Positions 1 to 64,000 of a stretch of 64,000 nt of DNA are shown one piece after another (the first letter of the stretch is position 1; each line of letters starts with the position of its first letter). The stretch covers positions 62,001-126,000 of the forward strand of contig NZ_QVLS01000007.1 of the NCBI RefSeq assembly GCF_003417535.1, in the 5' to 3' direction. The stretch comes from Hydrogenophaga borbori. Lineage in GTDB: Bacteria; Pseudomonadota; Gammaproteobacteria; Burkholderiales; Burkholderiaceae_C. The notes below the pieces were generated by a model that saw only the letters and a program-made list of their open reading frames with translations, was not told the DNA's origin and searched no databases. Made by a program: the position numbers and the translations under genes.

Positions 1-2
1 TG

Positions 3-65
3 GCCTCGGTGGCCGTGGTCTTCTTCCTCGGCTTCGTGGCCAAGATGGTGCTGCTGGGCGGCTGA
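3..65 (+). CDS. cytochrome oxidase small assembly protein, C-terminal part (gene runs off the left edge)
   Basis: Only the last 20 codons are present, reading ASVAVVFFLGFVAKMVLLGG and then TGA. The fragment is almost entirely hydrophobic, so it is the end of a single membrane helix. In Comamonadaceae a tiny single-helix protein of roughly 40 residues lies between the oxidase subunit I gene and ctaG, and this fragment fits that position, eight bases before the next start. Its exact role in oxidase assembly is not established. Identification rests on position and hydrophobicity only, because the N-terminus lies outside the window. Confidence 0.6.
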   Translation, partial: ASVAVVFFLGFVAKMVLLGG

Positions 66-72
66 GCGGAGC

Positions 73-681
73 GTGTCGATGGGTCTGCGCCAGGAAAACC
101 TCAAGATCGTGGGCAAGCTCTGCGTGATCGCGCTGGGCATGTTCGCGTTCGGCTACGCGCTGGTGCCGATCTACCGCCACATCTGCGAGGCCCTGGGCAT
201 CAACGTGCTGGCGGTGTCGGAGACGCGCATTCCCGGCGCGGCCCAGTTGCCCGCCAATACGCAGGTGGATCGCAGCCGCACCATCACCGTCGAGTTCGAC
301 ACCAATGTGCGCGGCCCCTGGAATTTCAAACCCGCCGTGCGTTCGCTCCAGGTCCACCCGGGTGAACTCACCACGGTGCTGTACGAGTTCCAGAACATCC
401 AGAACCGCACCATGGCCGCGCAGGCCATCCCGAGTTACGCGCCCAAGCAGGCGGCTGCCTTTTTCAACAAGCTCGAGTGCTTCTGCTTCACGCAGTACAC
501 GCTTGCGCCTGGCGAGAAGAAGGAGTGGCCAGTGGCCTTCGTGATCGACCCGCGCCTGTCCAAGGACGTCACCACCATCACGTTGTCGTACACCTTCTTC
601 GAGGTGGGCGGCAAGACACCACCGGCGCCCGATGCGGCCGCCCTGGCGCCCGACGCCAAGGCGCAGCAGGGGGGCGCGTGA
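73..681 (+). CDS. ctaG: cytochrome c oxidase assembly protein CtaG/Cox11 (copper delivery to CuB)
   Basis: This is the Cox11-type copper chaperone that loads the CuB site of oxidase subunit I from the periplasmic face. It has one N-terminal membrane helix at about residues 13-34 followed by a soluble beta domain. The paired copper cysteines are visible as the CFC motif (Cys136 and Cys138, context LECFCFTQ). At 202 residues it has the usual family length. The frame opens at GTG 73, but ATG 79 two codons later is an equally plausible start. It sits directly after the small assembly protein, and its stop overlaps a possible GTG start of the next gene, consistent with one oxidase operon. Identity is confident. 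Confidence 0.95.
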   Translation: MSMGLRQENLKIVGKLCVIALGMFAFGYALVPIYRHICEALGINVLAVSETRIPGAAQLPANTQVDRSRTITVEFDTNVRGPWNFKPAVRSLQVHPGELTTVLYEFQNIQNRTMAAQAIPSYAPKQAAAFFNKLECFCFTQYTLAPGEKKEWPVAFVIDPRLSKDVTTITLSYTFFEVGGKTPPAPDAAALAPDAKAQQGGA

Positions 682-686
682 ACCGC

Positions 687-887
687 ATGGCCACGCCGCC
701 GCAGTCCGGGTCCCTGATGAGCACTGTCAAGGCGGTGCTCTGGGGTTTTCTGGGCCTGCGCCAGCGCGGCGAGTACGAGAAGGACATCAAGCGCCTCAAC
801 CCGCTGCACCTGGTGGCGGTGGGCCTGGTGATGGCCTTCATCTTCGTCGGCGCGCTCATCGCGCTGGTGAATTGGGTCGCCGGATGA
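687..887 (+). CDS. DUF2970 small membrane protein of the oxidase operon
   Basis: This 66-residue protein has a basic, amphipathic first half (context LWGFLGLRQRGEYEKD) and one strong membrane helix near the C-terminus (about residues 43-63). It matches the DUF2970 type commonly found between ctaG and the subunit III gene in Betaproteobacteria. No biochemical function is known; the position suggests a role in oxidase biogenesis. ATG 687 is used here. An in-frame GTG at 678 would overlap the ctaG stop (GTGA) and may be the true coupled start, adding three residues. Family call by pattern and context. Confidence 0.75.
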   Translation: MATPPQSGSLMSTVKAVLWGFLGLRQRGEYEKDIKRLNPLHLVAVGLVMAFIFVGALIALVNWVAG

Positions 888-953
888 GGGCGGCGACCCG
901 CGCAGACTATTCATTGACATCGACACAGCGATAGCACAACAGGAGTGAGCAGC

Positions 954-1835
954 ATGTCCGCAGCATCCCATGGCTCGACGCCGTACTACTTCGTCCCCGG
1001 ACCGTCGCGTCATCCGGTCATGGCCGCCATCGGCCTTTTCTTCGTGATCCTGGGCGCTGCCCAATGGGTCAACGGCCACGGCTGGGGTGCGTACGCGCTC
1101 GCCTTCGGCCTGGCCTTCTGGCTGTTCGTGCTGTTCCAGTGGTTCCGCGACGCCGTGCACGAGAGCGAGACCGGCATGTACGGCCGCAAGATCGACCTCT
1201 CGTTCCGCTGGAGCATGAGCTGGTTCATCTTCTCCGAGGTGATGTTCTTCGGTGCCTTCTTCACCGCTCTGTGGTGGGCGCGCGCGCACTCGGTGCCCAA
1301 CCTCGGCAGCATCGAGAACGCGCTGATCTGGCCCGACTTCTCGGCCGTGTGGCCCAGCCTGCAGGCCGGCGCCACCGCGTCGCCGGGCAACATCGTCGAG
1401 CCCTTCCAGACCGTGGGCCCGTTCTGGCTGCCCACCATCAACACGGCCCTGCTGCTCACCTCGGGTGTCACGCTGACCATCGCCCACCACGCGCTGCAGG
1501 CCGGCCAACGCGCCAAGACCATCGGCTTCATGTGGATCACCGTGCTGCTGGGCTTCGTCTTCCTGCTGGTGCAGGGCTACGAATACGCGCACGCCTACGC
1601 CGACCTGAACCTCAAGCTCAGCTCGGGCATCTTCGGCTCCACCTTCTTCATGCTCACCGGCTTCCACGGTTTCCACGTGTTCGTGGGCATGCTCATGCTG
1701 CTGTTCATCACGCTGCGTCTGCACAAGGGCCACTTCACCGCCGAGCGCCACTTCGGCTTCGAAGGTGCGGCCTGGTACTGGCACTTCGTGGACGTGGTCT
1801 GGCTGGGCCTGTACATCCTCGTCTACTGGATGTAA
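954..1835 (+). CDS. coxC: cytochrome c oxidase subunit III
   Basis: Subunit III of the aa3-type oxidase, a 293-residue integral membrane protein with seven predicted helices. The N-terminal segment (YYFVPGPSRHPVMA) and the C-terminal segment with WHFVDVVWLGLYILVYWM are characteristic of the family, and the conserved glutamate helix (SEVMFFGAFF) is present. It stabilises subunit I and the proton-uptake path rather than carrying redox centres. The start is ATG 954, preceded by AGGAG at 941-945 with 8-base spacing; the in-frame GTG at 945 lies inside that ribosome-binding site. It ends the forward oxidase block before a bidirectional terminator. Subunits I and II must lie upstream of the window. 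Confidence 0.96.
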   Translation: MSAASHGSTPYYFVPGPSRHPVMAAIGLFFVILGAAQWVNGHGWGAYALAFGLAFWLFVLFQWFRDAVHESETGMYGRKIDLSFRWSMSWFIFSEVMFFGAFFTALWWARAHSVPNLGSIENALIWPDFSAVWPSLQAGATASPGNIVEPFQTVGPFWLPTINTALLLTSGVTLTIAHHALQAGQRAKTIGFMWITVLLGFVFLLVQGYEYAHAYADLNLKLSSGIFGSTFFMLTGFHGFHVFVGMLMLLFITLRLHKGHFTAERHFGFEGAAWYWHFVDVVWLGLYILVYWM

Positions 1836-1862
1836 TGCCCGCCCCGGGACGTTCGCCCCATG

Positions 1863-1888
1863 AAAAAAGCGCCGCGAGGCGCTTTTTT
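1863..1888. terminator. bidirectional intrinsic terminator after coxC
   Basis: A perfect palindrome with a GCGCC/GGCGC stem, GCGA loop, and six A bases on the left mirrored by six T bases on the right. It can terminate coxC on the plus strand and the facing DUF2909 gene on the minus strand, which converge here. Confidence 0.9.
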
Positions 1889-1911
1889 CTTTCGGTGCCG
1901 GCGCGCCGGGC

Positions 1912-2148
1912 TCAGCGTTGCACGGGCAGGCCGGTCGGTTGGATCCAGCCCATGAAATACGCCACCAGCACCAGCACGAACAGCAGCACGGAAAAGCCCA
2001 CGCGAAAGGCCAGGGCGCGCGCCATCTGTCGCTTGCGCGGGGCCTCGCCCTCGCTGCCGTCGTGCACGCCGCCGCGCATCATGAACACCAGCGCCGCGGC
2101 CAGGCTGCCGATGATGGCCACGAAAGCCACGATCACCACGTATTTCAT
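1912..2148 (-). CDS. DUF2909 twin-transmembrane small protein, antisense within the oxidase locus
   Basis: A 78-residue protein consisting of two membrane helices (about residues 3-22 and 49-68) joined by a short charged loop (GSEGEAPRKRQ). It corresponds to the DUF2909 or twin-transmembrane type found at this position in Comamonadaceae. It is encoded against the direction of the surrounding oxidase genes, convergent with coxC and divergent from the SURF1 gene. Function is unknown; conserved linkage suggests involvement in oxidase biogenesis. ATG 2148 is taken as start; an in-frame ATG at 2157 would add three residues. It lies inside several long shadow frames but has clear membrane-protein composition. 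Confidence 0.8.
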   Translation of the reverse strand: MKYVVIVAFVAIIGSLAAALVFMMRGGVHDGSEGEAPRKRQMARALAFRVGFSVLLFVLVLVAYFMGWIQPTGLPVQR

Positions 2149-2211
2149 GGCCCGCATTATCCGGGGCCGGCCGCGCGCCGCTGTCGGACAAGGCCGCGCG
2201 GAGGACGGGCG

Positions 2212-2949
2212 ATGAGCCGCGCGCGATTCCTGGTCGTCACCGTGGCCACGGCGCTCACCATGGCCGCGACCGCGTCGCTGGGTCTCTGGCAGCTCGACCG
2301 CGCGCGGCAGAAGACCGCGCTGCAGGCCGCCATCCTGTCGCGCGCCGAGCTGCCCGCCTGGGACAACGCCGCGCTGCTGGCGCAGACCGACCCCTCCGCC
2401 GGCCTGTACCGGCCGGTGCGCCTGCGAGGCCAATGGATCGCGCGCCACAACGTGTTCCTGGACAACCGCCAGATGGACGGCCGCGTGGGCTTCTTCCTGG
2501 TCACGCCGCTGCGCCTGAGCGGCAGCGAGCGCGTGGTGCTGGTGCAGCGCGGCTGGGTGCCGCGCGACTTCCACGACCGCGCGCGCGTGCCCGACGTCGA
2601 CACCCCCGCGGGCGAGGTGACCGTGCAGGGCCGCTTGGCCCCGCCGCCCGGGCGCCTTTACCAGTTCGGCGAGGCCGGCACCGGGGCCATCCGGCAAAAT
2701 ATCGACCCCGCTGCCTACCGCCTGGAAACCGGGCTGGCGCTGCTGGACCCCTCGGTTCAGCAAACGGGCGACGACGAGGGCCCGCTGCGCCGCCAATGGC
2801 CGCTGCCGGCCGTCGACGTGAGCAAACACCACGGCTACGCCTTCCAGTGGTTCGCCCTGTGCACCCTGGTCGCTGGCCTTTACCTCTGGTTCCAGATCAT
2901 TCAACCCCGCCGCCAACGCGCCCGCCTCCATGGCCCAGACGCCCGATGA
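2212..2949 (+). CDS. SURF1 family cytochrome oxidase biogenesis protein
   Basis: A 245-residue SURF1/Shy1 protein, involved in heme a insertion or subunit I maturation of the oxidase. It has the typical hairpin topology: an N-terminal helix (about residues 5-24, with the family GLWQLDRA segment just after it) and a C-terminal helix (about 213-232, HGYAFQWFALCTLVAGLYLW), with the domain between them facing the periplasm. The internal motif VLVQRGWVPRD is also typical. ATG 2212 follows GGAGG at 2200-2204. The 3' end overlaps the next start by 20 bases, indicating co-translation with the downstream SCO-like gene. Confidence 0.92.
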   Translation: MSRARFLVVTVATALTMAATASLGLWQLDRARQKTALQAAILSRAELPAWDNAALLAQTDPSAGLYRPVRLRGQWIARHNVFLDNRQMDGRVGFFLVTPLRLSGSERVVLVQRGWVPRDFHDRARVPDVDTPAGEVTVQGRLAPPPGRLYQFGEAGTGAIRQNIDPAAYRLETGLALLDPSVQQTGDDEGPLRRQWPLPAVDVSKHHGYAFQWFALCTLVAGLYLWFQIIQPRRQRARLHGPDAR

Positions 2950-3628
2950 ACCCCTGACGCTGACGGTGCACAGCCTGCCCACGCCCGACCGCGGCGACGC
3001 CGAGCGCGCCGCCGCCACACGCACCGGCCGCTGGAAGATGCTGGCCATCCTGCTGGTCTGCGCCTCGCCCGTCATCGCTTCGTACCTCACCTACTACGTG
3101 ATCCGGCCGGAGGGCCGCCGCAACTACGGCGAACTCATCGCGGCGCAGCCCTTGCTGCCGGCGATCAGCGGCACCGACGCCCAGGGCCGCTCCGTGCCCC
3201 TGAGCGCGCTGGAAGGCCAGTGGCTGCTGGTCAGCGTGGCCGACAGCGCCTGCGACGCCGCCTGCGAGAAGCACCTGTACCTGCAGCGCCAGCTGCGTGA
3301 GACCCTGGGCCGCGAGAAAGACCGCCTCGACTGGGTCTGGCTGCGCACCGGCGCCAGCGAGCTGCGCGAGCCGCTGAAAGCCGCGACGGCCGCTGCCACC
3401 GTGCTGCACGTCGACGCCGCTGCGCTGGCGCAGTGGCTGCAGCCCGCGCCCGGCCATCGCCTGGAAGACCACCTCTACGTGGTCGACCCGCTGGGCCACT
3501 GGATGCTGCGCTTCCCGGCCGACATCGACCCCACACGCGCCAAGCGCGACCTCGACCGCCTGCTGCGCGCCTCCTCGGCCTGGGACCAGCCCGGCCGCGG
3601 CGCCAACGGCGAACACCACGGCGGCTGA
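2930..3628 (+). CDS. membrane-anchored SCO/thioredoxin-like protein of the oxidase locus
   Basis: A 232-residue protein with a cytoplasmic N-terminus, one membrane helix (about residues 37-58) and a periplasmic thioredoxin-fold domain. It carries a CX3C pair, Cys108 and Cys112 (context DSACDAACEKH), in the place where SCO proteins have CPDVC, and a histidine (His181, LEDHLYVVDP) in the position of the third SCO copper ligand. This suggests a divergent SCO-type copper or thiol protein, a role inferred and not proven. It overlaps the SURF1 gene by 20 bases and is followed four bases later by ctaA. Relatives are usually annotated only as hypothetical or cytochrome oxidase assembly proteins. Confidence 0.75.
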   Translation: MAQTPDEPLTLTVHSLPTPDRGDAERAAATRTGRWKMLAILLVCASPVIASYLTYYVIRPEGRRNYGELIAAQPLLPAISGTDAQGRSVPLSALEGQWLLVSVADSACDAACEKHLYLQRQLRETLGREKDRLDWVWLRTGASELREPLKAATAAATVLHVDAAALAQWLQPAPGHRLEDHLYVVDPLGHWMLRFPADIDPTRAKRDLDRLLRASSAWDQPGRGANGEHHGG

Positions 3629-3632
3629 TCGC

Positions 3633-4754
3633 ATGGACGCCCCGTCTTCCCTGGTGGACCTCGCGCCGCTCACGCGCATGATGCTGCTGGGCATCGCGAT
3701 CGCGTTCGGCCCGCTGGTCTGGATCGGCCTCAAGCACCGCCAGGCCAGCCCCGCGCAGCGCCTGCGCGTGCTGACCCTGGTCACGCTCTTCCTCACCTTC
3801 GACCTGGTGCTGTTCGGCGCCTTCACGCGCCTCACCGATTCCGGCCTGGGCTGTCCCGACTGGCCCGGCTGCTACGGCGCGGCCAGCCCGCTCGGCGCGC
3901 ACGCCGACATCTCGGCCGCGCAGTCGGCCATGCCCACCGGCCCGGTCACCTTCTCCAAGGCCTGGATCGAGATGGTCCACCGCTACCTCGCCACCGGCGT
4001 GGGCGTGCTGATCATCGTGCTGGCCGTGGGCAGCTGGATCGAGCGCCGGCGCATCCACGTGCACTGGGTCTGGCCGGTGGTCACGCTGGCCTGGGTCTGT
4101 CTGCAGGGTGCCTTCGGCGCGTTCACGGTGACCATGAAGCTCTTCCCCGCCATCGTCACCCTGCACCTGCTGGGCGGCCTGGTGCTGCTGGCGCTGCTGC
4201 GCGCGCAGGCGGTGGCCTACCGCCTGGGCGAGCCGGGCAGCGCCGGCCCCGCGCCCATCGGCGCGGCGCAGCGCGGCTGGCTGCTGGCCGCCTTCGCGCT
4301 GGTGTGGCTGCAGATCGCGCTGGGTGGCTGGGTCAGCACCAACTACGCCGTGCTCGCCTGCCGCGATTTCCCCACCTGCCAGGGCAGCTGGTGGCCCGCC
4401 ATGAACCTGCGCGAGGGCTTCACGCTCTGGCGCGAGCTGGGGGCCAACCACGCGGGCGAGGCCATCACCTTCCCGGCGCTCACCGCCATCCACTACGTGC
4501 ACCGCCTCATGGCCTACGCCGTGTTCGCGCTGTTGCTGGCGCTGGCCTGGGCGCTGTGGCGCGTGCCGGGACTCCAGCGCTTCGCGCGCGTGCTCGTGGC
4601 CCTGTGCGCCTGGCAGTTCCTCACCGGTCTCAGCAACGTCGTGCTCGGCTGGCCGCTGCTGGCCGCCGTGGGGCACACCGGCGGCGCCGCTGCGCTGGTG
4701 ATCGCGTTCACGGGCGCCGTGGCCGCCACGCGCCGCGCGGAGGTTGTCCAGTGA
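3633..4754 (+). CDS. ctaA: heme A synthase, COX15/CtaA family
   Basis: An eight-helix membrane protein of 373 residues that oxidises the C8 methyl group of heme O to give heme A for the oxidase. The family signature around the first extracytoplasmic loop is visible ([22 protein letters not shown]), with its cysteine pair, as are conserved heme-ligand histidines such as MVHRYLA and the later [10 protein letters not shown]. The second half repeats the first, with [18 protein letters not shown] echoing the first-half cysteine loop. The start ATG lies four bases after the preceding gene, and its stop overlaps the ctaB start. It works with CtaB, which supplies heme O. Confidence 0.94.
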
Positions 4755-5653
4755 ACACAGAAGTGCATCCCTTGCCCCTGCCGTCGACCTGGCGCCAGTT
4801 CCACGCGCTGACCAAGCCGCGCGTGATCCAGCTGATCGTGTTCTGCGCGCTCATCGGCATGGTGCTCGCCGTGCCCGGCCTGCCGAGCTGGCCGCAGGTG
4901 CGTCTCGCGGCCATCGCCTGTTTGGGCATCTGGCTGGTGGCCGGCGCGGCGGCGGCCTTCAACTGCGTGGTCGAGCAGCACATCGACGCGAAGATGAAGC
5001 GCACCGCCTGGCGCCCCACGGCCAAGGGCGAGCTCACCAACTGGCAGACGCTCACGTTCTCGGCCGCGCTGTGTGCGGTCGGCTCGGCCATCCTCTGGTT
5101 CTGGGTCAACCCGCTCACCATGTGGCTGACCTTCGCCACCTTCGTGGGCTACGCGGTGATCTACACCGTCATCCTCAAGCCACTCACGCCGCAGAACATC
5201 GTGATCGGCGGGGCATCGGGCGCCATGCCGCCGGTGCTGGGCTGGGCGGCCATGACGGGCACCGTCGCGCCGGAGGCGCTGGTGCTCTTTCTCATCATCT
5301 TCCTCTGGACGCCGCCGCACTTCTGGGCGCTGGCGCTCTACCGCGTGGAGGACTACCGCAAGTCCGGCCTGCCGATGCTGCCGGTGACGCACGGTTCCGA
5401 GTTCACGCGCCTGCAGATCCTGCTCTACACCTTCGTGCTGCTGGCGGCCACGCTGCTGCCCTTCATGCTGCGCATGAGCGGCTGGTTCTACCTGGCGAGT
5501 GCGCTCGCGCTCGGCCTGGGCTTTTGCGGCTACGCCTTCGCGCTGTGGCGGAACTATTCCGACGCCCTGGCTCGAAAGACTTTCCGCTTCTCGCTCATCC
5601 ACCTGTCGCTGCTCTTCGCGGCGCTGCTCATCGACCACTACCTGCCATGGTGA
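4751..5653 (+). CDS. ctaB: protoheme IX farnesyltransferase (heme O synthase)
   Basis: A 300-residue UbiA-superfamily prenyltransferase that adds a farnesyl group to heme B to make heme O, the substrate of CtaA. The prenyl-diphosphate binding region is visible as [15 protein letters not shown] and the second signature as [15 protein letters not shown]. Multiple membrane helices follow. Translation begins at GTG 4751, which overlaps the ctaA TGA (GTGA), so the two enzymes of heme A synthesis are translationally coupled. Its own stop overlaps the start of sco1. Length is normal for the family. Confidence 0.95.
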
Positions 5654-6246
5654 AGACCACCGTCTCCCGCCGCCGCCTGATGGCCGCTGGCGCCGCTTCC
5701 CTGTTGCTGGCCGCGTGCTCCGAGTCGCCGCCGGCGTTCAAAGGGATCGACATCACCGGCGCCGACTACGCCACCGGCTTCTCGCTCACCGACCACAACG
5801 GCCAGAAGCGCACGCTGGCCGATTTCAAGGGCAAGGTGGTGGTGATCTTCTTCGGCTTCACGCAATGCCCCGACGTGTGCCCCACCTCGATGACCGAGAT
5901 GGCCGAGGCCAAGCGCCTGCTGGGGGCCGACGGCGATCGCTTCCAGGGTCTGTTCATCAGCGTGGACCCCGAGCGCGACACGCCCGAGGTGATGAGGCAG
6001 TACGTGACCCAGTTCGACCCGAGCTTCCTCGCGCTGTACGCAGCGCCCGGCGAGCTGGAGGCCGTGGCCAAGAGCTTCAAGGTCTACTACAAGAAGGTCG
6101 AGGGCAAGACGCCCACGAGCTACACCATGGACCACTCGGCGGGCAGCTACGTGTACGACACGACGGGACGCATCCGCCTCTACAACCGCTACAACAGCGG
6201 CGCGCAGTCGCTGGCCGACGATGTGAAGCTGCTGCTCAAGGGCTGA
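5647..6246 (+). CDS. SCO1/SenC copper chaperone lipoprotein
   Basis: A 199-residue SCO protein that delivers copper to the CuA centre of oxidase subunit II or reduces its cysteines. It has a lipoprotein signal with lipobox LLAAC (lipidated Cys at about residue 22), a thioredoxin-like fold, the CPDVCP copper motif (context [12 protein letters not shown]) and the conserved histidine in [11 protein letters not shown]. All three SCO copper ligands are therefore present. ATG 5647 overlaps the end of ctaB by seven bases, and the gene ends the oxidase cluster just before a strong terminator. It is probably the main SCO of the locus, with the gene at 2930 a divergent relative. Confidence 0.93.
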
Positions 6247-6263
6247 GCAAGCACCGGCCACGC

Positions 6264-6294
6264 AAAAAAACAGGGCGCCCGAGGGCGCCCTTGT
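6264..6294. terminator. intrinsic terminator between sco1 and the convergent Bug gene
   Basis: A perfect 8-bp GC stem (GGGCGCCC, GA, GGGCGCCC at 6273-6290) preceded on the plus strand by seven A bases. The A run becomes a U run for the minus-strand gene, so the strongest use is termination of the Bug gene; it may also end the oxidase operon. Confidence 0.75.
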
Positions 6295-6312
6295 CGCGTG
6301 TGGCGTTCGAAT

Positions 6313-7275
6313 TCAGTCCACCTTGGCCCCGCTGAGCTTGACCAAGCGCTCGTACTTGGCGCGCTCGCGGGCCATGAACTCGCCGAAGGCCTGGGGTGTG
6401 CTGGGCGCCGGCTCGGCCATCAGCGCCGCGAACTTGCCCTTCACGTCCGGCGACTGCAGGGCCTTGGTGAAGGCGGCGTTGAGCTGCGACACCACGTCGG
6501 CTGGCGTGCCGGCCGGGGCCACCAGGCCCCACCAGGTGTCGATCTCGAAGCCGGGCAGGGTCTCGGCCACGGTGGGCACCTCGGGCATCACGCCGCTGCG
6601 CTGCGCGGTGGTGACGGCCAGGGCCTTGAGCTTGCCCGCGCGGATGTTGGCCGCCGCGGTGGCGAGGTTGTCGAAGTTGAAGTCGACCTGGCCCGACAGC
6701 AGCCCCAGCTGCGCCGGGTTGCCGCCGTTGTAGGGAATGTGCACCGCGAACACACCGGCCTGGTTCTTGAACAGCTCGCCCGCCAGGTGGCCGGCGCTGC
6801 CGTTGCCGCCCGAGCCATAGTTGAGCTTGCCCGGGTTGGCCTTGCCGTAGCGGATGAGGTCGCGCACGCTCTGGATGTTCAGGCGCTGCGCGGTCTCGGC
6901 GTTCATGACCAGCACGTTGGGCACGCGCAGCATCTGCGTGACGGGCGCGAAATCCTTCGCCGGGTCGTAGGGCAGCTGCTTGAACAGCCAGGGGTTGATG
7001 CCGTGCGAGGCCGTGGTGGCGATGCCCAGGGTCAGGCCGTCGGGTGCGGCCTTGGCGACCTGGCTCACGCCGATGTTGCCGCCGGCGCCGGGTCGGTTCT
7101 CGATGATCACCGTGCCCAGCGAGTCCTTCACCGCGTCGGCCAGGACACGCGCCGTCACGTCGATCGGCCCACCGGCCGCGAAGGGCACCACGATGCGCGT
7201 GGTGCGGGCCTGTGCCCAGGCGGGCAGCGCGAGCGCGGTGGCGGTGAGGGCGATGGCTTGGCGGCGGGAAATCAT
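6313..7275 (-). CDS. Bug-family (TctC) tripartite tricarboxylate transporter substrate-binding protein
   Basis: A 320-residue periplasmic binding protein of the Bug/TctC family, which binds small carboxylates or related metabolites. A signal peptide is visible at residues 1-22 (SRRQAIALTATALALPAWAQA). The family hallmarks follow, with VPFAAGGPIDVTAR and IIENRPGAGGNIG near the N-terminus and the PYNGGNPA segment in the middle. No TctA or TctB membrane genes lie nearby, so it is one of the many orphan Bug proteins typical of Burkholderiales, and the ligand cannot be predicted. It is 27 bases downstream of the reductase gene and probably co-transcribed with it. Confidence 0.92.
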   Translation of the reverse strand: MISRRQAIALTATALALPAWAQARTTRIVVPFAAGGPIDVTARVLADAVKDSLGTVIIENRPGAGGNIGVSQVAKAAPDGLTLGIATTASHGINPWLFKQLPYDPAKDFAPVTQMLRVPNVLVMNAETAQRLNIQSVRDLIRYGKANPGKLNYGSGGNGSAGHLAGELFKNQAGVFAVHIPYNGGNPAQLGLLSGQVDFNFDNLATAAANIRAGKLKALAVTTAQRSGVMPEVPTVAETLPGFEIDTWWGLVAPAGTPADVVSQLNAAFTKALQSPDVKGKFAALMAEPAPSTPQAFGEFMARERAKYERLVKLSGAKVD

Positions 7276-7302
7276 GCGGTGTCTCCTAAGGGGTGGGGGT
7301 GT

Positions 7303-8334
7303 TCAGACCTTGTCCGCGGCGGAAGTGAAGGCGTCGGCGTAGAAGCACTCCTCGGGCAGGCCGGCCTGCGCCACGTAGTCGCGCTTGGCCGATTCGACCA
7401 CGATGGGCGCGCCGCAGGCGTAGACCTCGAAGCCGCTGAGGTCGGCGTGGTCTTCCAGCACGGCGCGGTGCACGAAGCCTGTGCGGCCGGTCCAGCCGTC
7501 CTCGGGCTGGGCGTCGGACACCACGGGCACGTACTTGAGGTTCGGCATGGCGGCCAGCTGTTCTTCGATCCAGGCGCTCTGGTACAGGTCGGCCGGGCGG
7601 CGGCCGCCCCAGTACAGGGTGGCGGGGCGCTGGATGCCCTTGAAGCGCATGTGCTCGACGATGGCCTTGATGGGGGCGAAGCCCGTGCCGGAGGCGAGCA
7701 GCACCATGGGCTTGTCGCTGTCCTCGCGCAGGAAGAAGCTGCCGAAGGGGCCTTCGATGCGCAGGATGTCCTTCTCCTTCATGGTGGAGAAGACCTGGTC
7801 GGTGAACTTGCCGCCGGGCATGTGGCGCAGGTGCAGCTCCAGCCCGGGCGCCTCGGCCTGCGTGTGCGGCGCGTTGGCCATGGAGTAGCTGCGGCGGTCG
7901 CCGTCGCGCAGGATGAACTCCACGTACTGGCCCGCGCGGTACTGGAAGGTGTCGCTGGCGGGCAGCTGCAGGCGCACCACCATCACGTCGTGCGAGGCGC
8001 GCGTGAGGCTGTTGACGCGCGCGGGCATCTTCTTGATGGGGAAGGCGCCGAGTTCGGTGACCTGGCGCGACTCCAGCACCACGTCGCTGTGGGCCACGCC
8101 GCAGCAGGTGAGCACGTAGCCCGCGGCCTCCTCGTCGGCCGACAGGGCCTTGGCCTGGTGCGGCCCGTGCACCACGGTGCCCGACACGAGCTTGCACTTG
8201 CAGGAGCCGCAGGCGCCGTCCTTGCAGCCATAGGGCAGGCCGATGCCCTGGCGGATGCCGGCGGCCAGCATGGCTTCGTCGGGGTTGGCGGTGAAGGCGC
8301 GCCCGCTGGGCTGCACCGTGATCGTGAATGTCAT
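7303..8334 (-). CDS. 2Fe-2S/FAD/NAD(P)H reductase (annotated as CDP-6-deoxy-delta-3,4-glucoseen reductase in relatives)
   Basis: A 343-residue electron-transfer flavoprotein with three parts. The N-terminal plant-type [2Fe-2S] ferredoxin domain has ligands Cys37, Cys42, Cys45 and Cys77. Next comes an FAD-binding barrel (RRSYSMANAP), then an NAD(P)-binding domain (LLASGTGFAPIKA). This order matches phenol-hydroxylase/AscD-type reductases that pass electrons from NAD(P)H to a partner oxygenase or dehydratase. The sugar-nucleotide name used for relatives is probably only a homology label, as no 3,6-dideoxysugar genes are near. The ATG at 8334 begins MTFTITVQPS; the longer open frame upstream lacks sensible protein character. 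The physiological partner is unknown. Confidence 0.85.
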   Translation of the reverse strand: MTFTITVQPSGRAFTANPDEAMLAAGIRQGIGLPYGCKDGACGSCKCKLVSGTVVHGPHQAKALSADEEAAGYVLTCCGVAHSDVVLESRQVTELGAFPIKKMPARVNSLTRASHDVMVVRLQLPASDTFQYRAGQYVEFILRDGDRRSYSMANAPHTQAEAPGLELHLRHMPGGKFTDQVFSTMKEKDILRIEGPFGSFFLREDSDKPMVLLASGTGFAPIKAIVEHMRFKGIQRPATLYWGGRRPADLYQSAWIEEQLAAMPNLKYVPVVSDAQPEDGWTGRTGFVHRAVLEDHADLSGFEVYACGAPIVVESAKRDYVAQAGLPEECFYADAFTSAADKV

Positions 8335-8422
8335 ACTCGCCGTCTTCTTTCTGTCGAGGGGCGCGCTCCGGTGGCGCGCTCCGTTCCAAGCAACCGCGCA
8401 TTGTCGCAAAAACCCGTTTTGC

Positions 8423-9343
8423 ATGAGTTTCCTTGGGGCCTTGCCCGCGCGCTTCCGGCGTGAACGGGTACTGATCGTGGGCTGTGGCGACGTCGGCCTG
8501 CGAGCGGCCGGCGCCTTGGGCGCCGGTCGGCGCGCGCGCCTGCTGGCGCTCACCTCCAGCCCCGAGCGCGTGCCCGGCCTGCGCGCGGCGGGCCTGGTGC
8601 CTTTGCGGGGCGACCTGGACGATGCGCGCAGCCTGCGCCGCCTGGCCGGCCTGGCCACGCGCGTGCTGCACCTGGCGCCGCCGCCTTCGCAGGACATGGC
8701 CGACTGGCGCATCGACCCGCGCACGCGCGCCCTGGTGCACGCGCTCGCGCAGCGCACGCCGCCGCTGGCGCTGGTCTACGGCTCCACCACCGGCGTCTAT
8801 GGCGACCGCGGCGGCGCCTGGACCAGCGAGTCGCAGCCTGCGCGGCCGCGCACCCCGCGCGCGGCGCGCCGCGTGGACGCGGAGGACCGCGTGCGCTGGC
8901 TGGGCCGCGCCCTGGGCGTGCGCGCCAGCGTGCTGCGCATCCCGGGCATCTACGCCAACGACCGCGAGGGCGGCACGCCGCGCGAGCGGCTGCAGCGCGG
9001 CACGCCCGTGCTGCGCGCCGAGGACGACGTCTACACGAGCCACATCCACGCCGACGACCTGGCGCGGGCCTGCGCGCTGGCGCTGTGGCGCGGCCGCGCG
9101 CAGCGCGTGGTCAACGTGGTGGACGACAGCGAACTCAAGATGGGCGACTACTTCGACCTCGCGGCCGATCTCTATGGCCTGCCACGCCCGCCCCGCGTGC
9201 CGCGCGACACGGCGCAGGACCAGTTGCCGCTGATGCTGCTGAGCTTCATGAGCGAATCGCGCCGCCTGCGCAACCAGCGCCTAAAGTTCGAGCTGGGGCT
9301 GCGGCTGCGCTACCCCACCGTGGCCGACGGCCTGCGCGGCTGA
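8423..9343 (+). CDS. SDR-family NAD(P)-dependent epimerase/dehydratase-like protein
   Basis: A 306-residue extended short-chain dehydrogenase-like protein. The N-terminal Rossmann motif reads VLIVGCGDVGLRAAGAL, and a YGSTTGVYGDRGG segment resembles the active-site strand of NAD-dependent epimerases (the YeeZ group). A HIHADDLARACALAL segment, typical of the superfamily, follows. ATG 8423 was chosen because the long open frame upstream runs through the divergent gene promoter. It is divergent from the iron-sulfur reductase and ends close to the tRNA-Leu terminator. The substrate is not evident; relatives are annotated generically. Very arginine- and alanine-rich, like the surrounding GC-rich DNA. 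Confidence 0.8.
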   Translation: MSFLGALPARFRRERVLIVGCGDVGLRAAGALGAGRRARLLALTSSPERVPGLRAAGLVPLRGDLDDARSLRRLAGLATRVLHLAPPPSQDMADWRIDPRTRALVHALAQRTPPLALVYGSTTGVYGDRGGAWTSESQPARPRTPRAARRVDAEDRVRWLGRALGVRASVLRIPGIYANDREGGTPRERLQRGTPVLRAEDDVYTSHIHADDLARACALALWRGRAQRVVNVVDDSELKMGDYFDLAADLYGLPRPPRVPRDTAQDQLPLMLLSFMSESRRLRNQRLKFELGLRLRYPTVADGLRG

Positions 9344-9361
9344 GGCCGGCGAGCGGCCAAC

Positions 9362-9384
9362 AAAAAGCCCGCGTGGAGCGGGCT
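9362..9384 (-). terminator. intrinsic terminator of tRNA-Leu
   Basis: A 7-bp AGCCCGC/GCGGGCT stem with a TCCAC loop (minus strand), followed on that strand by five T bases. It lies 20 bases past the tRNA 3' end. Confidence 0.8.
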
Positions 9385-9404
9385 GGTTGCGGGGCTTGCT
9401 CTGG

Positions 9405-9489
9405 TGGTGCCGAAGGCCGGACTCGAACCGGCACGCCTTGCGGCGGCGGATTTTGAATCCGCTGCGTCTACCGATTTCGCCACTTCGGC
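9405..9489 (-). tRNA. tRNA-Leu (anticodon CAA)
   Basis: Reading the minus strand, the 85-base sequence begins GCCGAAGTGG and ends TTCGGCACCA, so the CCA end is encoded. The acceptor stem GCCGAAG pairs with CTTCGGC. The anticodon arm GCGGA-TTCAAAA-TCCGC places CAA in the anticodon, reading UUG leucine codons. The T-arm loop is GTTCGAGTC, and the long variable arm expected of a class II tRNA is present (CGCCGCAAGGCG). It is divergent from cysM with only 35 bases between them. Confidence 0.97.
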
Positions 9490-9504
9490 CCGAGCAAGGG
9501 CGCG

Positions 9505-9511
9505 GATTATG
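9505..9511. promoter_or_regulatory. overlapping divergent -10 candidates for cysM and tRNA-Leu
   Basis: On the plus strand GATTAT (9505-9510) lies 14 bases before the cysM ATG. On the minus strand CATAAT (9511-9506) lies about 16 bases before the tRNA-Leu 5' end. Both resemble a sigma-70 -10 element. No clear -35 was found for either, so this is a tentative call. Confidence 0.35.
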
Positions 9512-9524
9512 GCACAGTGGCGCC

Positions 9525-10427
9525 ATGCAATACCCCACCATCGAAGACGCCGTCGGCCGCACGCCGCTGGTGGCGCTGCAGCGCATCGGCGCGGCGGACA
9601 ACGGCCCGCGCGGCAACGTCATCCTGGCCAAACTGGAAGGCAACAACCCGGCCGGTTCGGTGAAGGACCGGCCTGCGTTGTCCATGATCCGGCGCGCCGA
9701 GGAGCGCGGCGACATCAAGCCCGGCGACACCCTGATCGAGGCCACGTCCGGCAACACCGGCATCGCGCTGGCCATGGCGGCGGCCATCAAGGGTTACCGC
9801 ATGGTGCTCATCATGCCGGAGGACCTGTCCATCGAACGCGCCCAGACCATGAAGGCCTTCGGCGCCGAGCTGATCCTCACGCCCAAGAGCGGCGGCATGG
9901 AGTCCGCGCGCGACCTGGCCGACAAGATGCAGGCCGATGGCAAGGGCCGGGTGCTCGACCAGTTCGCCAACCCCGACAACCCGCGCATCCACTACGAGAC
10001 CACCGGCCCCGAGCTGTGGGAGCAGACGGGCGGGCGCATCACCCACTTCGTGAGTGCCATGGGCACCACCGGCACCATCACCGGCGTCTCGCGCTTTCTC
10101 AAGGAAAAGAACCCGGCCGTGCGCATCGTCGGCGCCCAGCCCAGCGAGGGCTCACGCATCCCCGGCATTCGCAAATGGCCGCAGGAATACCTGCCGAAGA
10201 TCTACGACCCCAAGGCGGTCGACGAGATGATCTACGTCTCGCAGGCCGACGCCGAGGACATGGCCCGGCGCATGGCGCGCGAGGAAGGCATCTTCGGCGG
10301 CATCTCCGCCGCCGGCGCGCTCTGGACGGCCCTGCAGGTGTCGCGCCAGGTCGAGAACGCCACCATCGTGTTCGTGGTCTGCGACCGTGGCGACCGCTAC
10401 CTGTCCACCGGCGTCTTTCCCGCCTGA
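9525..10427 (+). CDS. cysM: cysteine synthase B (O-acetylserine sulfhydrylase)
   Basis: A 300-residue PLP enzyme that makes cysteine from O-acetylserine and sulfide or thiosulfate. The PLP lysine motif is PAGSVKDRPAL (Lys at about residue 45), the phosphate-binding loop is SGNTGIALAM and the later glycine loop is SAMGTTGTITG. The DLSIERAQTMKAFGAELI stretch and the short C-terminus favour CysM over CysK. Start ATG 9525 is only 35 bases from the 5' end of the divergent tRNA-Leu, so the upstream reading frame through the tRNA is not coding. A GATTAT at 9505-9510 could be its -10 element, which would give a very short leader. Confidence 0.94.
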   Translation: MQYPTIEDAVGRTPLVALQRIGAADNGPRGNVILAKLEGNNPAGSVKDRPALSMIRRAEERGDIKPGDTLIEATSGNTGIALAMAAAIKGYRMVLIMPEDLSIERAQTMKAFGAELILTPKSGGMESARDLADKMQADGKGRVLDQFANPDNPRIHYETTGPELWEQTGGRITHFVSAMGTTGTITGVSRFLKEKNPAVRIVGAQPSEGSRIPGIRKWPQEYLPKIYDPKAVDEMIYVSQADAEDMARRMAREEGIFGGISAAGALWTALQVSRQVENATIVFVVCDRGDRYLSTGVFPA

Positions 10428-10436
10428 CATGAAACA

Positions 10437-10512
10437 CCCCCGCCGCGTTTCGCACGACCCCCTCGAGGGGGCCATGCCTGAGGTCCGGCAAGACCGGTTC
10501 CGCGGCATGCCT
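10437..10512 (+). repeat. GC-rich palindromic intergenic repeat, copy A
   Basis: It follows the stop of cysM and has the modular layout CCGCGTTTCGC, then the perfect CCCCCTCGAGGGGG palindrome (10458-10471), then a GGTCCGGCAAGACCGGTTCCGCGG module. Similar blocks occur at 12398, 53586 and 55775. It fills most of the cysM-Nudix gap and has no coding character. Confidence 0.6.
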
Positions 10513-10526
10513 GGATCAGGCGCCTG

Positions 10527-11075
10527 ATGGCCCATATGGCTGGCGAGTTTCGGTTCTGTCCGCAATGCGCGGCCGAATTGCAGTTCATCGTCCAGGCCGA
10601 GGACGGCGGCGACAAGCGGCGCCTGCGTTGCCCGGCCTGCGGCTACACCCACTGGAACAACCCCACGCCGGTGCTGGCGGCCATCGTCGAGCTCGACGGG
10701 CGGGTCCTGCTGGCGCGCAACGCCGCCTGGCCGGGCCGCTTTTTCGGGCTGATCACCGGGTTCATGGAAGCCGGCGAGACGCCGGAGGAGGGCATCCGCC
10801 GGGAGATCGCCGAAGAAACCTCGCTGGACACCGAGGCCCTGAGCCTGGTGGCCGTGCACGATTTCCAGCGCATGAACCAGGTCATCATCACCTACCACGC
10901 CCGCTGCCGGGGCGAGGTGCGCCTGTCGCCCGAGCTGTCGGAGTACCGGCTGCTGGAGCCGGCGGCGGTGCGCTGTTGGCGCGCGGGTACGGGGCTGGCC
11001 CTGGCCCAGTGGCTTATGTCACGGGGCTTCCAGCCGCAATTCCTGGACGACACACCAAAGGCCGACGCGGCCTAA
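10527..11075 (+). CDS. Nudix hydrolase with N-terminal zinc ribbon (NADH pyrophosphatase-like)
   Basis: A 182-residue protein with a four-cysteine zinc ribbon (Cys11, Cys14, Cys35 and Cys38; CPQC and CPAC) followed by a Nudix domain. The Nudix box spans about residues 78-100, with the pattern G, five residues, E, seven residues, then REIAEET. The combination resembles the NudC-like branch that hydrolyses NAD(H) or other nucleoside diphosphates, but the downstream SQPWPFPxS NudC signature is not seen. The substrate is therefore open. ATG 10527 is used; a second ATG lies three codons later (MAHM). It precedes the TusA-like gene by 33 bases. Confidence 0.88.
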   Translation: MAHMAGEFRFCPQCAAELQFIVQAEDGGDKRRLRCPACGYTHWNNPTPVLAAIVELDGRVLLARNAAWPGRFFGLITGFMEAGETPEEGIRREIAEETSLDTEALSLVAVHDFQRMNQVIITYHARCRGEVRLSPELSEYRLLEPAAVRCWRAGTGLALAQWLMSRGFQPQFLDDTPKADAA

Positions 11076-11108
11076 AATGCGCCGTTACCCAGACGGAGCC
11101 CTGCCTTC

Positions 11109-11339
11109 ATGATCGCTGCTGACCGAGAACTCGACGCCCGGGGCCTGAACTGCCCGCTGCCCATCCTGAAGGCCAAGAAAGCCCTGGCCGAGATGCACAG
11201 CGGCCAGACCCTGAAGGTGGTGGCCACCGACGCCGGCTCGGTGCGCGATTTCCAGGCCTTCGCCAAGCAGACCGGCAACCTGCTCGTCCACCAGGAAACG
11301 CTGGGCGGCGATTTCGTGTCGGTGCTGAAACGGCGCTGA
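11109..11339 (+). CDS. TusA-family sulfurtransferase
   Basis: A 76-residue protein with the family motif LDARGLNCPLPILKAKKAL, whose Cys15 in the CPxP motif carries persulfide sulfur. TusA-like proteins relay sulfur for tRNA 2-thiouridine, molybdenum cofactor or sulfur oxidation pathways. No tusBCDE genes are nearby, so the receiving pathway is not shown. Proximity to cysM, two genes upstream, is suggestive of sulfur metabolism. Its TGA overlaps the ATG of the next gene (TGATG), so the two are translationally coupled. Confidence 0.9.
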   Translation: MIAADRELDARGLNCPLPILKAKKALAEMHSGQTLKVVATDAGSVRDFQAFAKQTGNLLVHQETLGGDFVSVLKRR

Positions 11340-12397
11340 TGGCCACTCCCATGGACGTCCTGCTCGTCGACCCGCTGGTGCCCGAAGCCCTGGCGTGGCT
11401 GCAGGAGCGCCATGACGTGGTCTACCTTCCCGAGTTGGCGGACGACCCCGCCGAACTGCGCCGCGCGCTGGCCGAGGCGCGCGCCGTGGTGCTGCCGCCG
11501 CATGTGGTGGTCTCCCAGGAATTCCTCGACCATGCGCCCCACCTCATGATGGTCGCGCGCATGCAGATCTCCAGCGACAACACCGACCTCAACGCTTGCG
11601 CGCAGCGCGGCGTGCGGGTGCTGCAGGCGCGCAGCGCCACCGTGCGCTCCAACGCCGAGTACCTGCTGTATGGCCTGCTGATGCTGTACCGGCGGGGCAT
11701 GGTGAGCGCGCTGCTGGGCCGCAAGCTGGGCCAGGTGCGCATGGGCCGTGAACTGGCGGGCAGCACCGTGGGCCTGCTGGGCCTGGCGCCGGTGGCGCAC
11801 ACCCTGGCGCCCATGCTGCGCAGCCTGGGCGTGCGCGTGCTGGGCTACGACCCGGCCGTGCACCACGCCGCCGAGCTCTGGGGCAAGCTGCACGTGGAGC
11901 CCGTGCCCCTGCACGAGCTGCTGGAGCGCGCCGACGCGATCTCGCTGCAAATGGTCTATGCCTCGCGCTTCAAGGGCTGGATCAACGAGCGCCTGCTCAA
12001 CCACTGCAAGCCCGGCCAGCTCTGGGTGGGCGTGAGCCGCAGCGCGCTGTTCGACCCCGAGGCCCTGGCCCTGGCCCTGTGTGACGGTCGCATCGACGCC
12101 TGCCTGCTGGACGGCGCCAACGCCCAGTTCGCCGCGCCCGGTTCGCCGCTCTACGGCATCCCCAACCTGCACCTCACGCCGCGCCTGGGTTCGCACACGC
12201 GCGAGGCCAAGCTGCGGGCGAGCTGGTACCTGGCCCACCGCATCCACGAAACCCTGTCGCCCGACGACGCGCGCCGCGAGCCGGGCAGCAGCGATTTCTC
12301 CATGCTCGACAGCCTGGGCTTCCCCGAGTCGGGCGACCCGCCGCAGTCGGCCTCACCCTCGCAATGGGCCTCGCTCGCGGCGCTGTCCAGGGACTGA
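11339..12397 (+). CDS. D-2-hydroxyacid dehydrogenase-like protein with degenerate active site
   Basis: A 352-residue relative of phosphoglycerate dehydrogenase. The fold is recognisable (TVRSNAEYLLYGLL, GYDPAVHH with the NAD-ribose aspartate near 171). However, the NAD glycine motif is altered to GLLGLAPVAHTL. Arg234 stands in GVSRSALFD where active enzymes have NxARG. The catalytic glutamate region is replaced by LLDGANAQF, and the catalytic histidine position holds Arg282 (TPRLGSHT). Loss of the Glu-His pair suggests it is not a normal dehydrogenase. It is coupled by TGATG to the TusA-like gene. It may have a regulatory or binding role, which is inference only. Confidence 0.75.
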   Translation: MATPMDVLLVDPLVPEALAWLQERHDVVYLPELADDPAELRRALAEARAVVLPPHVVVSQEFLDHAPHLMMVARMQISSDNTDLNACAQRGVRVLQARSATVRSNAEYLLYGLLMLYRRGMVSALLGRKLGQVRMGRELAGSTVGLLGLAPVAHTLAPMLRSLGVRVLGYDPAVHHAAELWGKLHVEPVPLHELLERADAISLQMVYASRFKGWINERLLNHCKPGQLWVGVSRSALFDPEALALALCDGRIDACLLDGANAQFAAPGSPLYGIPNLHLTPRLGSHTREAKLRASWYLAHRIHETLSPDDARREPGSSDFSMLDSLGFPESGDPPQSASPSQWASLAALSRD

Positions 12398-12475
12398 CCC
12401 CCGCCGCGTGGCGCGCGCGCCCCTGAGAGGGGGCGGTGCCAGCGGCCCCGGCCCAGCCGGTTCCGCGGCACCCCA
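12398..12475 (+). repeat. GC-rich palindromic intergenic repeat, copy B
   Basis: It lies between the convergent PGDH-like gene and valS. It shares the repeat layout: CCCCGCCGCG, then an imperfect palindrome GCCCCTGAGAGGGGGC, then CCGGCCCAGCCGGTTCCGCGG. The block is hairpin-forming and may double as a transcription barrier between the two genes, which is unproven. Confidence 0.55.
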
Positions 12476-12478
12476 GGC

Positions 12479-15358
12479 TCAGCCCAGGCGCGCCAACTGG
12501 GCCTTCACCTTCTCCAGCGTGGCGCCGAAGTCGGCCAGGCGCTGTTTTTCCTGCTCGATCACCGCCGCTGGCGCGCGCGCCACGAAGCCCTCGTTGCCCA
12601 GCTTGCCCTGGGCCTTGGCGATCTCACCCTGCAGGCGGGCGGCTTCCTTGCCCAGGCGGACCTTCTCGGCCGCGACGTCGATGGCCATGAACAGGCACAG
12701 GCGGGCGTCGCCCACCACCGCCACGGGCGCGGCGCCCGCGGCCTGGGCCCAGGCGGCCTCGTCGTCGAACACGCGCACCTCGGCCAGCTTGGCCAGCGAC
12801 TGCAGCACCGGCGCGGCACCGCGCAGGAAGGCGGCGTCGCCCACGGCGTAGAGCGGCAGGCGCTGGGCCGGTGACACGCCCATCTCGCCGCGCAGCGTGC
12901 GGCAGGCGTCCACCAGCTTCTTCAGGCGCGCCACGTGGGCTTCGGCGGCCTCGTCGATGCGCTCGGGCTGGCTCACCGGGTAGGCGGCCAGCGCCACCGA
13001 TTCGCCGGCCCGCCCGGCCACCGGCGCCACCTTCTGCCACAGCTCTTCGGTGATGAAGGGAATGATGGGGTGGGCCAGGCGCTGGATCGCCTCCAGCGTG
13101 CGGATCAGGGTGCGGCGCGTGGCGCGCTGCTGCGCGGCGTCGCCGGTCTGGATCTGCACCTTGGCGATCTCCAGGTACCAGTCGCAGAACTCGTTCCAGA
13201 CGAAGTCGTAGATGGCGTTGGCGACGTTGTCCAGGCGGTACTCGGCGAAGCCCTGGGCCACGGTGGCCTCGGTGCGCTGCAGCGTCGAGCTGATCCAGCG
13301 GTCGGCCTGGCTGAAGCTGAGGTAGCCGTGGAAGGGCTGCCCGACGGCGCATTCGGCCTTGGTGTGCTCTTCGAGGCCGCAGTCCTGGCCCTCGCAATTC
13401 ATCAGCACGAAGCGCGTGGCGTTCCAGAGCTTGTTGCAGAAGTTGCGGTAGCCCTCGCAGCGCTTGCTGTCGAAGTTGATGCTGCGGCCCAGCGAGGCCA
13501 GGGCCGCGAAGGTGAAGCGCAACGCGTCGGCGCCGTAGGCGGGAATGCCCTCGGGGAACTCCTTCTCGGTGTCCTTGCGCACGCGCGGCGCGGTCTCGGG
13601 CTTGCGCAGGCCGGTGGTGCGCTTGTCCAGCAGCGGCGCCAGGGCGATGCCGTCGATCAGGTCCACCGGGTCGAGCACGTTGCCTTCGCTCTTGCTCATC
13701 TTGCGGCCCTGGGCGTCGCGCACCAGGCCGTGGATGTAGACGTGGCGGAACGGCACGCGACCCGTGAAGTGGGTCGTCATCATGATCATGCGCGCGACCC
13801 AGAAGAAGATGATGTCGTAGCCCGTCACCAGCACGCTGCTGGGCAGGTAGACGTCGTAGTCTTCGGTGGGGCCGCTCTTCTGGTTCGGCCAGCCCATGGT
13901 GCTGAAGGGCACCAGCGCCGACGAGTACCAGGTGTCCAGCACGTCGGGGTCGCGCGTGAGGGTCTTGCCCGGGGCCTGGGCCTGGGCATCGGCCTCGTTG
14001 CGCGCCACGTAGACGCGACCGTCCTCGTCGTACCAGGCGGGGATCTGGTGGCCCCACCAGAGCTGGCGGCTGATGCACCAGTCCTGGATGTTCTTCATCC
14101 ACTGGTCGTAGGTGTTGACCCAGTTCTCGGGCACGAACTTCACCTCGCCCGAGTCGACGGCGTCGATCGCCTTCTGCGCGATGCTCTTGCCGCTGGGGTC
14201 CTGCTCGCTGACCTTGGTCATGGCCACGAACCACTGGTCGGTGAGCATGGGCTCCACCACCTGGCCGGTGCGCGCGCAGCGCGGCACCATGAGCTTGTGC
14301 TTCTTGGTCTCGACCAGCAGGCCCAGGGCCTCGAGGTCGGCCACCACGGCCTTGCGGGCCTCGAAGCGGTCGAGGCCGCGGTACTTCTCGGGGGCGTTCT
14401 GATTGATGGCCGCGTCCAGGGTGAGCACGCCGATCTGAGGCAGGCCGTGGCGCTGGCCGACGGCGTAGTCGTTGTGGTCGTGCGCAGGGGTGACCTTCAC
14501 CACCCCGGTGCCGAAGGCGGCGTCCACGTAGTCGTCGGCGATCACGGGGATCTCGCGATCGGACAGCGGCAGCCGGACCTTCTTGCCGACGAGGGCGGCG
14601 TAGCGCTCATCGCCGGGGTGCACCATGACGGCGCTGTCGCCCAGCATGGTTTCGGGGCGCGTGGTGGCCACCACCACCGAACCGCTGCCGTCGGCCAGGG
14701 GGTAGCGGATGTGCCAGAGGAAGCCGTCTTCCTCCTCGCTCTCCACCTCCAGGTCGCTCACCGCCGACTTGAGCACCGGGTCCCAGTTGACCAGGCGCTT
14801 GCCGCGGTAGATGAGGCCCTGCTCGTACAGGCGCACGAAGGTCTCGGTCACCACGGCCGAGAGCTCGGGGTCCATGGTGAAGTACTCGCGCGACCAGTCC
14901 ACGGTGTCGCCCATGCGGCGCATCTGCGTGGTGATGGTGTCGCCGCTCTTTTCCTTCCACTGCCAGACCTTCTGCGTGAAGGCCTCGCGGCCGAGGTCGT
15001 GGCGCTTGACGCCCTGTTCCTGCAGCTGGCGCTCGACCACGATCTGGGTGGCGATGCCCGCGTGGTCGGTGCCCGGCACCCACAGCGTGTTCGCGCCCAT
15101 CATGCGGTGGTAGCGCGTGAGGCTGTCCATGATGGTCTGGTTGAACGCGTGGCCCATGTGCAGGGTGCCGGTCACGTTCGGCGGCGGCAGCTGGATGGAG
15201 AAGGCCGGCGCGCCGGCCTGGGCCTCGCCGGTGCCGCGGAACCCGGCCTTTCCTACGCCGCGCTGCTCCCACCAGGGGCCCCAGCGGGCTTCGATGGGGG
15301 CGGGTTCGAAGGACTTGGCCAGCGAGGCCAGGCCGGGTTGCTGCACGGTGTCGGTCAT
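12479..15358 (-). CDS. valS: valyl-tRNA synthetase
   Basis: A 959-residue class I aminoacyl-tRNA synthetase. The ATP-binding HIGH motif appears as HMGH ([10 protein letters not shown]) close to the N-terminus, and the KMSKS loop is exact ([18 protein letters not shown]). The editing domain lies between them, and the C-terminal coiled coil typical of ValRS ends the protein ([15 protein letters not shown]). ATG 15358 (MTDTVQQPG) is preferred over the in-frame ATG nine codons upstream because conserved sequence begins only later. The gene is convergent with the PGDH-like gene, with repeat B between them. Essential housekeeping function. Confidence 0.97.
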
Positions 15359-15468
15359 GGGGGACGCCAGTAATGGCAACGGCATCCCGTGGGATGCCGT
15401 TGGAGATGACGGGGGGAAGCGGGCATTTTAGCCCGCCACCCCCCGGGGCATGGGGCCTGGTGCCTCTC

Positions 15469-15654
15469 TCAGGCGGCCTCTCGGGCCGCCTGGATGCACT
15501 CGGCCAGCACCGCCGCGTCGCCGACCTGATTGGCCAGCAGCAGGACCAGGCGCGCGCTGAAGGCCTGGAGCTGATCGGGCGACAGGCCGGCCTGCGCGTC
15601 CAGCAACTGCTCGTAGAAGGTGTCGGCGTCCTGCCAGTGGGGGGTGGTGATCAT
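15469..15654 (-). CDS. DUF2783 small protein
   Basis: A 61-residue acidic, helical protein (MITTPHWQDADTFYEQLL at the start) of the DUF2783 type. Such short proteins are regularly encoded directly after FAD monooxygenase genes of aromatic degradation, as here. The ATG overlaps the monooxygenase stop (ATGA at 15651-15654), so translation is coupled. The role is unknown; a stabilising or assembly partner of the oxygenase is an inference from linkage. No cysteines, signal peptide or membrane segment are present. Confidence 0.8.
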   Translation of the reverse strand: MITTPHWQDADTFYEQLLDAQAGLSPDQLQAFSARLVLLLANQVGDAAVLAECIQAAREAA

Positions 15655-17390
15655 GCGTGCACTCCGGTGAGGCCCAGGGTCAGGCCGATGGCCTGCACCA
15701 AGCGGCCGTCGATGGTGCCGCCGCTGGCGGCGAGGTAGCCGTCCGGCCGCACCAGGGCCCAGGCGGGTTCGTCGCCTTCGGCCAGGCCGCAGGCGCCGCG
15801 CAGGTGGCCCTGCGGGTCGCGGACGTGTTCGTTGGCTTGGGCCGGGGCACGGCCGGCGGGCACCTGCACCGCGCGCAGCGGCGTGGTGGCCAGCACCTCG
15901 CGCAGGCGGCGCAGCGCGGGCGCGTCCAGCGCGCCGAAGCACAGCAGCAGCAGTTCGCCGCCGGCCCAGTCCAGCAGCTGGTTCATGCGGCCCGCCTGGC
16001 CATTGGCCCAGCGGAACGCCACGTTCTGGACCGACTGGCCCGCGGCGCTGCCAGGGGCGTACTGCACGATGCGCGATTGCGTGTAGGGGTTCGCCACGGC
16101 CATGCGGCCGGTGTTGACGAGGGCGCGCGCGAAGGGATGGCGCTTGGCCAGGGCGATGGCCGCGTCGCGGTAGACCCGCTCGATGCCCTCGGCCGGGCGC
16201 AGGAAGCGCGCGGTGCGGTTGGTCACGCGCACGTTCTCGCGCGCGGCCTCCAGGCGCTCGTCCTCGTAGCTGTCCAGCAGGCCGGGCGCGGCCTGACCGC
16301 GCAGCACGGCGGCCAGCTTCCAGGCCAGGTTGTCGGCGTCGGCCACGCCGGTGTTGCCGCCGCGCGCGCCGAAGGGGCTGACCACCTTGGCCGAGTCGCC
16401 CATGAAGTACACGCGCCCGTGGCGCATGTGGTGCACGCACTCGCTGCGGTAGGCGTAGGGGCCCACCCAGACGATCTCGACCTCCACCTCGGGGCCGAAC
16501 TGGCGCGCCAGGCGCTCGCGCACCACGTCCTCGCGGCTCACGTGGGCGGGGTCGGCGTTGGGCGCCATCTGGTAGTCGATGCGCCAGACGTCGTCGGCCA
16601 TCAGGTGCTGCCAGACCGCGCGGTTCTCGTTGAAGGGCGCCTCGATCCAGGTGTGGCGCTCCGTCGGCGGGCGGGTGCTGAAGCGCACGTCGGCGATGCA
16701 CCAGCGGTCGTCGCCGCGCTTGCTGTCGAACGGCACCTGCAGCCACTTGCGCAGCGGGCTGTTGCTGCCGGTGGCGTCGATGACGTGCTCGGCCTCGATG
16801 CGGTAGCTGCCCGCGGGCGTTTCCACCGTGAGCGTGGCCAGCCGCTCGTTCTGCTCGAAGGCGGTGAGGCGGTTGCGCCAGCGCAGCTCGACGTGGCCGA
16901 GTTGCTGGATGCGGTCGACCAGGAAAGCCTCGATATAGAACTGCTGGATATTGATGAAGGGCGGCTGCTGGCTGAGGTTGAAGCTGCCCTGCTGGCGCAG
17001 GTCGAAGCTGTAGACCTCGTCGTCGCCGGCGAAGGTGCGGCCCACGCTCCATTGCGTGCCCTTGGCGGCGATGGGTTCGTAGACGCCCAGGCGCTCGAAG
17101 ATCTCCAGCGACTTCTGCGTGTAGCAGATGCCGCGCGAGGAGGCGCCCTTGACGCCGACGGTGTCGTCCTCGTCGATCAGGATGGCCTTGACGCCCAGCC
17201 GCGCGAGCGAGCAGGCCAGGGTGAGGCCGGTGATGCCGCCGCCGACGATGACGATGGGGTGCCGGGCCGGCGCCTTGCCGTGAAGTTCCGGGGGCGGCAC
17301 GAAGGGGTAGGTGGGCAGCTCGTAGCCGCCGCCCTGGGTGAACTCATAGCCATTGGTGTGGGCGACGTCCCGGTAGGTGTTCAGCGACAT
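15651..17390 (-). CDS. FAD-dependent aromatic monooxygenase (MhpA/PheA-like flavoprotein hydroxylase)
   Basis: A 579-residue group A flavin monooxygenase. The FAD Rossmann motif is IVIVGGGITGLTLACSLARLG at about residue 46, and the second FAD motif is GDSAKVVSPFGARGGNTGVAD. The C-terminal thioredoxin-like domain seen in phenol hydroxylase-type enzymes is present. The likely activity is NAD(P)H-dependent hydroxylation of a phenolic ring; the substrate cannot be read from sequence. It lies 12 bases downstream of a VOC dioxygenase gene and is followed by DUF2783, forming a compact aromatic-degradation operon transcribed from the promoter region near 18060. Confidence 0.88.
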   Translation of the reverse strand: MSLNTYRDVAHTNGYEFTQGGGYELPTYPFVPPPELHGKAPARHPIVIVGGGITGLTLACSLARLGVKAILIDEDDTVGVKGASSRGICYTQKSLEIFERLGVYEPIAAKGTQWSVGRTFAGDDEVYSFDLRQQGSFNLSQQPPFINIQQFYIEAFLVDRIQQLGHVELRWRNRLTAFEQNERLATLTVETPAGSYRIEAEHVIDATGSNSPLRKWLQVPFDSKRGDDRWCIADVRFSTRPPTERHTWIEAPFNENRAVWQHLMADDVWRIDYQMAPNADPAHVSREDVVRERLARQFGPEVEVEIVWVGPYAYRSECVHHMRHGRVYFMGDSAKVVSPFGARGGNTGVADADNLAWKLAAVLRGQAAPGLLDSYEDERLEAARENVRVTNRTARFLRPAEGIERVYRDAAIALAKRHPFARALVNTGRMAVANPYTQSRIVQYAPGSAAGQSVQNVAFRWANGQAGRMNQLLDWAGGELLLLCFGALDAPALRRLREVLATTPLRAVQVPAGRAPAQANEHVRDPQGHLRGACGLAEGDEPAWALVRPDGYLAASGGTIDGRLVQAIGLTLGLTGVHA

Positions 17391-17402
17391 GGGTGCCGTC
17401 CT

Positions 17403-18026
17403 TCAACCCTTGGCCCGCTCGGCCACCTCGGGCCGGTCGTTCTGCTGCGGCTTGAGCGGCGCGGCGCTCTTGCCCGCGGCGCGTTCCTTGCGCCACTGCT
17501 CCTTGCGGGCGTTCCATTCGCCCAGGCGGGCGTGCGCGGTCTTGCTTTCCTGCAGCATCTGGAACTCGTCGGCCAGCTGGGCCGTCAGCTCCAGCCGGAT
17601 GCCGTTCGGGTCGAAGAAATAGATGCTCTTGAAGATGTGGTGGTCGGTCACCCCCAGCACCTCGATCCCGCTCGCCTCCAGGCGCGCCTTGGTGTTCTCC
17701 AGCTCGCCGACGGTGTTCACCCGGAAGCTGATGTGGTTCACCCACTTCGGCGTGTTCGGGCTCGGCAGCGCCGCCTCATCGTCGCCCAGATCGAAGAAGG
17801 CGATGAAGGAGCCGTCCTGCAGCCGGAAGAAGAAGTGCGTGTACGGGCAGTACTCGCCCGTGCTGGGCACGTAGTCGCTCTGGATGATGTGGTAGAGCGG
17901 CAGGCCCAGGATGTCCTCGTAGAAATGCCGCGTTTCCTCCGCGTCGCGCGCGCGGTACGCGTAGTGGTGCAGTTGCTGGATCGGGGCCGGCGCGGGCAGG
18001 TCGGCACGGGGCATGGCAGGCGTCAT
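17403..18026 (-). CDS. VOC-family extradiol dioxygenase/glyoxalase-like protein
   Basis: A 207-residue vicinal-oxygen-chelate protein. The expected metal ligands appear in order: an N-terminal histidine (IQQLHHYAYR), a central histidine (KWVNHISFRVN) and a glutamate (NGIRLELTAQ). This fits an Fe(II)- or Mn(II)-dependent ring-cleaving dioxygenase or related enzyme. The C-terminal 45 residues are charged and low in complexity. Start ATG 18026 has GGAGACC directly upstream (AAGGAGACCGCC). It heads the operon with the FAD monooxygenase and DUF2783, suggesting hydroxylation followed by cleavage of an aromatic compound. The exact substrate is not determinable. Confidence 0.85.
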   Translation of the reverse strand: MTPAMPRADLPAPAPIQQLHHYAYRARDAEETRHFYEDILGLPLYHIIQSDYVPSTGEYCPYTHFFFRLQDGSFIAFFDLGDDEAALPSPNTPKWVNHISFRVNTVGELENTKARLEASGIEVLGVTDHHIFKSIYFFDPNGIRLELTAQLADEFQMLQESKTAHARLGEWNARKEQWRKERAAGKSAAPLKPQQNDRPEVAERAKG

Positions 18027-18064
18027 GGCGGTCTCCTTGAACGGTGCTGGCAATTTACCATAGT

Positions 18065-18076
18065 GAAATGCATTTC
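18065..18076. promoter_or_regulatory. palindrome GAAATGCATTTC, candidate operator upstream of the VOC-monooxygenase operon
   Basis: A perfect 12-bp palindrome in an unusually AT-rich patch (about 18050-18095), 39 bases upstream of the VOC start. It lies where a promoter for the minus-strand operon is expected, so it could bind a dimeric regulator such as a MarR- or IclR-type protein. No regulator gene is adjacent. The site is inferred from symmetry alone. Confidence 0.4.
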
Positions 18077-18185
18077 GCAAAACGTAATTCTCTGGGCGGC
18101 GGACATGGCCCTGGGGCGGGGGCCGGCGGCGGGGCTTCGCGATAATCGAGGTTCCCGTCGGCCCGTCTGGTTCCACCGTTCATCC

Positions 18186-18962
18186 ATGCTATTCCTGATC
18201 TCGCCCGCCAAGGCCCTCGATTACGAGACGCCCCCCCATGTGAAGGCGCACACCCAGCCGCTGTTCGTCGAGCAGTCGGCCGAGCTGATCGAGGTGCTCA
18301 AGCGCAAGACGCCGCAGCAGATCGCCACGCTCATGGACCTGTCGGACAAGCTGGCCGCGCTCAATGCCGCGCGCTACGAGGCCTGGGTGCCGAAGTTCAC
18401 CGCCAAGAACGCCAAGCAGGCCGTGCTGGCCTTCGATGGCGACGTCTACGGCGGCCTGGACGCCAAGAACCTCTCCGAAACCGAGCTGGAGTGGCTGCAG
18501 CAGCACCTGTGCATCCTCAGCGGCCTGTACGGCGTGCTGCGCCCGCTCGACTGGATGCAGCCCTACCGGCTGGAGATGGGCACGCGCCTGAAGACGCCGC
18601 GCGGCGCCAACCTCTACGCCTTCTGGGGCAGCCGCATCGCCGACTACCTGAATCAGCGCGCCCTGGCCGACAAGAGCCCGGTGGTGATCAACCTGGCCAG
18701 CGAGGAGTACTTCAAGGCCGTGGACCTGAAGGTGCTGCGCCCGCGCGTGGTCAGCTGCGTGTTCGAGGAGCGCAAGCCCGCTGGCTACAAGGTCATCAGC
18801 TTCATGGCCAAGCGCGCGCGCGGGCTCATGGTGCGCTGGGCCGTGCGGCACCAGGCCAGCACGCCCGAGCAACTCAAGGCCTTCGACCTCGAGGGCTACC
18901 GCTTCACGCCCGACGCGTCCGGGCCCGACCGGCTGGTGTTCCGGCGCGAGGCCACCTCCTGA
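18186..18962 (+). CDS. yaaA: peroxide stress protein YaaA
   Basis: A 258-residue DUF328 protein starting MLFLISPAKALDYE, with the conserved GDVYGGLDA, LSGLYGVLRPLD and MGTRL segments of the family. YaaA limits free iron and oxidative DNA damage during peroxide stress in Escherichia coli, where it binds DNA and belongs to the OxyR regulon. The motif KARG-like region near the C-terminus (MAKRARGLMVRWA) is retained. ATG 18186 is the natural start; the long frame upstream is a shadow of the opposite strand. It is followed 20 bases later by the dioxygenase gene. Confidence 0.92.
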   Translation: MLFLISPAKALDYETPPHVKAHTQPLFVEQSAELIEVLKRKTPQQIATLMDLSDKLAALNAARYEAWVPKFTAKNAKQAVLAFDGDVYGGLDAKNLSETELEWLQQHLCILSGLYGVLRPLDWMQPYRLEMGTRLKTPRGANLYAFWGSRIADYLNQRALADKSPVVINLASEEYFKAVDLKVLRPRVVSCVFEERKPAGYKVISFMAKRARGLMVRWAVRHQASTPEQLKAFDLEGYRFTPDASGPDRLVFRREATS

Positions 18963-18982
18963 GAGCGACACCGGAGACCGCC

Positions 18983-19873
18983 ATGTCCCAGTCCGTCACG
19001 CCCGAACTGCGCCGCTGGATCATCGAGCAGGCCAGCGCCGGCTGCACGCCCGAGTCCGTGCTCAAGGCCATGCTCGACGCCGGCTGGAACGCCGGCGTGG
19101 CCGAGGCCGCGCTGGAGCGCACTTTGCTGGAGCACCTGTCCACCGTCTCGCCCGGCGCGCTGGCCCAGGCCGCCCCCGAGGTGCGGGAGGCCGTGCAGGG
19201 CGTGGTGGGCCAGGGCTCGGCGGTGCCGGTCATCGACACCTCGGCATCGCCGCGCCGCATCGACGCCGGCGACCGCTGGGTGGACATCATCACCCACATG
19301 AACCACCCGCGCGTGGTGGTGCTCGGCAACCTGCTCAGCGCCGAGGAGTGCGAGGCCATCATCGAGTCGGCCAAGCCCCGGCTGGCGCGCTCGCTCACGG
19401 TGCAGACCGCCACCGGCGGCGAGGAGCTCAACCCCGACCGCACCAGCAGCGGCATGTTCTTCGCGCGCGGCCAGACGCCCGAGGTCACGGCCGTGGAGCA
19501 GCGCATCGCGCGCCTGGTGGGCTGGCCGATGGAAAACGGCGAGGGTCTGCAGGTGCTGCACTACCGCCCGGGCGCCGAGTACAAGCCGCACTACGACTAC
19601 TTCGACCCCAACGAGGCCGGCACGCCCACCATCCTCAAGCGCGGCGGCCAGCGCGTGGCCACGCTGGTGATGTACCTCAACGAACCGGCGCGCGGCGGTG
19701 GCACCACCTTCCCCGACGTCGGCCTGGAGGTCGCGCCCGTGCGCGGCCACGCCGTCTTCTTCAGCTACGACCGGCCGCACCCGAGCACGCGCACCCTGCA
19801 CGGCGGCGCGCCGGTGCTCGAGGGCGAAAAGTGGGTCGCCACCAAGTGGCTGCGCGAGCGAGAGTTCAGTTAA
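18983..19873 (+). CDS. 2OG-Fe(II) oxygenase, prolyl-4-hydroxylase-like
   Basis: A 296-residue protein with a C-terminal double-stranded beta-helix dioxygenase domain. The iron ligands are His203 and Asp205 (KPHYDYF) and His273 (RTLHGGAPV), with the 2-oxoglutarate lysine at Lys283 ([10 protein letters not shown]). This matches bacterial P4Hc-type prolyl hydroxylases. The first 80 residues form a helical region of unclear role. ATG 18983 is used, with GGAG at 18972-18975. The target protein or peptide is unknown. It is followed seven bases later by queF, so the pair may be co-transcribed, though no functional link is known. Confidence 0.9.
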
Positions 19874-19880
19874 AGCCGAG

Positions 19881-20732
19881 ATGAGCCAGAACACCCCCGA
19901 ACAATCGCAGCTGGGCAAGGCCTCGGCCTACGTCGACCGCTACGACCCCTCGCTGATCTTCCCGCTGCCGCGCGAGACCAAGCGGCGCGAGATCGGCATC
20001 GCCGGCGGCGTACCCTTCGTGGGCTGCGACCTGTGGACGGCCTACGAGCTGTCCTGGCTCAACCCGCGCGGCAAGCCGCAGGTGGCCATCGCGCACATCA
20101 CCGTGCCGGCCGAGAGCACGCACATCGTGGAGAGCAAGTCCTTCAAGCTCTACCTCAACAGCTTCAACAACACGCCCTTCGACAGCGCCGACGCCGTGCG
20201 CGATCGCCTGCGCGCCGACCTGAGCGCGGCCGTCTGGCATGGCGGGCCCATGCAGGCCGGCGTGGGGGTGAAGCTGCTGGCGCCCGATCGCTTCGACGCC
20301 GAGCCCATCCACGAACTCGACGGCCTGAGCCTGGACCGGCTCGACGTGGAGTGCACGCGCTACGAGCCCGCGCCCGAGCTGCTCACGGCGGCCTTCGACG
20401 AACAGCCCGTGAGCGAAACCCTGGTCAGCCACCTGCTCAAGAGCAACTGCCTGGTGACCGGCCAGCCCGACTGGGGCAGCGTGCAGATCGCCTACAGCGG
20501 CCCGCAGATCGATCAGGCCGGCCTGCTGCAGTACCTGGTGAGCTTTCGCAACCACAACGAATTCCATGAGCAGTGCGTGGAGCGCATCTACATGGACCTG
20601 TGGACGCGCTGCAAGCCCGCCAAGCTGAGCGTCTACGCGCGCTACACGCGCCGCGGCGGGCTGGACATCAACCCCTGGCGCAGCAGCCACCCGCAGCAGC
20701 CACCGGCCAATGTGCGCACGGCGCGGCAATGA
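19881..20732 (+). CDS. queF: NADPH-dependent 7-cyano-7-deazaguanine reductase, bimodular QueF
   Basis: A 283-residue enzyme that reduces preQ0 to preQ1 in queuosine biosynthesis. The length is that of the two-domain YqcD-type QueF, as in E. coli. The QueF motif [11 protein letters not shown] (84-94) and the catalytic cysteine Cys190 ([15 protein letters not shown]) are both visible, as is the C-terminal [19 protein letters not shown] 19881 begins [10 protein letters not shown]. No other queuosine genes are in the window. A perfect hairpin lies just past its stop. Confidence 0.96.
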
Positions 20733-20739
20733 GGGAGGG

Positions 20740-20760
20740 GCCTGACCGTTGGTCAGGCCA
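20740..20760. terminator. perfect hairpin after queF (no U run)
   Basis: A 9-bp perfect stem GGCCTGACC, loop GTT, GGTCAGGCC starting seven bases after the queF stop. There is no T run on either side, so it may be an RNA-stabilising 3' hairpin or a weak terminator rather than a classical intrinsic terminator. Confidence 0.5.
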
Positions 20761-20965
20761 ATCGCGGAATGGCCGAAATCCTTAGGTGAATCCCGCCTTC
20801 GCGCGTAGGATCGCGGGCTTCGCCGTCTCGAACGGCCGATCACTGACCGCCCGGTCCTTCCCGGGTCGGCGGTCGTCTCAGGTGGCCCGCTATCACGCGG
20901 TAACCACCTTCTCTCGCGGCGTCTGTGCCATTGCAGGCCGGCCCGCTTCTCTGAAAGGCTCAGTC
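20761..20965 (+). promoter_or_regulatory. long structured leader/promoter region of the RRM gene
   Basis: About 200 bases without a convincing gene precede the RRM protein. They contain a hairpin with a 7-bp GACCGCC/GGCGGTC stem (20845-20874) and shorter GC-rich inverted repeats. Long structured leaders are common upstream of cold-inducible RNA-binding protein genes, so temperature-responsive control is a reasonable but untested inference. The short frame starting at 20786 overlaps the RRM frame and lacks protein character before the real start. Confidence 0.4.
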
Positions 20966-21256
20966 ATGAGCAGCAAACTGTACGTGGGCAACCTGCCCTA
21001 CTCCGTCAATGACGACTCGCTTCGTCACAACTTCTCCGAATACGGCGCCGTGGCCTCGGCCAAGGTCATGACCGACCGCGACAGCGGCCGCTCCAAGGGT
21101 TTCGGTTTCGTCGAGATGTCCTCCGAGGCAGAGGCCCAAGCCGCCATCAACGGCCTCAACGGCCAGTCGGTGGACGGTCGCCAGATCGTGGTCAACATCT
21201 CGCGCCCCAAAGAGGGCGGCGGCGGTGGCTACCGCAGCAACGGTCCGCGCTACTAA
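20966..21256 (+). CDS. RRM-domain RNA-binding protein (cold-inducible type)
   Basis: A 96-residue protein that is a single RNA recognition motif. RNP2 is LYVGNL (residues 5-10) and RNP1 is KGFGFVEM (44-51), both with intact aromatic residues. A short glycine-rich tail (GGGGGYRSNGPRY) follows, as in cyanobacterial and proteobacterial Rbp proteins induced by cold. It probably binds single-stranded RNA and acts on mRNA stability or folding. ATG 20966 follows GAAAGG at 20953-20958. A strong terminator ends the gene, so it is likely monocistronic with its own long leader. Confidence 0.93.
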   Translation: MSSKLYVGNLPYSVNDDSLRHNFSEYGAVASAKVMTDRDSGRSKGFGFVEMSSEAEAQAAINGLNGQSVDGRQIVVNISRPKEGGGGGYRSNGPRY

Positions 21257-21273
21257 GCCCTGACCCTCTCGTC

Positions 21274-21302
21274 AAAAAGCCGGCGCTCGCGCCGGCTTTT
21301 TT
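21274..21302. terminator. bidirectional terminator after the RRM gene
   Basis: Stem AGCCGGCG, CTCG loop, CGCCGGCT, flanked by A5 and T6. It serves the RRM gene on the plus strand and the convergent anti-sigma gene on the minus strand. Confidence 0.9.
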
Positions 21303-21313
21303 CTTTGGCCGCC

Positions 21314-22102
21314 TCAGATCTGCTTGTGGATCAGCGGCCCGTGGAACAGCACCGGCCCGGTGGGGCCGCGCTCGCTGGGCACGCCGCCCAGGGGTTCCAG
21401 GCTGATGGCCAGCGCGGGCACCTCGCGCACCGCGCTTTCGCTGGCCGCCAGCTGCAGCAGGCGCTCGGGCGTGAGCACGCCCAGCGAGCGGGGCGCCGCG
21501 CCCGGCGGCAGCGCCCAGAGCTGCAGCGAGCGGTCGGCCGCTTCCTGGTAGCCGCCCACGCGCTGCAGGCTCAGGCGGTTGTGCTTGGGGTCGAAGGTGA
21601 TCAGCACCGCCGGCCGGGCCTGGTCGTCGTTGAGCACGGACACGTAGCGCACGTCGGGGGTGGCCAGCAGCTGGCGCTGCAGCGCGGCCACTTCGGCACC
21701 GCGCCGCTCCAGTTCGCCGCGCAGCGCGGGCAGCAGCGCCAGCGCCAGCGCCACCGCGCACAGTCCGGCCAATCCGGCGCCGCGCCACAGCGCCAGGCTG
21801 TGCCACCAACCCGTGGACGGCGCCACCGCCGCCCCTTGGCGCTGCCGCGCGAGGGCGGCGCCCTCGGCGTCGGCGCGCACCAGGTTCTGGATGCGCGTCC
21901 ACACCTGTGGCCCGGGCTCGGCGCCCGCCTGCAGCTCGTTGAGGCTGGCCACGCGGGTCTGCCATTCGATGGCGGCCGCGCGCACCGCGGGGTGTTCGCG
22001 CGCGATGGCCTCGAAGCGGCGCCGCGCGCCGCCGCGCAGCGTGCCCAGGGCGTGCGCGGCCGCCAGGCGCTGCAGCAGTTCGGGGTGGCGGTGCAGTTGC
22101 AT
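21314..22102 (-). CDS. membrane-anchored anti-sigma factor (RskA-like)
   Basis: A 262-residue protein with an N-terminal helical anti-sigma region (MQLHRHPELLQRLAAAHALG), a single membrane helix at about residues 108-126 and a periplasmic RskA-type domain (RYVSVLNDDQARPAVLITFD). The gene is 10 bases downstream of an ECF sigma factor on the same strand, the classic arrangement in which the membrane protein holds the sigma factor until a signal releases it. There is no zinc-binding HxxxCxxC motif in the N-terminal region, so it differs from the soluble anti-sigma at 48947. Likely target genes are the divergent ferritin-like and DUF3455 genes. Confidence 0.85.
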   Translation of the reverse strand: MQLHRHPELLQRLAAAHALGTLRGGARRRFEAIAREHPAVRAAAIEWQTRVASLNELQAGAEPGPQVWTRIQNLVRADAEGAALARQRQGAAVAPSTGWWHSLALWRGAGLAGLCAVALALALLPALRGELERRGAEVAALQRQLLATPDVRYVSVLNDDQARPAVLITFDPKHNRLSLQRVGGYQEAADRSLQLWALPPGAAPRSLGVLTPERLLQLAASESAVREVPALAISLEPLGGVPSERGPTGPVLFHGPLIHKQI

Positions 22103-22112
22103 GGCGCGGGCC

Positions 22113-22685
22113 TCAGGCGAAACGGGCCATGCAGTCGCGCAGCTTGTCCAGGCCGCGGCGGATCCAGGTCTTGACGGTGCCCAGCGGCAGCGCCAGGCGC
22201 TCGGCCAGCTCGCCGTGGCTCAGGTCGCGCAGGTAGGCCAGGCTGATCACTTCGCGCTGCTTGTTCTCCAGTTGTCCCAGGCACTGGTGCATGGCCCAGG
22301 CCTGCTGGCTCGCCAGGCTGGTGTCCATGGGGTTGGGCGCGTCGCCCGGCAGCGTGTCGGCCAGGGTCTCGTCCAGCTCCTGTGTGAGGTGGGCGCGATC
22401 GGCCGCGCGGCGGCGCAGCAGGTCCAGCGAGCGGCTGCGCACGATCAGGCCCAGCCAGGCCATGGGCGGGCTCAGTGTGGCGCGGTAGTCGCCCGCGCTG
22501 CGCCAGACCTGCAGGTAGGCCTCCTGCAGCGCGTCCTCCGCCGCCTCGGCCGAGCCCAGCACGCGCAGCGACAGCCCATAGAGCTTGCGCGCGGTGAGGT
22601 CGTAGAGCGCTTTCAGCGCGGCCTCGTCGCGCCGGGCGATGCGGTCGATCAGGTCCATGAGGGGTTCATCGGGGTCGGCGCTCAT
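22113..22685 (-). CDS. ECF-type RNA polymerase sigma factor
   Basis: A 190-residue sigma-70 family protein with region 2 (LYDLTARKLYGLSLRVLGSAEAAEDALQ, including the -10 contact helix DALQEAYLQVW) and region 4 (LSHGELAERLALPLGTVKTWIRRG). Its N-terminus is MSADPDEPL from ATG 22685; an in-frame ATG 11 codons upstream is less likely. It is followed by its anti-sigma factor. The divergent 190-base gap to the ferritin-like gene probably holds the promoters for both. The inducing signal is unknown; for related SigK/RskA-type pairs, oxidative or envelope stress is typical. Confidence 0.92.
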   Translation of the reverse strand: MSADPDEPLMDLIDRIARRDEAALKALYDLTARKLYGLSLRVLGSAEAAEDALQEAYLQVWRSAGDYRATLSPPMAWLGLIVRSRSLDLLRRRAADRAHLTQELDETLADTLPGDAPNPMDTSLASQQAWAMHQCLGQLENKQREVISLAYLRDLSHGELAERLALPLGTVKTWIRRGLDKLRDCMARFA

Positions 22686-22875
22686 GCGGCGCATTGTGGG
22701 GGCGTTTCCATCCACCACTACGCCGGTGTTTCCCGTGTGGATTCAACGCGACCGTGCGGAGGCGCACAACCCAGCAAAACAGTCGGGTTCGCTGAATCCG
22801 GTGCGGGGCCGGCCTGCGTATTGGTGTCGACGGCCGCCGCTCACCCTCCTCAAACCCACTGCAAGAGACAAGACC

Positions 22876-23445
22876 ATGAGCACCTCCCTCGACCCGCGCC
22901 GCGCCTTCCTGCGCACCGGCGCCACCCTGTCCGCTGTCGGCCTGGCGATGCTCGCCGGGCGGCCCGCCCTGGCCCAGGGCATGAAGGCCGACGTCGCCAA
23001 GGACGTCGACATCCTCAACATCGCGCTCGGTCTGGAGCACGAGGCCATCAACGCCTACCAGCTCGGCGCGGGCAGCGGCCTGCTGCAAAAGCCCGTGCTC
23101 GACGTGGCGGTGCAGTTCCAGGGCCACCACAAGGCGCACCGCGACGCCCTGGCCGCCACCATCCGCCAGCTCGGCGGCCAGCCCGTGGCGGAGAAGAAGC
23201 TCGACGAGTACGCCACGAACCTCAAGGCCGATTCGCTGAAGAGCCAGGCCGACGTGCTGTCGCTGGCCGCGCGCCTGGAGCTGGGCGCGACCAATGCCTA
23301 CCTGAGCGTGATCCCGCCGCTGAGCGACCGCGCGCTGGCCCAGGTGGCCGCGCGGCTGGCCGCCGACGAAACCATGCACTTCACCGTGCTCAGCAGCGCG
23401 TTGGGCCGGCCCTTGCCCGCGAACGCCCTCTCGTTCGGCGCCTGA
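22876..23445 (+). CDS. Tat-exported ferritin-like domain protein
   Basis: A 189-residue periplasmic protein with a twin-arginine signal (DPRRAFLRTGATLS) and cleavage near ALAQ at about residue 35. The mature part is a four-helix ferritin-like domain with acidic and histidine residues in the metal positions (LEHEAINAY, FQGHHKAHRD, RLELGATNAY, ADETMHF). Tat export suits a protein folded with metal before transport. It is divergent from the ECF sigma factor and followed by a DUF3455 gene, suggesting a sigma-controlled stress unit. The metal and catalytic activity are unknown. Confidence 0.85.
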   Translation: MSTSLDPRRAFLRTGATLSAVGLAMLAGRPALAQGMKADVAKDVDILNIALGLEHEAINAYQLGAGSGLLQKPVLDVAVQFQGHHKAHRDALAATIRQLGGQPVAEKKLDEYATNLKADSLKSQADVLSLAARLELGATNAYLSVIPPLSDRALAQVAARLAADETMHFTVLSSALGRPLPANALSFGA

Positions 23446-23518
23446 GACCCATTCCAACACGGGTGGGCCATGCACCCGCCCGGCTTTCCCTTCCCCAACC
23501 TTTGACCGGAGTATGTCC

Positions 23519-24067
23519 ATGATCCTCAAGACCACCCTGGCCGCCTCGGCCGTTCTCGCCATGACCGCCTGCGCCTCTTCGATGGGGGGCCAGCCCATGA
23601 TGTTCTCGCAGGCGGGCCTGCCCGACGCGGTGAAGGTGCCGGCGGGCCACCGCGTGGCCATGGAGACCGTGGGCGCGGGCGACATCACCTACGAATGCCG
23701 CGCCAAACAGGGCATGGCGGGCCAGTTCGAATGGGTCTTCGCCGGCCCCGACGCCCGCCTGATGGACCGCGGCGGCAAGCAGGTCGGCAAGTACTACGGC
23801 CCGCCCGCCACATGGGAGTCCATGGACGGCTCGAAGATCACCGGCACGCAGGTGGCCGTGGCCCCCGGCGGCAGCGGCAACATCCCGCTGCAGCTGGTCA
23901 AGGCCAACCCGGCCATGGGCATGGGTGCCATGCAAGGCGTGACCTACGTCCAGCGTGTGGCCACCATGGGCGGCGTGGCGCCGGCCATGGCCTGTGGCGC
24001 GGCCAACCTGGGCGCGAAGCAGGTGGTCCAGTACCGCGCCGACTACATCTTCTACAAGGCCGCCTGA
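23519..24067 (+). CDS. DUF3455 lipoprotein
   Basis: A DUF3455-type secreted protein of 182 residues. The N-terminus is a lipoprotein signal (AASAVLAMTACASS, lipidated Cys near residue 19). The body includes PAGHRVAMETVGAGDITYECRA and YYGPPATWESMDGS, typical of the family. ATG 23519 is preferred because GGAG at 23508-23511 gives seven-base spacing; an ATG at 23513 is too close. Function is unknown. It follows the ferritin-like gene by 73 bases and is likely in the same transcript, ended by two tandem hairpins. Confidence 0.85.
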   Translation: MILKTTLAASAVLAMTACASSMGGQPMMFSQAGLPDAVKVPAGHRVAMETVGAGDITYECRAKQGMAGQFEWVFAGPDARLMDRGGKQVGKYYGPPATWESMDGSKITGTQVAVAPGGSGNIPLQLVKANPAMGMGAMQGVTYVQRVATMGGVAPAMACGAANLGAKQVVQYRADYIFYKAA

Positions 24068-24092
24068 GCCCCGCCGCCCCGAGGTCTCCTCA

Positions 24093-24159
24093 GGGGCGCG
24101 GCCCGCGGGCGGGCGCCCCTTTTGCCCTGCGGACGGTGGATCGCCGCAGGGCGCTTTTT
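24093..24159 (+). terminator. tandem terminator hairpins after the DUF3455 gene
   Basis: The first hairpin is GGGGCGC/GCGCCCC (24093-24119) followed by TTTT. The second is GCCCTGCGG/CCGCAGGGC (24124-24152) followed, two bases later, by TTTTT. Two hairpins in series before the convergent amidohydrolase gene suggest strong insulation. Confidence 0.75.
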
Positions 24160-24170
24160 CCCGCGCGGCC

Positions 24171-25232
24171 TCAGGCCGCGCGCTCGAAGCCTTCGAGCAG
24201 GTTCACCGCATTGACGCCCACTTCGGCCACCGCATAGCCGCCTTCGAAGGTGAAGAGCGTCGGCAATCCCGGCGATGCCAGCGCCGCGCCAATGCCCGCG
24301 TAGTCGGCCGAGCGCAGCCGAAAGCCCGAGATCGGGTCGCCCTCGAAGGTGTCCAGGCCGAGCGGCACCACGAGCGCGGTGGCGCCAAAGTCCGACACGG
24401 CCTGCAGGGCCTGGTCGAGCGCGGCGCGCCAGGTCGCCAGCCCCGTGCCGCGCGGCAGCGGCCAGTTGCGGTTGAAGCCTTCGCCCGCGCCGGCGCCGCG
24501 CTCGTCGGCGTGGCCCAGGAAGAAGGGGTATTCGGTGCGCGGGTCGCCGTGCAGGGAGAGCGTGAGCACGTCGGCCCGTTCGTAGAACACGGTTTGCGTG
24601 CCGTTGCCGTGGTGGTAGTCCACGTCCAGCACGGCCACGCGGGCGTGGCCGCCGTCGCGCAGCGCCTGCGCGGCGATGGCGGCGTTGTTGAGGAAGCAGT
24701 AGCCGCCGCAGAAGCCCGGGCCCGCGTGGTGGCCCGGCGGGCGCGTGAGCGCGAAGGCGCCGCGCTCGCCAGCCAGCACGGCCTGGGCGGCGGCCAAGGC
24801 GCAGGCGGCACCGCCCAGCGCGGCGCGCCAACTGCCGGCGGTGAGCGGTGTGCCCGAATCGAAGGCGAACTGACCCAGGCGCGCGGCAATGTTGTCGGGC
24901 CAGCCGTCCTGCCGGAAGCCGTGCCGGTTGGGCAGCGGCCAGACCGAGGGCAGGGCGTCGAGGTCTGCGTTGGCCGGGTCCAGCGCCACCCAGTCGTCCC
25001 AGGCGGTGCGCAGGAAGTCGAGGTAGCGCGGCTCGTGCACGGCCCGCACGGCGGGCATCAGCGCGGTCTCGTCCAGGGCGGGTTCGCGCAGTTCGCCCAG
25101 CGGGCGGCGGCGCAGCTCCGCCAGGACGTGCTCCAGGCGCGCCGGGCTTTCGTGGCTGGCCACCAGCCGGCCCCTGAACATCTCCTGGCGGCCGGCGTGT
25201 TCGGCGTGGCGCGGGTTCAGCAGCGTCAGCAC
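24171..25232 (-). CDS. histone deacetylase-family amidohydrolase (acetylpolyamine amidohydrolase-like)
   Basis: A 353-residue zinc hydrolase of the class II HDAC/acetylpolyamine amidohydrolase superfamily. Catalytic His168-His169 lie in RPPGHHAGPGF, and zinc ligands Asp205 and His207 lie in VLDVDYHHGNGTQ; the second aspartate region appears as LVVPLGLDTFEGDP. Bacterial members deacetylate acetylated polyamines or small molecules. Translation starts at GTG 25232. It is 13 bases downstream of the crotonase gene on the same strand, part of a dinB-crotonase-HDAC run with no obvious shared pathway. Confidence 0.9.
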   Translation of the reverse strand: MLTLLNPRHAEHAGRQEMFRGRLVASHESPARLEHVLAELRRRPLGELREPALDETALMPAVRAVHEPRYLDFLRTAWDDWVALDPANADLDALPSVWPLPNRHGFRQDGWPDNIAARLGQFAFDSGTPLTAGSWRAALGGAACALAAAQAVLAGERGAFALTRPPGHHAGPGFCGGYCFLNNAAIAAQALRDGGHARVAVLDVDYHHGNGTQTVFYERADVLTLSLHGDPRTEYPFFLGHADERGAGAGEGFNRNWPLPRGTGLATWRAALDQALQAVSDFGATALVVPLGLDTFEGDPISGFRLRSADYAGIGAALASPGLPTLFTFEGGYAVAEVGVNAVNLLEGFERAA

Positions 25233-25245
25233 GGCGGGGCGGGCT

Positions 25246-26091
25246 TCACTCGGCGTCCAGGAAGGACTTGAGGGGCGCCAGTGGCGCGAACCGGCCGGCG
25301 CGCCGTTCCTTGGCCGCCACGATGGCCTCGCCCACCTGGGCGTTGCTCCAGATCGCGCCCTGCAGCCAGCCCATCTGGCGCAGGCTGTCGTCCACCGAGT
25401 GGTCGCGCGCGTAGTTCACCGCCTGCTTGGTGCCCCAGATGGCCACCGGCGGCTTGCTGGCGATCTCGCGCGCGCACTGCAGCGCGGCCTCCACCGTGGC
25501 GGCGTGGCTGTCGAAGACCTCGTTCACTAGGCCCAGGGCCTGGGCGCGGGCGGCTGGCAGGCGCCGCCCGGTGTAGGCCAGCTCCTTCACCAGGCCCAGC
25601 GGGATCAGCTTGGGCAGGCGCTGCAGCGTGCCCACGTCGGCCACCATGCCGATGTTGATTTCCTGGATGCAGAAGAAGGCGTCGGCCGAGGCGTAGCGGA
25701 TGCAGCCGGCGGTGACCATGTCCACCGCGCCGCCCACGCAGCCCCCCTGGATGGCGAAGATGACCGGCGCGCGCAGTGTTTCCAGCCGCGTGAAGGTGGC
25801 TTGCATCTGGGCCAGCAGGTCGAAGACCGCGGCGCGGCCCTCGGGGCTGCGGTCGTCCAGGGTGATGGCGCCGCCGAAGGTCTCCAGCGCCATGCCGGCG
25901 CTGAAGTGCTTGCCGGTGCTGCTGATGACCAGGGCGCGCGCCCGGCCCTCGTCGTGGATCTCGCGCAGCAGCGCGTCGAGTTCGCGCCAGAACGTGGGCC
26001 CCATGGTGTTGAGCGATTCGGGGCGGTTCAGCGCCAGGTGCGCCACGTCGGGCTCAGTCCAGTTCAGGGAAAAGCAGGTCGGTGTGGTCAT
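25246..26091 (-). CDS. crotonase/enoyl-CoA hydratase-isomerase family protein
   Basis: A 281-residue crotonase. The oxyanion-hole segments are visible as KHFSAGMALETFGG and IQGGCVGGAVDM, and the acidic active-site region as EINIGMVADVGTLQRLPKLI. The aspartate in VADVGT is in the position used by dienoyl-CoA isomerases (ECH1-like), which suggests isomerase rather than hydratase activity. ATG 26091 lies inside the end of dinB, giving a 38-base same-strand overlap; no later ATG preserves the N-terminal strand. An upstream ATG 13 codons earlier is less likely. It is followed by the HDAC-like gene. Confidence 0.88.
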   Translation of the reverse strand: MTTPTCFSLNWTEPDVAHLALNRPESLNTMGPTFWRELDALLREIHDEGRARALVISSTGKHFSAGMALETFGGAITLDDRSPEGRAAVFDLLAQMQATFTRLETLRAPVIFAIQGGCVGGAVDMVTAGCIRYASADAFFCIQEINIGMVADVGTLQRLPKLIPLGLVKELAYTGRRLPAARAQALGLVNEVFDSHAATVEAALQCAREIASKPPVAIWGTKQAVNYARDHSVDDSLRQMGWLQGAIWSNAQVGEAIVAAKERRAGRFAPLAPLKSFLDAE

Positions 26092-27334
26092 CGCGGCGGG
26101 CCTTGTCTCGGGGCTTGGGGTGGCGGGCATTCTGGTCGGGCGCCGCGGGGCCGTCTGTCCCCGGTTTGACCAGCTTGGACGAGCGCACGCCCAGCAGGCG
26201 CAGGCGCCGCGTCAGGTCCACGCGCTTGAGGCACAGGCCGGCCGCGCGGCGGATGGTGGCGGCGTCGGCCGTGGGCTCGTCCAGCGTGAGGTCGCGCGTG
26301 ACCTTGGTGAAGCCCACGTAGGTGAGCTTGATGCCGATGGTGCGCGCCAGGTAGCCCTTGCGCTGCAGGTCGCCGGCCACCTGCTCGCACAGCTCGGTGA
26401 GGATGGCGCCGAGCTCGGCGCGGTCGTGCACGGCGTGCAGGTCGCGCTCGAAGGTGGTCTCGCGGCTCATGCCCACGGGCTCGCTCTCGGTCACCACGGG
26501 GCGGTCGTCGCGGCCCCAGGCCACCTCGTGCAGCCAGGCGCCGTAGCTCTTGCCGAAGTTCGCGATCAACCACTCGGGCTCGCGCGCGGCCAGCTCGCCG
26601 ATGGTGTGGATGCCGAAGGACTGCAGCTTGGCGTCGGCCTTGGGCCCCACGCCATTGACCTTGCGGCAGGGCAGGGGCCAGATCAGGCGCTGCAGGTCCC
26701 CGGCGTGCACGATGCTGATGCCGTTGGGTTTGTTGAATTCGCTGGCCATCTTGGCCAGCAGCTTGTTGGGCGCCACGCCGATGGAGCAGGTCAGGCCCGT
26801 GGCCTCGAAGATGCTTTTCTGGATGAGCCGCGCCAGCACGCGCCCGCCCTCGCGCTGGCCGCCGGGCACCTCGGTGAAGTCGATGTAGACCTCGTCCACG
26901 CCGCGGTCCTGCATCACCGGCGCGATCTCGGTGATCACGCGCTTGAAGGTGCGCGACAGGCGCTTGACCTCGTCGAAGTCCACCGGCAGCAGGATGGCCT
27001 GCGGACAGAGTTTGGCGGCCTTCATCAGACCCATGGCCGAGCCCACGCCGAACTGGCGCGCCGCGTAGGTGGCGGTGGTGGCCACGCCGCGGCCCGCGTA
27101 TTCGCTCAGGCGGGGGAAGAACGCCACGGGGATGCGGTCCAGCGTGCCGGGGCCCCAGTCGGTGTCGGGAAAGGCCTCGCGCAGGCGCTCGAACATGGCG
27201 GTCTCGCGCCGGCGCCCGCCGCCGATGACCATGGGCAGGCCCTTGAGCTGCGGGTAGCGCAGCAGCTCCACGGACGCGAAGAAGGCGTCCATGTCGAGGT
27301 GGGCGATGCGGCGCTCGGGTTTCAAGCCGGCCAT
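26054..27334 (-). CDS. dinB: DNA polymerase IV, Y-family translesion polymerase
   Basis: A 426-residue Y-family polymerase. Catalytic acidic motifs are RIAHLDMDAFFASVE near the N-terminus and VDEVYIDFTEV in the palm, with SIGVAPNKLLAKMASEFNKP in the expected place. Near residues 40-65 there is an extra stretch (RRRETAMFERLREAFPDTDW) relative to the E. coli enzyme. The C-terminus ends DLLFPELD, which fits a beta-clamp binding motif. ATG 27334 starts MAGLKPERRIAH. The last 38 bases overlap the crotonase start. It carries out error-prone bypass of damaged template. Confidence 0.94.
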   Translation of the reverse strand: MAGLKPERRIAHLDMDAFFASVELLRYPQLKGLPMVIGGGRRRETAMFERLREAFPDTDWGPGTLDRIPVAFFPRLSEYAGRGVATTATYAARQFGVGSAMGLMKAAKLCPQAILLPVDFDEVKRLSRTFKRVITEIAPVMQDRGVDEVYIDFTEVPGGQREGGRVLARLIQKSIFEATGLTCSIGVAPNKLLAKMASEFNKPNGISIVHAGDLQRLIWPLPCRKVNGVGPKADAKLQSFGIHTIGELAAREPEWLIANFGKSYGAWLHEVAWGRDDRPVVTESEPVGMSRETTFERDLHAVHDRAELGAILTELCEQVAGDLQRKGYLARTIGIKLTYVGFTKVTRDLTLDEPTADAATIRRAAGLCLKRVDLTRRLRLLGVRSSKLVKPGTDGPAAPDQNARHPKPRDKARRDDHTDLLFPELD

Positions 27335-27406
27335 CGTAGCCGGCTTACCATGCCCGGGTATGTCGTTTGCACCGGCTGTCCGGTGCGCCACCGTCGGAGG
27401 ACCCCC

Positions 27407-28132
27407 ATGACCCATCCCTTCACCCGTTTGCTCGCGGCCGCGCTGGTCGGCGCGGGCGTCGCCATCGCCGGCCTGGCCGTCAGCCACGGCCTGGAGCGCT
27501 TTCGCCTGGCCGACCGCAGCGTCACCGTCAAGGGCCTCGCCGAGAAGAACGTGGAGAGCGACTTCGCCGTCTGGACACTGGGTTTTCGGCGCGGCGGCAA
27601 CGCCTTTGGCGATGTCCAGAAGGCGCTGGCCGGCGACCGCGACGCGGTGGTGGCCTTCCTCAAGCAGCGCGGCTTCAAGGACGAGGAGATCGAGGTGCGC
27701 CCGCTGGGCGTGCAGGACCTGTTCGCGCGCGAGTACGGCTCTGGCAACCAGCCGCTGCGCTTCAATGGCACGGGGCAGGTGATCGTGCAATCCGCGCGCG
27801 TGGCGGACGTGCAGGCGGCGGCGCTGGCGGTGGACCCGCTGATCCAGGCCGGCGTGCAGCTGGGCGGCGAAGGCAACGGGCATGGCGGCCCGCAGTTCCA
27901 GCTGCGCGGCTTCAACGATGTGAAGGCCCCGCTGCTGGCCGAGGCCACGCGCAACGCGCGCGAGCAGGCCGAGAAGTTCGCCGCCGAGGCCGGCGCCCAG
28001 CTGGGCGCGCTCAAGAGCGCCAACCAGGGCGTGATCCAGATCAGCGGTGCCGCCGGCAGCGACTACGACGACGGCAGCTCGCGCGAGAAGCGCCTGCGCG
28101 TGGTCAGCACCTTCGTGTACGAGCTGCGCTGA
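27407..28132 (+). CDS. SIMPL-domain (DUF541) periplasmic protein
   Basis: A 241-residue protein with an N-terminal signal or anchor helix (about residues 7-25) and a SIMPL/DUF541 domain (DRSVTVKGLAEKNVESDFAVWTLGF at its start and KRLRVVSTFVYEL at its end). E. coli YggE-type relatives are linked to oxidative stress tolerance, but the molecular role is unclear. ATG 27407 has GGAGG at 27396-27400. It is divergent from dinB, with 72 bases between, and convergent with the FMN enzyme gene. Confidence 0.88.
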   Translation: MTHPFTRLLAAALVGAGVAIAGLAVSHGLERFRLADRSVTVKGLAEKNVESDFAVWTLGFRRGGNAFGDVQKALAGDRDAVVAFLKQRGFKDEEIEVRPLGVQDLFAREYGSGNQPLRFNGTGQVIVQSARVADVQAAALAVDPLIQAGVQLGGEGNGHGGPQFQLRGFNDVKAPLLAEATRNAREQAEKFAAEAGAQLGALKSANQGVIQISGAAGSDYDDGSSREKRLRVVSTFVYELR

Positions 28133-28153
28133 GCGCGCCGCCGCGGGCGACCG

Positions 28154-29308
28154 TCAGGCCGTCGGGTAGCTGCCCGGCAGCAGGATGGACTTGTCGACGG
28201 ACTCGATGTTGGTGTGGCCGCAGAAAGCCATGGTCAGGTCGAGCTCCTTGTGGATGATCTCCAGCGCCTTGCTCACGCCTTCCTCGCCCATGGCGCCCAG
28301 GCCGTAGAGCATGGCGCGGCCGATGTAGCAGCCGCGCGCGCCCAGGGCGCGCGCCTTCAGCACGTCCTGCCCGCTGCGCACGCCGCCGTCCATGTGCACC
28401 TCGATCTGTCCACCCACGGCCTCCACGATGGCGGGCAGGGCCTCGATGCTGCTTTGCGCGCCGTCGAGCTGGCGCCCGCCGTGGTTGCTCACGATCAGCG
28501 CGTCGGCGCCGGTCTGCACCGCCAGGCGGGCGTCTTCCACGTCCTGGATGCCCTTGAGGATGAGCTTGCCTCCCCAGCGCTTCTTGATCCACTCCACGTC
28601 GCCCCAATTGAGGCTGGGGTCGAACTGCTGCGAGGTCCAGGCGCCCAGGTTGGCCATGTCGGTCACGCCCTGCACGTGGCCCACGATGTTGCCGAACTGG
28701 CGGCGCTTGGTGCCCAGCATGCCCAGGGCCCAGCGCGGCTTGCTGGCGATGTTGATGATGTTGGGCAGCGTCAGGCGCGGCGGCGCGGTCAGGCCGTTCT
28801 TCAGGTCCTTGTGGCGCTGGCCGATGATCTGCAGGTCCAGCGTGAGCACCAGGGCGCCGCAGTTCGCGGCCTTGGCGCGGTCGATCAGGCGCTCGATGAA
28901 GGCGCGGTCCTTCATCACGTAGAGCTGGAACCAGAAGCCCTCGCCCGCGTGCTGCGCCACGTCCTCGATGGAGCAGATGCTCATGGTGGACAGGGTGAAC
29001 GGGATGCCGAACTTCCTGGCCGCGCGGGCTGCGAGGATCTCGCCGTCGGCGTGCTGCATGCCCGTGAGGCCGGTGGGCGCGATGGCCAGCGGCATGGCGG
29101 CGGACTGGCCCACCAGGGTGGTGCGCGTGCTGCGGTTCTCCATGTTCACCGCCACGCGCTGGCGCAGCTTGATCTTCTGGAAGTCCGCCTCGTTGGCACG
29201 GTAGGAGCCCTCGGTCCAGGAGCCGGAATCGGCGTAGTCGTAGAACATGCGCGGCACGCGCTTTTGCGCCAGCACGCGCAGGTCTTCGATGTTGGTGATC
29301 ACGGTCAT
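28154..29308 (-). CDS. FMN-dependent 2-hydroxyacid dehydrogenase/oxidase (LldD-like)
   Basis: A 384-residue TIM-barrel flavoenzyme. The family active-site signature is SNHGGRQLDGA, with the catalytic histidine abstracting the alpha proton, and the FMN phosphate site DGGVRSGQDVLKARALGA follows. The N-terminal RMFYDYADSGSWTE is typical of L-lactate dehydrogenase LldD. Substrates may be L-lactate or another alpha-hydroxy acid. ATG 29308 follows GGAGACCCGCCC. It stands alone between the SIMPL gene and the divergent DUF4124 gene, with no lctP or lldR beside it, so the substrate remains open. Confidence 0.92.
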   Translation of the reverse strand: MTVITNIEDLRVLAQKRVPRMFYDYADSGSWTEGSYRANEADFQKIKLRQRVAVNMENRSTRTTLVGQSAAMPLAIAPTGLTGMQHADGEILAARAARKFGIPFTLSTMSICSIEDVAQHAGEGFWFQLYVMKDRAFIERLIDRAKAANCGALVLTLDLQIIGQRHKDLKNGLTAPPRLTLPNIINIASKPRWALGMLGTKRRQFGNIVGHVQGVTDMANLGAWTSQQFDPSLNWGDVEWIKKRWGGKLILKGIQDVEDARLAVQTGADALIVSNHGGRQLDGAQSSIEALPAIVEAVGGQIEVHMDGGVRSGQDVLKARALGARGCYIGRAMLYGLGAMGEEGVSKALEIIHKELDLTMAFCGHTNIESVDKSILLPGSYPTA

Positions 29309-29477
29309 GGGCGGGTCTCCTCGTTGTCGGTGGGGGGCGGCGGGCTGGCCGCGATGGTAGCCAGCCGCCTCGCCCGGCGCGCGTGAAAGCGCGCTGGCGC
29401 GGATTGAAACATTTTCAGAAGGGCGCCCGGGGCGGATTGACAGGCCCCGGGGAACCGGGCGGATACTGGCCGCTCCC

Positions 29478-29810
29478 ATGCCCATGCGCCGCCTCACGCT
29501 CCCCGCCCTCGCGCTGGCCGCCGCCGCGTTGCTGCCCTTGTGCGCCGCAGCAGCGGAGATCTGGCGCTGGGTCGACCGCGACGGCTATGTGCACTACACG
29601 CAGTCGGTGGACATCCCCGAGCGCTACCGGGCCAGCGCCGTGCCGGCCGACGCGCCCTTGCCGCCGGGCACCAGTGCCTGCGAGGCGGCCTGGCACCGCT
29701 ACGCGGCCAGCCAGGCCTGCTTCGACGCCTACCGCCTGGTGGGTGGCGGCCTCAAGCCCGAGGCCTTCCAGCGCTGCCGCGAGCTGCCCGAACCCGAACC
29801 CTGCCGCTGA
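29478..29810 (+). CDS. DUF4124 secreted small protein
   Basis: A 110-residue protein with a cleavable signal peptide (about residues 1-25) followed by a DUF4124 core, recognisable as EIWRWVDRDGYVHYTQSVD with its tryptophan-glycine-tyrosine pattern. The C-terminal part contains four cysteines (TSACEAAW, SQACFDAY, FQRCREL and EPCR) that could form two disulfides in the periplasm. Function is unknown. It is divergent from the LldD-like gene, with a 169-base gap, and convergent with the Bug gene, 18 bases away. Confidence 0.85.
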   Translation: MPMRRLTLPALALAAAALLPLCAAAAEIWRWVDRDGYVHYTQSVDIPERYRASAVPADAPLPPGTSACEAAWHRYAASQACFDAYRLVGGGLKPEAFQRCRELPEPEPCR

Positions 29811-29828
29811 GCCGGGCCCGGCCCAGGC

Positions 29829-30833
29829 TCACTGGTTGCTGATCTTCTGCTCGCGGATGACCTTGCCCCAGGCGGCGGACTCGCGCGCGATGTCGGCGGC
29901 CAGCGGCCCGGCCGGCATGTAGGCCGGCACGGCGCCCTGCGCGGCGGCGGCCTGCGCGATGTCCGGCGCGTCCATGACCTTGCGCAGCGAATCGCTCAGC
30001 CGCTCCACGATGGGCGCGGGCGTGCCCGCGGGGGCCAGCACGTACAGGCGCGGCACGGCCGAGAAGCCCGGCAGCGCGTCGGACAGCGGCGCGATGTCTT
30101 CGCCGCCCTGCAGCTTCACCGGGTTCATGACCGCCAGCGCGCGCAGCTTGCCGGCGCGCGCCTGGGCGATGGCCGAGGCCGCGCTCACCACGCCGATCGG
30201 CACCTGGCCGCTCATCACGTCGGGCACGATCTGCGCCGCGCCGCGGTAGGGGATGTGCACCACGTAGGCGCCGGTCTGGCCCTTGAGCATCTCGAAGCCC
30301 AGGTGGTGCACCGTGCCCACGCCCGAGGTGGCGAAGGAGTAGCGGCCGGGGTTTTTCTTCAGCAGGGACACGAACTCGGCCGGCGTCTTGGCCGGGAAGT
30401 CGTTGGCGGTGACGATCACCAGCGGCAGCGTGAACAGGCTGGCCACGGGCGTGAAGGCCTTGACCGGGTCGAAGCTCATGCGCGGCTGCAGGTACTGGGC
30501 GATCAGCAGCGAGCTGTCGCCCAGCATCAGCGTGTAGCCGTCGGGCGCGGCGCGCGCCACGGCGTCGCCGGCGATGAGGCCGGCCGCGCCGGTGCGGTTG
30601 TCCACCACCACCGACTGGCCCAGCAGCTCGGCCAGGCGCGGCGCGACCAGGCGCGCCACGGCGTCCACGCCACCGCCGGCCGAGTAGCCCACCACCAGGC
30701 GCACGGGGCGCTGGGGCCAGTTCTGCTGCGCCGAGGCGCTGGTGGCCAGGCCGGTGGCGGCGAAGGCGGCCAGCAGCCCCGCGATCAGCGCGCGGCGGCC
30801 GGGGCGGTGCGAGGGGGTGTCGTGCTTGTGCAT
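29829..30833 (-). CDS. Bug-family (TctC) substrate-binding protein
   Basis: A 334-residue periplasmic binding protein. An RR-containing signal peptide (PGRRALIAGLLAAFAAT, cleavage near SASAQ) precedes the Bug hallmarks VVGYSAGGGVD and VVDNRTGAAGLIAGD. It is 36 bases downstream of the enolase-superfamily gene, so the ligand may be the substrate acid of that enzyme, for example a sugar acid or lactone; this is an inference from linkage. As with the Bug protein at 6313, no transporter membrane subunits are adjacent. Confidence 0.92.
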   Translation of the reverse strand: MHKHDTPSHRPGRRALIAGLLAAFAATGLATSASAQQNWPQRPVRLVVGYSAGGGVDAVARLVAPRLAELLGQSVVVDNRTGAAGLIAGDAVARAAPDGYTLMLGDSSLLIAQYLQPRMSFDPVKAFTPVASLFTLPLVIVTANDFPAKTPAEFVSLLKKNPGRYSFATSGVGTVHHLGFEMLKGQTGAYVVHIPYRGAAQIVPDVMSGQVPIGVVSAASAIAQARAGKLRALAVMNPVKLQGGEDIAPLSDALPGFSAVPRLYVLAPAGTPAPIVERLSDSLRKVMDAPDIAQAAAAQGAVPAYMPAGPLAADIARESAAWGKVIREQKISNQ

Positions 30834-30869
30834 GTCTGTCTCCTGTGTTTGTGTCGCGGGGAAAATCGT

Positions 30870-32024
30870 TCAGGCCTTGCCGGCGCCGCGCGAGCCGGGC
30901 CGCTTGGCGAGTTCCGCCAGGCGATCGGGGTGGGGCTTGAAGCCCAGGCCCGGTGCCTCGGGCAGGCGCAGCACGCCACGCTCGGGCTTGGGCAGGTCGT
31001 CGAAGACCAGCTCGCAGCACTGGACGGCCACCGAGTGGTACTCAACCAGCGAGCCGTTGGCCAGGCCCGCGTGCAGGTGCATGTTGTGGTGCGGCCAGGC
31101 GCCGCCGTTGGCGAAGCGCGTGTTGAACGCGGCCGCCATGCCGGCGATGCGGCCGCACTGCGTGAAGCCGCCGCTGATGCAGGCGTTGGGCTGCACCACG
31201 TCCACGGCCTGCGCCACCAGCAGGTCGCGAAAGCGCGTGGCCAGGCCCTCGTTCTGGCCGGCCGCCAGGGGGATGCTGGTCTTGGCGCGCAGCTTCTGCA
31301 GGTTCGGGATGTCGTTGTGCGTCACCGGCTCCTCGAAGAAGCTGATGTCGTAGGGCTCGACCTGCTTGGCCAGCTTCAGGGCGTGGAAGTAGTCCAGGCT
31401 GCAGTTGGCGTCGATGTAGATCTGCACGTCGGAGCCCACGGCCTCGCGCACGGCGCGGATGCGTTGCACGTCCTCGGCGATCACCGCGTCCAGCGGGCGC
31501 GGCTCGTCGCGGCGCGCCAGCGCGTGGTGGCCCACGGTCATCTTCAGGCGGGTGAAGCCACGCGCCACCCAGTCCTTGGCGGCGGCGGCGAGCTCGTCGC
31601 GCTCGAAGAAGGCGAAGCCGAAGGTGGCGTACACGGGCACCTCGGCGCGCGCGCCGCCCAGCAGGCGCCAGCAGGGCTCGCCCAGGGCCTGGCCTTTGAT
31701 GTCCCAGAGCGCGAGGTCGATGGCGGCGATGGCGTGGCTGGCGTAGCCCGATTGCCCGCGCGGCGTGAGCAGCCAGTACAGGCGCTCCCAGATCTGCTCG
31801 TGGCGCATCGGGTCCAGGCCCACCAGGTGGTGGGCAGCGATGTCATTGACGATGCTGCCGATCACCTCTTCTTCGGTGATGGCGGTCATGCCGGTGCCGA
31901 CCAGGCCGGTATCGGTCTCGATGGACACCAGGCAGACGGACAGGCTGGTGGTCTTGGTGCCGCCGCTGGCCGGCACGGTGACGGGCAGGTTCAGCGGCGT
32001 GGCCCAGACGCGGGCGATCTTCAT
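30870..32024 (-). CDS. enolase-superfamily (mandelate racemase/muconate lactonizing) enzyme
   Basis: A 384-residue enzyme of the MR/MLE family. Metal ligands appear in order as VQIYIDANCSLD (Asp), ISFFEEPVTHND (Glu) and LAAGQNEG (Glu), with TRLKMTVG containing the catalytic lysine region and DVVQPNACISGG the later barrel strand. It probably dehydrates or cycloisomerises a sugar acid or related carboxylate. ATG 32024 is preceded by CAGGAGACAAG, a good ribosome-binding site. It is followed by a Bug protein gene and preceded by a LysR regulator, forming a small catabolic unit. Confidence 0.88.
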   Translation of the reverse strand: MKIARVWATPLNLPVTVPASGGTKTTSLSVCLVSIETDTGLVGTGMTAITEEEVIGSIVNDIAAHHLVGLDPMRHEQIWERLYWLLTPRGQSGYASHAIAAIDLALWDIKGQALGEPCWRLLGGARAEVPVYATFGFAFFERDELAAAAKDWVARGFTRLKMTVGHHALARRDEPRPLDAVIAEDVQRIRAVREAVGSDVQIYIDANCSLDYFHALKLAKQVEPYDISFFEEPVTHNDIPNLQKLRAKTSIPLAAGQNEGLATRFRDLLVAQAVDVVQPNACISGGFTQCGRIAGMAAAFNTRFANGGAWPHHNMHLHAGLANGSLVEYHSVAVQCCELVFDDLPKPERGVLRLPEAPGLGFKPHPDRLAELAKRPGSRGAGKA

Positions 32025-32178
32025 CTTGTCTCCTGCGCCGCCGGGGGGCGGCGGCGTGTGTGGGTTGCGGTTCGCGGGCAGTGTAGGAAGGGGCGCCGGC
32101 GTGCGGCAATGGCCTGCGCGTGAGGCCGCTTTCGCGTTTGGCGAAAGCCGAAGGGTCCGTGGAAGCCCGCGCGGGCGC

Positions 32179-33066
32179 TCAGCGCAGGAGCGCGCGCACC
32201 AGCGTGGCCGCCGCCGGGGCCAGCGGCGCGTCGGTGCGGGTGGCGATGCTGTGCGTGCGCCGGGCCCAGGCGTCGCTCAGCGGCACGGCCGCCAGCGGCA
32301 GGTGGGCCAGTTGCGGCGCCACGGCTTCCAGCGGCAGCACGCCCACGCCCAGGCCGGCGGCCACCATGCGGCAGACGGCGTCGAAGCCGCGCATGCGCAT
32401 GCGCACGTTCAGCGGCTGGCCGGCGTCGGTGGCCGAAGCGAGCAGGCGGTTGGACAGGGCGGTGCCGTCGCTCAGGGTGATGAAAGGCTCGTCCAGTGCC
32501 TCGGCCAGGCGCAGCTTCTGGCGGCCCGCCAGACGGTGCGAGCGCGGCGTGAGCAGCACCAGGGTGTCGCTGAAGAAGGGCGTGAAGGCCAGGCCGGCTG
32601 GGGGCACCGGCAGGTCGACCACGCCGAAGTCGGCGCGGCCTTCGATCAGGGCCAGCGGGATCTCGGGGCTGCCGCGCTCCTCGATGTCCACGCGGATCAG
32701 CGGGTGGCTGGACAGGAAGCGCTGCAGGCGCTGCGGCAGCACCTCCAGCAGGGCCGAGGTATTGGCCAGCACGCGCACCTGGCCTTGCAGGCCCTGGCTG
32801 TAGCCTTTGAGGTGCTGGGCCAGCCGGTCGGCGTCGGTCAGCAGGGCGCGGCTGCGCTGCACCAGCATCTGGCCCGCGGGCGTGAGCTGCACGCCGCGCG
32901 AGGAGCGCTCGAAGATGCGGAAACCCAGCGAGTCCTCCAGCGCGCTGATGCGCGAGCTGGCGGCGGCCACCGCCAGTTGCAGGCGCTCGCTGGCGGCGCT
33001 GATGGAGCCGAGGTCGGCGGCGGCGATGACCACGCGCAGCGTGCCGAGGTCGATGGGCTCGAGCAT
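32179..33066 (-). CDS. LysR-family transcriptional regulator
   Basis: A 295-residue LysR regulator with the N-terminal winged helix-turn-helix (GSISAASERLQLAVAAASSRISALEDSLG, then FERSSRGVQLTPAG) and a C-terminal effector domain. It lies 154 bases upstream of the enolase-superfamily gene on the same strand and is the likely regulator of that gene and the Bug gene. The usual divergent LysR arrangement is not seen here. argH ends 22 bases upstream, so its own promoter may lie within argH or it may be read through from it. Confidence 0.92.
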   Translation of the reverse strand: MLEPIDLGTLRVVIAAADLGSISAASERLQLAVAAASSRISALEDSLGFRIFERSSRGVQLTPAGQMLVQRSRALLTDADRLAQHLKGYSQGLQGQVRVLANTSALLEVLPQRLQRFLSSHPLIRVDIEERGSPEIPLALIEGRADFGVVDLPVPPAGLAFTPFFSDTLVLLTPRSHRLAGRQKLRLAEALDEPFITLSDGTALSNRLLASATDAGQPLNVRMRMRGFDAVCRMVAAGLGVGVLPLEAVAPQLAHLPLAAVPLSDAWARRTHSIATRTDAPLAPAAATLVRALLR

Positions 33067-33088
33067 GCCGTGGCGCCGGGCAGCGGCC

Positions 33089-34540
<1,452 letters not shown>

Positions 34541-34636
34541 GGTGTTGTCAGCGGCTGGACGGGGGAGTGTGAGAGCGCCTGGGCAACCAAGCGCGGGCCT
34601 GGGCGGCCGACCGAATGGAAAACGGCATCGCTTCCC

Positions 34637-35698
34637 ATGAAAGATTCGCGGATTTTATCGACCTTCCAGGAACTGCCCCACGCGGCCGGGGCGCGCCCGC
34701 TCACCGAGATGCCCGAGCACGTGCGGGCCCGCGTGCAGGTGTTCGACACCTGCCAGGTCGGCGTGGTGCTGCGCGCGGTGCTGTTCGTGCAGGCCGTGGT
34801 GGCCGTGGCGGCGCTGTTCACCGCCACCAGTTTCGTCACCTGGGGCGCCTCGCTGGCCATCTACACCGGCGCCGCGCTGCCCGCCGTGCTGGCCTGGTTG
34901 CTGGCCATCTGCGCGCTCAAGCGCCAGCTGGGCCGCCTGGCCTCGCACTGGCAGTGGGCCGTGGGCGTCTCGCTGGGGGCGCTGGCGGGCCTGTACGGCT
35001 GCGCATTGGTGGTCTGGCTGGGTGTTCTCACGCAGCAGCTGTGGCTGGCCTCGGCGGCGGCCGGGGCGCTGGTGGCGGCGGTGCTGGTGGCCGGGCTCGT
35101 GTGGCGGGCCAAGGCGCGCATGCCGGCGGGCACCACGGCCCGGCTGGCCGAGCTGCAGGCGCGCATCCGTCCGCACTTTCTGTTCAACACGCTCAACAGC
35201 GCCATTGCCCTGGTGCGCGAAGAACCGGCCAAGGCCGAGAGCCTGCTGGAGGACCTGAGCGAGCTGTTCCGCCACGCCCTGGCCGATCCGAAGGAGGCCG
35301 TGCCGCTGTGGCAGGAGCTGGAGCTGGCCGAGCACTACCTGGCCATCGAGCAGGTGCGCTTCGGCGATCGCCTGCAGGTGGAATGGGCGATCGACGAAGC
35401 GGCGTCCAAGGCCCGCCTGCCGCCCCTGATCCTGCAGCCGCTGGTGGAGAATGCCGTCAAGCACGGCGTGGAGCCCAGCCCCACCGGTGCCACGGTGCGC
35501 ATCAGCACGCAGCGCCGGGGCGGGGTGGTGGTGATCAAGGTCACCAACACCGTGCCGGCGGGCAGCGGCAAGCGCGGCAATGGCCTGGCACTGGACAACG
35601 TGCGGCAGCGGCTGACCTTGTTGCATGATGTGCAGGGGCGCTTCCAGAGCGCGCTGGTCAACGGCGTTTTCCAGGTGCGCCTCGAAATCCCGGTATAA
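34637..35698 (+). CDS. LytS/AlgZ-type membrane sensor histidine kinase
   Basis: A 353-residue kinase with four predicted membrane helices (about residues 44-66, 72-94, 107-130 and 136-156), a His_kinase domain with phosphoacceptor His180 in [15 protein letters not shown], and an ATPase domain with [13 protein letters not shown]. This is the HATPase_5/LytS architecture of AlgZ. It is followed 36 bases later by a LytTR response regulator, its probable partner. The stimulus is unknown; the AlgZ-AlgR system of Pseudomonas controls envelope and motility functions, but that should not be assumed here. Confidence 0.92.
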
Positions 35699-35734
35699 GC
35701 GCGACATGGCAAAAGACCGACCACGGAGCAAGAC

Positions 35735-36475
35735 ATGGCACTGAAGGTTCTGATCGTCGACGATGAAGCCCTGGCGCGATCGCGCATGCGCACCCTGCTG
35801 GCCGAGTGCACGGAGCCGCGCACCGACGTGGTGGGCGAGGCCGGCAACGCGGTGCAGGCGATGGACATGATCCAGCGCACCCATTGCGAGCTGGTGCTGC
35901 TGGACGTGCACATGCCGGGGGTGGATGGCATCACCCTGGCCAACACCCTGCGCCAGATGGCCGCGCCGCCCTCGATCGTGTTCGTGACGGCCTACCCGGA
36001 ACACGCGGTGAGCGCCTTCGAGGTGGAGGCGGTGGATTACCTGACCAAGCCGGTGCGCCGCGAGCGGCTGCAGCAGGCGCTGCAGAAGGTGGTGAAGGTG
36101 CGCGCGGGCAAGGAGGGCAGCGGCGATTCCGGTCCGCCGGAGGCGCTGATCATCCAGGAGCGCGGGCGCAGCGAGCGCGTGGCGCTGTCGGACATCATCT
36201 ACCTGAAGGCCGAGCTGAAGTACATCACCGTGCGCACGGCGGAGAAGGAGCACATCTACGACGGCGCGCTGAGCGACCTGGAGGCGCGCTACTCCCACCT
36301 CTTCGTGCGCGTGCACCGCAACGCCCTGGTGTCGCGGCGGGCGGTGCGGGCGGTGGAAAAGCACAGCGACCCGGTCGAGGGCGAAGGCTGGACCGTGCGG
36401 CTCGACGGGGTCGAGGAGCGGCTGGCGGTGTCGCGCCGCCAACTGGCGGCGGTGCGCGAAGCCCTGATGGGCTGA
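35735..36475 (+). CDS. LytTR-domain response regulator (AlgR-type)
   Basis: A 246-residue regulator. The N-terminal receiver domain has acidic pocket residues Asp9 and Asp10, phosphorylation site Asp57 (ELVLLDVHMPG) and the conserved lysine in DYLTKPV. The C-terminal LytTR DNA-binding domain includes YLKAELKYITVRT and RVHRNALVSRRAV, the typical basic recognition segment. It forms a two-component pair with the upstream LytS-type kinase. It is convergent with recJ, with 24 bases between the stops. Target genes cannot be predicted from this window. Confidence 0.94.
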   Translation: MALKVLIVDDEALARSRMRTLLAECTEPRTDVVGEAGNAVQAMDMIQRTHCELVLLDVHMPGVDGITLANTLRQMAAPPSIVFVTAYPEHAVSAFEVEAVDYLTKPVRRERLQQALQKVVKVRAGKEGSGDSGPPEALIIQERGRSERVALSDIIYLKAELKYITVRTAEKEHIYDGALSDLEARYSHLFVRVHRNALVSRRAVRAVEKHSDPVEGEGWTVRLDGVEERLAVSRRQLAAVREALMG

Positions 36476-36499
36476 GGCCCGCCCGCGCGGCGCGCGGGT

Positions 36500-38221
36500 T
36501 CAGATGTCGGCGGCTTCCACCAGAAACCGCACCCGACGCTGGCCCTGCCAGTCGTCCAGTTCCAGCCGGAAGGCGAGCTTCACCCGCTCGGGCAGCGGCT
36601 CGGTGCGCCCGAACCAGATGCCGTCCACCGCATCGCCCTGGTGCTGCAGCTTGAGCGCCAGGTGCTTCTCGCCGACGATGCGCTGGCTCACCACCCGCAG
36701 TTCCTCGCAGAACACCGGTGGCGCGAAGCCCTGGCCCCAGACCTGGCCTTGCAGCACCTCGACCAGGTCGGGCCGACGGTATTGCCGGTCCAGGGCGCCG
36801 TCGGCCTCCAGGCGGCGCTGCAGCGTGGCGGCGTCCAGCCACTCGTGCGCCACCTGCTGCAGGGCCTGCTCGAACACGTCCAGGTGCTCTTCGGCGACGG
36901 TGCAGCCCGCGGCCATGGCGTGGCCGCCAAAGCGCAGCAGCACGCCCGGGTGGCGCTTGGCCACCAGGTCCAGCGCGTCGCGCAGGTGAAAGCCGGGGAT
37001 CGAGCGGCCCGAACCCTTGAGCTCGTGTTCCTTGCCCGGCGCCGCGCTCGCGGCGAAGACGAAGGTCGGCCGGTGCAGCTTGTCCTTCAGGCGCGAGGCC
37101 ACGATGCCCACCACACCCTCGTGGAAGTCCGGGTCGAACAGCACCAGGGCCGGTGGCGGCTCCTCGCCCTCGTCGAACAGGGCCTCGGCCATCTCCAGCG
37201 CCTGCTCGCGCATCTCGCCCTCGATGGCCTTGCGCTCGCGGTTGATGCCGTCCAGGGTGCGCGCGAGTTCCTCGGCGCGGGCCTTGTCGTCGGTCAGCAG
37301 GCATTCGATGCCCAGCGTCATGTCGGACAGGCGGCCGGCCGCGTTCAGGCGCGGGCCGAGCGCGAAGCCGAAGTCGAAGCTGCTCGCGGTGTCGAGGCGC
37401 CGGCCCGCTGCCGCGAACAGCGCGTCCATGCCGGCCGGCAGGGCGCCCGCGCGCACGCGTTTGAGTCCCTGGCCGACGAGGCGGCGGTTGTTGCCGTCGA
37501 GCTTCACCACGTCGGCCACGGTGCCCAGGGCCACCAGGGGCAGCAGGGCGTCGATGCGCGGCTGGTTCTTGGCATCAAACACCCCGCGTTCGCGCAGCTC
37601 GGCGCGCAGCGCGAGCAGCACGTAGAACATCACGCCCACGCCGGCGATGCTCTTGCTGTCGAAGGCGCAGCCGGGCTGGTTGGGGTTGACGATCACGCAG
37701 TCGGCCGGCAGCTGCGGGCCCGGCAGGTGGTGGTCGGTCACGATCACCTGCAGGCCCAGTTCGCGCGCGACACGCACGCCGTCGACGCTGGCGATGCCGT
37801 TGTCCACGGTGATCAGCAGCTCGGCACCGCTGTCCTTGACGCGCCGCGCGATGGCGGGGGTGAGTCCGTAGCCGTCGACCACGCGGTCGGGCACCAGGTA
37901 GTGCACGCTGTCGAAGCCCAAGGGCGCGCCCAGCAGCCTGAGGCCGCGCACGCCCACCGCGCAGGCGGTGGCGCCGTCGCAGTCGTAGTCGGCCACGATG
38001 CACAGGCGCCGTTTCGCCGCCATGGCGTCGGCGAGCTGGCGGGCGGCCTCGCGCGCGCCCAGCAGGGTGTCGGGGGGGAGCAGGCGCGCGAGCCCGTCGT
38101 CGAGTTCGTCGGAGGTGGTGACGCCGCGCGCGGCGAACAGGCGCGCCAGCAGCGGGTGCAGGCCGGCCTGTTCGAGCGCCCAGGCGGCGCGCGGCGGTAC
38201 GTCGCGGGTGATGATCTTCAT
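36500..38221 (-). CDS. recJ: single-stranded-DNA-specific exonuclease RecJ
   Basis: A 573-residue 5'-3' exonuclease used in recombination and mismatch repair. The DHH-family motifs are VADYDCDGATA, ITVDNGIAS and VTDHHLPG, and the DHHA1 region contains GSGRSIPGFHLRDAL and LRFGGHAMAAGC. The C-terminal OB-fold region is present, so it is full length. ATG 38221 overlaps the stop of the upstream COG4255-type gene (ATGA), so the two genes are coupled. The enzyme needs Mn2+ or Mg2+ held by the acidic and histidine residues of these motifs. Confidence 0.96.
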   Translation of the reverse strand: MKIITRDVPPRAAWALEQAGLHPLLARLFAARGVTTSDELDDGLARLLPPDTLLGAREAARQLADAMAAKRRLCIVADYDCDGATACAVGVRGLRLLGAPLGFDSVHYLVPDRVVDGYGLTPAIARRVKDSGAELLITVDNGIASVDGVRVARELGLQVIVTDHHLPGPQLPADCVIVNPNQPGCAFDSKSIAGVGVMFYVLLALRAELRERGVFDAKNQPRIDALLPLVALGTVADVVKLDGNNRRLVGQGLKRVRAGALPAGMDALFAAAGRRLDTASSFDFGFALGPRLNAAGRLSDMTLGIECLLTDDKARAEELARTLDGINRERKAIEGEMREQALEMAEALFDEGEEPPPALVLFDPDFHEGVVGIVASRLKDKLHRPTFVFAASAAPGKEHELKGSGRSIPGFHLRDALDLVAKRHPGVLLRFGGHAMAAGCTVAEEHLDVFEQALQQVAHEWLDAATLQRRLEADGALDRQYRRPDLVEVLQGQVWGQGFAPPVFCEELRVVSQRIVGEKHLALKLQHQGDAVDGIWFGRTEPLPERVKLAFRLELDDWQGQRRVRFLVEAADI

Positions 38222-39168
38222 AGGGTCTTGAGCAGGTCTTGGGCGCTGGCGCGCGGGCGCAGGCCGACGGCGCGGGCGAGCCGCCGCGCGAGGCCGGGCC
38301 GTTCGGCCAGCAGCGTGACGGCCGCGCGCTCGCCGCACAGGGTGAGGGCCAGCGGCTCGCCGCGCCGCGCGCGGTCGAGCAGGGGAGCGAAGAGGCTGTG
38401 GTCGAGTGCCGTGGCGGCGCGGCGCCAGGCCTCGAGGTCGCCGCCGAGCGCGGCGGCGCGCAGGCTGTCGTCGACCTGGGGCGGTGGGCGCAGGCGGGTG
38501 TGTGCGTCCAGCGCGCCGGGCGCGCTGAACCACAGGCCGTTGATGGGCAGGCGGCGCGCGGCCTCGCGGGCGTCGTTCACCCGGTGCGTGTAGAAGAGCA
38601 TCTGCGCCTCGCTCTGCAGGCGCTGCAGCCAGCGCGCCGGTTCGCCGCGCGGCAGCCAGGCGGCCAGCGAGCGGCCGCTGACGCGGTCCAGGCTGGCGCA
38701 GGCCAGGTCGCGCAGGCGCTCGCCGCGCGCTCGCCAGCGGGTGGGTTCATCGAACAGCAGTTCCACGCCGTCTTCGGCGCACAGCGGTTCAAAGGCCGCG
38801 AACAGCGCGCGCGATTCGTCGGCGCCCAGGCCACCGGCCTGTTCGGCGCGCTGCAGCATCACCTGGTCCATGCCCACCTGCAGGTGCACGGGGTGCACCC
38901 AGGCCTGCGGCGCATGCGGTGTGTCGCTGGCCAGCGCGGCCCAGGGCAGGGCGCCGTCGCGCGGCGGCAGACCACGGGCGCGCGCCAGTGCGCGCTCGTG
39001 GGGCGGGCTCAGGCTGAGGCCGTCGTCGCCGTCGCGCGCGGCCTCGCGCAGGTGGGCGAGCAGGGCGTCGAGCGCGGGCAGGGCGGGGGGCTCAATGGCC
39101 GCGCCCAGGGCGGCGAAGGGAACCAGCCAGTGGTGCGCGGGATCCAGGACCAGGGGCTCGTCGGGCAT
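38218..39168 (-). CDS. uncharacterized COG4255-type protein encoded before recJ
   Basis: A 316-residue soluble protein, rich in alanine, leucine and arginine, without signal peptide or clear catalytic motif. Relatives adjacent to recJ in Betaproteobacteria carry labels such as phosphoglycerate mutase or RpfE-like regulatory protein. The sequence here shows no recognisable metalloenzyme motif to support the mutase name. Segments such as WVHPVHLQVGMDQVML and LPINGLWFSAPG look conserved-domain-like. Its stop overlaps the recJ start, so a functional link to RecJ is possible but unproven. It is divergent from the lolC/E gene, with 37 bases between. Confidence 0.7.
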   Translation of the reverse strand: MPDEPLVLDPAHHWLVPFAALGAAIEPPALPALDALLAHLREAARDGDDGLSLSPPHERALARARGLPPRDGALPWAALASDTPHAPQAWVHPVHLQVGMDQVMLQRAEQAGGLGADESRALFAAFEPLCAEDGVELLFDEPTRWRARGERLRDLACASLDRVSGRSLAAWLPRGEPARWLQRLQSEAQMLFYTHRVNDAREAARRLPINGLWFSAPGALDAHTRLRPPPQVDDSLRAAALGGDLEAWRRAATALDHSLFAPLLDRARRGEPLALTLCGERAAVTLLAERPGLARRLARAVGLRPRASAQDLLKTL

Positions 39169-39205
39169 GGTGCGATTGTCGGCGATGCCACAATCGCCCT
39201 CAGAA

Positions 39206-40462
39206 ATGCAAACCCCCTACGAACTCCTGCTGGGCTGGCGCTACACGCGCGCCGGCCGCGCCACGCGGCGCAACGGTTTCATCTCCTTCATCTCGGGTGT
39301 GTCCATGCTGGGCATCGCGCTCGGCGTGGCGGCGCTGATCATCGTGCTGTCGGTCATGAACGGCTTCCAGAAGGAAGTGCGCGACCGCATGCTGGGCGTG
39401 CTCTCGCACATCGAGGTGTTCGAGGCCAATGGCCAGGCCATTGCCAACCTGCCCCAGGTGCTGTCCACCATCGAGGCGCGGCCCGAGGTGCTGGGCGCCG
39501 CGCCCTTCGTGGGGGCGCAGGCCCTGATCGCCCGCGGCGAGGACATGAAAGGCGCGCTGGTGCGCGGCATCGACCCCACGCTGGAGCCCAAGGTGACCGA
39601 CCTCGCGGCCGAACTGGCCGACACCGTGCTGCCGCGCCTGGCGTCTGGCGGCTACGGCATCGTGCTGGGTGGCGAGCTGGCGCGCAGCCTGGGCGTGGTG
39701 GTGGGCGACACGGTGACCCTGATCGCGCCGAGCGGGCAGGTGACGCCGGCCGGCGTGGTGCCGCGCGTGCGCAGCATGACGGTGGTGGGCACCTTCGATT
39801 CGGGCCACTACGAATACGACTCGGCCCTGGCCATGCTGCACCAGGACGACGCCGCGCGCATCTTCCGCGTCGAGGGCCCCACGGGCGTGCGCGTGAAGAT
39901 CCGCGACCTGCACGCCGCGCGCGAGGTGGCGGTGAAGATGGCGGCCGATCTGCCGCCGGGCCTGGTGGTGCGCGACTGGACGCGCCAGAACCGCACCTGG
40001 TTCGCGGCCGTGCAGCTCGAAAAACGCATGATGTTCATCATCCTCACGCTGATCGTGGCGGTGGCCGCGTTCAACCTGGTGTCCACCCTGGTGATGACCG
40101 TGACCGACAAGCGCGCGGACATCGCCATCCTGCGCACCCTGGGCGCGAGCCCGCGCAGCATCATGGGCATCTTCGTGGTGCAGGGCGCGGCGGTCGGCCT
40201 CATCGGCACCGGCCTGGGCCTGCTGCTGGGCCTGGGCGTGGCCTTCAACATCGACACCCTGGTGCCCGCGCTGGAGCACCTGCTGGGCGCGCGCTTCCTG
40301 CCGCAGGACATCTACCTCATCAGCCGCATGCCCAGCGACCCGCAGCGCGGCGACATCGTGCCCGTGGCGGTGATCTCGCTGGTGCTGGCCTTCCTGGCCA
40401 CGCTGTACCCGAGCTGGCGCGCCAGCCGCGTGAACCCTGCCGAGGCCCTGCGTTATGAGTGA
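39206..40462 (+). CDS. lipoprotein-releasing ABC transporter permease LolC/LolE family
   Basis: A 418-residue inner-membrane permease with one N-terminal helix (about residues 22-48, [21 protein letters not shown]), a large periplasmic domain and three C-terminal helices, the MacB/LolE topology. The signature [20 protein letters not shown] is present, and the end [15 protein letters not shown] is typical. With LolD it extracts outer-membrane lipoproteins from the inner membrane and hands them to LolA. Only one permease gene is seen beside lolD, so it probably forms a homodimer (LolF-like), or a partner is elsewhere. ATG 39206 is the start. Confidence 0.93.
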
Positions 40463-41129
40463 AGTCGTCCTTCAGGCGCGCGGCCTGAGCAAGCGCTTTG
40501 TCGAAGGCCGTCTCGACGTCACCGTGCTGCAGGGCGTGGACCTGGAGGTGCGTGCGGGCGAAACCGTGGCCATCGTCGGCGCCTCCGGTTCCGGCAAGAG
40601 CACGCTGTTGCACCTGTTGGGCGGGCTGGATGCGCCCAGCGCCGGCACGGTGGCCCTCAAGGGCCAGCAGCTCTCGGCCCTGGGCCCGGCGCGCCAGGGC
40701 GAGCTGCGCAACCAGCACCTGGGCTTCGTGTACCAGTTCCACCACCTGCTGCCCGAGTTCAGCGCGCACGACAACGTGGCCATGCCGCTGTGGATCCGCC
40801 GCCTGCCGCGCGCCGAGGCGGCCGAGCGCGCCAGCGCGACGCTCGCGCGCGTGGGCCTGAGCGAGCGCCTGGCGCACCGGCCGGCCGAGCTGTCGGGCGG
40901 CGAGCGCCAGCGGGTGGCCATCGCGCGCGCCCTGGTCACGCAGCCGGCCTGCGTGCTGGCCGACGAGCCCACCGGCAACCTGGACCGCGCCACCGCCGAC
41001 GGCGTCTTCGCGCTGATGATGGACCTGGCGCGCGACCAGGGCACGGCCTTCGTGGTGGTCACGCACGACGAAGGCCTGGCCGCGCGCTGCGGCCGCGTGC
41101 TGCGCCTCAGCGCCGGCCGATTGGGCTGA
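40455..41129 (+). CDS. lolD: lipoprotein-releasing system ATP-binding protein LolD
   Basis: A 224-residue ABC ATPase with Walker [11 protein letters not shown]-loop [12 protein letters not shown], signature [15 protein letters not shown], Walker [12 protein letters not shown] and the H-loop VVTHDE. The order and the [10 protein letters not shown] segment match LolD. It powers release of lipoproteins by the preceding LolC/E permease. The start overlaps the permease gene by eight bases. It is convergent with the META-domain lipoprotein gene, with only six bases between the stops. Confidence 0.95.
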
Positions 41130-41135
41130 GCCCGT

Positions 41136-41561
41136 TCACGGCCTGGTGCGCACGAAGCGCAGGGGCTTGTCCATGCCCTCGACGCTCAGCGTGAGCGTCG
41201 AGCCTTGCACCTGCACGCGCTGGGCCTTCTGCAGCGCTGCCATGTAGCGGTTCTCCTGCTCGCCCACCGCGCCCGCGCAGGCCATGCGCGTCATGCCCAT
41301 CTGGCCGAAGGCAATGCGGTCCTGCACCAGGGTGTAGCTGCCGAAGAAGCGGTTGCAGGAGCCCTGGCCCGCCACACGACCCGCCTCGGGAAAGGCCAGC
41401 GTGGCCGGTACGCGGTCGAGCACGCCGCTGCCGCCCAGGTCCTCCAGCCGCCACTCCGTGCCCACCAGGGGCGGCGCGCCGCCGGGACCGGCGGGCATGG
41501 CGCAGGCGCCCAGGCCGGCGATGAAGGGCAGGGCGAGCGTGGCGATCCAGCGGGGTGTCAT
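41136..41561 (-). CDS. META-domain lipoprotein
   Basis: A 141-residue protein with a lipoprotein signal (lipobox AGLGAC, Cys near residue 20) and a META domain. The domain pattern is clear: LVGTEWRLEDLGG, the FPEAGRVAGQGSCNRFFGSY segment and FGQMGMTRMACAG. META/HslJ proteins are associated with heat or antibiotic stress and motility, but their mechanism is unclear. ATG 41561 is preceded by CAGGAGGACCCCC. It lies divergent from the TatD gene, with 66 bases between, and convergent with lolD. Confidence 0.88.
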   Translation of the reverse strand: MTPRWIATLALPFIAGLGACAMPAGPGGAPPLVGTEWRLEDLGGSGVLDRVPATLAFPEAGRVAGQGSCNRFFGSYTLVQDRIAFGQMGMTRMACAGAVGEQENRYMAALQKAQRVQVQGSTLTLSVEGMDKPLRFVRTRP

Positions 41562-41627
41562 GGGGGTCCTCCTGGGGGCTTGGGGTGTTGCGGTCACAAT
41601 GACCTGCCCGAGCTTATACGCGCAACG

Positions 41628-42467
41628 ATGACGCCCTTGTGGATCGACACGCACGCCCACCTCGACGCGCCCGAGTTCGCGGCCGCCGAGGTCGCTGCCC
41701 TGCGCAGCGAGGCGCGCGGGCGCGGCGTCGCGCGCTGCGTGATCCCTGCCGTGGCGCGCTCGAACTGGGACACGGTGCGCGAGCTCGCGCACCGGCTCGG
41801 TGACGCCTACGCGCTGGGCATCCACCCGATGGGCGTGCCGGCCGCGGACGAGGCCGACCTGGACGCCTTGGATGAGGCCCTGCGCGCCCACCGCGACGAC
41901 CCGCGCCTGGTGGCGGTGGGCGAGATCGGCCTGGACTTTTTCGTGCCCGAACTCACCGAGCCCGCGATGCGCGAGCGCCAGATCCGCTTCTACCGCGCGC
42001 AGCTGCGCCTGGCGCGCCGCCATGGCCTGCCGGTGATCCTGCACGTGCGGCGCAGCGCCGACGCCCTGCTCAAGGGCCTGCGCGAGCTGCCGGTGGACGG
42101 CGGCATCGGCCACGCCTTCAACGGCAGCCTGGCGCAGGCGCAGGCCTTCACCGAACGCGGCTTCGCGCTGGGCTTCGGTGGTGCGTCCACCTTCGACACC
42201 GCGCGGCAGATTCGCCGCCTGGCCGGCGAGCTGCCCCTCGAGACCCTGGTGCTGGAGACCGACGCGCCCGACATCCCCCCGCAGTGGCTGTACGCCACGG
42301 CCGCCGAGCGCGCGGCCGGCCGGCCCCAGGGCGTGAACCACCCGCGCGAACTGCCGCGCATTGGCGCGGTGATCGCGGGCCTGCGCGGCGTGCCGGTGGA
42401 CGAGCTCGCGCAGGCCACGAGCGCGAACGCGCGGCGCGTGCTGCCGCGACTGGCGGCCCTGGCATGA
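41628..42467 (+). CDS. TatD-family metal-dependent hydrolase
   Basis: A 279-residue TIM-barrel metal hydrolase. The N-terminal metal motif is WIDTHAHLDAPEF, followed by AVGEIGLDFF, a VILHVRRS histidine strand, IGHAFNGS and the C-terminal LETDAPDIPPQ. TatD family members have 3'-5' exonuclease or DNase activity with roles in repair of oxidative damage. ATG 41628 is used. It overlaps the DNA glycosylase gene by four bases (ATGA), which supports a DNA-repair role. Confidence 0.92.
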   Translation: MTPLWIDTHAHLDAPEFAAAEVAALRSEARGRGVARCVIPAVARSNWDTVRELAHRLGDAYALGIHPMGVPAADEADLDALDEALRAHRDDPRLVAVGEIGLDFFVPELTEPAMRERQIRFYRAQLRLARRHGLPVILHVRRSADALLKGLRELPVDGGIGHAFNGSLAQAQAFTERGFALGFGGASTFDTARQIRRLAGELPLETLVLETDAPDIPPQWLYATAAERAAGRPQGVNHPRELPRIGAVIAGLRGVPVDELAQATSANARRVLPRLAALA

Positions 42468-42958
42468 CGCGCCTGCTCGGCCTGCCCCCCATTGCCGATG
42501 CGCGCACGCGGCTGGTGGTGCTGGGCAGCTTTCCGGGCGTGGCCTCGCTGCGCGCGCAGCAGTACTACGGGCACCCGCAGAACGCCTTCTGGAAGATCCT
42601 GGGCGCGCTGTGGGGCCTGCCGCTGGCCCAGGCCGGCTACGACCTGCGCGTGGCGGCCGTGCTCGAGCGCGGCCTGGGCGTGTGGGACGTGTACGCCAGC
42701 TGCGAGCGCGAGGGCAGCCTGGACACCGCCATCCGCGCGGCCGAGCTGAACGACTTCGCGCAGCTGCGCCACCGCTGCCCCGAACTGCGCGCCATCGCGC
42801 ACAACGGTGGCGAGAGTTTCCGCCACGCGCGGCTCACGCGCGCCTTCGGCCTGCCGGTGCACCGGCTGCCGTCCACCAGCCCGGCGAACGCCAGCTGGCC
42901 GTTCGAGCGCAAGCTCGCGGCCTGGGGGGCGTTGCTGCGCCAGTACGGCGTGGCCTGA
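42464..42958 (+). CDS. DNA-deoxyinosine (hypoxanthine) glycosylase, UDG superfamily
   Basis: A 164-residue uracil-DNA-glycosylase-fold protein of the HDG group. The N-terminal motif LVVLGSFPGVASL corresponds to UDG motif A, HPQNAFWKILGALWG follows as in HDG and MUG-type enzymes, and HRLPSTSPANASW is the C-terminal motif. It removes hypoxanthine, produced by adenine deamination, from DNA. The start overlaps the TatD stop, and both may act in repair of damaged bases. The protein is short but complete. Confidence 0.88.
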   Translation: MTRLLGLPPIADARTRLVVLGSFPGVASLRAQQYYGHPQNAFWKILGALWGLPLAQAGYDLRVAAVLERGLGVWDVYASCEREGSLDTAIRAAELNDFAQLRHRCPELRAIAHNGGESFRHARLTRAFGLPVHRLPSTSPANASWPFERKLAAWGALLRQYGVA

Positions 42959-42984
42959 TCGCCGAACGCAGAAGGAGCGTTTCC

Positions 42985-43680
42985 ATGTCCCAGGTGTCCA
43001 TCCTCGTCTTCGACATCTTCGGCACCGTCGTCGACTGGCACGGCAGCATCGTGCGCGAGCTGTCGGCCGCTCACCCGCAGGTGGACGCCGACGCCTTCGC
43101 GCGCGCCTGGCGCGAGGGCTACCAGCCTGCCATGCAGCGCGTGCGCAGCGGCGAGCGGGCCTGGACGCGCATCGACGAGCTGCACCGCGGCATCCTCGAC
43201 GAGATCCTGCCGCGCTTCGGGCTCGATCACCTGGACGAGGACCAGCGCGCCCGGCTCAACCGCGTGTGGCACCGGCTGGACCCCTGGCCCGACAGCGTGC
43301 CCGGCCTCACGCGGCTCAAGGCGCGCTTCACCCTCTGCTCGCTCTCCAACGGCAACATCGGTCTGCTCACCAACATGGCCAAGCGCGCGGGCCTGCCCTG
43401 GGACTGCGTGCTCTCGGCCGAGGTGTTCCGCGCCTACAAGCCCGATCCGCGCGTCTACCTGGGCGCGGCCGAGGTGTTCGACCTGCCGCCCGCCGAGGTC
43501 ATGATGGTGGCCGCGCACCAGGACGACCTGGCCGCCGCGCGCGCCTGCGGCCTGGCCACGGCCTACATCGAGCGCCCGCTGGAGTTCGGCGCCGCGCACG
43601 TGAAGGACGTGTCGCCCGACCCCGCCAATACGCGCCACGCGCGCGACCTGCTGGACCTGGCGGAGCAGCTCGGCTGCTGA
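42985..43680 (+). CDS. haloacid dehalogenase-like hydrolase (HAD type II)
   Basis: A 231-residue HAD-superfamily hydrolase. The nucleophile motif is VFDIFGTVVDWHG (the first aspartate forms the aspartyl intermediate), motif II is LCSLSNGNIGLL, the lysine motif is AYKPDPRVYLGAAE, and the last motif is MMVAAHQDDLAAARACGL. The FGTVVDW segment and length match L-2-haloacid dehalogenase type II, although phosphatase activity cannot be excluded. ATG 42985 has AAGGAG at 42972-42977. It follows the glycosylase by 26 bases. Confidence 0.9.
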   Translation: MSQVSILVFDIFGTVVDWHGSIVRELSAAHPQVDADAFARAWREGYQPAMQRVRSGERAWTRIDELHRGILDEILPRFGLDHLDEDQRARLNRVWHRLDPWPDSVPGLTRLKARFTLCSLSNGNIGLLTNMAKRAGLPWDCVLSAEVFRAYKPDPRVYLGAAEVFDLPPAEVMMVAAHQDDLAAARACGLATAYIERPLEFGAAHVKDVSPDPANTRHARDLLDLAEQLGC

Positions 43681-43700
43681 ACCCGCCGCCCGGTCTGGCT

Positions 43701-44516
43701 TCAGCGCACCTCGATGCGCGCCGCCGCGGCCTCGGCCAGCGGTTGGGCGGCGCCGAGGTTGTCGAGCATTTCGAGCTTGAGTTGGTAGGCGCCCGCGGGC
43801 GGCGCCAGCCAGACCTCGGTCTGCCCGTCGCGGAAGTCCATCACGGCGGGCGTGCCACCGCCGGCGGGGGCCACGGTGAGCTTGAAGTGGCCGGTGTCGG
43901 GGATCTTCTGCGACATCTGCGCCACGTTGAGCAGCGAGGCGTGAAAGCGCACCAGGAAGGGCGGGCGCGGACTGGCGCCGTCCGGCAGGTCGAGGGCCAG
44001 GCCCTTCTTCTGCAGGGTGGCCGGGTCGGCGCCGGTCTTGCGCGTGACGGTGATCCTGGCGGGCTTGCTGAAGACGAAGTGCGGCAGGTGCTTCTGGTCG
44101 GCCAGCAGCATGCGCAGCGTGTACTCGCCCGGCGCGAGGTTCAGCACGGTCTCCATCTGGCCCTTGCCGAAGTGGATGTACTGGTCGTTGAAGGGCAGGG
44201 CTTGCTTGAAGTTGAGCGGCAGGTCGCGGTTGACCAGCAGGTGGTGGTGGCCGCTCTTGCCGTGCCCGCTCTGCGCAATGGGCGCCAGGCCCCAGCCGCC
44301 CGAGAGTCCGAACTTCAGCACGTAGGGCGTCTCGATGCGGTCGCCGTCCTTGAGGTTGGTGAAATAGGCCTCGGCCGACAGCCGCGGGGGCGCGGCCTGC
44401 CAGGGGTGCACGGTGCGCACCGGTTCGGGGGCCGCCTGCGCGAGCGCGGCGCTGGCGCCCAGGGCGGCCACCAGGGCGATGGTGGGTCGAAGAACAAGGG
44501 TAGGGCGCTGGCGCAT
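43701..44516 (-). CDS. DUF4399 periplasmic protein
   Basis: A 271-residue secreted protein. The signal peptide (about residues 9-28) has cleavage near ALAQA. The DUF4399 domain contains the histidine cluster SGHGKSGHHHLLVN, the NDQYIHFGKGQME segment and LNLAPGEYTLRMLLADQKHLPH. A second, C-terminal beta domain follows. The cluster of five histidines suggests possible metal binding, which is inferred and not shown. It lies downstream of the flavin oxidoreductase and the buf operon on the same strand, separated by 69 bases. Confidence 0.82.
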   Translation of the reverse strand: MRQRPTLVLRPTIALVAALGASAALAQAAPEPVRTVHPWQAAPPRLSAEAYFTNLKDGDRIETPYVLKFGLSGGWGLAPIAQSGHGKSGHHHLLVNRDLPLNFKQALPFNDQYIHFGKGQMETVLNLAPGEYTLRMLLADQKHLPHFVFSKPARITVTRKTGADPATLQKKGLALDLPDGASPRPPFLVRFHASLLNVAQMSQKIPDTGHFKLTVAPAGGGTPAVMDFRDGQTEVWLAPPAGAYQLKLEMLDNLGAAQPLAEAAAARIEVR

Positions 44517-44585
44517 GGTCGGTCGGTGTGGGTACCGGTAGGGGGCAGTGATCCCTCAGTTTACGGGCCGACCGTGGCGGCGGCG

Positions 44586-45755
44586 CTACCTCGTGGAGGC
44601 CGTTTCGCCCGCCGGTGGGGGTGGCGCCGCGGTCTCGCGGCGCTCGGCGCGGTCCTTCCAGCGCGCCACCCAGGCGCCTTGCGCGCGCAGCGGCCCCCAG
44701 GCGGCGATGGCGCGTTCCGTGCCGCAGGACAGCCGCGTGAGCGGTCGCTGCGCCGGCCAGTGCGGTTTCAGGGGCTGGCCCTCGAACGCGGCCAGCAGGT
44801 TGTGCGCCAGTGTGGCGCCGGCGCGCGCCGAGGTGGTGGCGGCGTCGGGGTAGGCGTGGTCGTCGCGGCGCGCGGCGGGGCCCACGGCGAAGACCTGCGC
44901 GTGGCTCGTGCTCTGTTGGAAGCGGTTCACCCGCACCTGCCCGCCCTCGGCCAGCGCGAGCGGCGTGCCGCGCAGCCAGGCGGGCGCCTGCGCGTCACCG
45001 GCCACCAGGGGCACGTCGCAGCGCAGCAGCGCGCCATTGGCCAGGCGCACGCCCTCGACCGTGATGCCCGTGCAGCGCTCGTTGAGCACGTGGATGCGCT
45101 GGCGCTTGAGCTCGCGCCGCACGCGCGAGGCCACGTCGGGCGGCAGCTCGCCGGCCAGCGCGCCGCCGTCGGTGAGCAGGGTGAGGATGCTGCCGGGCAG
45201 GCCCTCGGCGCGCAGGCGCTGGGCGGCGGCGAAGACCAGTTCGATGGCGGCCGCGCCCGAGCCGATGACGGCGATGGACAGCGGCCGCTCGCGCGCCATG
45301 TCGACCACGCGCGGCCACAGGCCCAGGAAGGCTTCGCTGGGGTAGCGCGCCAGCGCCTGCTCGCGCGCGCCGGGCAGGCGCTGCTCCAGCGCCTCGCGGT
45401 CGGTGCTGGCCGCGGTGTCCAGCGACAGCAGGTCGAAGGGCAGTTCGAGGGCGGCGCCACCGTCGGCCGGCGCGGCATGCACGCGCCGGCCCTCCAGGTC
45501 GAGCGCGAGGCAGCGCCCGGGCACCCAGCGGGCATGGGCCAGGGTGAGCAGGCCCGACAGGCCCACGCGGCAGGCGTCGGCCGTGTACCGTCCCGCGACC
45601 ACGGCCGGCACCAGGGGTTCGTGCACGGGCGCGGGGGGCGGTGCCAGCAGGGTGACCTGCAGGTCGGCCGGGTGGTGCCGCGTCAGCCGGGCCAGCACCT
45701 CGCGGTGGGCCGGGCCGGCGCCGATGAGAACGAGTCGGGTGATGCCGCTGCGCAT
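44586..45755 (-). CDS. FAD/NAD(P)-binding pyridine nucleotide-disulfide-type oxidoreductase
   Basis: A 389-residue flavoprotein related to type II NADH dehydrogenases and sulfide:quinone oxidoreductases. The N-terminal FAD motif is RLVLIGAGPAHREVLARL, a second nucleotide motif is IAVIGSGAAAIELVFAA, and the C-terminal FAD segment contains VFAVGPAARRD. There is no redox-active CxxxxC pair, so electrons probably go straight to quinone or another acceptor. It lies 34 bases downstream of the DoxX gene and is likely the last part of the buf transcript. The true substrate is unknown. Confidence 0.85.
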   Translation of the reverse strand: MRSGITRLVLIGAGPAHREVLARLTRHHPADLQVTLLAPPPAPVHEPLVPAVVAGRYTADACRVGLSGLLTLAHARWVPGRCLALDLEGRRVHAAPADGGAALELPFDLLSLDTAASTDREALEQRLPGAREQALARYPSEAFLGLWPRVVDMARERPLSIAVIGSGAAAIELVFAAAQRLRAEGLPGSILTLLTDGGALAGELPPDVASRVRRELKRQRIHVLNERCTGITVEGVRLANGALLRCDVPLVAGDAQAPAWLRGTPLALAEGGQVRVNRFQQSTSHAQVFAVGPAARRDDHAYPDAATTSARAGATLAHNLLAAFEGQPLKPHWPAQRPLTRLSCGTERAIAAWGPLRAQGAWVARWKDRAERRETAAPPPPAGETASTR

Positions 45756-45789
45756 GGGCCGCGATGGTACGGCCCCCGCGCCGGCGGGC

Positions 45790-46248
45790 TCAGCAACGCC
45801 CGTGACGCCCCAGCCAGTGGTCCAGCGACCAGCGCCCCGGCCCGAACAGCGCCAGCGCCGCCAGCAGCGCGCCCCAGGTGAGGTGCTGCTGGAAGGCCGC
45901 CGGCGCGATCTCGCTCAGGCTGAGCACCGCCACCACGTTGACGACCGACAGCCCCAGCGCGGAGAAGCGCCCGGCCAGGCCCAGGGCCAGCAGCACCGGC
46001 AGTGCCAGCTCGCCGGCCGTGCCCAGGGGCGCGGCCAGGGCCGGTGGCAGCAGGGGCACGTGGTATTCCTCGGTGAACAGCAGCAGGGTGGTGTCCCAGT
46101 CGCGCACCTTGGTCAGGCCCGAGAGGAAGAAGACCTGGGCGATGTAGAGCCGCGCCAGCAGCGCGCCCAGGGGCTGGGCGGCGTCGAGCAGACGGGCCAG
46201 GGGCCGCCAGCCGGCGGCGATGCGGTGGCTGAAGGTGTTCGTGCTCAT
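45790..46248 (-). CDS. DoxX-family membrane protein of the bufferin operon
   Basis: A 152-residue protein with four predicted membrane helices in the DoxX pattern (GALLARLYIAQVFFLSGLTKVRDW for the first). The family is related to the small subunit of thiosulfate:quinone oxidoreductase and often accompanies DUF692 and DUF2063 genes, as here. ATG 46248 overlaps the bufC stop by four bases, showing translational coupling. The role in the bufferin pathway is unknown; candidate roles include electron transfer to quinones or membrane anchoring. Confidence 0.88.
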   Translation of the reverse strand: MSTNTFSHRIAAGWRPLARLLDAAQPLGALLARLYIAQVFFLSGLTKVRDWDTTLLLFTEEYHVPLLPPALAAPLGTAGELALPVLLALGLAGRFSALGLSVVNVVAVLSLSEIAPAAFQQHLTWGALLAALALFGPGRWSLDHWLGRHGRC

Positions 46249-47033
46249 GGGTGGGCTCCGTCGGTGGTGTTGGGGCTGGGTTCGGACGCGGGCGCCACGC
46301 CCACGCACAGGCCGCTGCGCACGGCCTCGCTCAGCCAGCCGAGGGCGTCGAGAGGGGCAACCTCCAGGGCCTGCGCCAGCGTGTGGCCGGCCAGCAGCGC
46401 GGCCTCGAAACGCGCGCTGGCGGGGTCCAGGGGGGTGAGCCGCACGGCCTGGCCCTGGCGCCAGACGCGCACGTTCTCGGCCACGCCGTCGCGCAGGCGG
46501 CGGGCGGCGGTGGCGAGGTCGGGCTCGCCGTGCAGGTGGGCGTCGAGCAGGCTGAGCACGGGCCAGCGGCTCAGAACCACGGCGGTGGCGGGCGCGAACC
46601 GCAGGCGCAGGCGCTCCGGCGGTTCGCGTTCGAGCCAGGCGAAGCTGGCGGCGTCGGCGCGGGCGCCCTCGGCGCGGGTGGCGCCATGCAAGGCCCATTC
46701 GAGGCGGGCCACGTCGGGCAGGTAGGGCAGGTGGTCGAGGCCGGTCTGCTCGGCGATGAACCCGGCCAGCGTGCCACCCCATTCGCCGAGGTCGCCGCGC
46801 GTGGGCGGGTGGTGGTGCCACAGGGCGCGCGCGAGCGTGGCGAAGGCCTCTTCGCCCAGCAGCGCGGCGACCACGGGGTAGGCGTCGAGCAGGGCGCGTT
46901 CGGCGTGGGCGTGCGCGTTGGCGCGGTAGGCGCCGAGGCCGGGGCCGTGCCAGGGGGATGCGGGCCCGGGTGGGCGGGCCCGCAGCAGGGCGTCGAGCAG
47001 GCCGCGCTGCTGACGGGCGAGCCGGGCGTTCAT
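46245..47033 (-). CDS. bufC: DUF2063 protein, BufC-like partner of the DUF692 enzyme
   Basis: A 262-residue protein of the DUF2063 (putative DNA-binding domain, HvfC/BufC) type. It begins [19 protein letters not shown] and includes [29 protein letters not shown], typical of the family N-terminal helical bundle; the C-terminal half is less conserved. In described bufferin and related RiPP clusters this protein assists the DUF692 enzyme and probably binds the precursor. ATG 47033 overlaps the bufB stop by four bases, and its own stop overlaps the DoxX start. The open frame continues upstream for 54 codons, but those residues are an out-of-frame shadow of bufB. Confidence 0.88.
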
Positions 47034-47932
47034 GCGCAGGGCTCCGGGACGCGCGTGTTCAGCGCGTCGATGGCCAGGGCCCGCGCGTGGTCGGCTTCGT
47101 CCAGCAGCACCGCCAGCGCGGGCAGGTCGGTGTCCCACTCGATCAGTGTCGGCACGGCGCCGAAGCGCGCGACGGCGTGCCGGTACGCCTGCCACACCAG
47201 CGGGGACACGCGGCTGCCGTGGTCGTCGATCACCAGATCACCGCGGTCTTGGTGGCCGGCGAGGTGCAGCTCGGCCACGCAGGCGGGCGGTATCGCGTCG
47301 AGCCAGGCGCGCACGGCGGGCAGCGCGGCCTCGACGCGGCCGGCGCGCCGCCCGTTGAGTGCGTTGACGACCAGGTTGTTGACGTCCACCAGCAGCCGGC
47401 AGCCCGTGCGCCGGCTCAGGGCCGCGAGAAAGTCGGCCTCGGTCATGTCGGCCTCGGGCCAGTGCACATAGGCCGAGAGGTTCTCCACCGCGATCGGGCG
47501 GCGCAGCCGGTCCTGCACGCGCTGCACGTTGGCGCACAGCACGGCGAGCGCGGCGTGCGTGAAGGGCAGGGGCAGCAGGTCGGCGGCGTGCACGGCCCGG
47601 CCCCTCCAGGTGCCGCGCGCGAAGCTGGCGTGCTCGCTCACGAAGCGCGGTTCGGTGGCGGCCACGAGTTCGGCCAGCCGGTCCAGGTGCCAGGGGTCGA
47701 TGCCCTCGGCCGAGCCCAGCGACAGGCCCACGCCGTGCAGGCTCAGGCCGTAGGACTCGCGGGCCTTGAGAAGAGGGGCCCGCAGGGCCGCGTGGGGCGC
47801 GAAGAAGTTCTCCGCGTGCACCTCGATGAAATCGAGCGCGGGCCGCTGCTCGAGCAGCGCGCGCTGGTGCGGCGCGCGCCAGCCGATGCCCAGCGCTGGC
47901 GCGGCGGCCTCGTGTGTCGGGACGGTCGGCAT
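47030..47932 (-). CDS. bufB: DUF692/MNIO family RiPP-modifying oxidase, BufB-like
   Basis: A 300-residue TIM-barrel protein of the multinuclear non-heme iron-dependent oxidase family (DUF692, MbnB type). The metal-ligand motifs are visible in order: [12 protein letters not shown] (His66), FVSEHASFA (His101), IAVENLSAY (Glu150), [12 protein letters not shown] (Asp183), ELHLAGH (His223 and His227), IDDHGSRVS (Asp237, His238) and LIEWDTDLP (Glu265, Asp267). Such enzymes use iron and oxygen to rearrange cysteines of a precursor peptide. It lies 22 bases downstream of bufA. ATG 47932 is used. Confidence 0.92.
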
Positions 47933-47954
47933 GGCGTGCGGCGGCCTGGCGCGA

Positions 47955-48236
47955 TCAGCTCTTCATCGAGGCCTTCTTGGCCTCGTCGGCCGACAGGCCG
48001 CCCATCTGCTTGCAGGTGCCCGCGGGCACGTACTTCCAGTCGCCCTTGTCCATGTCCATCTTGGCCTGGCCCGCGCAGGAGTGCGTGCCCGCGAGATTGG
48101 CGCAGTCGTTCTGCCCGGCCTTGGCGATGCCGTAGCACTTCTCCTTGCCGCTGTTCTGCGCCAGCGCGGGGGTGGAGAGCAGGGCCAGCGACATCAGGGA
48201 GCCGGCGGCGGCGGCGAGGAATTGGCGTTGGTTCAT
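47955..48236 (-). CDS. bufA: DUF2282 bufferin-type RiPP precursor
   Basis: A 93-residue secreted small protein of the DUF2282 family. The signal peptide (residues 1-26, cleavage near ALAQ) is followed by a core with four cysteines at positions 34, 45, 54 and 75, in the contexts [25 protein letters not shown] and PAGTCKQ. This spacing is that of bufferins, copper-binding RiPPs in which the DUF692 enzyme modifies cysteines. ATG 48236 follows AGGAGTCCCTCCC. It is the first gene of the buf operon and is divergent from an ECF sigma gene. Which cysteines are modified and which metal is bound are not known for this organism. Confidence 0.9.
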
Positions 48237-48320
48237 GGGAGGGACTCCTCAAACCCAGTGCCCACCGCGCGATGGCTCGGTGCAGGCGATCTGGTGCGTG
48301 TGTGTCGCGGCGGCGCGTGG

Positions 48321-48330
48321 GTTCTTACAC
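48321..48330 (-). promoter_or_regulatory. candidate ECF-type -35 element (GTGTAAGAAC) for the buf operon
   Basis: On the minus strand GTGTAAGAAC lies about 85 bases before bufA in the divergent gap shared with the sigma gene. The GTAAGAAC core resembles -35 elements recognised by ECF sigma factors, and a CGACAC at a plausible -10 distance follows. Called from similarity and position only. Confidence 0.3.
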
Positions 48331-48377
48331 CGCCTGTCGTGGCGCGCCGCCATCGGCTTGACCTACACTGCCGCGCC

Positions 48378-48950
48378 ATGCCGTCCCCAACGTTCGAACA
48401 GGAAGTGGCCGCGTCGCGCGGCTACCTCATGAAGTTCGCGCGCCTGCAGCTGCGCAATGAGGCCTGGGCCGAAGACGCGGTGTCCGAGACCGTGCTCGCG
48501 GCCATCGCCAAGCCGCAGGCCTTCGAGCGCCGCGCGCAGCTGCGGACCTGGCTCGTGGGCATCCTCAAGCACAAGATCGTCGACGCGCTGCGCCACCAGG
48601 GGCGCGAGGTGGCGCTGGGCCAGGGCGAGGACGACCAGGCCGACCCGCTGGACCATCTGCCCTTCGACGCCGGTGGCCACTTCGCCGAGCGCCCGGCCGA
48701 CTGGGGCAACCCCGAGCAGGACCTGGGCAGCCGCCAGTTCCTGAGCGTGCTGGAGGCCTGCACCGAAAAGCTGCCCGCCGCGCAGGGGCGCCTGTTCCTG
48801 ATGCGCGAGTGGCTGGAGATGAGCAGCGAGGAGATCTGTAAGGAGCTGTCGCTCACGCCGACCAACCTGTACGTCCAGTTGCACCGGGCCCGCCTGCGCC
48901 TGCGCGAGTGCCTCGAACTCAACTGGTTCGCCCGCCGAGACGCCGCATGA
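48378..48950 (+). CDS. ECF-type sigma factor linked to the bufferin operon
   Basis: A 190-residue sigma-70 family protein. Region 2 contains KFARLQLRNEAWAEDAVSETVL and RAQLRTWLVGILKHKIVDALR, and region 4 is SSEEICKELSLTPTNLYVQLHRARLRLRE. It is divergent from bufA and overlaps its small zinc-type anti-sigma gene by four bases (ATGA). A similar grouping of an ECF sigma factor, a cysteine/histidine anti-sigma and DUF2282/DUF692 genes is known in other Proteobacteria, such as Neisseria, so this pair probably controls the buf operon in response to metal or oxidative stress. Confidence 0.9.
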   Translation: MPSPTFEQEVAASRGYLMKFARLQLRNEAWAEDAVSETVLAAIAKPQAFERRAQLRTWLVGILKHKIVDALRHQGREVALGQGEDDQADPLDHLPFDAGGHFAERPADWGNPEQDLGSRQFLSVLEACTEKLPAAQGRLFLMREWLEMSSEEICKELSLTPTNLYVQLHRARLRLRECLELNWFARRDAA

Positions 48951-49159
48951 AGCCCCTCTACCCGTTGCGCCGCACCTGCAAGCAAGCCGTCGCGCTCATG
49001 ATCGCGCGCGAGGACCGCGAGCTGCCGCGCCTGGAGCGCTGGGCCCTGCGGCTGCATCTGGCCGTGTGCAAGGCCTGCCCGAACTTCGAGCGTCAGCTGC
49101 TGACCATGCGCCAGGCCATGGGCGCCTGGCGCCACTACAGCGACGACGAGCCCCGCTGA
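48947..49159 (+). CDS. short zinc-type (zf-HC2) anti-sigma factor
   Basis: A 70-residue soluble protein with the zinc-binding anti-sigma pattern: an N-terminal cysteine (RRTCKQAVALM), then a HLAVCKACPNF segment that supplies HxxxCxxC. It has no membrane helix, unlike the anti-sigma at 21314. Zinc or a similar metal, or oxidation of the cysteines, could release the sigma factor. ATG 48947 overlaps the sigma stop. The residues upstream in the same frame are a shadow. It probably keeps the neighbouring sigma factor inactive in the resting state. Confidence 0.85.
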   Translation: MKPLYPLRRTCKQAVALMIAREDRELPRLERWALRLHLAVCKACPNFERQLLTMRQAMGAWRHYSDDEPR

Positions 49160-49340
49160 GCCGAGCCTGCGCGCTCGCGCGTTGACGCATCAACAGTTCG
49201 CCTCTCGGGCAAGCCACCCATGGCCGCCAGGTGCGCAGCAAGTTTGCGCTGCGACAAACACGCCGCCCTCTTGCGCACGACATTGCCCTCGCATGGGATC
49301 GACCCATGAGCGCTTCAACAACCACTGAAGAGGATGCGTG

Positions 49341-49754
49341 ATGAAGAAACTTTCGATGGCAGCGATGTTGGCTGCGGCCTTGCTGGGCGCGGGTGCTCAG
49401 GCCCAGGATCAGACCCGAGACCAGACCCGAGACCAGACCCGAGACCAGACGCAGGACCAGACGCGCGAGCTCTTGCGTGATCAAAACATCTACGGTTATC
49501 AGTTGATGACGCCCGCCGAGCGGGAGCAGTACCGCGCCCGGATGCGCGCCGCGCAAACCAATGAGGAGCGGGAACGCATTCGCGCGGAGAACCATGAGCG
49601 CATGGAAGCGCGGGCCCGCGAAAAAGGCGTCAATTTGCCCGATGCGCCGCCGCCCGGCCGCGGTCCGGGATCGGGTGCCGGCCCCGGCGGCGGCTCCGGT
49701 CCGGGCAGCGGAGGGGCCGGCCCCGGTGGCGGTGGATCCGGTCGCGGCCGCTGA
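49341..49754 (+). CDS. secreted protein with DQTR tandem repeats and glycine-rich tail
   Basis: A 137-residue protein of unknown function. A signal peptide (residues 1-22, cleavage near AQAQ) is followed by five copies of a four-residue DQTR repeat (fourth copy DQTQ), a charged helical part (TPAEREQYRARMRAAQTNEERERIRAENH) and a proline/glycine-rich tail from about residue 100. The helical segment resembles stretches seen in many small periplasmic proteins. An alternative GTG at 49338 would add one residue. It lies 181 bases after the anti-sigma gene and is convergent with ftsY. No function is assigned. Confidence 0.75.
   Translation: MKKLSMAAMLAAALLGAGAQAQDQTRDQTRDQTRDQTQDQTRELLRDQNIYGYQLMTPAEREQYRARMRAAQTNEERERIRAENHERMEARAREKGVNLPDAPPPGRGPGSGAGPGGGSGPGSGGAGPGGGGSGRGR
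49407..49466 (+). repeat. 12-bp in-frame tandem repeat (5 copies) encoding DQTR
   Basis: Five consecutive 12-base units with consensus GACCAGACCCGA, the first starting GATCAG and the last two altered to GACCAGACGC followed by AG and GC. The unit is a multiple of three, so copy number can change without loss of frame. Confidence 0.95.
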
Positions 49755-49769
49755 AGCCGGCTGGCGGGC

Positions 49770-50843
49770 CTAGCTCAGCAGGGCCTGCGCGTACTCGCGG
49801 GCGTCGAAGGTTTCCAGGTCCTCGAGCTTCTCGCCCACGCCGATGAAGTACACCGGCACCGGCCGCTCGCGCGCGATGGCGCAGAGCACGCCGCCTTTGG
49901 CCGTGCCATCCAGCTTGGTGATGACCAGGCCGGTGAGTTGCAGCGCCTCGTCGAAGGCCTTGACCTGCGCGAGCGCGTTCTGGCCGGTGTTGCCGTCGAT
50001 GACCAGCAGCACTTCATGGGGCCCCGTGGGGTCGGCCTTGTTCACCACGCGCTTGATCTTGCGCAGCTCCTCCATCAGGTGAAGCTGCGTGGGCAGGCGG
50101 CCGGCGGTGTCGACCAGCACCACGTCCTTGCCGCGCGCCCGGCCGGCGCTCACCGCGTCGAAGCACACGGCGGCCGGGTCGCCACCTTCCTGGGTGACGA
50201 TGTCGACGGTGTTGCGGTCGGCCCAGACCGCCAGCTGTTCGCGCGCCGCCGCGCGGAAGGTGTCGGCGGCGGCCAGCAGCACGCTCGCGCCTTCGTCGGC
50301 CAGGTGGCGCGTGAGCTTGCCGATGGAGGTGGTCTTGCCCGCGCCGTTCACGCCCGCGACCATGATCACCGTGGGCTTGTGTTCGCCGATGACCAGGGGC
50401 TTCTGCAAGGGCTTCAGCAGGTCGGCGATGGCTTCGGCCAGCAAGGCCTTCACGGCGGCGGGCTCAGTGGCCTTGGCTTCTTTCACGCGGCGGCGCAGGT
50501 CGTTCAGCAGGTGCTGCGTGGCCGACACGCCGCTGTCGGCCATGAGCAGGGCGGCCTCGAGTTCCTCGTACAGGTCCTCGTCGATGCGCGTGCCCGTGAA
50601 CACCGTGGCGATGCCGCTGCCGGTGCGCCGCAGGCCGGACTTGAGGCGGTCGAGCCAGCCCTGGCGCGGGGCCGCCGGCGCGGCCACCGGGGCGGGCAGG
50701 GGAGCGGCGACGGGCGCTGGCACCGCCACGGGCGCCGGCGCCGATGGGGGGGCCGATGCCGCTGCGGGACCGCCCACGGGGGCCTGGACGGCCGGCGCCT
50801 CCGGCGGGGGCGCGGGATTTTTTTTGCGAAAGAACGAGAACAT
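49770..50843 (-). CDS. ftsY: signal recognition particle receptor FtsY
   Basis: A 357-residue SRP GTPase with an N-terminal alanine/proline-rich linker (about residues 8-65) in place of the long acidic A domain, then the helical N domain and the G domain. P-loop GVNGAGKTTSIGKL, DTAGRLPTQ, and TKLDGTAKGG are all intact. It docks ribosome-nascent chain-SRP complexes at the membrane. MFSFFRKKN is a membrane-binding start. The gene is divergent from an M16 peptidase gene with only 29 bases between starts, so its promoter must overlap that gene or be very compact. Confidence 0.96.
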   Translation of the reverse strand: MFSFFRKKNPAPPPEAPAVQAPVGGPAAASAPPSAPAPVAVPAPVAAPLPAPVAAPAAPRQGWLDRLKSGLRRTGSGIATVFTGTRIDEDLYEELEAALLMADSGVSATQHLLNDLRRRVKEAKATEPAAVKALLAEAIADLLKPLQKPLVIGEHKPTVIMVAGVNGAGKTTSIGKLTRHLADEGASVLLAAADTFRAAAREQLAVWADRNTVDIVTQEGGDPAAVCFDAVSAGRARGKDVVLVDTAGRLPTQLHLMEELRKIKRVVNKADPTGPHEVLLVIDGNTGQNALAQVKAFDEALQLTGLVITKLDGTAKGGVLCAIARERPVPVYFIGVGEKLEDLETFDAREYAQALLS

Positions 50844-50872
50844 TTCAGAATCTCTGGAATCCTTGGGATTCT

Positions 50873-52249
50873 ATGAAACGCCTCCCGATGCTCCTGGGGC
50901 TGGTGCTGGCCGCGTCCATCGCGCGCGCGGCGCCCCCACCCAACGCCGCCCCGGCGGTCCAGCAATTCACCCTCGCCAACGGCATGTCGCTGATCGTGCG
51001 GCCCGACCACCGCGCGCCCACGGCCGTGCACATGCTGTGGGTGCGCGTGGGCGCCATGGACGAGGTCGACGGCACCTCGGGCGTGGCGCATGCGCTCGAG
51101 CACATGATGTTCAAGGGCAGCGCCACGCTCAAGCCGGGCGAGTTCTCCGAGCGCGTGGCCGCGCTGGGCGGCCAGCAGAACGCCTTCACCAGCCGCGACG
51201 CCACGGCCTACCACGAGCAGGTGCCGGCCGAGCGGCTGGAGGCGGTGATGGCGCTCAATGCCGAGCGCTTCGCCAGCAACCAGTGGCCCGACATCGAGTT
51301 CACGCGCGAGATCGAGGTGGTCAAGGAAGAGCGGCGCCAGCGCACCGAGGAGTCGCCGCGCGCGCGCCTGTTCGAGGCCTTCAATGCGATGGTCTGGCAG
51401 GCCAGTCCCTACCGCCGGCCCATCATCGGCTGGATGAGCGACATCGACGCCATGACGCCGCAGGACGTGCGCGACTTCCACCAGCGCTGGTACGTGCCGG
51501 CCAACGCGGCCGTGGTGGTGGCCGGCGACGTGGACCCGCAGCGCGTGCGCGAGATCGCCGAGCGGACCTACGGGCGCATCCCGGCGCGCGCCGTGCCCGC
51601 GCGCAAGCCGCGCACGGAACCGACGCAGCAGGGCCCGCGCCGGCTGGAGTACCGCGCCGTGGCCGACCAGGCCCTGGTGGTGCTGGCCTGGCACGCGCCG
51701 CGCTACAGCGGCAACGACGACGCGGCCAGCCGCGATGCGCTGGCGCTGGCGGTGCTGTCGGGCGTGCTCGACGGCTACAGCGGGGCGCGGCTGGAGCGCG
51801 CGCTGGTGCAGGGACAGGGCACGGGGGGGCAGCGCATCGCCGACAGCGCCAGCTCGGGCTACGGCCTGATGGGGCGCGGGCCGCAGGTGTTCACGGCCTC
51901 GGCCGTGCCGGCGCGCGGCGTCACGCCCGAGGCCGCCATGGCCGCGCTCAAGGCCGAGATTCAGCGGATCGCGCGCGAGGGCGTGAGCGAGGAAGAGCTG
52001 CAGCGCGTGAAGACGCAATGGACCGCCTCCGAGGTCTACAAGCTCGACTCGGTCTTCAGCCAGGCGCAGGAGCAGGGCAGCTACTGGGTCAACGGCCTGC
52101 CCACCGACGCGGGCGAGCGCCTGATGGCGGGCCTGCGGGCCGTGACGGCCGAGCAGGTGCGCGCGGTGGCGGGCCGCTACTTCACGGACCGCACGCTCAA
52201 CACTGGCGTGCTGGTGCCCGAGGCGCGGGCGGCGGAGGGCCGGCCATGA
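50873..52249 (+). CDS. M16 zinc peptidase, catalytic subunit
   Basis: A 458-residue insulinase-family metallopeptidase with a signal peptide (residues 1-20, ending ARA). The inverted zinc motif HxxEH is complete as HALEH (His73, Glu76, His77; context GVAHALEHMMFKG), and the substrate-binding arginine/tyrosine region appears further on. Proteins of this type are periplasmic or membrane-bound and degrade small peptides. The stop overlaps the start of the second M16 gene by four bases (ATGA), so the two products likely form a heterodimer. Biological substrate unknown. Confidence 0.93.
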   Translation: MKRLPMLLGLVLAASIARAAPPPNAAPAVQQFTLANGMSLIVRPDHRAPTAVHMLWVRVGAMDEVDGTSGVAHALEHMMFKGSATLKPGEFSERVAALGGQQNAFTSRDATAYHEQVPAERLEAVMALNAERFASNQWPDIEFTREIEVVKEERRQRTEESPRARLFEAFNAMVWQASPYRRPIIGWMSDIDAMTPQDVRDFHQRWYVPANAAVVVAGDVDPQRVREIAERTYGRIPARAVPARKPRTEPTQQGPRRLEYRAVADQALVVLAWHAPRYSGNDDAASRDALALAVLSGVLDGYSGARLERALVQGQGTGGQRIADSASSGYGLMGRGPQVFTASAVPARGVTPEAAMAALKAEIQRIAREGVSEEELQRVKTQWTASEVYKLDSVFSQAQEQGSYWVNGLPTDAGERLMAGLRAVTAEQVRAVAGRYFTDRTLNTGVLVPEARAAEGRP

Positions 52250-53580
52250 GCACGGTGCGAGCCATTCGCCAAACGCTGGCCGCGCTGGGCCTGGCGCTGG
52301 GCCTGGGCGCGGCCTCGGCGGCCATCCCCATCGAGCATTGGGTGCACCCGAGCGGCACCCGGGTCTATCTGGTCAACAGCCCCGCGATCCCGATGGTCGA
52401 CGTGCAGATGGACTTCGACGGCGGCAGCCGGCGAGAGCCGACCGAGCGCGCCGGCCTCGCCAACGCCACGGCCGGCCAGCTGTCGGGAGGCGTGGCCGCC
52501 TACGAGGGCCAGCCCGCGCGCGACGAAAACGCGCTGGCGGCGGCCTGGGTGGACCTGGGCGCGCAGTTCGACGCCAGCGCGGGCAGCGACCGCTTCTCGG
52601 TGCAGCTGCGCAGCCTGAGCGACCCGGCGATCCTGCCGCGCGCCGTGGCCCTGGCGGCGCAGCAGCTGGCGCGGCCCACCTGGCCCGAGGCCGTGTGGCG
52701 GCGCGACCGCGAGCGATCGGTGGCGGCGCTGCGCGAGGCGCTGAACCGGCCGTCCACCGTGGCCAGCCAGGCCTTCGGCCGCGCGGTCTACGGTGACCAT
52801 CCTTATGGCCGCTTCGCCACGCCCGACACCCTGGGCGCGATCGGCGTGGACGACATGCGCAGCTTCTACCGCCGCCACGTCACCGCCTGCCGCGCGCAGG
52901 TCGTCATGGTGGGCGCAGTGGACCGCGCGGGCGCCGAGCGCATCGTCGACGCCCTGGTGCGCGCCATCGCGCCGAACGGCTGCGCCGAGCTGCCGCCGGT
53001 GGCCGAGGTGAAGCCCCTGGCCGCGCCCACGGAACAGCGCCTCCCCATGGCCGCCGCGCAGGCGCAGGTGCTCATGGGCCAGCCGGGCATCAAGCGCGAC
53101 GACCCCGACTTCTTCCCCCTGCTTGTGGGCAATCACATCCTGGGGGGCAGCGGCTTCACCTCGCGCCTGACGCAGGAGGTGCGCGAGAAGCGTGGCCTGA
53201 CCTATGGCGTGTACAGCTACTTTTCGCCCGGCCGCCATGCGGGCGCCTTCCAGATCGGCCTCAGCACCCGGCCCGATCAGGCCGACGAGGCCGTGCGCGT
53301 GGTGCGCGAGACCCTGGCGCGCTACGTGAGCGACGGTCCCAGCGAGGCCGAGCTGCAGGCCGCCAAGGACTACCTCGTCAACGGCTTCGCGCTGCGCTTT
53401 GACAGCAACCGCAAGCTGCTCGACAACGTGGTCAACATCGCCTGGAACGGCCTGCCGCTGGACTACCTGGACACCTGGACGCAGCGCGTGCGCGCGCTGA
53501 GCGTGGATGAGGTGCGCCGTGCGATGCAGCGGGTGGTGCATCCCGATCGCCTGGCCACGGTCATCGTCGGCGGGAAATAG
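52246..53580 (+). CDS. M16 peptidase-like non-catalytic partner
   Basis: A 444-residue M16-family protein with a signal peptide (about residues 1-25). In the position of HxxEH it has AGLANATAGQLSG, so the zinc ligands are absent. The C-terminal domain keeps LTQEVREKRGLTYGVYSY and SPGRHAGAFQIGLSTRP, which in the family contact the substrate. As in mitochondrial processing peptidase and bacterial paired M16 enzymes, it probably partners the upstream catalytic subunit. It overlaps that gene by four bases. A repeat block follows its stop. Confidence 0.93.
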   Translation: MSTVRAIRQTLAALGLALGLGAASAAIPIEHWVHPSGTRVYLVNSPAIPMVDVQMDFDGGSRREPTERAGLANATAGQLSGGVAAYEGQPARDENALAAAWVDLGAQFDASAGSDRFSVQLRSLSDPAILPRAVALAAQQLARPTWPEAVWRRDRERSVAALREALNRPSTVASQAFGRAVYGDHPYGRFATPDTLGAIGVDDMRSFYRRHVTACRAQVVMVGAVDRAGAERIVDALVRAIAPNGCAELPPVAEVKPLAAPTEQRLPMAAAQAQVLMGQPGIKRDDPDFFPLLVGNHILGGSGFTSRLTQEVREKRGLTYGVYSYFSPGRHAGAFQIGLSTRPDQADEAVRVVRETLARYVSDGPSEAELQAAKDYLVNGFALRFDSNRKLLDNVVNIAWNGLPLDYLDTWTQRVRALSVDEVRRAMQRVVHPDRLATVIVGGK

Positions 53581-53585
53581 GGGCC

Positions 53586-53660
53586 GCCCCTGCCGCGCTT
53601 CGCGCGACCCCCTCGAGGGGCGACACCGGCCGTCCGGCGAAGCCGGTCCGGCCGCGTCCC
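53586..53660 (+). repeat. GC-rich palindromic intergenic repeat, copy C
   Basis: It starts five bases after the M16 stop. It has GCCGCGCTTCGCGCGACC, then the palindrome CCCCCTCGAGGGG, then CCGTCCGGCGAAGCCGGTCCGGC, closely matching copy A. It occupies most of the gap before rsmD. Confidence 0.6.
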
Positions 53661-53697
53661 ACGCCGGGGGCGGGCGCTCCCCGGTAAGCTCGCAGGC

Positions 53698-54279
53698 ATG
53701 ACAAGACATTCGGGCGCGCCGCCGCAGGAAGTCCGCCTGCTCGGCGGGCAGTGGAAACGCAGCAAGCTGCCCGTGGCCGACCGGCCCGGGTTGCGGCCCA
53801 CGCCGTCGCGCGTGCGCGAGACCCTGTTCAACTGGCTGGGCCAGGACCTGAGCGGCTGGCGCGGCCTGGACGCCTTCGCGGGCACGGGCGCGCTGGGCTT
53901 CGAGGCCGCCTCGCGCGGGGCGCGCGAGCTGCTGATGGTGGAGCAGGAGCCCGCACTGGTGGCGCAGCTGCAGGCCGTGCGCGCGCGCCTGAAGGCCGAG
54001 GCCGTGCGCGTGCAGCGGGGCGACGGCCTGGCGGCCCTGCGCGCGGCGGCGGGGCAGGGCCTGGACGTGGTCTTCCTTGACCCCCCTTTCGACGCCAGCG
54101 GCCTGTTCGAGCCGGCGCTGCGCGCGGCGCGCGAGGCCGTGTCGGCCGAGGGGTTCGTCTACCTGGAGTCCCCGCGCCCCTGGACCGACGCCGAGCTGGC
54201 GCCCCTGGGCCTGGTCCTGCACCGGCACGGCCGCGCGGGCGCCGTGGCCTTTCACCTGCTGCGCCCGGTCGCGCCCTGA
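53698..54279 (+). CDS. rsmD: 16S rRNA (guanine966-N2)-methyltransferase
   Basis: A 193-residue Rossmann methyltransferase that methylates G966 of 16S rRNA. The SAM-binding motif DAFAGTGALGFEAASRG and the catalytic DPPF motif (VVFLDPPFDASG) are both intact, and the family N-terminal RPTPSRVRETLFNWL segment is clear. ATG 53698 is followed in frame by MTRHSG. It is 20 bases upstream of coaD, a pairing found in many bacteria, so the two are likely one transcript. Confidence 0.95.
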   Translation: MTRHSGAPPQEVRLLGGQWKRSKLPVADRPGLRPTPSRVRETLFNWLGQDLSGWRGLDAFAGTGALGFEAASRGARELLMVEQEPALVAQLQAVRARLKAEAVRVQRGDGLAALRAAAGQGLDVVFLDPPFDASGLFEPALRAAREAVSAEGFVYLESPRPWTDAELAPLGLVLHRHGRAGAVAFHLLRPVAP

Positions 54280-54299
54280 GCCCACGGGATAATCCCCCT

Positions 54300-55712
<1,413 letters not shown>

Positions 55713-55730
55713 GGGGCGGGATTGTCCCAA

Positions 55731-55758
55731 AAGAAAAGGCCCGCGCGGGGCGGGCCTT
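55731..55758 (-). terminator. intrinsic terminator downstream of rplY
   Basis: On the minus strand an AAGGCCCGC/GCGGGCCTT stem is followed by a T-rich TTCTTTT. It lies between rplY and pth, so pth may be partly uncoupled from rplY or depend on read-through. Confidence 0.65.
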
Positions 55759-55774
55759 CGGGAGGGCAGAAGAG

Positions 55775-55858
55775 GGTTCCGGCGCCGGGCCGCCCCAAGC
55801 CGGCACGCGCCCCCTTGGGGGGGGCAGCGACCCGCGAAGCGGTGGGGCGTAGGGGCCC
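55775..55858 (-). repeat. GC-rich palindromic intergenic repeat, copy D (reverse orientation)
   Basis: On the minus strand it reads CCACCGCTTCGCGGGTCG, then a CCCCCCCCAAGGGGG palindrome-like core, then CGTGCCGGCTTGGGGCGGCCCGG and GGCGCCGGAACC. The order of modules matches copies A-C. It lies between the rplY stop and the terminator. Confidence 0.5.
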
Positions 55859-55861
55859 TGC

Positions 55862-56491
55862 TTACTTCTTGCCCTTGCCCTTTTTCTTGTCGTCGGCGGG
55901 AGCGGCGGCGACCGGCGCGGCCACCACTTCTTCCACCGGCTCCACCACGGTGGCGACGGTGATGTCCTTGCGGCCGTGGGTGACGATCTTCACGCCCTTG
56001 GGCAGCTTGATGTCGCCGGCGTGCACGGTGGCGCCCTTGGTGACCTGGCTCAGGTCCACGGTGATGTGCTCGGGCAGCTGGGTGGCCAGGCACTCGATCT
56101 CGATGTCGTTGATCACGTGGTTGACCAGGCACTTGTCGAGCTTGACGGCCGGCGACTCTTCGGCGCCGGTGAAGTGCAGCGGCACCTTCTTGCGCAGGCG
56201 GGTCTTGTCGTCCACGCGCTGGAAGTCGACGTGCAGCACCTGCGGCTTGAACGGGTGGTATTGCACATCGCGCAGCAGGACTTTCTCGACCTTGCCGTTG
56301 AGCTCCATGTCGAGGATGGAGGCGTGGAAGGCTTCCTTCTTGAGGGCGTGCCACAGCGCGTTGTGATCGAGTTCGATCGAGACGGGGGCGGTGGTACCAC
56401 CAAAGACGATGCCGGGCGCGCGACCGGTGATGCGCAGGCGGCGGCTCGCACCCGTGCCCTGCTTGGCGCGCTCGAAAGCGACGAATTGCAT
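55862..56491 (-). CDS. rplY: 50S ribosomal protein L25/general stress protein Ctc
   Basis: A 209-residue long-form L25 (TL5/CTC) that binds 5S rRNA. The N-terminal L25 domain ([19 protein letters not shown] start, then the [12 protein letters not shown] and LHVDFQRVD segments) is followed by the CTC beta domain ([26 protein letters not shown]). The C-terminal lysine-rich tail ([11 protein letters not shown]) is low in complexity. It follows prs with an 87-base gap, as is common in Betaproteobacteria, and precedes pth. Confidence 0.95.
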
Positions 56492-56578
56492 GACTGACTC
56501 CAGTTGAGGGGTTCCGCGACCAGAACGCCTCGGGTTGACGAAGGCCGCCTCGCGGCGGCCGGGGCTATCGTCCGACGA

Positions 56579-57553
56579 TCAGAACAGGTTGTCCTGGTCG
56601 GCGAACAGACTCATGACCGACTCGCCCGAGGCAATGCGCGCGATCGACTCGGCGATCAGCGGCGCCACGGAGAGCTGGCGGATCTTGCCGCAGGCCTGGG
56701 CGGACTGCGACAGGGGAATGGTGTTGGTGACGACCACCTCGTCGAGCGCGCTGCCCTTGGCGATGCGCTCGATGGCGGGGCCGGAGAAGATGGGGTGCGT
56801 GCAGTAGGCGTAGACCTTCTTGGCGCCGCGTTCCTTGAGCACCTCGGCCGCCTTCACCAGCGTGCCGGCGGTGTCGATCATGTCGTCCATGATCACGCAG
56901 TTGCGGCCTTCGATGTCGCCGATCACGTGCATCACCTCGGACACATTGGCCTTGGGGCGGCGCTTGTCGATGATGGCCATGTCGCAGTTGAGCTGCTTGG
57001 CCAGCGCGCGCGCGCGCACCACGCCGCCCACATCGGGCGAGACCACCAGCAGGTCTTCGTAGTTCTTGGTGCGCAGGTCGCCCAGCAGCACGGGCGAGGC
57101 GTAGATGTTGTCGACCGGGATGTCGAAGAAGCCTTGGATCTGGTCGGCGTGCAGGTCCATGGTCAGCACGCGCTGGACGCCCACGGTCTGCAGCATATTG
57201 GCCACGACCTTGGCGCTGATGGGCACGCGGCTGGAGCGCGGGCGACGGTCCTGACGGGCGTAGCCGTAGTAGGGGATGACGGCGGAGATGCGCTCGGCCG
57301 AGGCGCGCTTGAGCGCGTCGACCATGATGAGCAGCTCCATCAGGTTCTCGTTCGTGGGCGCGCAGGTGGACTGCACCACGAACACATGGCGGGCGCGCAC
57401 GTTCTGGGTGATCTCGACGGTGACCTCGCCGTCCGAGAAGCGGCCCACGGTGGCCGCACCGAGCTGCGTGCCCAGGTGCTGGGCGATCTCGGCCGCCAGC
57501 ACGGGATTCGCGTTGCCGGTGAAGATCATGTAATCCGGGGGCTGAACTTGCAT
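56579..57553 (-). CDS. prs: ribose-phosphate pyrophosphokinase
   Basis: A 324-residue PRPP synthase. The family signature [12 protein letters not shown] holds the Mg-ATP site, the PRPP loop is [13 protein letters not shown], and DGEVTVEI and RQDRRPRSS are the substrate segments. It makes PRPP for purine, pyrimidine, histidine and NAD synthesis. ATG 57553 is preferred; the frame continues upstream for 17 codons without conserved residues. tRNA-Gln lies 94 bases upstream in the same direction. Confidence 0.96.
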
Positions 57554-57647
57554 GGCATTCCCAGCGGTCTGGCGGCCACCGGCGGGGCCGCGATCAAAAA
57601 ACAACGGCCATCAACGATGGCCAGTGTGAGTGATGTCAGAAAAACGG

Positions 57648-57724
57648 TGGCAGGGGAGGAAGGACTCGAACCCTCGCATGCCGGAATCAAAATCCGGTGC
57701 CTTTACCAACTTGGCGACTCCCCT
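57648..57724 (-). tRNA. tRNA-Gln (anticodon TTG)
   Basis: Reading the minus strand, the 77-base sequence begins AGGGGAGTCG and ends CCCCTGCCA, with the CCA end encoded. The acceptor stem AGGGGAG pairs with CTCCCCT, and the anticodon arm CCGGA-TTTTGAT-TCCGG places TTG as anticodon, reading CAA and CAG glutamine codons. The T-arm holds GTTCGAGTC. It lies between ispE and prs on the same strand and may be processed from their transcript. Confidence 0.97.
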
Positions 57725-57807
57725 ACGCTGGAGATCCGTGGCGAAACCACGAACCACCGAATTGTCGCAGGTTGCTCAACCGCTGCGCCGTCTGGTGGTC
57801 CGGCCGT

Positions 57808-58665
57808 TCAGCCGTCGCACCAATCGAGCAATGGATGGGCATCCATGTTGCCGCAAACCCGCACCTGCCAGGACGCTGGCGCCGGACCGAGAACCGGGTT
57901 CGCGCCGCACGGTGCGAACACCGCCGTTCCCGAACCGGTCATGCGCCCCGACAGACCTTGGTCTGCCAGCCAGTGAAGGCATTCACCGACCTCGGGGCAC
58001 AGGGCCCGTGCCACCGGCTCCAGATCGTTGTGGCCGAAGGCCATCAGCGATTCGAGGTTGCCGTTTGCAGCAAAGCCTTGGATTGTAGCAGTTTTCGAAT
58101 CGCGTTTGAGCGCTGGGTCGGCAAAGATCTGCGGCGTCGACGCTCCCCCCGGCGGTTTGACCAGCACCAGGTGACCGCGCGGCAGCGCGATCGGCGTCAG
58201 GCGCTCGCCGATGCCCTCGACCCAGGCGTGGCGTCCGCCGATGAAGAAGGGCACGTCGGCGCCCAGCGCGAGGCCGATGTGCGCGAGCGCCTCGCGCCGC
58301 AGGTTCAGGTTCCACAGCCGGTTGAGCGCCAGCAGCGTGCTGGCGGCGTCGGACGAGCCACCGCCCAGGCCGGCCTGGGCGGGCAGGCGTTTGTCCAGGG
58401 TGATGCGCACGCCTTGCGTGCAGCCCGTGGCCTGGCGCAGGGCGCGGGCGGCGCGCACGCACAGGTCGTCCTCGGGCAGCGCGCCGGGCGTGCTGTCCAC
58501 GCGCTCGATGGCGCCGCTGTCCAGGCGCTCGAAATGCAGGTGGTCGCACCAGTCGATGAGCATGAACACCGACTGCAGCTCGTGGTAGCCGTCCGGGCGG
58601 CGGCCCACGATGTGCAGGAACAGGTTGACCTTGGCCGGCGCGGGAACGTCGTACAGGCGCTTCAT
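57808..58665 (-). CDS. ispE: 4-diphosphocytidyl-2-C-methyl-D-erythritol kinase
   Basis: A 285-residue GHMP kinase of the non-mevalonate isoprenoid pathway. The N-terminal PAPAKVNLFLHIVGRRPDGYHE segment and the ATP loop LPAQAGLGGGSSDAAS are characteristic, as is the C-terminal SGRMTGSGTAVFA motif. ATG 58665 overlaps the lolB stop by four bases. It is followed by tRNA-Gln, prs, rplY and pth, matching the operon order conserved across Proteobacteria. Confidence 0.96.
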   Translation of the reverse strand: MKRLYDVPAPAKVNLFLHIVGRRPDGYHELQSVFMLIDWCDHLHFERLDSGAIERVDSTPGALPEDDLCVRAARALRQATGCTQGVRITLDKRLPAQAGLGGGSSDAASTLLALNRLWNLNLRREALAHIGLALGADVPFFIGGRHAWVEGIGERLTPIALPRGHLVLVKPPGGASTPQIFADPALKRDSKTATIQGFAANGNLESLMAFGHNDLEPVARALCPEVGECLHWLADQGLSGRMTGSGTAVFAPCGANPVLGPAPASWQVRVCGNMDAHPLLDWCDG

Positions 58666-59159
58666 GGCTGCTCGAACACGAGGCGCAGCTCCGCCGAGGG
58701 CTGGGGCTGTTCGCGCCGGGCCACCAGGCGGCCGCTGGCGTGCTGCGAAAGGTCGACGCGCCAGCCGCCGGCCGGGGCGTCGCGACCCGCCAGCCAGTCG
58801 AACATGGCCAGCACGGGCAGCGGGGCGCCGCTGAGTTCGGTGGTGAGCGCATCCAGGCTGTCGCGGCGGGTGGTGTGATTGCCGCGCTGCAGTTCGGCGC
58901 CCTGGGCGGACCAGCGCACCGTGGCCAGGGTCTGGCCGAGCGCCGATGTGAGCTGCAGTTCGCCGGTATCGGCACTGCCGCGCAGGTCGAACAGCGCCGA
59001 GAAGGCCTGGGGCGGCGCGCCGTCCACGCGCAGCGCGAGCCGGCCGGCCCAGGCGGTTTCGCCGGGCGCGCGCGGGAGGCGTGGCGTGGCGCAGCCGGCC
59101 AGGCCGACGGCCAGGGCGAACATGGCCGAACGCCGGGTGAAGGGGGAAGCCGTTGTCAC
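58662..59159 (-). CDS. lolB: outer-membrane lipoprotein LolB
   Basis: A 165-residue lipoprotein with signal and lipobox LAVGLAGC (Cys near residue 23), and the LolB core (WAGRLALRVDGAPPQAFSALFDLRG). It receives lipoproteins from LolA and inserts them in the outer membrane, completing the pathway begun by the LolC/E-LolD genes at 39206. Translation starts at GTG 59159, overlapping the TPR gene stop (GTGA). It is shorter than E. coli LolB but has the expected conserved segments, including LPVLAMFDWLAGR. Confidence 0.9.
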   Translation of the reverse strand: MTTASPFTRRSAMFALAVGLAGCATPRLPRAPGETAWAGRLALRVDGAPPQAFSALFDLRGSADTGELQLTSALGQTLATVRWSAQGAELQRGNHTTRRDSLDALTTELSGAPLPVLAMFDWLAGRDAPAGGWRVDLSQHASGRLVARREQPQPSAELRLVFEQP

Positions 59160-60916
59160 GGCTCGACGTTGAGGCGCTTGAGCGTGCTCTTCAGCGTCTC
59201 GTTGTCGCTGGCGAGCGCCAGGCCCTCGCGCCAGACGCGGCGGGCGTCGTCGTGCTGCCCCTTCACCCAGAGCACCTCGCCCAGGTGGGCGGCGATCTCG
59301 GGGTCGGGGCGCTTGCCATAGGCCTCGCGCAGGATGCCAAGCGCGCGCTCGGTGTTGCCCAGGCGGAACTCGACCCAGCCCAGGCTGTCCTGGATGTAGG
59401 CGTCGTTGGGCGCCATGGACACGGCCTTCTCGATGAGCTGCTTGGCCTCGGGCAGGCGCTCGTTGCGGTCGGCCAGGGAGTAGCCCAGCGCGTTGTAGGC
59501 GTGGTGGTGGTTGGGATCGATGGCGATGAGCTGGCGCAGCAGGCGCTCCATGTCGGCGGGCTGACCGGCCTTGTCGCCCATCATGGCCTGCTCGTAGAGC
59601 AGTTCGGTGTCCTGCGGGAAGCGCTGCACGGCTTCGCCGTAGACCTGGTAGGCCTCGCGCCAGGCCTTGAATTCGCGCAGCAGCTGGGCTTCGCTGATCA
59701 GCTTGAGGCGCGCATCGTCGGGCCGGCGCTCGGGCTGGCTGCGCAGCAGGGCGCGGGCCTCGTCGAGACGGCCTTGGCGTGCCAGCACCGAGGCGCGGCG
59801 CATCTGCGCGGCCATGATTTCCTCGGGGTTGTCGATGCGGTCGATCCAGGCGTTGGCGGCGACGTAGTCTTGCTGCTTCTCGGCGATCTCGGCCTTGAGC
59901 AGATAGGCCTGCGTGAGCGCGCGGCGCGTGCGCTCGTCGTTGGCGTCGCGCACCAGTTGCAGGTAGGTGTCGAGCGACACGTTGGCGGCGGGCAGGGCGT
60001 TGTCGCGCACCTGGAGCATGCCCAGCAGCAGCCAGGGGTCGGGCTGCTGCGGCGCGCGGGTGGTGAGCCGCTCCAGCTGCACGCGCGCGTCGCGCAGGCG
60101 GCCCAGGTCCAGCAGCACGCGGGCGTAGGCGGTGGAGATGGCGGTGTTGGCGGGGTCCTTGGCGCGGGCGGCGTCGATGTGTTCACGCACCACCGGCTCG
60201 GCATCGGCCTGGCCGCGCTCCAGCAGCTCCAGCGCCAGCAGCGCGGGGTAGGGCGAGGCCGGGTCCGCCGCGTGCCCGCGCCGCGCGGCGTCGGTGGCGG
60301 CGACCGGGCGGTCGAGGTCGAGTTCGAGCCGGCCGATGGTGGACCAGGCCGCGCCCGCGTGGGCCGGCTGGGTCAGGAAGGGGGCCAGGGCCTCGCGCGT
60401 GGCGGCCAGCACCTGGGCCTTGTCGTTCACCCGGGCGTACATCTGGGGAATGGCCGCGATGCCGCCGTTGCGGTCGTCGGCCGGCGTCGCCATCAGCACG
60501 GCGCGCAGGGGAGCCGCGGTTTCGCTCACCCGGCCCAGGGACAGCAGCGCGAGCAGCGTGAAGCGGCTGGCGTCGGCGTCGCTGGGGATGTCGCGGGCCC
60601 AGGCGCGCGCGGCGGCCAGCGCGGCGTCGACCTGGCGCGACTGCAGCGCGACCTCCACGGCCCGCCGGTAGAGCTCGGGGTTCTTCTGCTGCTGGGCGGC
60701 TTCGAGGAAGAGGGAGTAGCCCGCGCCGGGGTCGCCGCCGCGCACGTTGAGCTCGCCCAGCAGCAGCTGATAGAACAAGGGCGCGTCGAGCGAGGAACTG
60801 CTCGCGGCCGGGTTGAGCGGGCTTTGTGCCAGGGCCGCCGGGCCGGCCAATGCGCCGGCGCAGGTCAGCACGATCAGCGGGAGGCGAAGACGTCTGTGCA
60901 GCGGCGCAGGTTTCAT
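59156..60916 (-). CDS. secreted tetratricopeptide-repeat protein
   Basis: A 586-residue exported protein with a signal peptide (residues 1-30, ending ALAQ) and about a dozen TPR or TPR-like helical repeats; clear examples are HHHAYNALGYSLADRNERLPEAKQL and LGNTERALGILREAYGKRP. It is encoded immediately before lolB, with a four-base overlap, a position conserved in Burkholderiales. A role as a scaffold in envelope lipoprotein biogenesis is suggested only by linkage. ATG 60916 follows the divergent gap shared with mutM. Confidence 0.9.
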   Translation of the reverse strand: MKPAPLHRRLRLPLIVLTCAGALAGPAALAQSPLNPAASSSSLDAPLFYQLLLGELNVRGGDPGAGYSLFLEAAQQQKNPELYRRAVEVALQSRQVDAALAAARAWARDIPSDADASRFTLLALLSLGRVSETAAPLRAVLMATPADDRNGGIAAIPQMYARVNDKAQVLAATREALAPFLTQPAHAGAAWSTIGRLELDLDRPVAATDAARRGHAADPASPYPALLALELLERGQADAEPVVREHIDAARAKDPANTAISTAYARVLLDLGRLRDARVQLERLTTRAPQQPDPWLLLGMLQVRDNALPAANVSLDTYLQLVRDANDERTRRALTQAYLLKAEIAEKQQDYVAANAWIDRIDNPEEIMAAQMRRASVLARQGRLDEARALLRSQPERRPDDARLKLISEAQLLREFKAWREAYQVYGEAVQRFPQDTELLYEQAMMGDKAGQPADMERLLRQLIAIDPNHHHAYNALGYSLADRNERLPEAKQLIEKAVSMAPNDAYIQDSLGWVEFRLGNTERALGILREAYGKRPDPEIAAHLGEVLWVKGQHDDARRVWREGLALASDNETLKSTLKRLNVEP

Positions 60917-61019
60917 CGGGTCATGATAATTGAAGGGGTTGAGGCCTTTGGTGTCTTGATCCCAATCCCCGGCGGGCGTTCCCCGCGCGCCGTCCCACCC
61001 ATTCCTTCGCCGAATCGCC

Positions 61020-61835
61020 GTGCCCGAATTGCCCGAAGTCGAGGTCACCCGACGCAGCTTTGCCGACCGCATCGCCGGCGCCACCGTGCGCGCCGCCCGG
61101 CTGGGCAAGCCGCTGCGCTGGCCGCTCGGCGTGGCGCCCGAGGCGCTGGTGGGGCAGCGCGTGCGCTCGGTGGGGCGGCGCGGCAAGTACCTGCTGGTGG
61201 AGATGGACCGCGGCTGGCTTTTGGTGCACCTGGGCATGTCGGGCAGCCTGCAGTTCGCGCCGGCGCTGCCGCCCCCCGGCCCGCACGACCACTTCGAGCT
61301 CGACACCAGCCAGGGCTTGCTGCGGTTGCACGACCCGCGGCGTTTTGGCGCAGTGGTTTGCGTGCCTTCGCTGGACCACGCCCGCGCGGTCCAGCTGCTG
61401 GGCGGGCTGGGCGTGGAGCCGCTGGAGGCCGGCTTCGATCCCGTGCGCTTCCATCAGGCCCTGCGCCAGCGGCGGGCACCCATCAAGCAGGTGCTGCTGG
61501 CGGGCGACATCGTGGTCGGCGTGGGCAACATCTACGCCAGCGAGGCGCTGTTCAGCGCCGGCATCCGTCCGACCACGCGGGCCGACCGCATCAGCGGCCC
61601 GCGCGCCGCGCGGCTGCACGCGGCCATTGTCCAGGTGCTGCAGCGCGCCCTGGCCGTGGGCGGGAGCACGCTGCGCGACTTCGTCAGCGCCGATGGCCAG
61701 AGCGGCTACTTCCAGCTCGACACCATGGTGTACGACCGCGCCGGCCAGCCCTGTCGCCGGTGCGCGACGGCGATCCGGACCATCCGCCAGGGCCAACGTT
61801 CGACCTACTTTTGCCCGCTCTGCCAGGCCCGCTGA
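61020..61835 (+). CDS. mutM: formamidopyrimidine-DNA glycosylase
   Basis: A 271-residue Fpg glycosylase/lyase that removes 8-oxoguanine and formamidopyrimidines. The catalytic [12 protein letters not shown]-terminus has Pro2 and Glu3, the DPRRFGA segment is present, and the C-terminal zinc finger is formed by PCRRC and FCPLC pairs. The start is GTG 61020. It is divergent from the TPR gene. mutY, a partner in the GO repair system, begins at 63850, with a dynamin-like GTPase gene between. Confidence 0.96.
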
Positions 61836-61909
61836 CCATGCGTCCCCGATAGGCGGCCCCGCCGAGGGGTGGGTGCTATATTGATCGATCGCCCGCAAAG
61901 CACTGCCGC

Positions 61910-63853
61910 ATGAGTTTCATTCAAGCCTTTGATCAGCACGGCGCCTGGCGCAAGCAGTTCGCGCTGCGCCTGAAGCTCCTGTCCGAATGGCTGGCCGACC
62001 ACGACCTGATGGAGCCGGGCATCCGCGAACGGCTGGACCAGCTGCACGCCCAGATCAAGAACGACAAGATCACGGTCGCCTTCGTGGCCGAGTTTTCGCG
62101 CGGCAAGTCCGAACTCATCAACGCCGTGTTCTTCGCGGGTTACGGCCGGCGCATCATGCCGGCGAGCGCGGGTCGCACCACCATGTGCCCCACCGAGCTG
62201 GCCTACGACGCCGACCTGCCCCCCTGCCTGCGCCTGCTGCCCATCGAGACGCGCCTGCAGCCGCAATCCCTGCTCGACTGGCGCCACGCCCCCGCCAAGT
62301 GGGAGCGCGTCGACCTCGACGTGAACGACCCCAAGCAACTCGCCAAAGCGATCCAGAAGGTGTCGGAGGTGCGGCACGTGCCGGTGGACGAGGCGCGCGC
62401 CCTGGGCTTCTGGCACGACGAACTGCCCGAGGACAACCCCTTGCCCGGCCCGGACGGCCTGATCGAAGTACCGCGCTGGCGCCACGCGCTCATCAACATG
62501 GCGCACCCGCTGCTCAAGCAGGGCCTGGTCATCCTGGACACGCCGGGCCTCAACGCCATCGGCGCGGAACCCGAGCTCACCGTGAGCCTGCTGCCCCAGG
62601 CGCACGCGGTGGTGTTCATCCTGGCGGCCGACACGGGCGTGACCAAGTCCGACCTGAGCATCTGGCGCCAGCACCTGGCCACCCTGGGCGACGGACAGGC
62701 CTCGCGCCTGGTCGTGCTCAACAAGATCGACACCATGTGGGACGCGCTGAGCTCGCCCGAGCAGGTGCAGCTGCAGATTGCCGCGCAGCGCGCCGATTCG
62801 GCCGAGATCCTGGGCGTGCCTCAGTCGCAGGTGCTCGCGGTGTCGGCCCAGAAGGGCTTGCTCGCCAAGGTCAACCGCGACGAGGAACTGCTCAAGGCCA
62901 GCCAGCTGATCGACCTGGAGCGTGCGCTCGGCGAAGGCCTGCTGGGCCAGCGCCGCCGCATCCTGGGTGCGGCCGTGGCGTCCGGCGTCGAGGCGCTGCG
63001 CGGCGAGGCCGGTCGCATGGTGCATTCGCGCCTGCGCGACCTGGTCGAGCAGATCCAGGAGCTGGACGGCCTGCGGGGCAAGAACGCGGGCGTGATCAAG
63101 CAGATGCGCCTGCGCATCGAACAGGAGCAGGCCGACTTCGACGCCAGCGGGGCCAAGATCCAGGCGGTGCGCTCGGTGCACCTGCGCCTGCTCAAGGACC
63201 TGTTCGCGTTGCTCAGTCCCTCGCACCTGAAGGCCGAGGTCGCCACGCTCGCGAAGCAGCTCAAGAGCCCCGGCATCAAGCTCGGCGTGCGCCGCGCCTA
63301 TGACGGCACCTTCAACCGCCTGCGCGAAGACCTCGCGCGCGCCGATGAGATGGCCGGCGAGATCCAGTCCATGCTGGAAGGCAGCTTCAAGAACCTCAAC
63401 GCCGAGTACGGCTTCTCGCTGCAGGCGCCGTCATCGCCGCAGCTCGCGCTCTACCGCCGGGACCTCGACCTGATCGAGAAAAGCCACCTGCAGTACCTGA
63501 GCCTGGGCAACGCGCTGCGCCTGGCGCAGCCCGAGTTCGCCGAGCGCCTGGCGCGCGCGCTGATGAGCCGCCTGCGCGTGGTCTATGAGACCGCGGTCAA
63601 CGAGGTCGAGCTCTGGAACAAGTCGGCCGCGGCCCAGCTCGACGCGCAGCTGCGCGAGCGCCGCCGCAACTTCACGCGCCGCATCGAGGCGGTCTCGCGC
63701 ATCCAGCAGGCCGCCAGTGGCCTCGACGAGCGCATCCGCGAGTTGCAGGGGCAGCAGACGGCGCTCAACCAGCTCGAGGCCAAGTTCGAGGAACTCACCG
63801 CGCACTTGCTGGCGGCGCCCGACGAAGAACCCGCCGAAGCCCTCGCGGCATGA
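61910..63853 (+). CDS. bacterial dynamin-like GTPase
   Basis: A 647-residue dynamin-superfamily protein. The P-loop is AEFSRGKS (residues 60-67), the switch region follows in SAGRTTMCPTELAYD, G3 is LDTPGLN and G4 is VLNKIDTMWD. A long helical stalk region with coiled-coil character fills residues 330-630. Such proteins remodel or fuse membranes; the target membrane here is unknown. The stop overlaps the mutY start by four bases. ATG 61910 gives MSFIQAFDQHG. Confidence 0.9.
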   Translation: MSFIQAFDQHGAWRKQFALRLKLLSEWLADHDLMEPGIRERLDQLHAQIKNDKITVAFVAEFSRGKSELINAVFFAGYGRRIMPASAGRTTMCPTELAYDADLPPCLRLLPIETRLQPQSLLDWRHAPAKWERVDLDVNDPKQLAKAIQKVSEVRHVPVDEARALGFWHDELPEDNPLPGPDGLIEVPRWRHALINMAHPLLKQGLVILDTPGLNAIGAEPELTVSLLPQAHAVVFILAADTGVTKSDLSIWRQHLATLGDGQASRLVVLNKIDTMWDALSSPEQVQLQIAAQRADSAEILGVPQSQVLAVSAQKGLLAKVNRDEELLKASQLIDLERALGEGLLGQRRRILGAAVASGVEALRGEAGRMVHSRLRDLVEQIQELDGLRGKNAGVIKQMRLRIEQEQADFDASGAKIQAVRSVHLRLLKDLFALLSPSHLKAEVATLAKQLKSPGIKLGVRRAYDGTFNRLREDLARADEMAGEIQSMLEGSFKNLNAEYGFSLQAPSSPQLALYRRDLDLIEKSHLQYLSLGNALRLAQPEFAERLARALMSRLRVVYETAVNEVELWNKSAAAQLDAQLRERRRNFTRRIEAVSRIQQAASGLDERIRELQGQQTALNQLEAKFEELTAHLLAAPDEEPAEALAA

Positions 63854-64000
63854 GCGGCGCACGGCCGCCCGGAGGCGCTCGCACCGCAGCGCGCAGCACG
63901 GTGGGGCATCCCATGCGGGCGCTGCCCGCGGACTTCGCGCCGCGCCTCATCCACTGGCAGGCCCGGGACGGCCGGCACGGACTGCCCTGGCAGGGCACAC
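63850..64000 (+). CDS. mutY: A/G-specific adenine glycosylase, N-terminal part (runs off the right edge)
   Basis: Only about 50 codons are inside the window. After an unstructured start the sequence reads FAPRLIHWQARDGRHGLPWQGT, matching the MutY N-terminus, which normally continues with the DPYRVWLSEIMLQQT region. The ATG at 63850 overlaps the dynamin stop (ATGA); an in-frame ATG at 63913 would give a more typical N-terminus and is a real alternative. MutY removes adenine mispaired with 8-oxoguanine, working with MutM. Confidence 0.85.
   Translation, partial: MSGARPPGGARTAARSTVGHPMRALPADFAPRLIHWQARDGRHGLPWQGT

Follow-up and report, generated by a model that had tools for sequence, protein, structure and literature searches.

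A Buf1-type bufferin cluster in Hydrogenophaga borbori and its divergent ECF sigma factor: a predicted promoter shared with redox genes of relatives

Introduction

The window analyzed here, a 64,000-nucleotide stretch of the Hydrogenophaga borbori genome, contains a bufferin-type gene cluster that a preliminary description, made from the sequence, provided with its own ECF sigma/anti-sigma pair. The locus raises the question of whether this pair is a private switch of the bufferin genes or a regulator of a larger gene set that includes them. An answer would help decide whether bufferins respond to copper, to oxidation or to both; a 2026 paper states that the specific function of bufferins still requires biological study (PMC13097082).

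Gene content of the cluster

Six genes were confirmed at positions 45790-49159 of the window, with bufA-bufB-bufC-doxX on the minus strand and the sigma and anti-sigma genes divergent from them on the plus strand. They are listed with the predicted promoter and two downstream genes.

43701 to 44516, minus strand: DUF4399 protein, possible operon extension (DUF4399, E 1.8e-39)
44586 to 45755, minus strand: FAD/NAD(P) oxidoreductase (TIGR03169-like), probable operon extension (Pyr_redox_2, E 1.7e-10)
45790 to 46248, minus strand: doxX, DoxX membrane protein, 152 aa (Pfam DoxX, E 5.7e-16)
46245 to 47033, minus strand: bufC, DUF2063 partner protein, 262 aa (Pfam DUF2063, E 2.7e-15)
47030 to 47932, minus strand: bufB, MNIO (DUF692) enzyme, 300 aa (Pfam MbnB_TglH_ChrH, E 2.6e-91)
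47955 to 48236, minus strand: bufA, Buf1 (DUF2282) precursor, 93 aa (Pfam DUF2282, E 8.5e-26)
48304 to 48328, minus strand: GTAAGAA-N15-GAC, predicted ECF promoter 92 nt ahead of the bufA start
48378 to 48950, plus strand: ECF sigma factor, 190 aa (Pfam Sigma70_r2 and r4_2)
48947 to 49159, plus strand: ZAS anti-sigma factor, 70 aa (Pfam zf-HC2, E 4.6e-8)

The profile matches agree with the preliminary description, which had proposed a four-cysteine DUF2282 precursor, a DUF692/MNIO enzyme, a DUF2063 partner, a DoxX protein and a divergent ECF sigma factor with a short HxxxCxxC anti-sigma factor. The tight packing that it reported was also found: four-base overlaps join bufB to bufC (47030-47033) and bufC to doxX (46245-46248), as they do the sigma and anti-sigma genes (48947-48950), and bufA and bufB are 22 nt apart. 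A search of the H. borbori genome gave a single place for DUF2282 and a single one for MNIO.

The four-cysteine DUF2282 precursor, adjacent MNIO, DUF2063 partner and DoxX protein, all recognized by Pfam, support assignment of the cluster to the Buf1 (DUF2282) type by family content. A DoxX gene is common but not universal in Buf1 clusters. BufB, BufC and DoxX are slightly off-type as judged by NCBIfam equivalog scores, all of which were below cut-off. BufB scored 297.1 bits against MNIO_BufB (cut-off 310) and so narrowly missed the equivalog threshold while passing that of Pfam; BufC scored 18.7 bits against the HvfC model (cut-off 142) and 56.8 bits against Pfam DUF2063 (cut-off 27.2); and DoxX scored 59.8 bits against the HvfX model (cut-off 80). 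Clusters of this kind number in the thousands, and the present one is ordinary although well supported.

All 99 aligned DUF2282 sequences, among them that of the window, share the four cysteines of BufA (positions 34, 45, 54, and 75); 101 places were found, and two with internal stops were left out before motifs and cysteines were counted. The hydrophobic N-terminus of BufA ends in ALAQ and was read by eye as an apparent Sec signal. BufB could be aligned to PDB 3bww over the HG, SEH/SDH, VEN, DVNN, and HxAGH blocks; DxHG and LIE/LLE are covered by a further segment, which is weak (0.088).

Beyond doxX, the strand continues with two genes absent from the preliminary description. The oxidoreductase gene starts 34 nt past doxX on the same strand (TIGR03169, 215.7 bits, cut-off 310), and the order doxX-then-oxidoreductase recurs in three other loci (L232, L233, and L235). 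The DUF4399 gene is also present in these loci and in L254.

The sigma and anti-sigma factors

The sigma factor exceeded the NCBIfam cut-offs of PRK12520 (283.9 bits, cut-off 255) and TIGR02943 (219.9 bits, cut-off 162.2), and its partner exceeded that of the anti-sigma family NF052368 (61.6 bits, cut-off 50). The literature defines the ZAS motif as C/H-x23..26-H-x3-C-x2-C, and the partner, a small protein whose gene accompanies that of an ECF sigma factor, carries it. Redox anti-sigma factors of this kind (RsrA/MseR/HrsE type) are expected to bind zinc and to lose their hold on the sigma factor when oxidized. Candidate zinc ligands read from the sequence are C11, H37, C41, and C44, and no membrane segment was evident by eye. 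The form C-x25-H-x3-C-x2-C was found in 27 of 30 loci, including the window, the frame being unrecovered in the other three, and an anti-sigma match accompanied 79 of 80 sigma loci. In Pfam, the window protein matched zf-HC2 only, so NrsF is not the anti-sigma factor here. Apart from general sigma-factor matches, a solved-structure search with both proteins returned only one match, at E 0.91.

A conserved predicted promoter upstream of bufA

Among the 80 sigma loci, bufA lay upstream of and divergent from the sigma gene in 50; four with too short an upstream sequence were counted apart, and 26 of the remaining 76 had no bufA match in the available stretch. The pattern GTAAGRW-N14..16-GAC occurred upstream of bufA in 49 of the 50 divergent loci, with its two blocks 83-128 nt from the bufA start and little conservation in the flanking columns. 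Over the same 50 loci, the backwards pattern was found in none and 200 dinucleotide shuffles gave a mean of 0.045 and a maximum of 1. In Hydrogenophaga pseudoflava (L296 and L304), the sigma factor is 74% identical and bufA is likewise divergent.

Occurrence of the motif was also compared among bufA genes grouped by the presence of the sigma factor, in a sample that shares genomes with the sigma loci (at least L256, L261, and L268). GTAAGRA-N12..16-GAC was present within 200 nt upstream of 35 of 45 bufA genes with the sigma gene within 4 kb, 12 of 22 with the sigma gene elsewhere in the genome, and 7 of 32 whose genomes lacked the sigma gene (absence being defined at E 1e-30 and 45% identity). 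The difference between the first and last groups (Fisher 1.8e-6) is inflated by kinship, and the motif was missing from 10 of the 45 sigma-linked genes. When 245 letter permutations were ranked, GTAAGGA and GTAAGAA were the top two (21 and 16 of 45) and the next best reached 5. This pattern suggests that the divergent ECF sigma factor very probably drives the bufferin cluster. Autoregulation was rejected, the sigma gene apparently not being a target of its own product: a motif in the sense of the sigma gene occurred within 300 nt upstream in only 1 of 80 loci.

The predicted regulon

The strict pattern matched 46 sites in 11 genomes of relatives, and the gene context of all 46 was inspected. 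Nine sites preceded DUF2282 genes and seven preceded msrP, each in a different genome; VTT-domain genes accounted for four and FG-GAP-like genes for three, while msrB, egtD, tlpA-like, DUF1223 and arsS genes had two sites each. Two more lay before related integrase-like genes and eight before nothing recurrent. The total is lower than that of the backwards control (70); what speaks for the predicted regulon is that its sites recur upstream of the same genes. Site genes were named by NCBIfam at L166, L155, L157, L144, L161, L202, and L208 (plus strand), of which two (L202 and L208) are truncated where the stretch ends and score below their cut-offs, and one (L161) is below all its cut-offs. Pfam named those at L145, L149, L153, and L215. 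The others were named by BLASTP to named ones or by eye (L203, L204, L206, L208 on the minus strand, L210, L212, L214, and the integrase-like L156 and L158); the genes at L162 and L205 had no Pfam family match.

The H. borbori genome had no match to the strict pattern and six to each relaxed pattern, vs. 27 and 25 for the backwards controls. Since matches were fewer than controls, only bufA and msrP are backed there by conservation in relatives. The variant GTAAGGT-N15-GAC lies 80 nt before the H. borbori msrP, whose product was identified by NCBIfam (474.9 bits, cut-off 207); judged by promoter sequence only, the regulon thus includes an msr gene. Several other candidates were rejected. The organism's own msrA and msrB lacked an upstream motif (msrA by eye). 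A DUF427-like gene has a site 58 nt upstream, but only 1 of 30 homologues, H. borbori's own, carried it (30 of 90 listed places had loci). A TlpA gene lies between the sigma gene and bufA in 24 of 80 loci; the window cluster has none, and the best match in the H. borbori genome was weak (E 4.4e-6).

Given the recurrence of the predicted promoter before msrP, msrB, egtD and tlpA-like genes, the pair is probably no private switch but an envelope-oxidation regulator with the bufferin operon among its targets. The part of the preliminary description that tied the divergent sigma factor to the cluster is upheld by the promoter footprint, but the word "own" was too strong, because relatives carry the predicted promoter ahead of msrP and further redox genes, H. 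borbori has a variant of it before msrP, and 26 of 76 sigma loci had no bufA match nearby. The predicted regulon content favors oxidation over a copper-specific trigger, although the equivalent gig operon is reported to respond to copper and gold (PMC10304878). A proposal that is about as likely as not is that the bufferin operon of Hydrogenophaga and related Burkholderiales forms part of an envelope-oxidation regulon under ZAS control, together with MsrP, MsrB, the ergothioneine protein EgtD, TlpA-like and VTT/ArsS proteins, in which a copper-binding peptide and methionine repair would be deployed jointly against one stress, e.g., hypochlorite or copper-driven oxidation.

Proposed mechanism and alternatives

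Gene content, promoter conservation, the association of promoter with sigma factor and the identity of neighboring genes in relatives are the observations to be explained. From these we infer that the sigma factor reads the predicted promoter, and also its release mechanism, its trigger, and the modification and metal binding of the peptide. The explanation that we judge likely as a whole is a Buf1-type bufferin under a ZAS-held ECF sigma factor, with a GTAAGRW promoter regulon shared with MsrP. By family membership and the literature, BufB and BufC would oxidize the two central cysteines of BufA (45 and 54) ahead of Sec export, yielding a periplasmic metal-binding peptide, with DoxX as an accessory membrane protein. 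The traits expected of a Buf1 peptide are a thiooxazole on the central cysteines, for which a shift of -4 Da per central cysteine is quoted, a disulfide formed by the outer cysteines, and copper binding. The small, apparently cytoplasmic ZAS protein would hold the sigma factor until its C11/H37/C41/C44 zinc/thiol center is perturbed; oxidation is the most likely cause and a thiophilic metal a possible one. The freed sigma factor would then transcribe from GTAAGRW-N15/16-GAC promoters the bufferin operon and the gene for the periplasmic methionine-sulfoxide reductase MsrP in H. borbori, to which relatives may add MsrB, EgtD and TlpA-like proteins.

The pair might instead sense copper (or gold) and serve the bufferin alone, with Cu(I) displacing the anti-sigma zinc and the sites before msrP and other genes being incidental. 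The divergent bufA of 50 of the 80 sigma loci and the induction of gig by copper and gold in Cupriavidus metallidurans (PMC10304878) fit such a sensor. It is nonetheless unlikely, given that 7 of 11 genomes have the same promoter before msrP and that it also precedes other thiol or methionine genes, the 26 of 76 sigma loci without a nearby bufA match, and the homologous Haemophilus and Neisseria regulons tied to msrAB. Somewhat more doubtful is a pair that controls envelope-oxidation genes with the bufferin serving mainly as a sacrificial thiol/redox peptide rather than a copper chelator; the regulon content and the need of the Haemophilus DoxX cluster for RpoE2 in HOCl induction would suit it, but thiooxazole peptides of the same class bind copper (PMC12452194, PMC13097082). 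That the operon is read mainly from a housekeeping promoter, the sigma gene adjoining by descent only, would accord with the failure of an rpoQ deletion to lower gig expression in C. metallidurans (PMC10304878) but is highly improbable given the 49 of 50 conservation and confined position (83-128 nt) of the motif and its association with sigma presence.

A literature search found no publication that joins bufferin and methionine-sulfoxide repair in this bacterial family; outside it, work on Haemophilus joins msrAB with a DoxX/DUF2063 operon (PMC7907618, PMC13419390). What is useful here is a promoter open to base-by-base testing, together with a predicted regulon in which the bufferin is linked to methionine-sulfoxide repair.

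Comparison with known systems

The gigABT genes of C. metallidurans are presumably MNIO, DUF2063 and DoxX genes. Like the window cluster, gigPABT is a four-gene operon divergent from an ECF sigma gene (rpoQ) with a downstream anti-sigma gene (rsqA), and this published layout rules out categorical novelty (PMC10304878). GigP has 94 aa and four cysteines after the leader (PMC10304878), and a C. metallidurans Buf1 was modeled in a bufferin survey (PMC12452194). RsqA is predicted to be membrane-bound (PMC10304878), whereas the window anti-sigma factor has 70 aa and no evident membrane segment. That paper showed no RpoQ-dependent promoter. Its rpoQ deletion raised gig expression in metal-treated cells, which counts, as does the predicted membrane location of RsqA, against the preferred explanation (PMC10304878). 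The window cluster is a further member of this layout type and not categorically new.

Caulobacter SigF/NrsF is an example of a Buf1 bufferin system with a sigma factor and NrsF. For Buf1 bufferins with a DUF2282 precursor, MNIO, DUF2063, DoxX and an ECF sigma factor, the survey names NrsF (PF06532) as the anti-sigma factor (PMC12452194); the window, in contrast, encodes a zf-HC2 ZAS protein.

The Neisseria meningitidis SigmaE-MseR operon (NMB2140-2145) also combines a DoxX-type gene, hypothetical genes, a sigma factor and a ZAS anti-sigma factor, and MseR C4 and C37 correspond to RsrA C11 and C44 (PMC2893595). It is a single co-transcribed, autoregulated operon, whereas the window sigma gene is divergent and without a matching promoter of its own. 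N. meningitidis sigmaE was unresponsive to H2O2, diamide and singlet oxygen, which counts against the preferred explanation; its regulon includes msrA/msrB (PMC2893595). The sigmaE consensus (-35 GTMAGBWTT, spacer 12-13, -10 CGTCTAAH; PMC2893595) shares the GTAAG core and block distance of the window motif, whose second block is CGAC/GAC and not CGTC.

In Haemophilus influenzae, RpoE2 is likewise paired with a cytoplasmic ZAS anti-sigma factor, HrsE (67 aa), and its HOCl-induced regulon comprises msrAB and a DoxX/COG3220/DUF2063 operon (PMC7907618, PMC13419390), which we infer to be the hvf operon. The H. influenzae precursor HvfA is of the EGKCG type and, by locus tags, its DoxX operon lies away from the sigma gene, whereas BufA of the window is a DUF2282 protein encoded in an operon that adjoins the sigma gene.

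Genes at the locus

Re-reading of the window agreed with the preliminary description in all genes, coordinates and overlaps of the bufferin operon and its divergent ECF sigma factor and ZAS-type anti-sigma factor. All six products had Pfam matches above curated cut-offs, namely to DUF2282, MbnB_TglH_ChrH (DUF692), DUF2063 and DoxX, the assignments that had been proposed, and to Sigma70 regions 2 and 4 and zf-HC2. The top NCBIfam match of BufB was the bufferin maturase model, slightly below its cut-off (297.1 vs. 310), and BufC and DoxX did not reach the thresholds set for the Hvf models from Haemophilus. BufB could be aligned with 3bww, a DUF692 protein of solved structure, over blocks of conserved His, Glu, Asp and Asn residues, some of which are presumably iron ligands; the last part of BufB aligned weakly. 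DUF2282 and MNIO each occur at a single place in the genome. The closest named relative of the sigma factor listed was from a Hydrogenophaga sp. metagenome assembly (91% identity; H. intermedia, 89%), with the window's own or near-identical records possibly left out.

Three further genes flank the system:

within 43701-45755, (-), FAD/NAD oxidoreductase related to TIGR03169 (Pfam, NCBIfam), 34 nt past doxX
within 43701-45755, (-), DUF4399 gene (Pfam), after the oxidoreductase gene
49338-49754, (+), small protein with a DQTR repeat and a Gly/Pro-rich tail, downstream of the anti-sigma gene

The order doxX-oxidoreductase-DUF4399 was kept in three of 80 named sigma loci (L232, L233, and L235), other loci of the set possibly stopping short of these positions, and DUF4399 was present in one more (L254). 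Neither the oxidoreductase nor DUF4399 had a match in eight longer stretches (one of the same genus), six of which matched doxX. At another site, L202, GTAAGAA lies upstream of a TIGR03169-like gene. The small protein had no Pfam match above cut-off, and its tblastn match in one of the 80 sigma loci (L236) is possibly due to low complexity.

A shared motif upstream of bufA

The sigma factor was detected in 68 of 150 genomes drawn from the family (E 1e-30). Among 30 sigma loci of this draw, including the window, bufA was divergent within the examined stretch in 17, directly in eight and with a thioredoxin-like (TlpA) gene, recognized by eye, in between in nine. A common block, TGTAAGAA...GAC, was noticed upstream of bufA. 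In a first sample, 99 DUF2282 genes from these genomes, we looked for GTAAGRA-N12..16-GAC up to 200 nt from the start; the motif was present in 35 of 45 bufA genes lying no more than 4 kb from the sigma gene, 12 of 22 with the sigma gene elsewhere in the genome and seven of 32 from genomes without it (E 1e-30, 45% identity). Among 245 permutations of the block letters, the two real ones ranked first (21 and 16 of 45) and the next reached 5.

The 80 named loci, whose genomes are partly common with the first sample, served as a second sample. GTAAGRW-N14..16-GAC was found 83-128 nt from the start in 49 of the 50 loci with divergent bufA, with a spacer of 15 in 45 loci and 16 in four. The backwards pattern occurred in 0 of 50, and 200 shuffles gave a mean of 0.045 and a maximum of 1. 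The 30 loci without divergent bufA included six with the motif upstream of the sigma gene, pointing away from it. The window's site is:

48304-48328, (-), predicted bufA promoter site, 92 nt upstream of the bufA start

The motif faced the sigma gene's own direction in only one of 80 loci, so the sigma factor is probably not autoregulated through it. Self-control of Haemophilus rpoE2 is described as very limited (PMC7907618, PMC13419390), and rpoQ-rsqA of Cupriavidus metallidurans as RpoD-dependent (PMC10304878).

A TlpA-like gene separated sigma and bufA in 24 of the 80 loci, and 23 of these genes had their own GTAAKRA-type site in the loose form (11 in the strict form). L003, L005, L006, and L010 are examples of this arrangement; the window has no TlpA-like gene there. 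Upstream of bufA in genomes lacking the sigma factor, the top 7-mers were TGTAACC and its reverse complement GGTTACA (10 of 32 each), which are unlike GTAAGRA. Since TGTAACC resembles what we take to be the Caulobacter sigmaF element, another sigma factor may control those bufferins.

Predicted regulon

The strict pattern GTAAGAA-N15/16-GACY had 46 matches in 11 genomes vs. 70 for the backwards control, so single sites mean little and recurrence is what counts. Inspection of all 46 contexts placed nine sites before DUF2282 genes, seven before msrP in seven different genomes, four before VTT-domain proteins, three before an FG-GAP-like protein and two each before msrB, egtD, tlpA-like, DUF1223 and arsS genes. 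A TIGR03169-like oxidoreductase, a Met-Lys repeat peptide and a Cys-rich small protein each had one site; of the remainder, two were upstream of integrase-like genes related to each other, and eight had no recurrent gene behind them. We calculate that 46 sites placed at random over about 89 Mb (both strands) would yield about 0.001 msrP hits within 220 nt upstream in the 11 genomes, vs. the seven seen.

The window's own genome had no strict match. It contains GTAAGGT-N15-GAC 80 nt upstream of an MsrP gene (474.9 bits), GTAAGGTT being the core that PMC2893595 gives for meningococci. Neither the msrA nor the msrB gene identified in this genome had a site upstream. A further site of this genome is:

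G000 C6:94960-94984 (window's genome), GTAAGAA-N15-GAC site (L034), 58 nt before a presumably DUF427-like gene

This target was rejected, as 0 of 29 other homologs read carried the site. In two genomes (L156 and L158), a match falls 168-169 nt upstream of related integrase-like genes that share 88.7% identity; our guess is that it is perhaps a conserved attachment or tRNA neighborhood and not a promoter. In relatives, the promoter pattern also accompanies genes for VTT-domain proteins and for ArsS-like (arsenosugar radical SAM) proteins, at L208, L210, L212, L214, and L215; at L208 the two kinds of gene are divergent from one another, hinting at a tie of arsenic or selenium chemistry to the regulon.

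Possible mechanism and trigger

The anti-sigma factor has C11, H37, C41 and C44. According to PMC2893595, C4 and C37 of MseR correspond to the disulfide pair C11 and C44 of RsrA, and MseR activity needs Cys but not His30. Drawing on this correspondence and Cys requirement, we favor release by thiol oxidation, or by metal attack on the same Cys/His center. Published findings on the trigger point in different directions. Induction of the Haemophilus operon by HOCl depends on RpoE2 (PMC7907618, PMC13419390), copper and gold induce gigPABT (PMC10304878), and meningococcal sigmaE is described as not responding to H2O2, diamide or singlet oxygen (PMC2893595). In DUF2282-type bufferins, the central Cys are modified and the outer Cys form a disulfide, according to PMC12452194. 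By analogy, C45/C54 of the window's BufA would be modified and C34/C75 disulfide-linked.

Comparison with known systems

SigF of Azospira is reportedly associated with a Met-rich peptide and YedY. The divergent layout is already published for Cupriavidus (PMC10304878), clusters of DUF2282-type bufferins in an MNIO survey include sigma factors with NrsF (PMC12452194) and a 2026 paper, which cites the RpoE2 paper, connects MNIO clusters with both oxidative stress and metal stress (PMC13097082). The Neisseria sigmaE consensus, GTMAGBWTT-N12/13-CGTCTAAH (PMC2893595), shares the -35 core and the -10 distance with our sites but has CGTC where ours have CGAC. For Hydrogenophaga, the ZAS-type control and the connection to MsrP modestly extend what is known.
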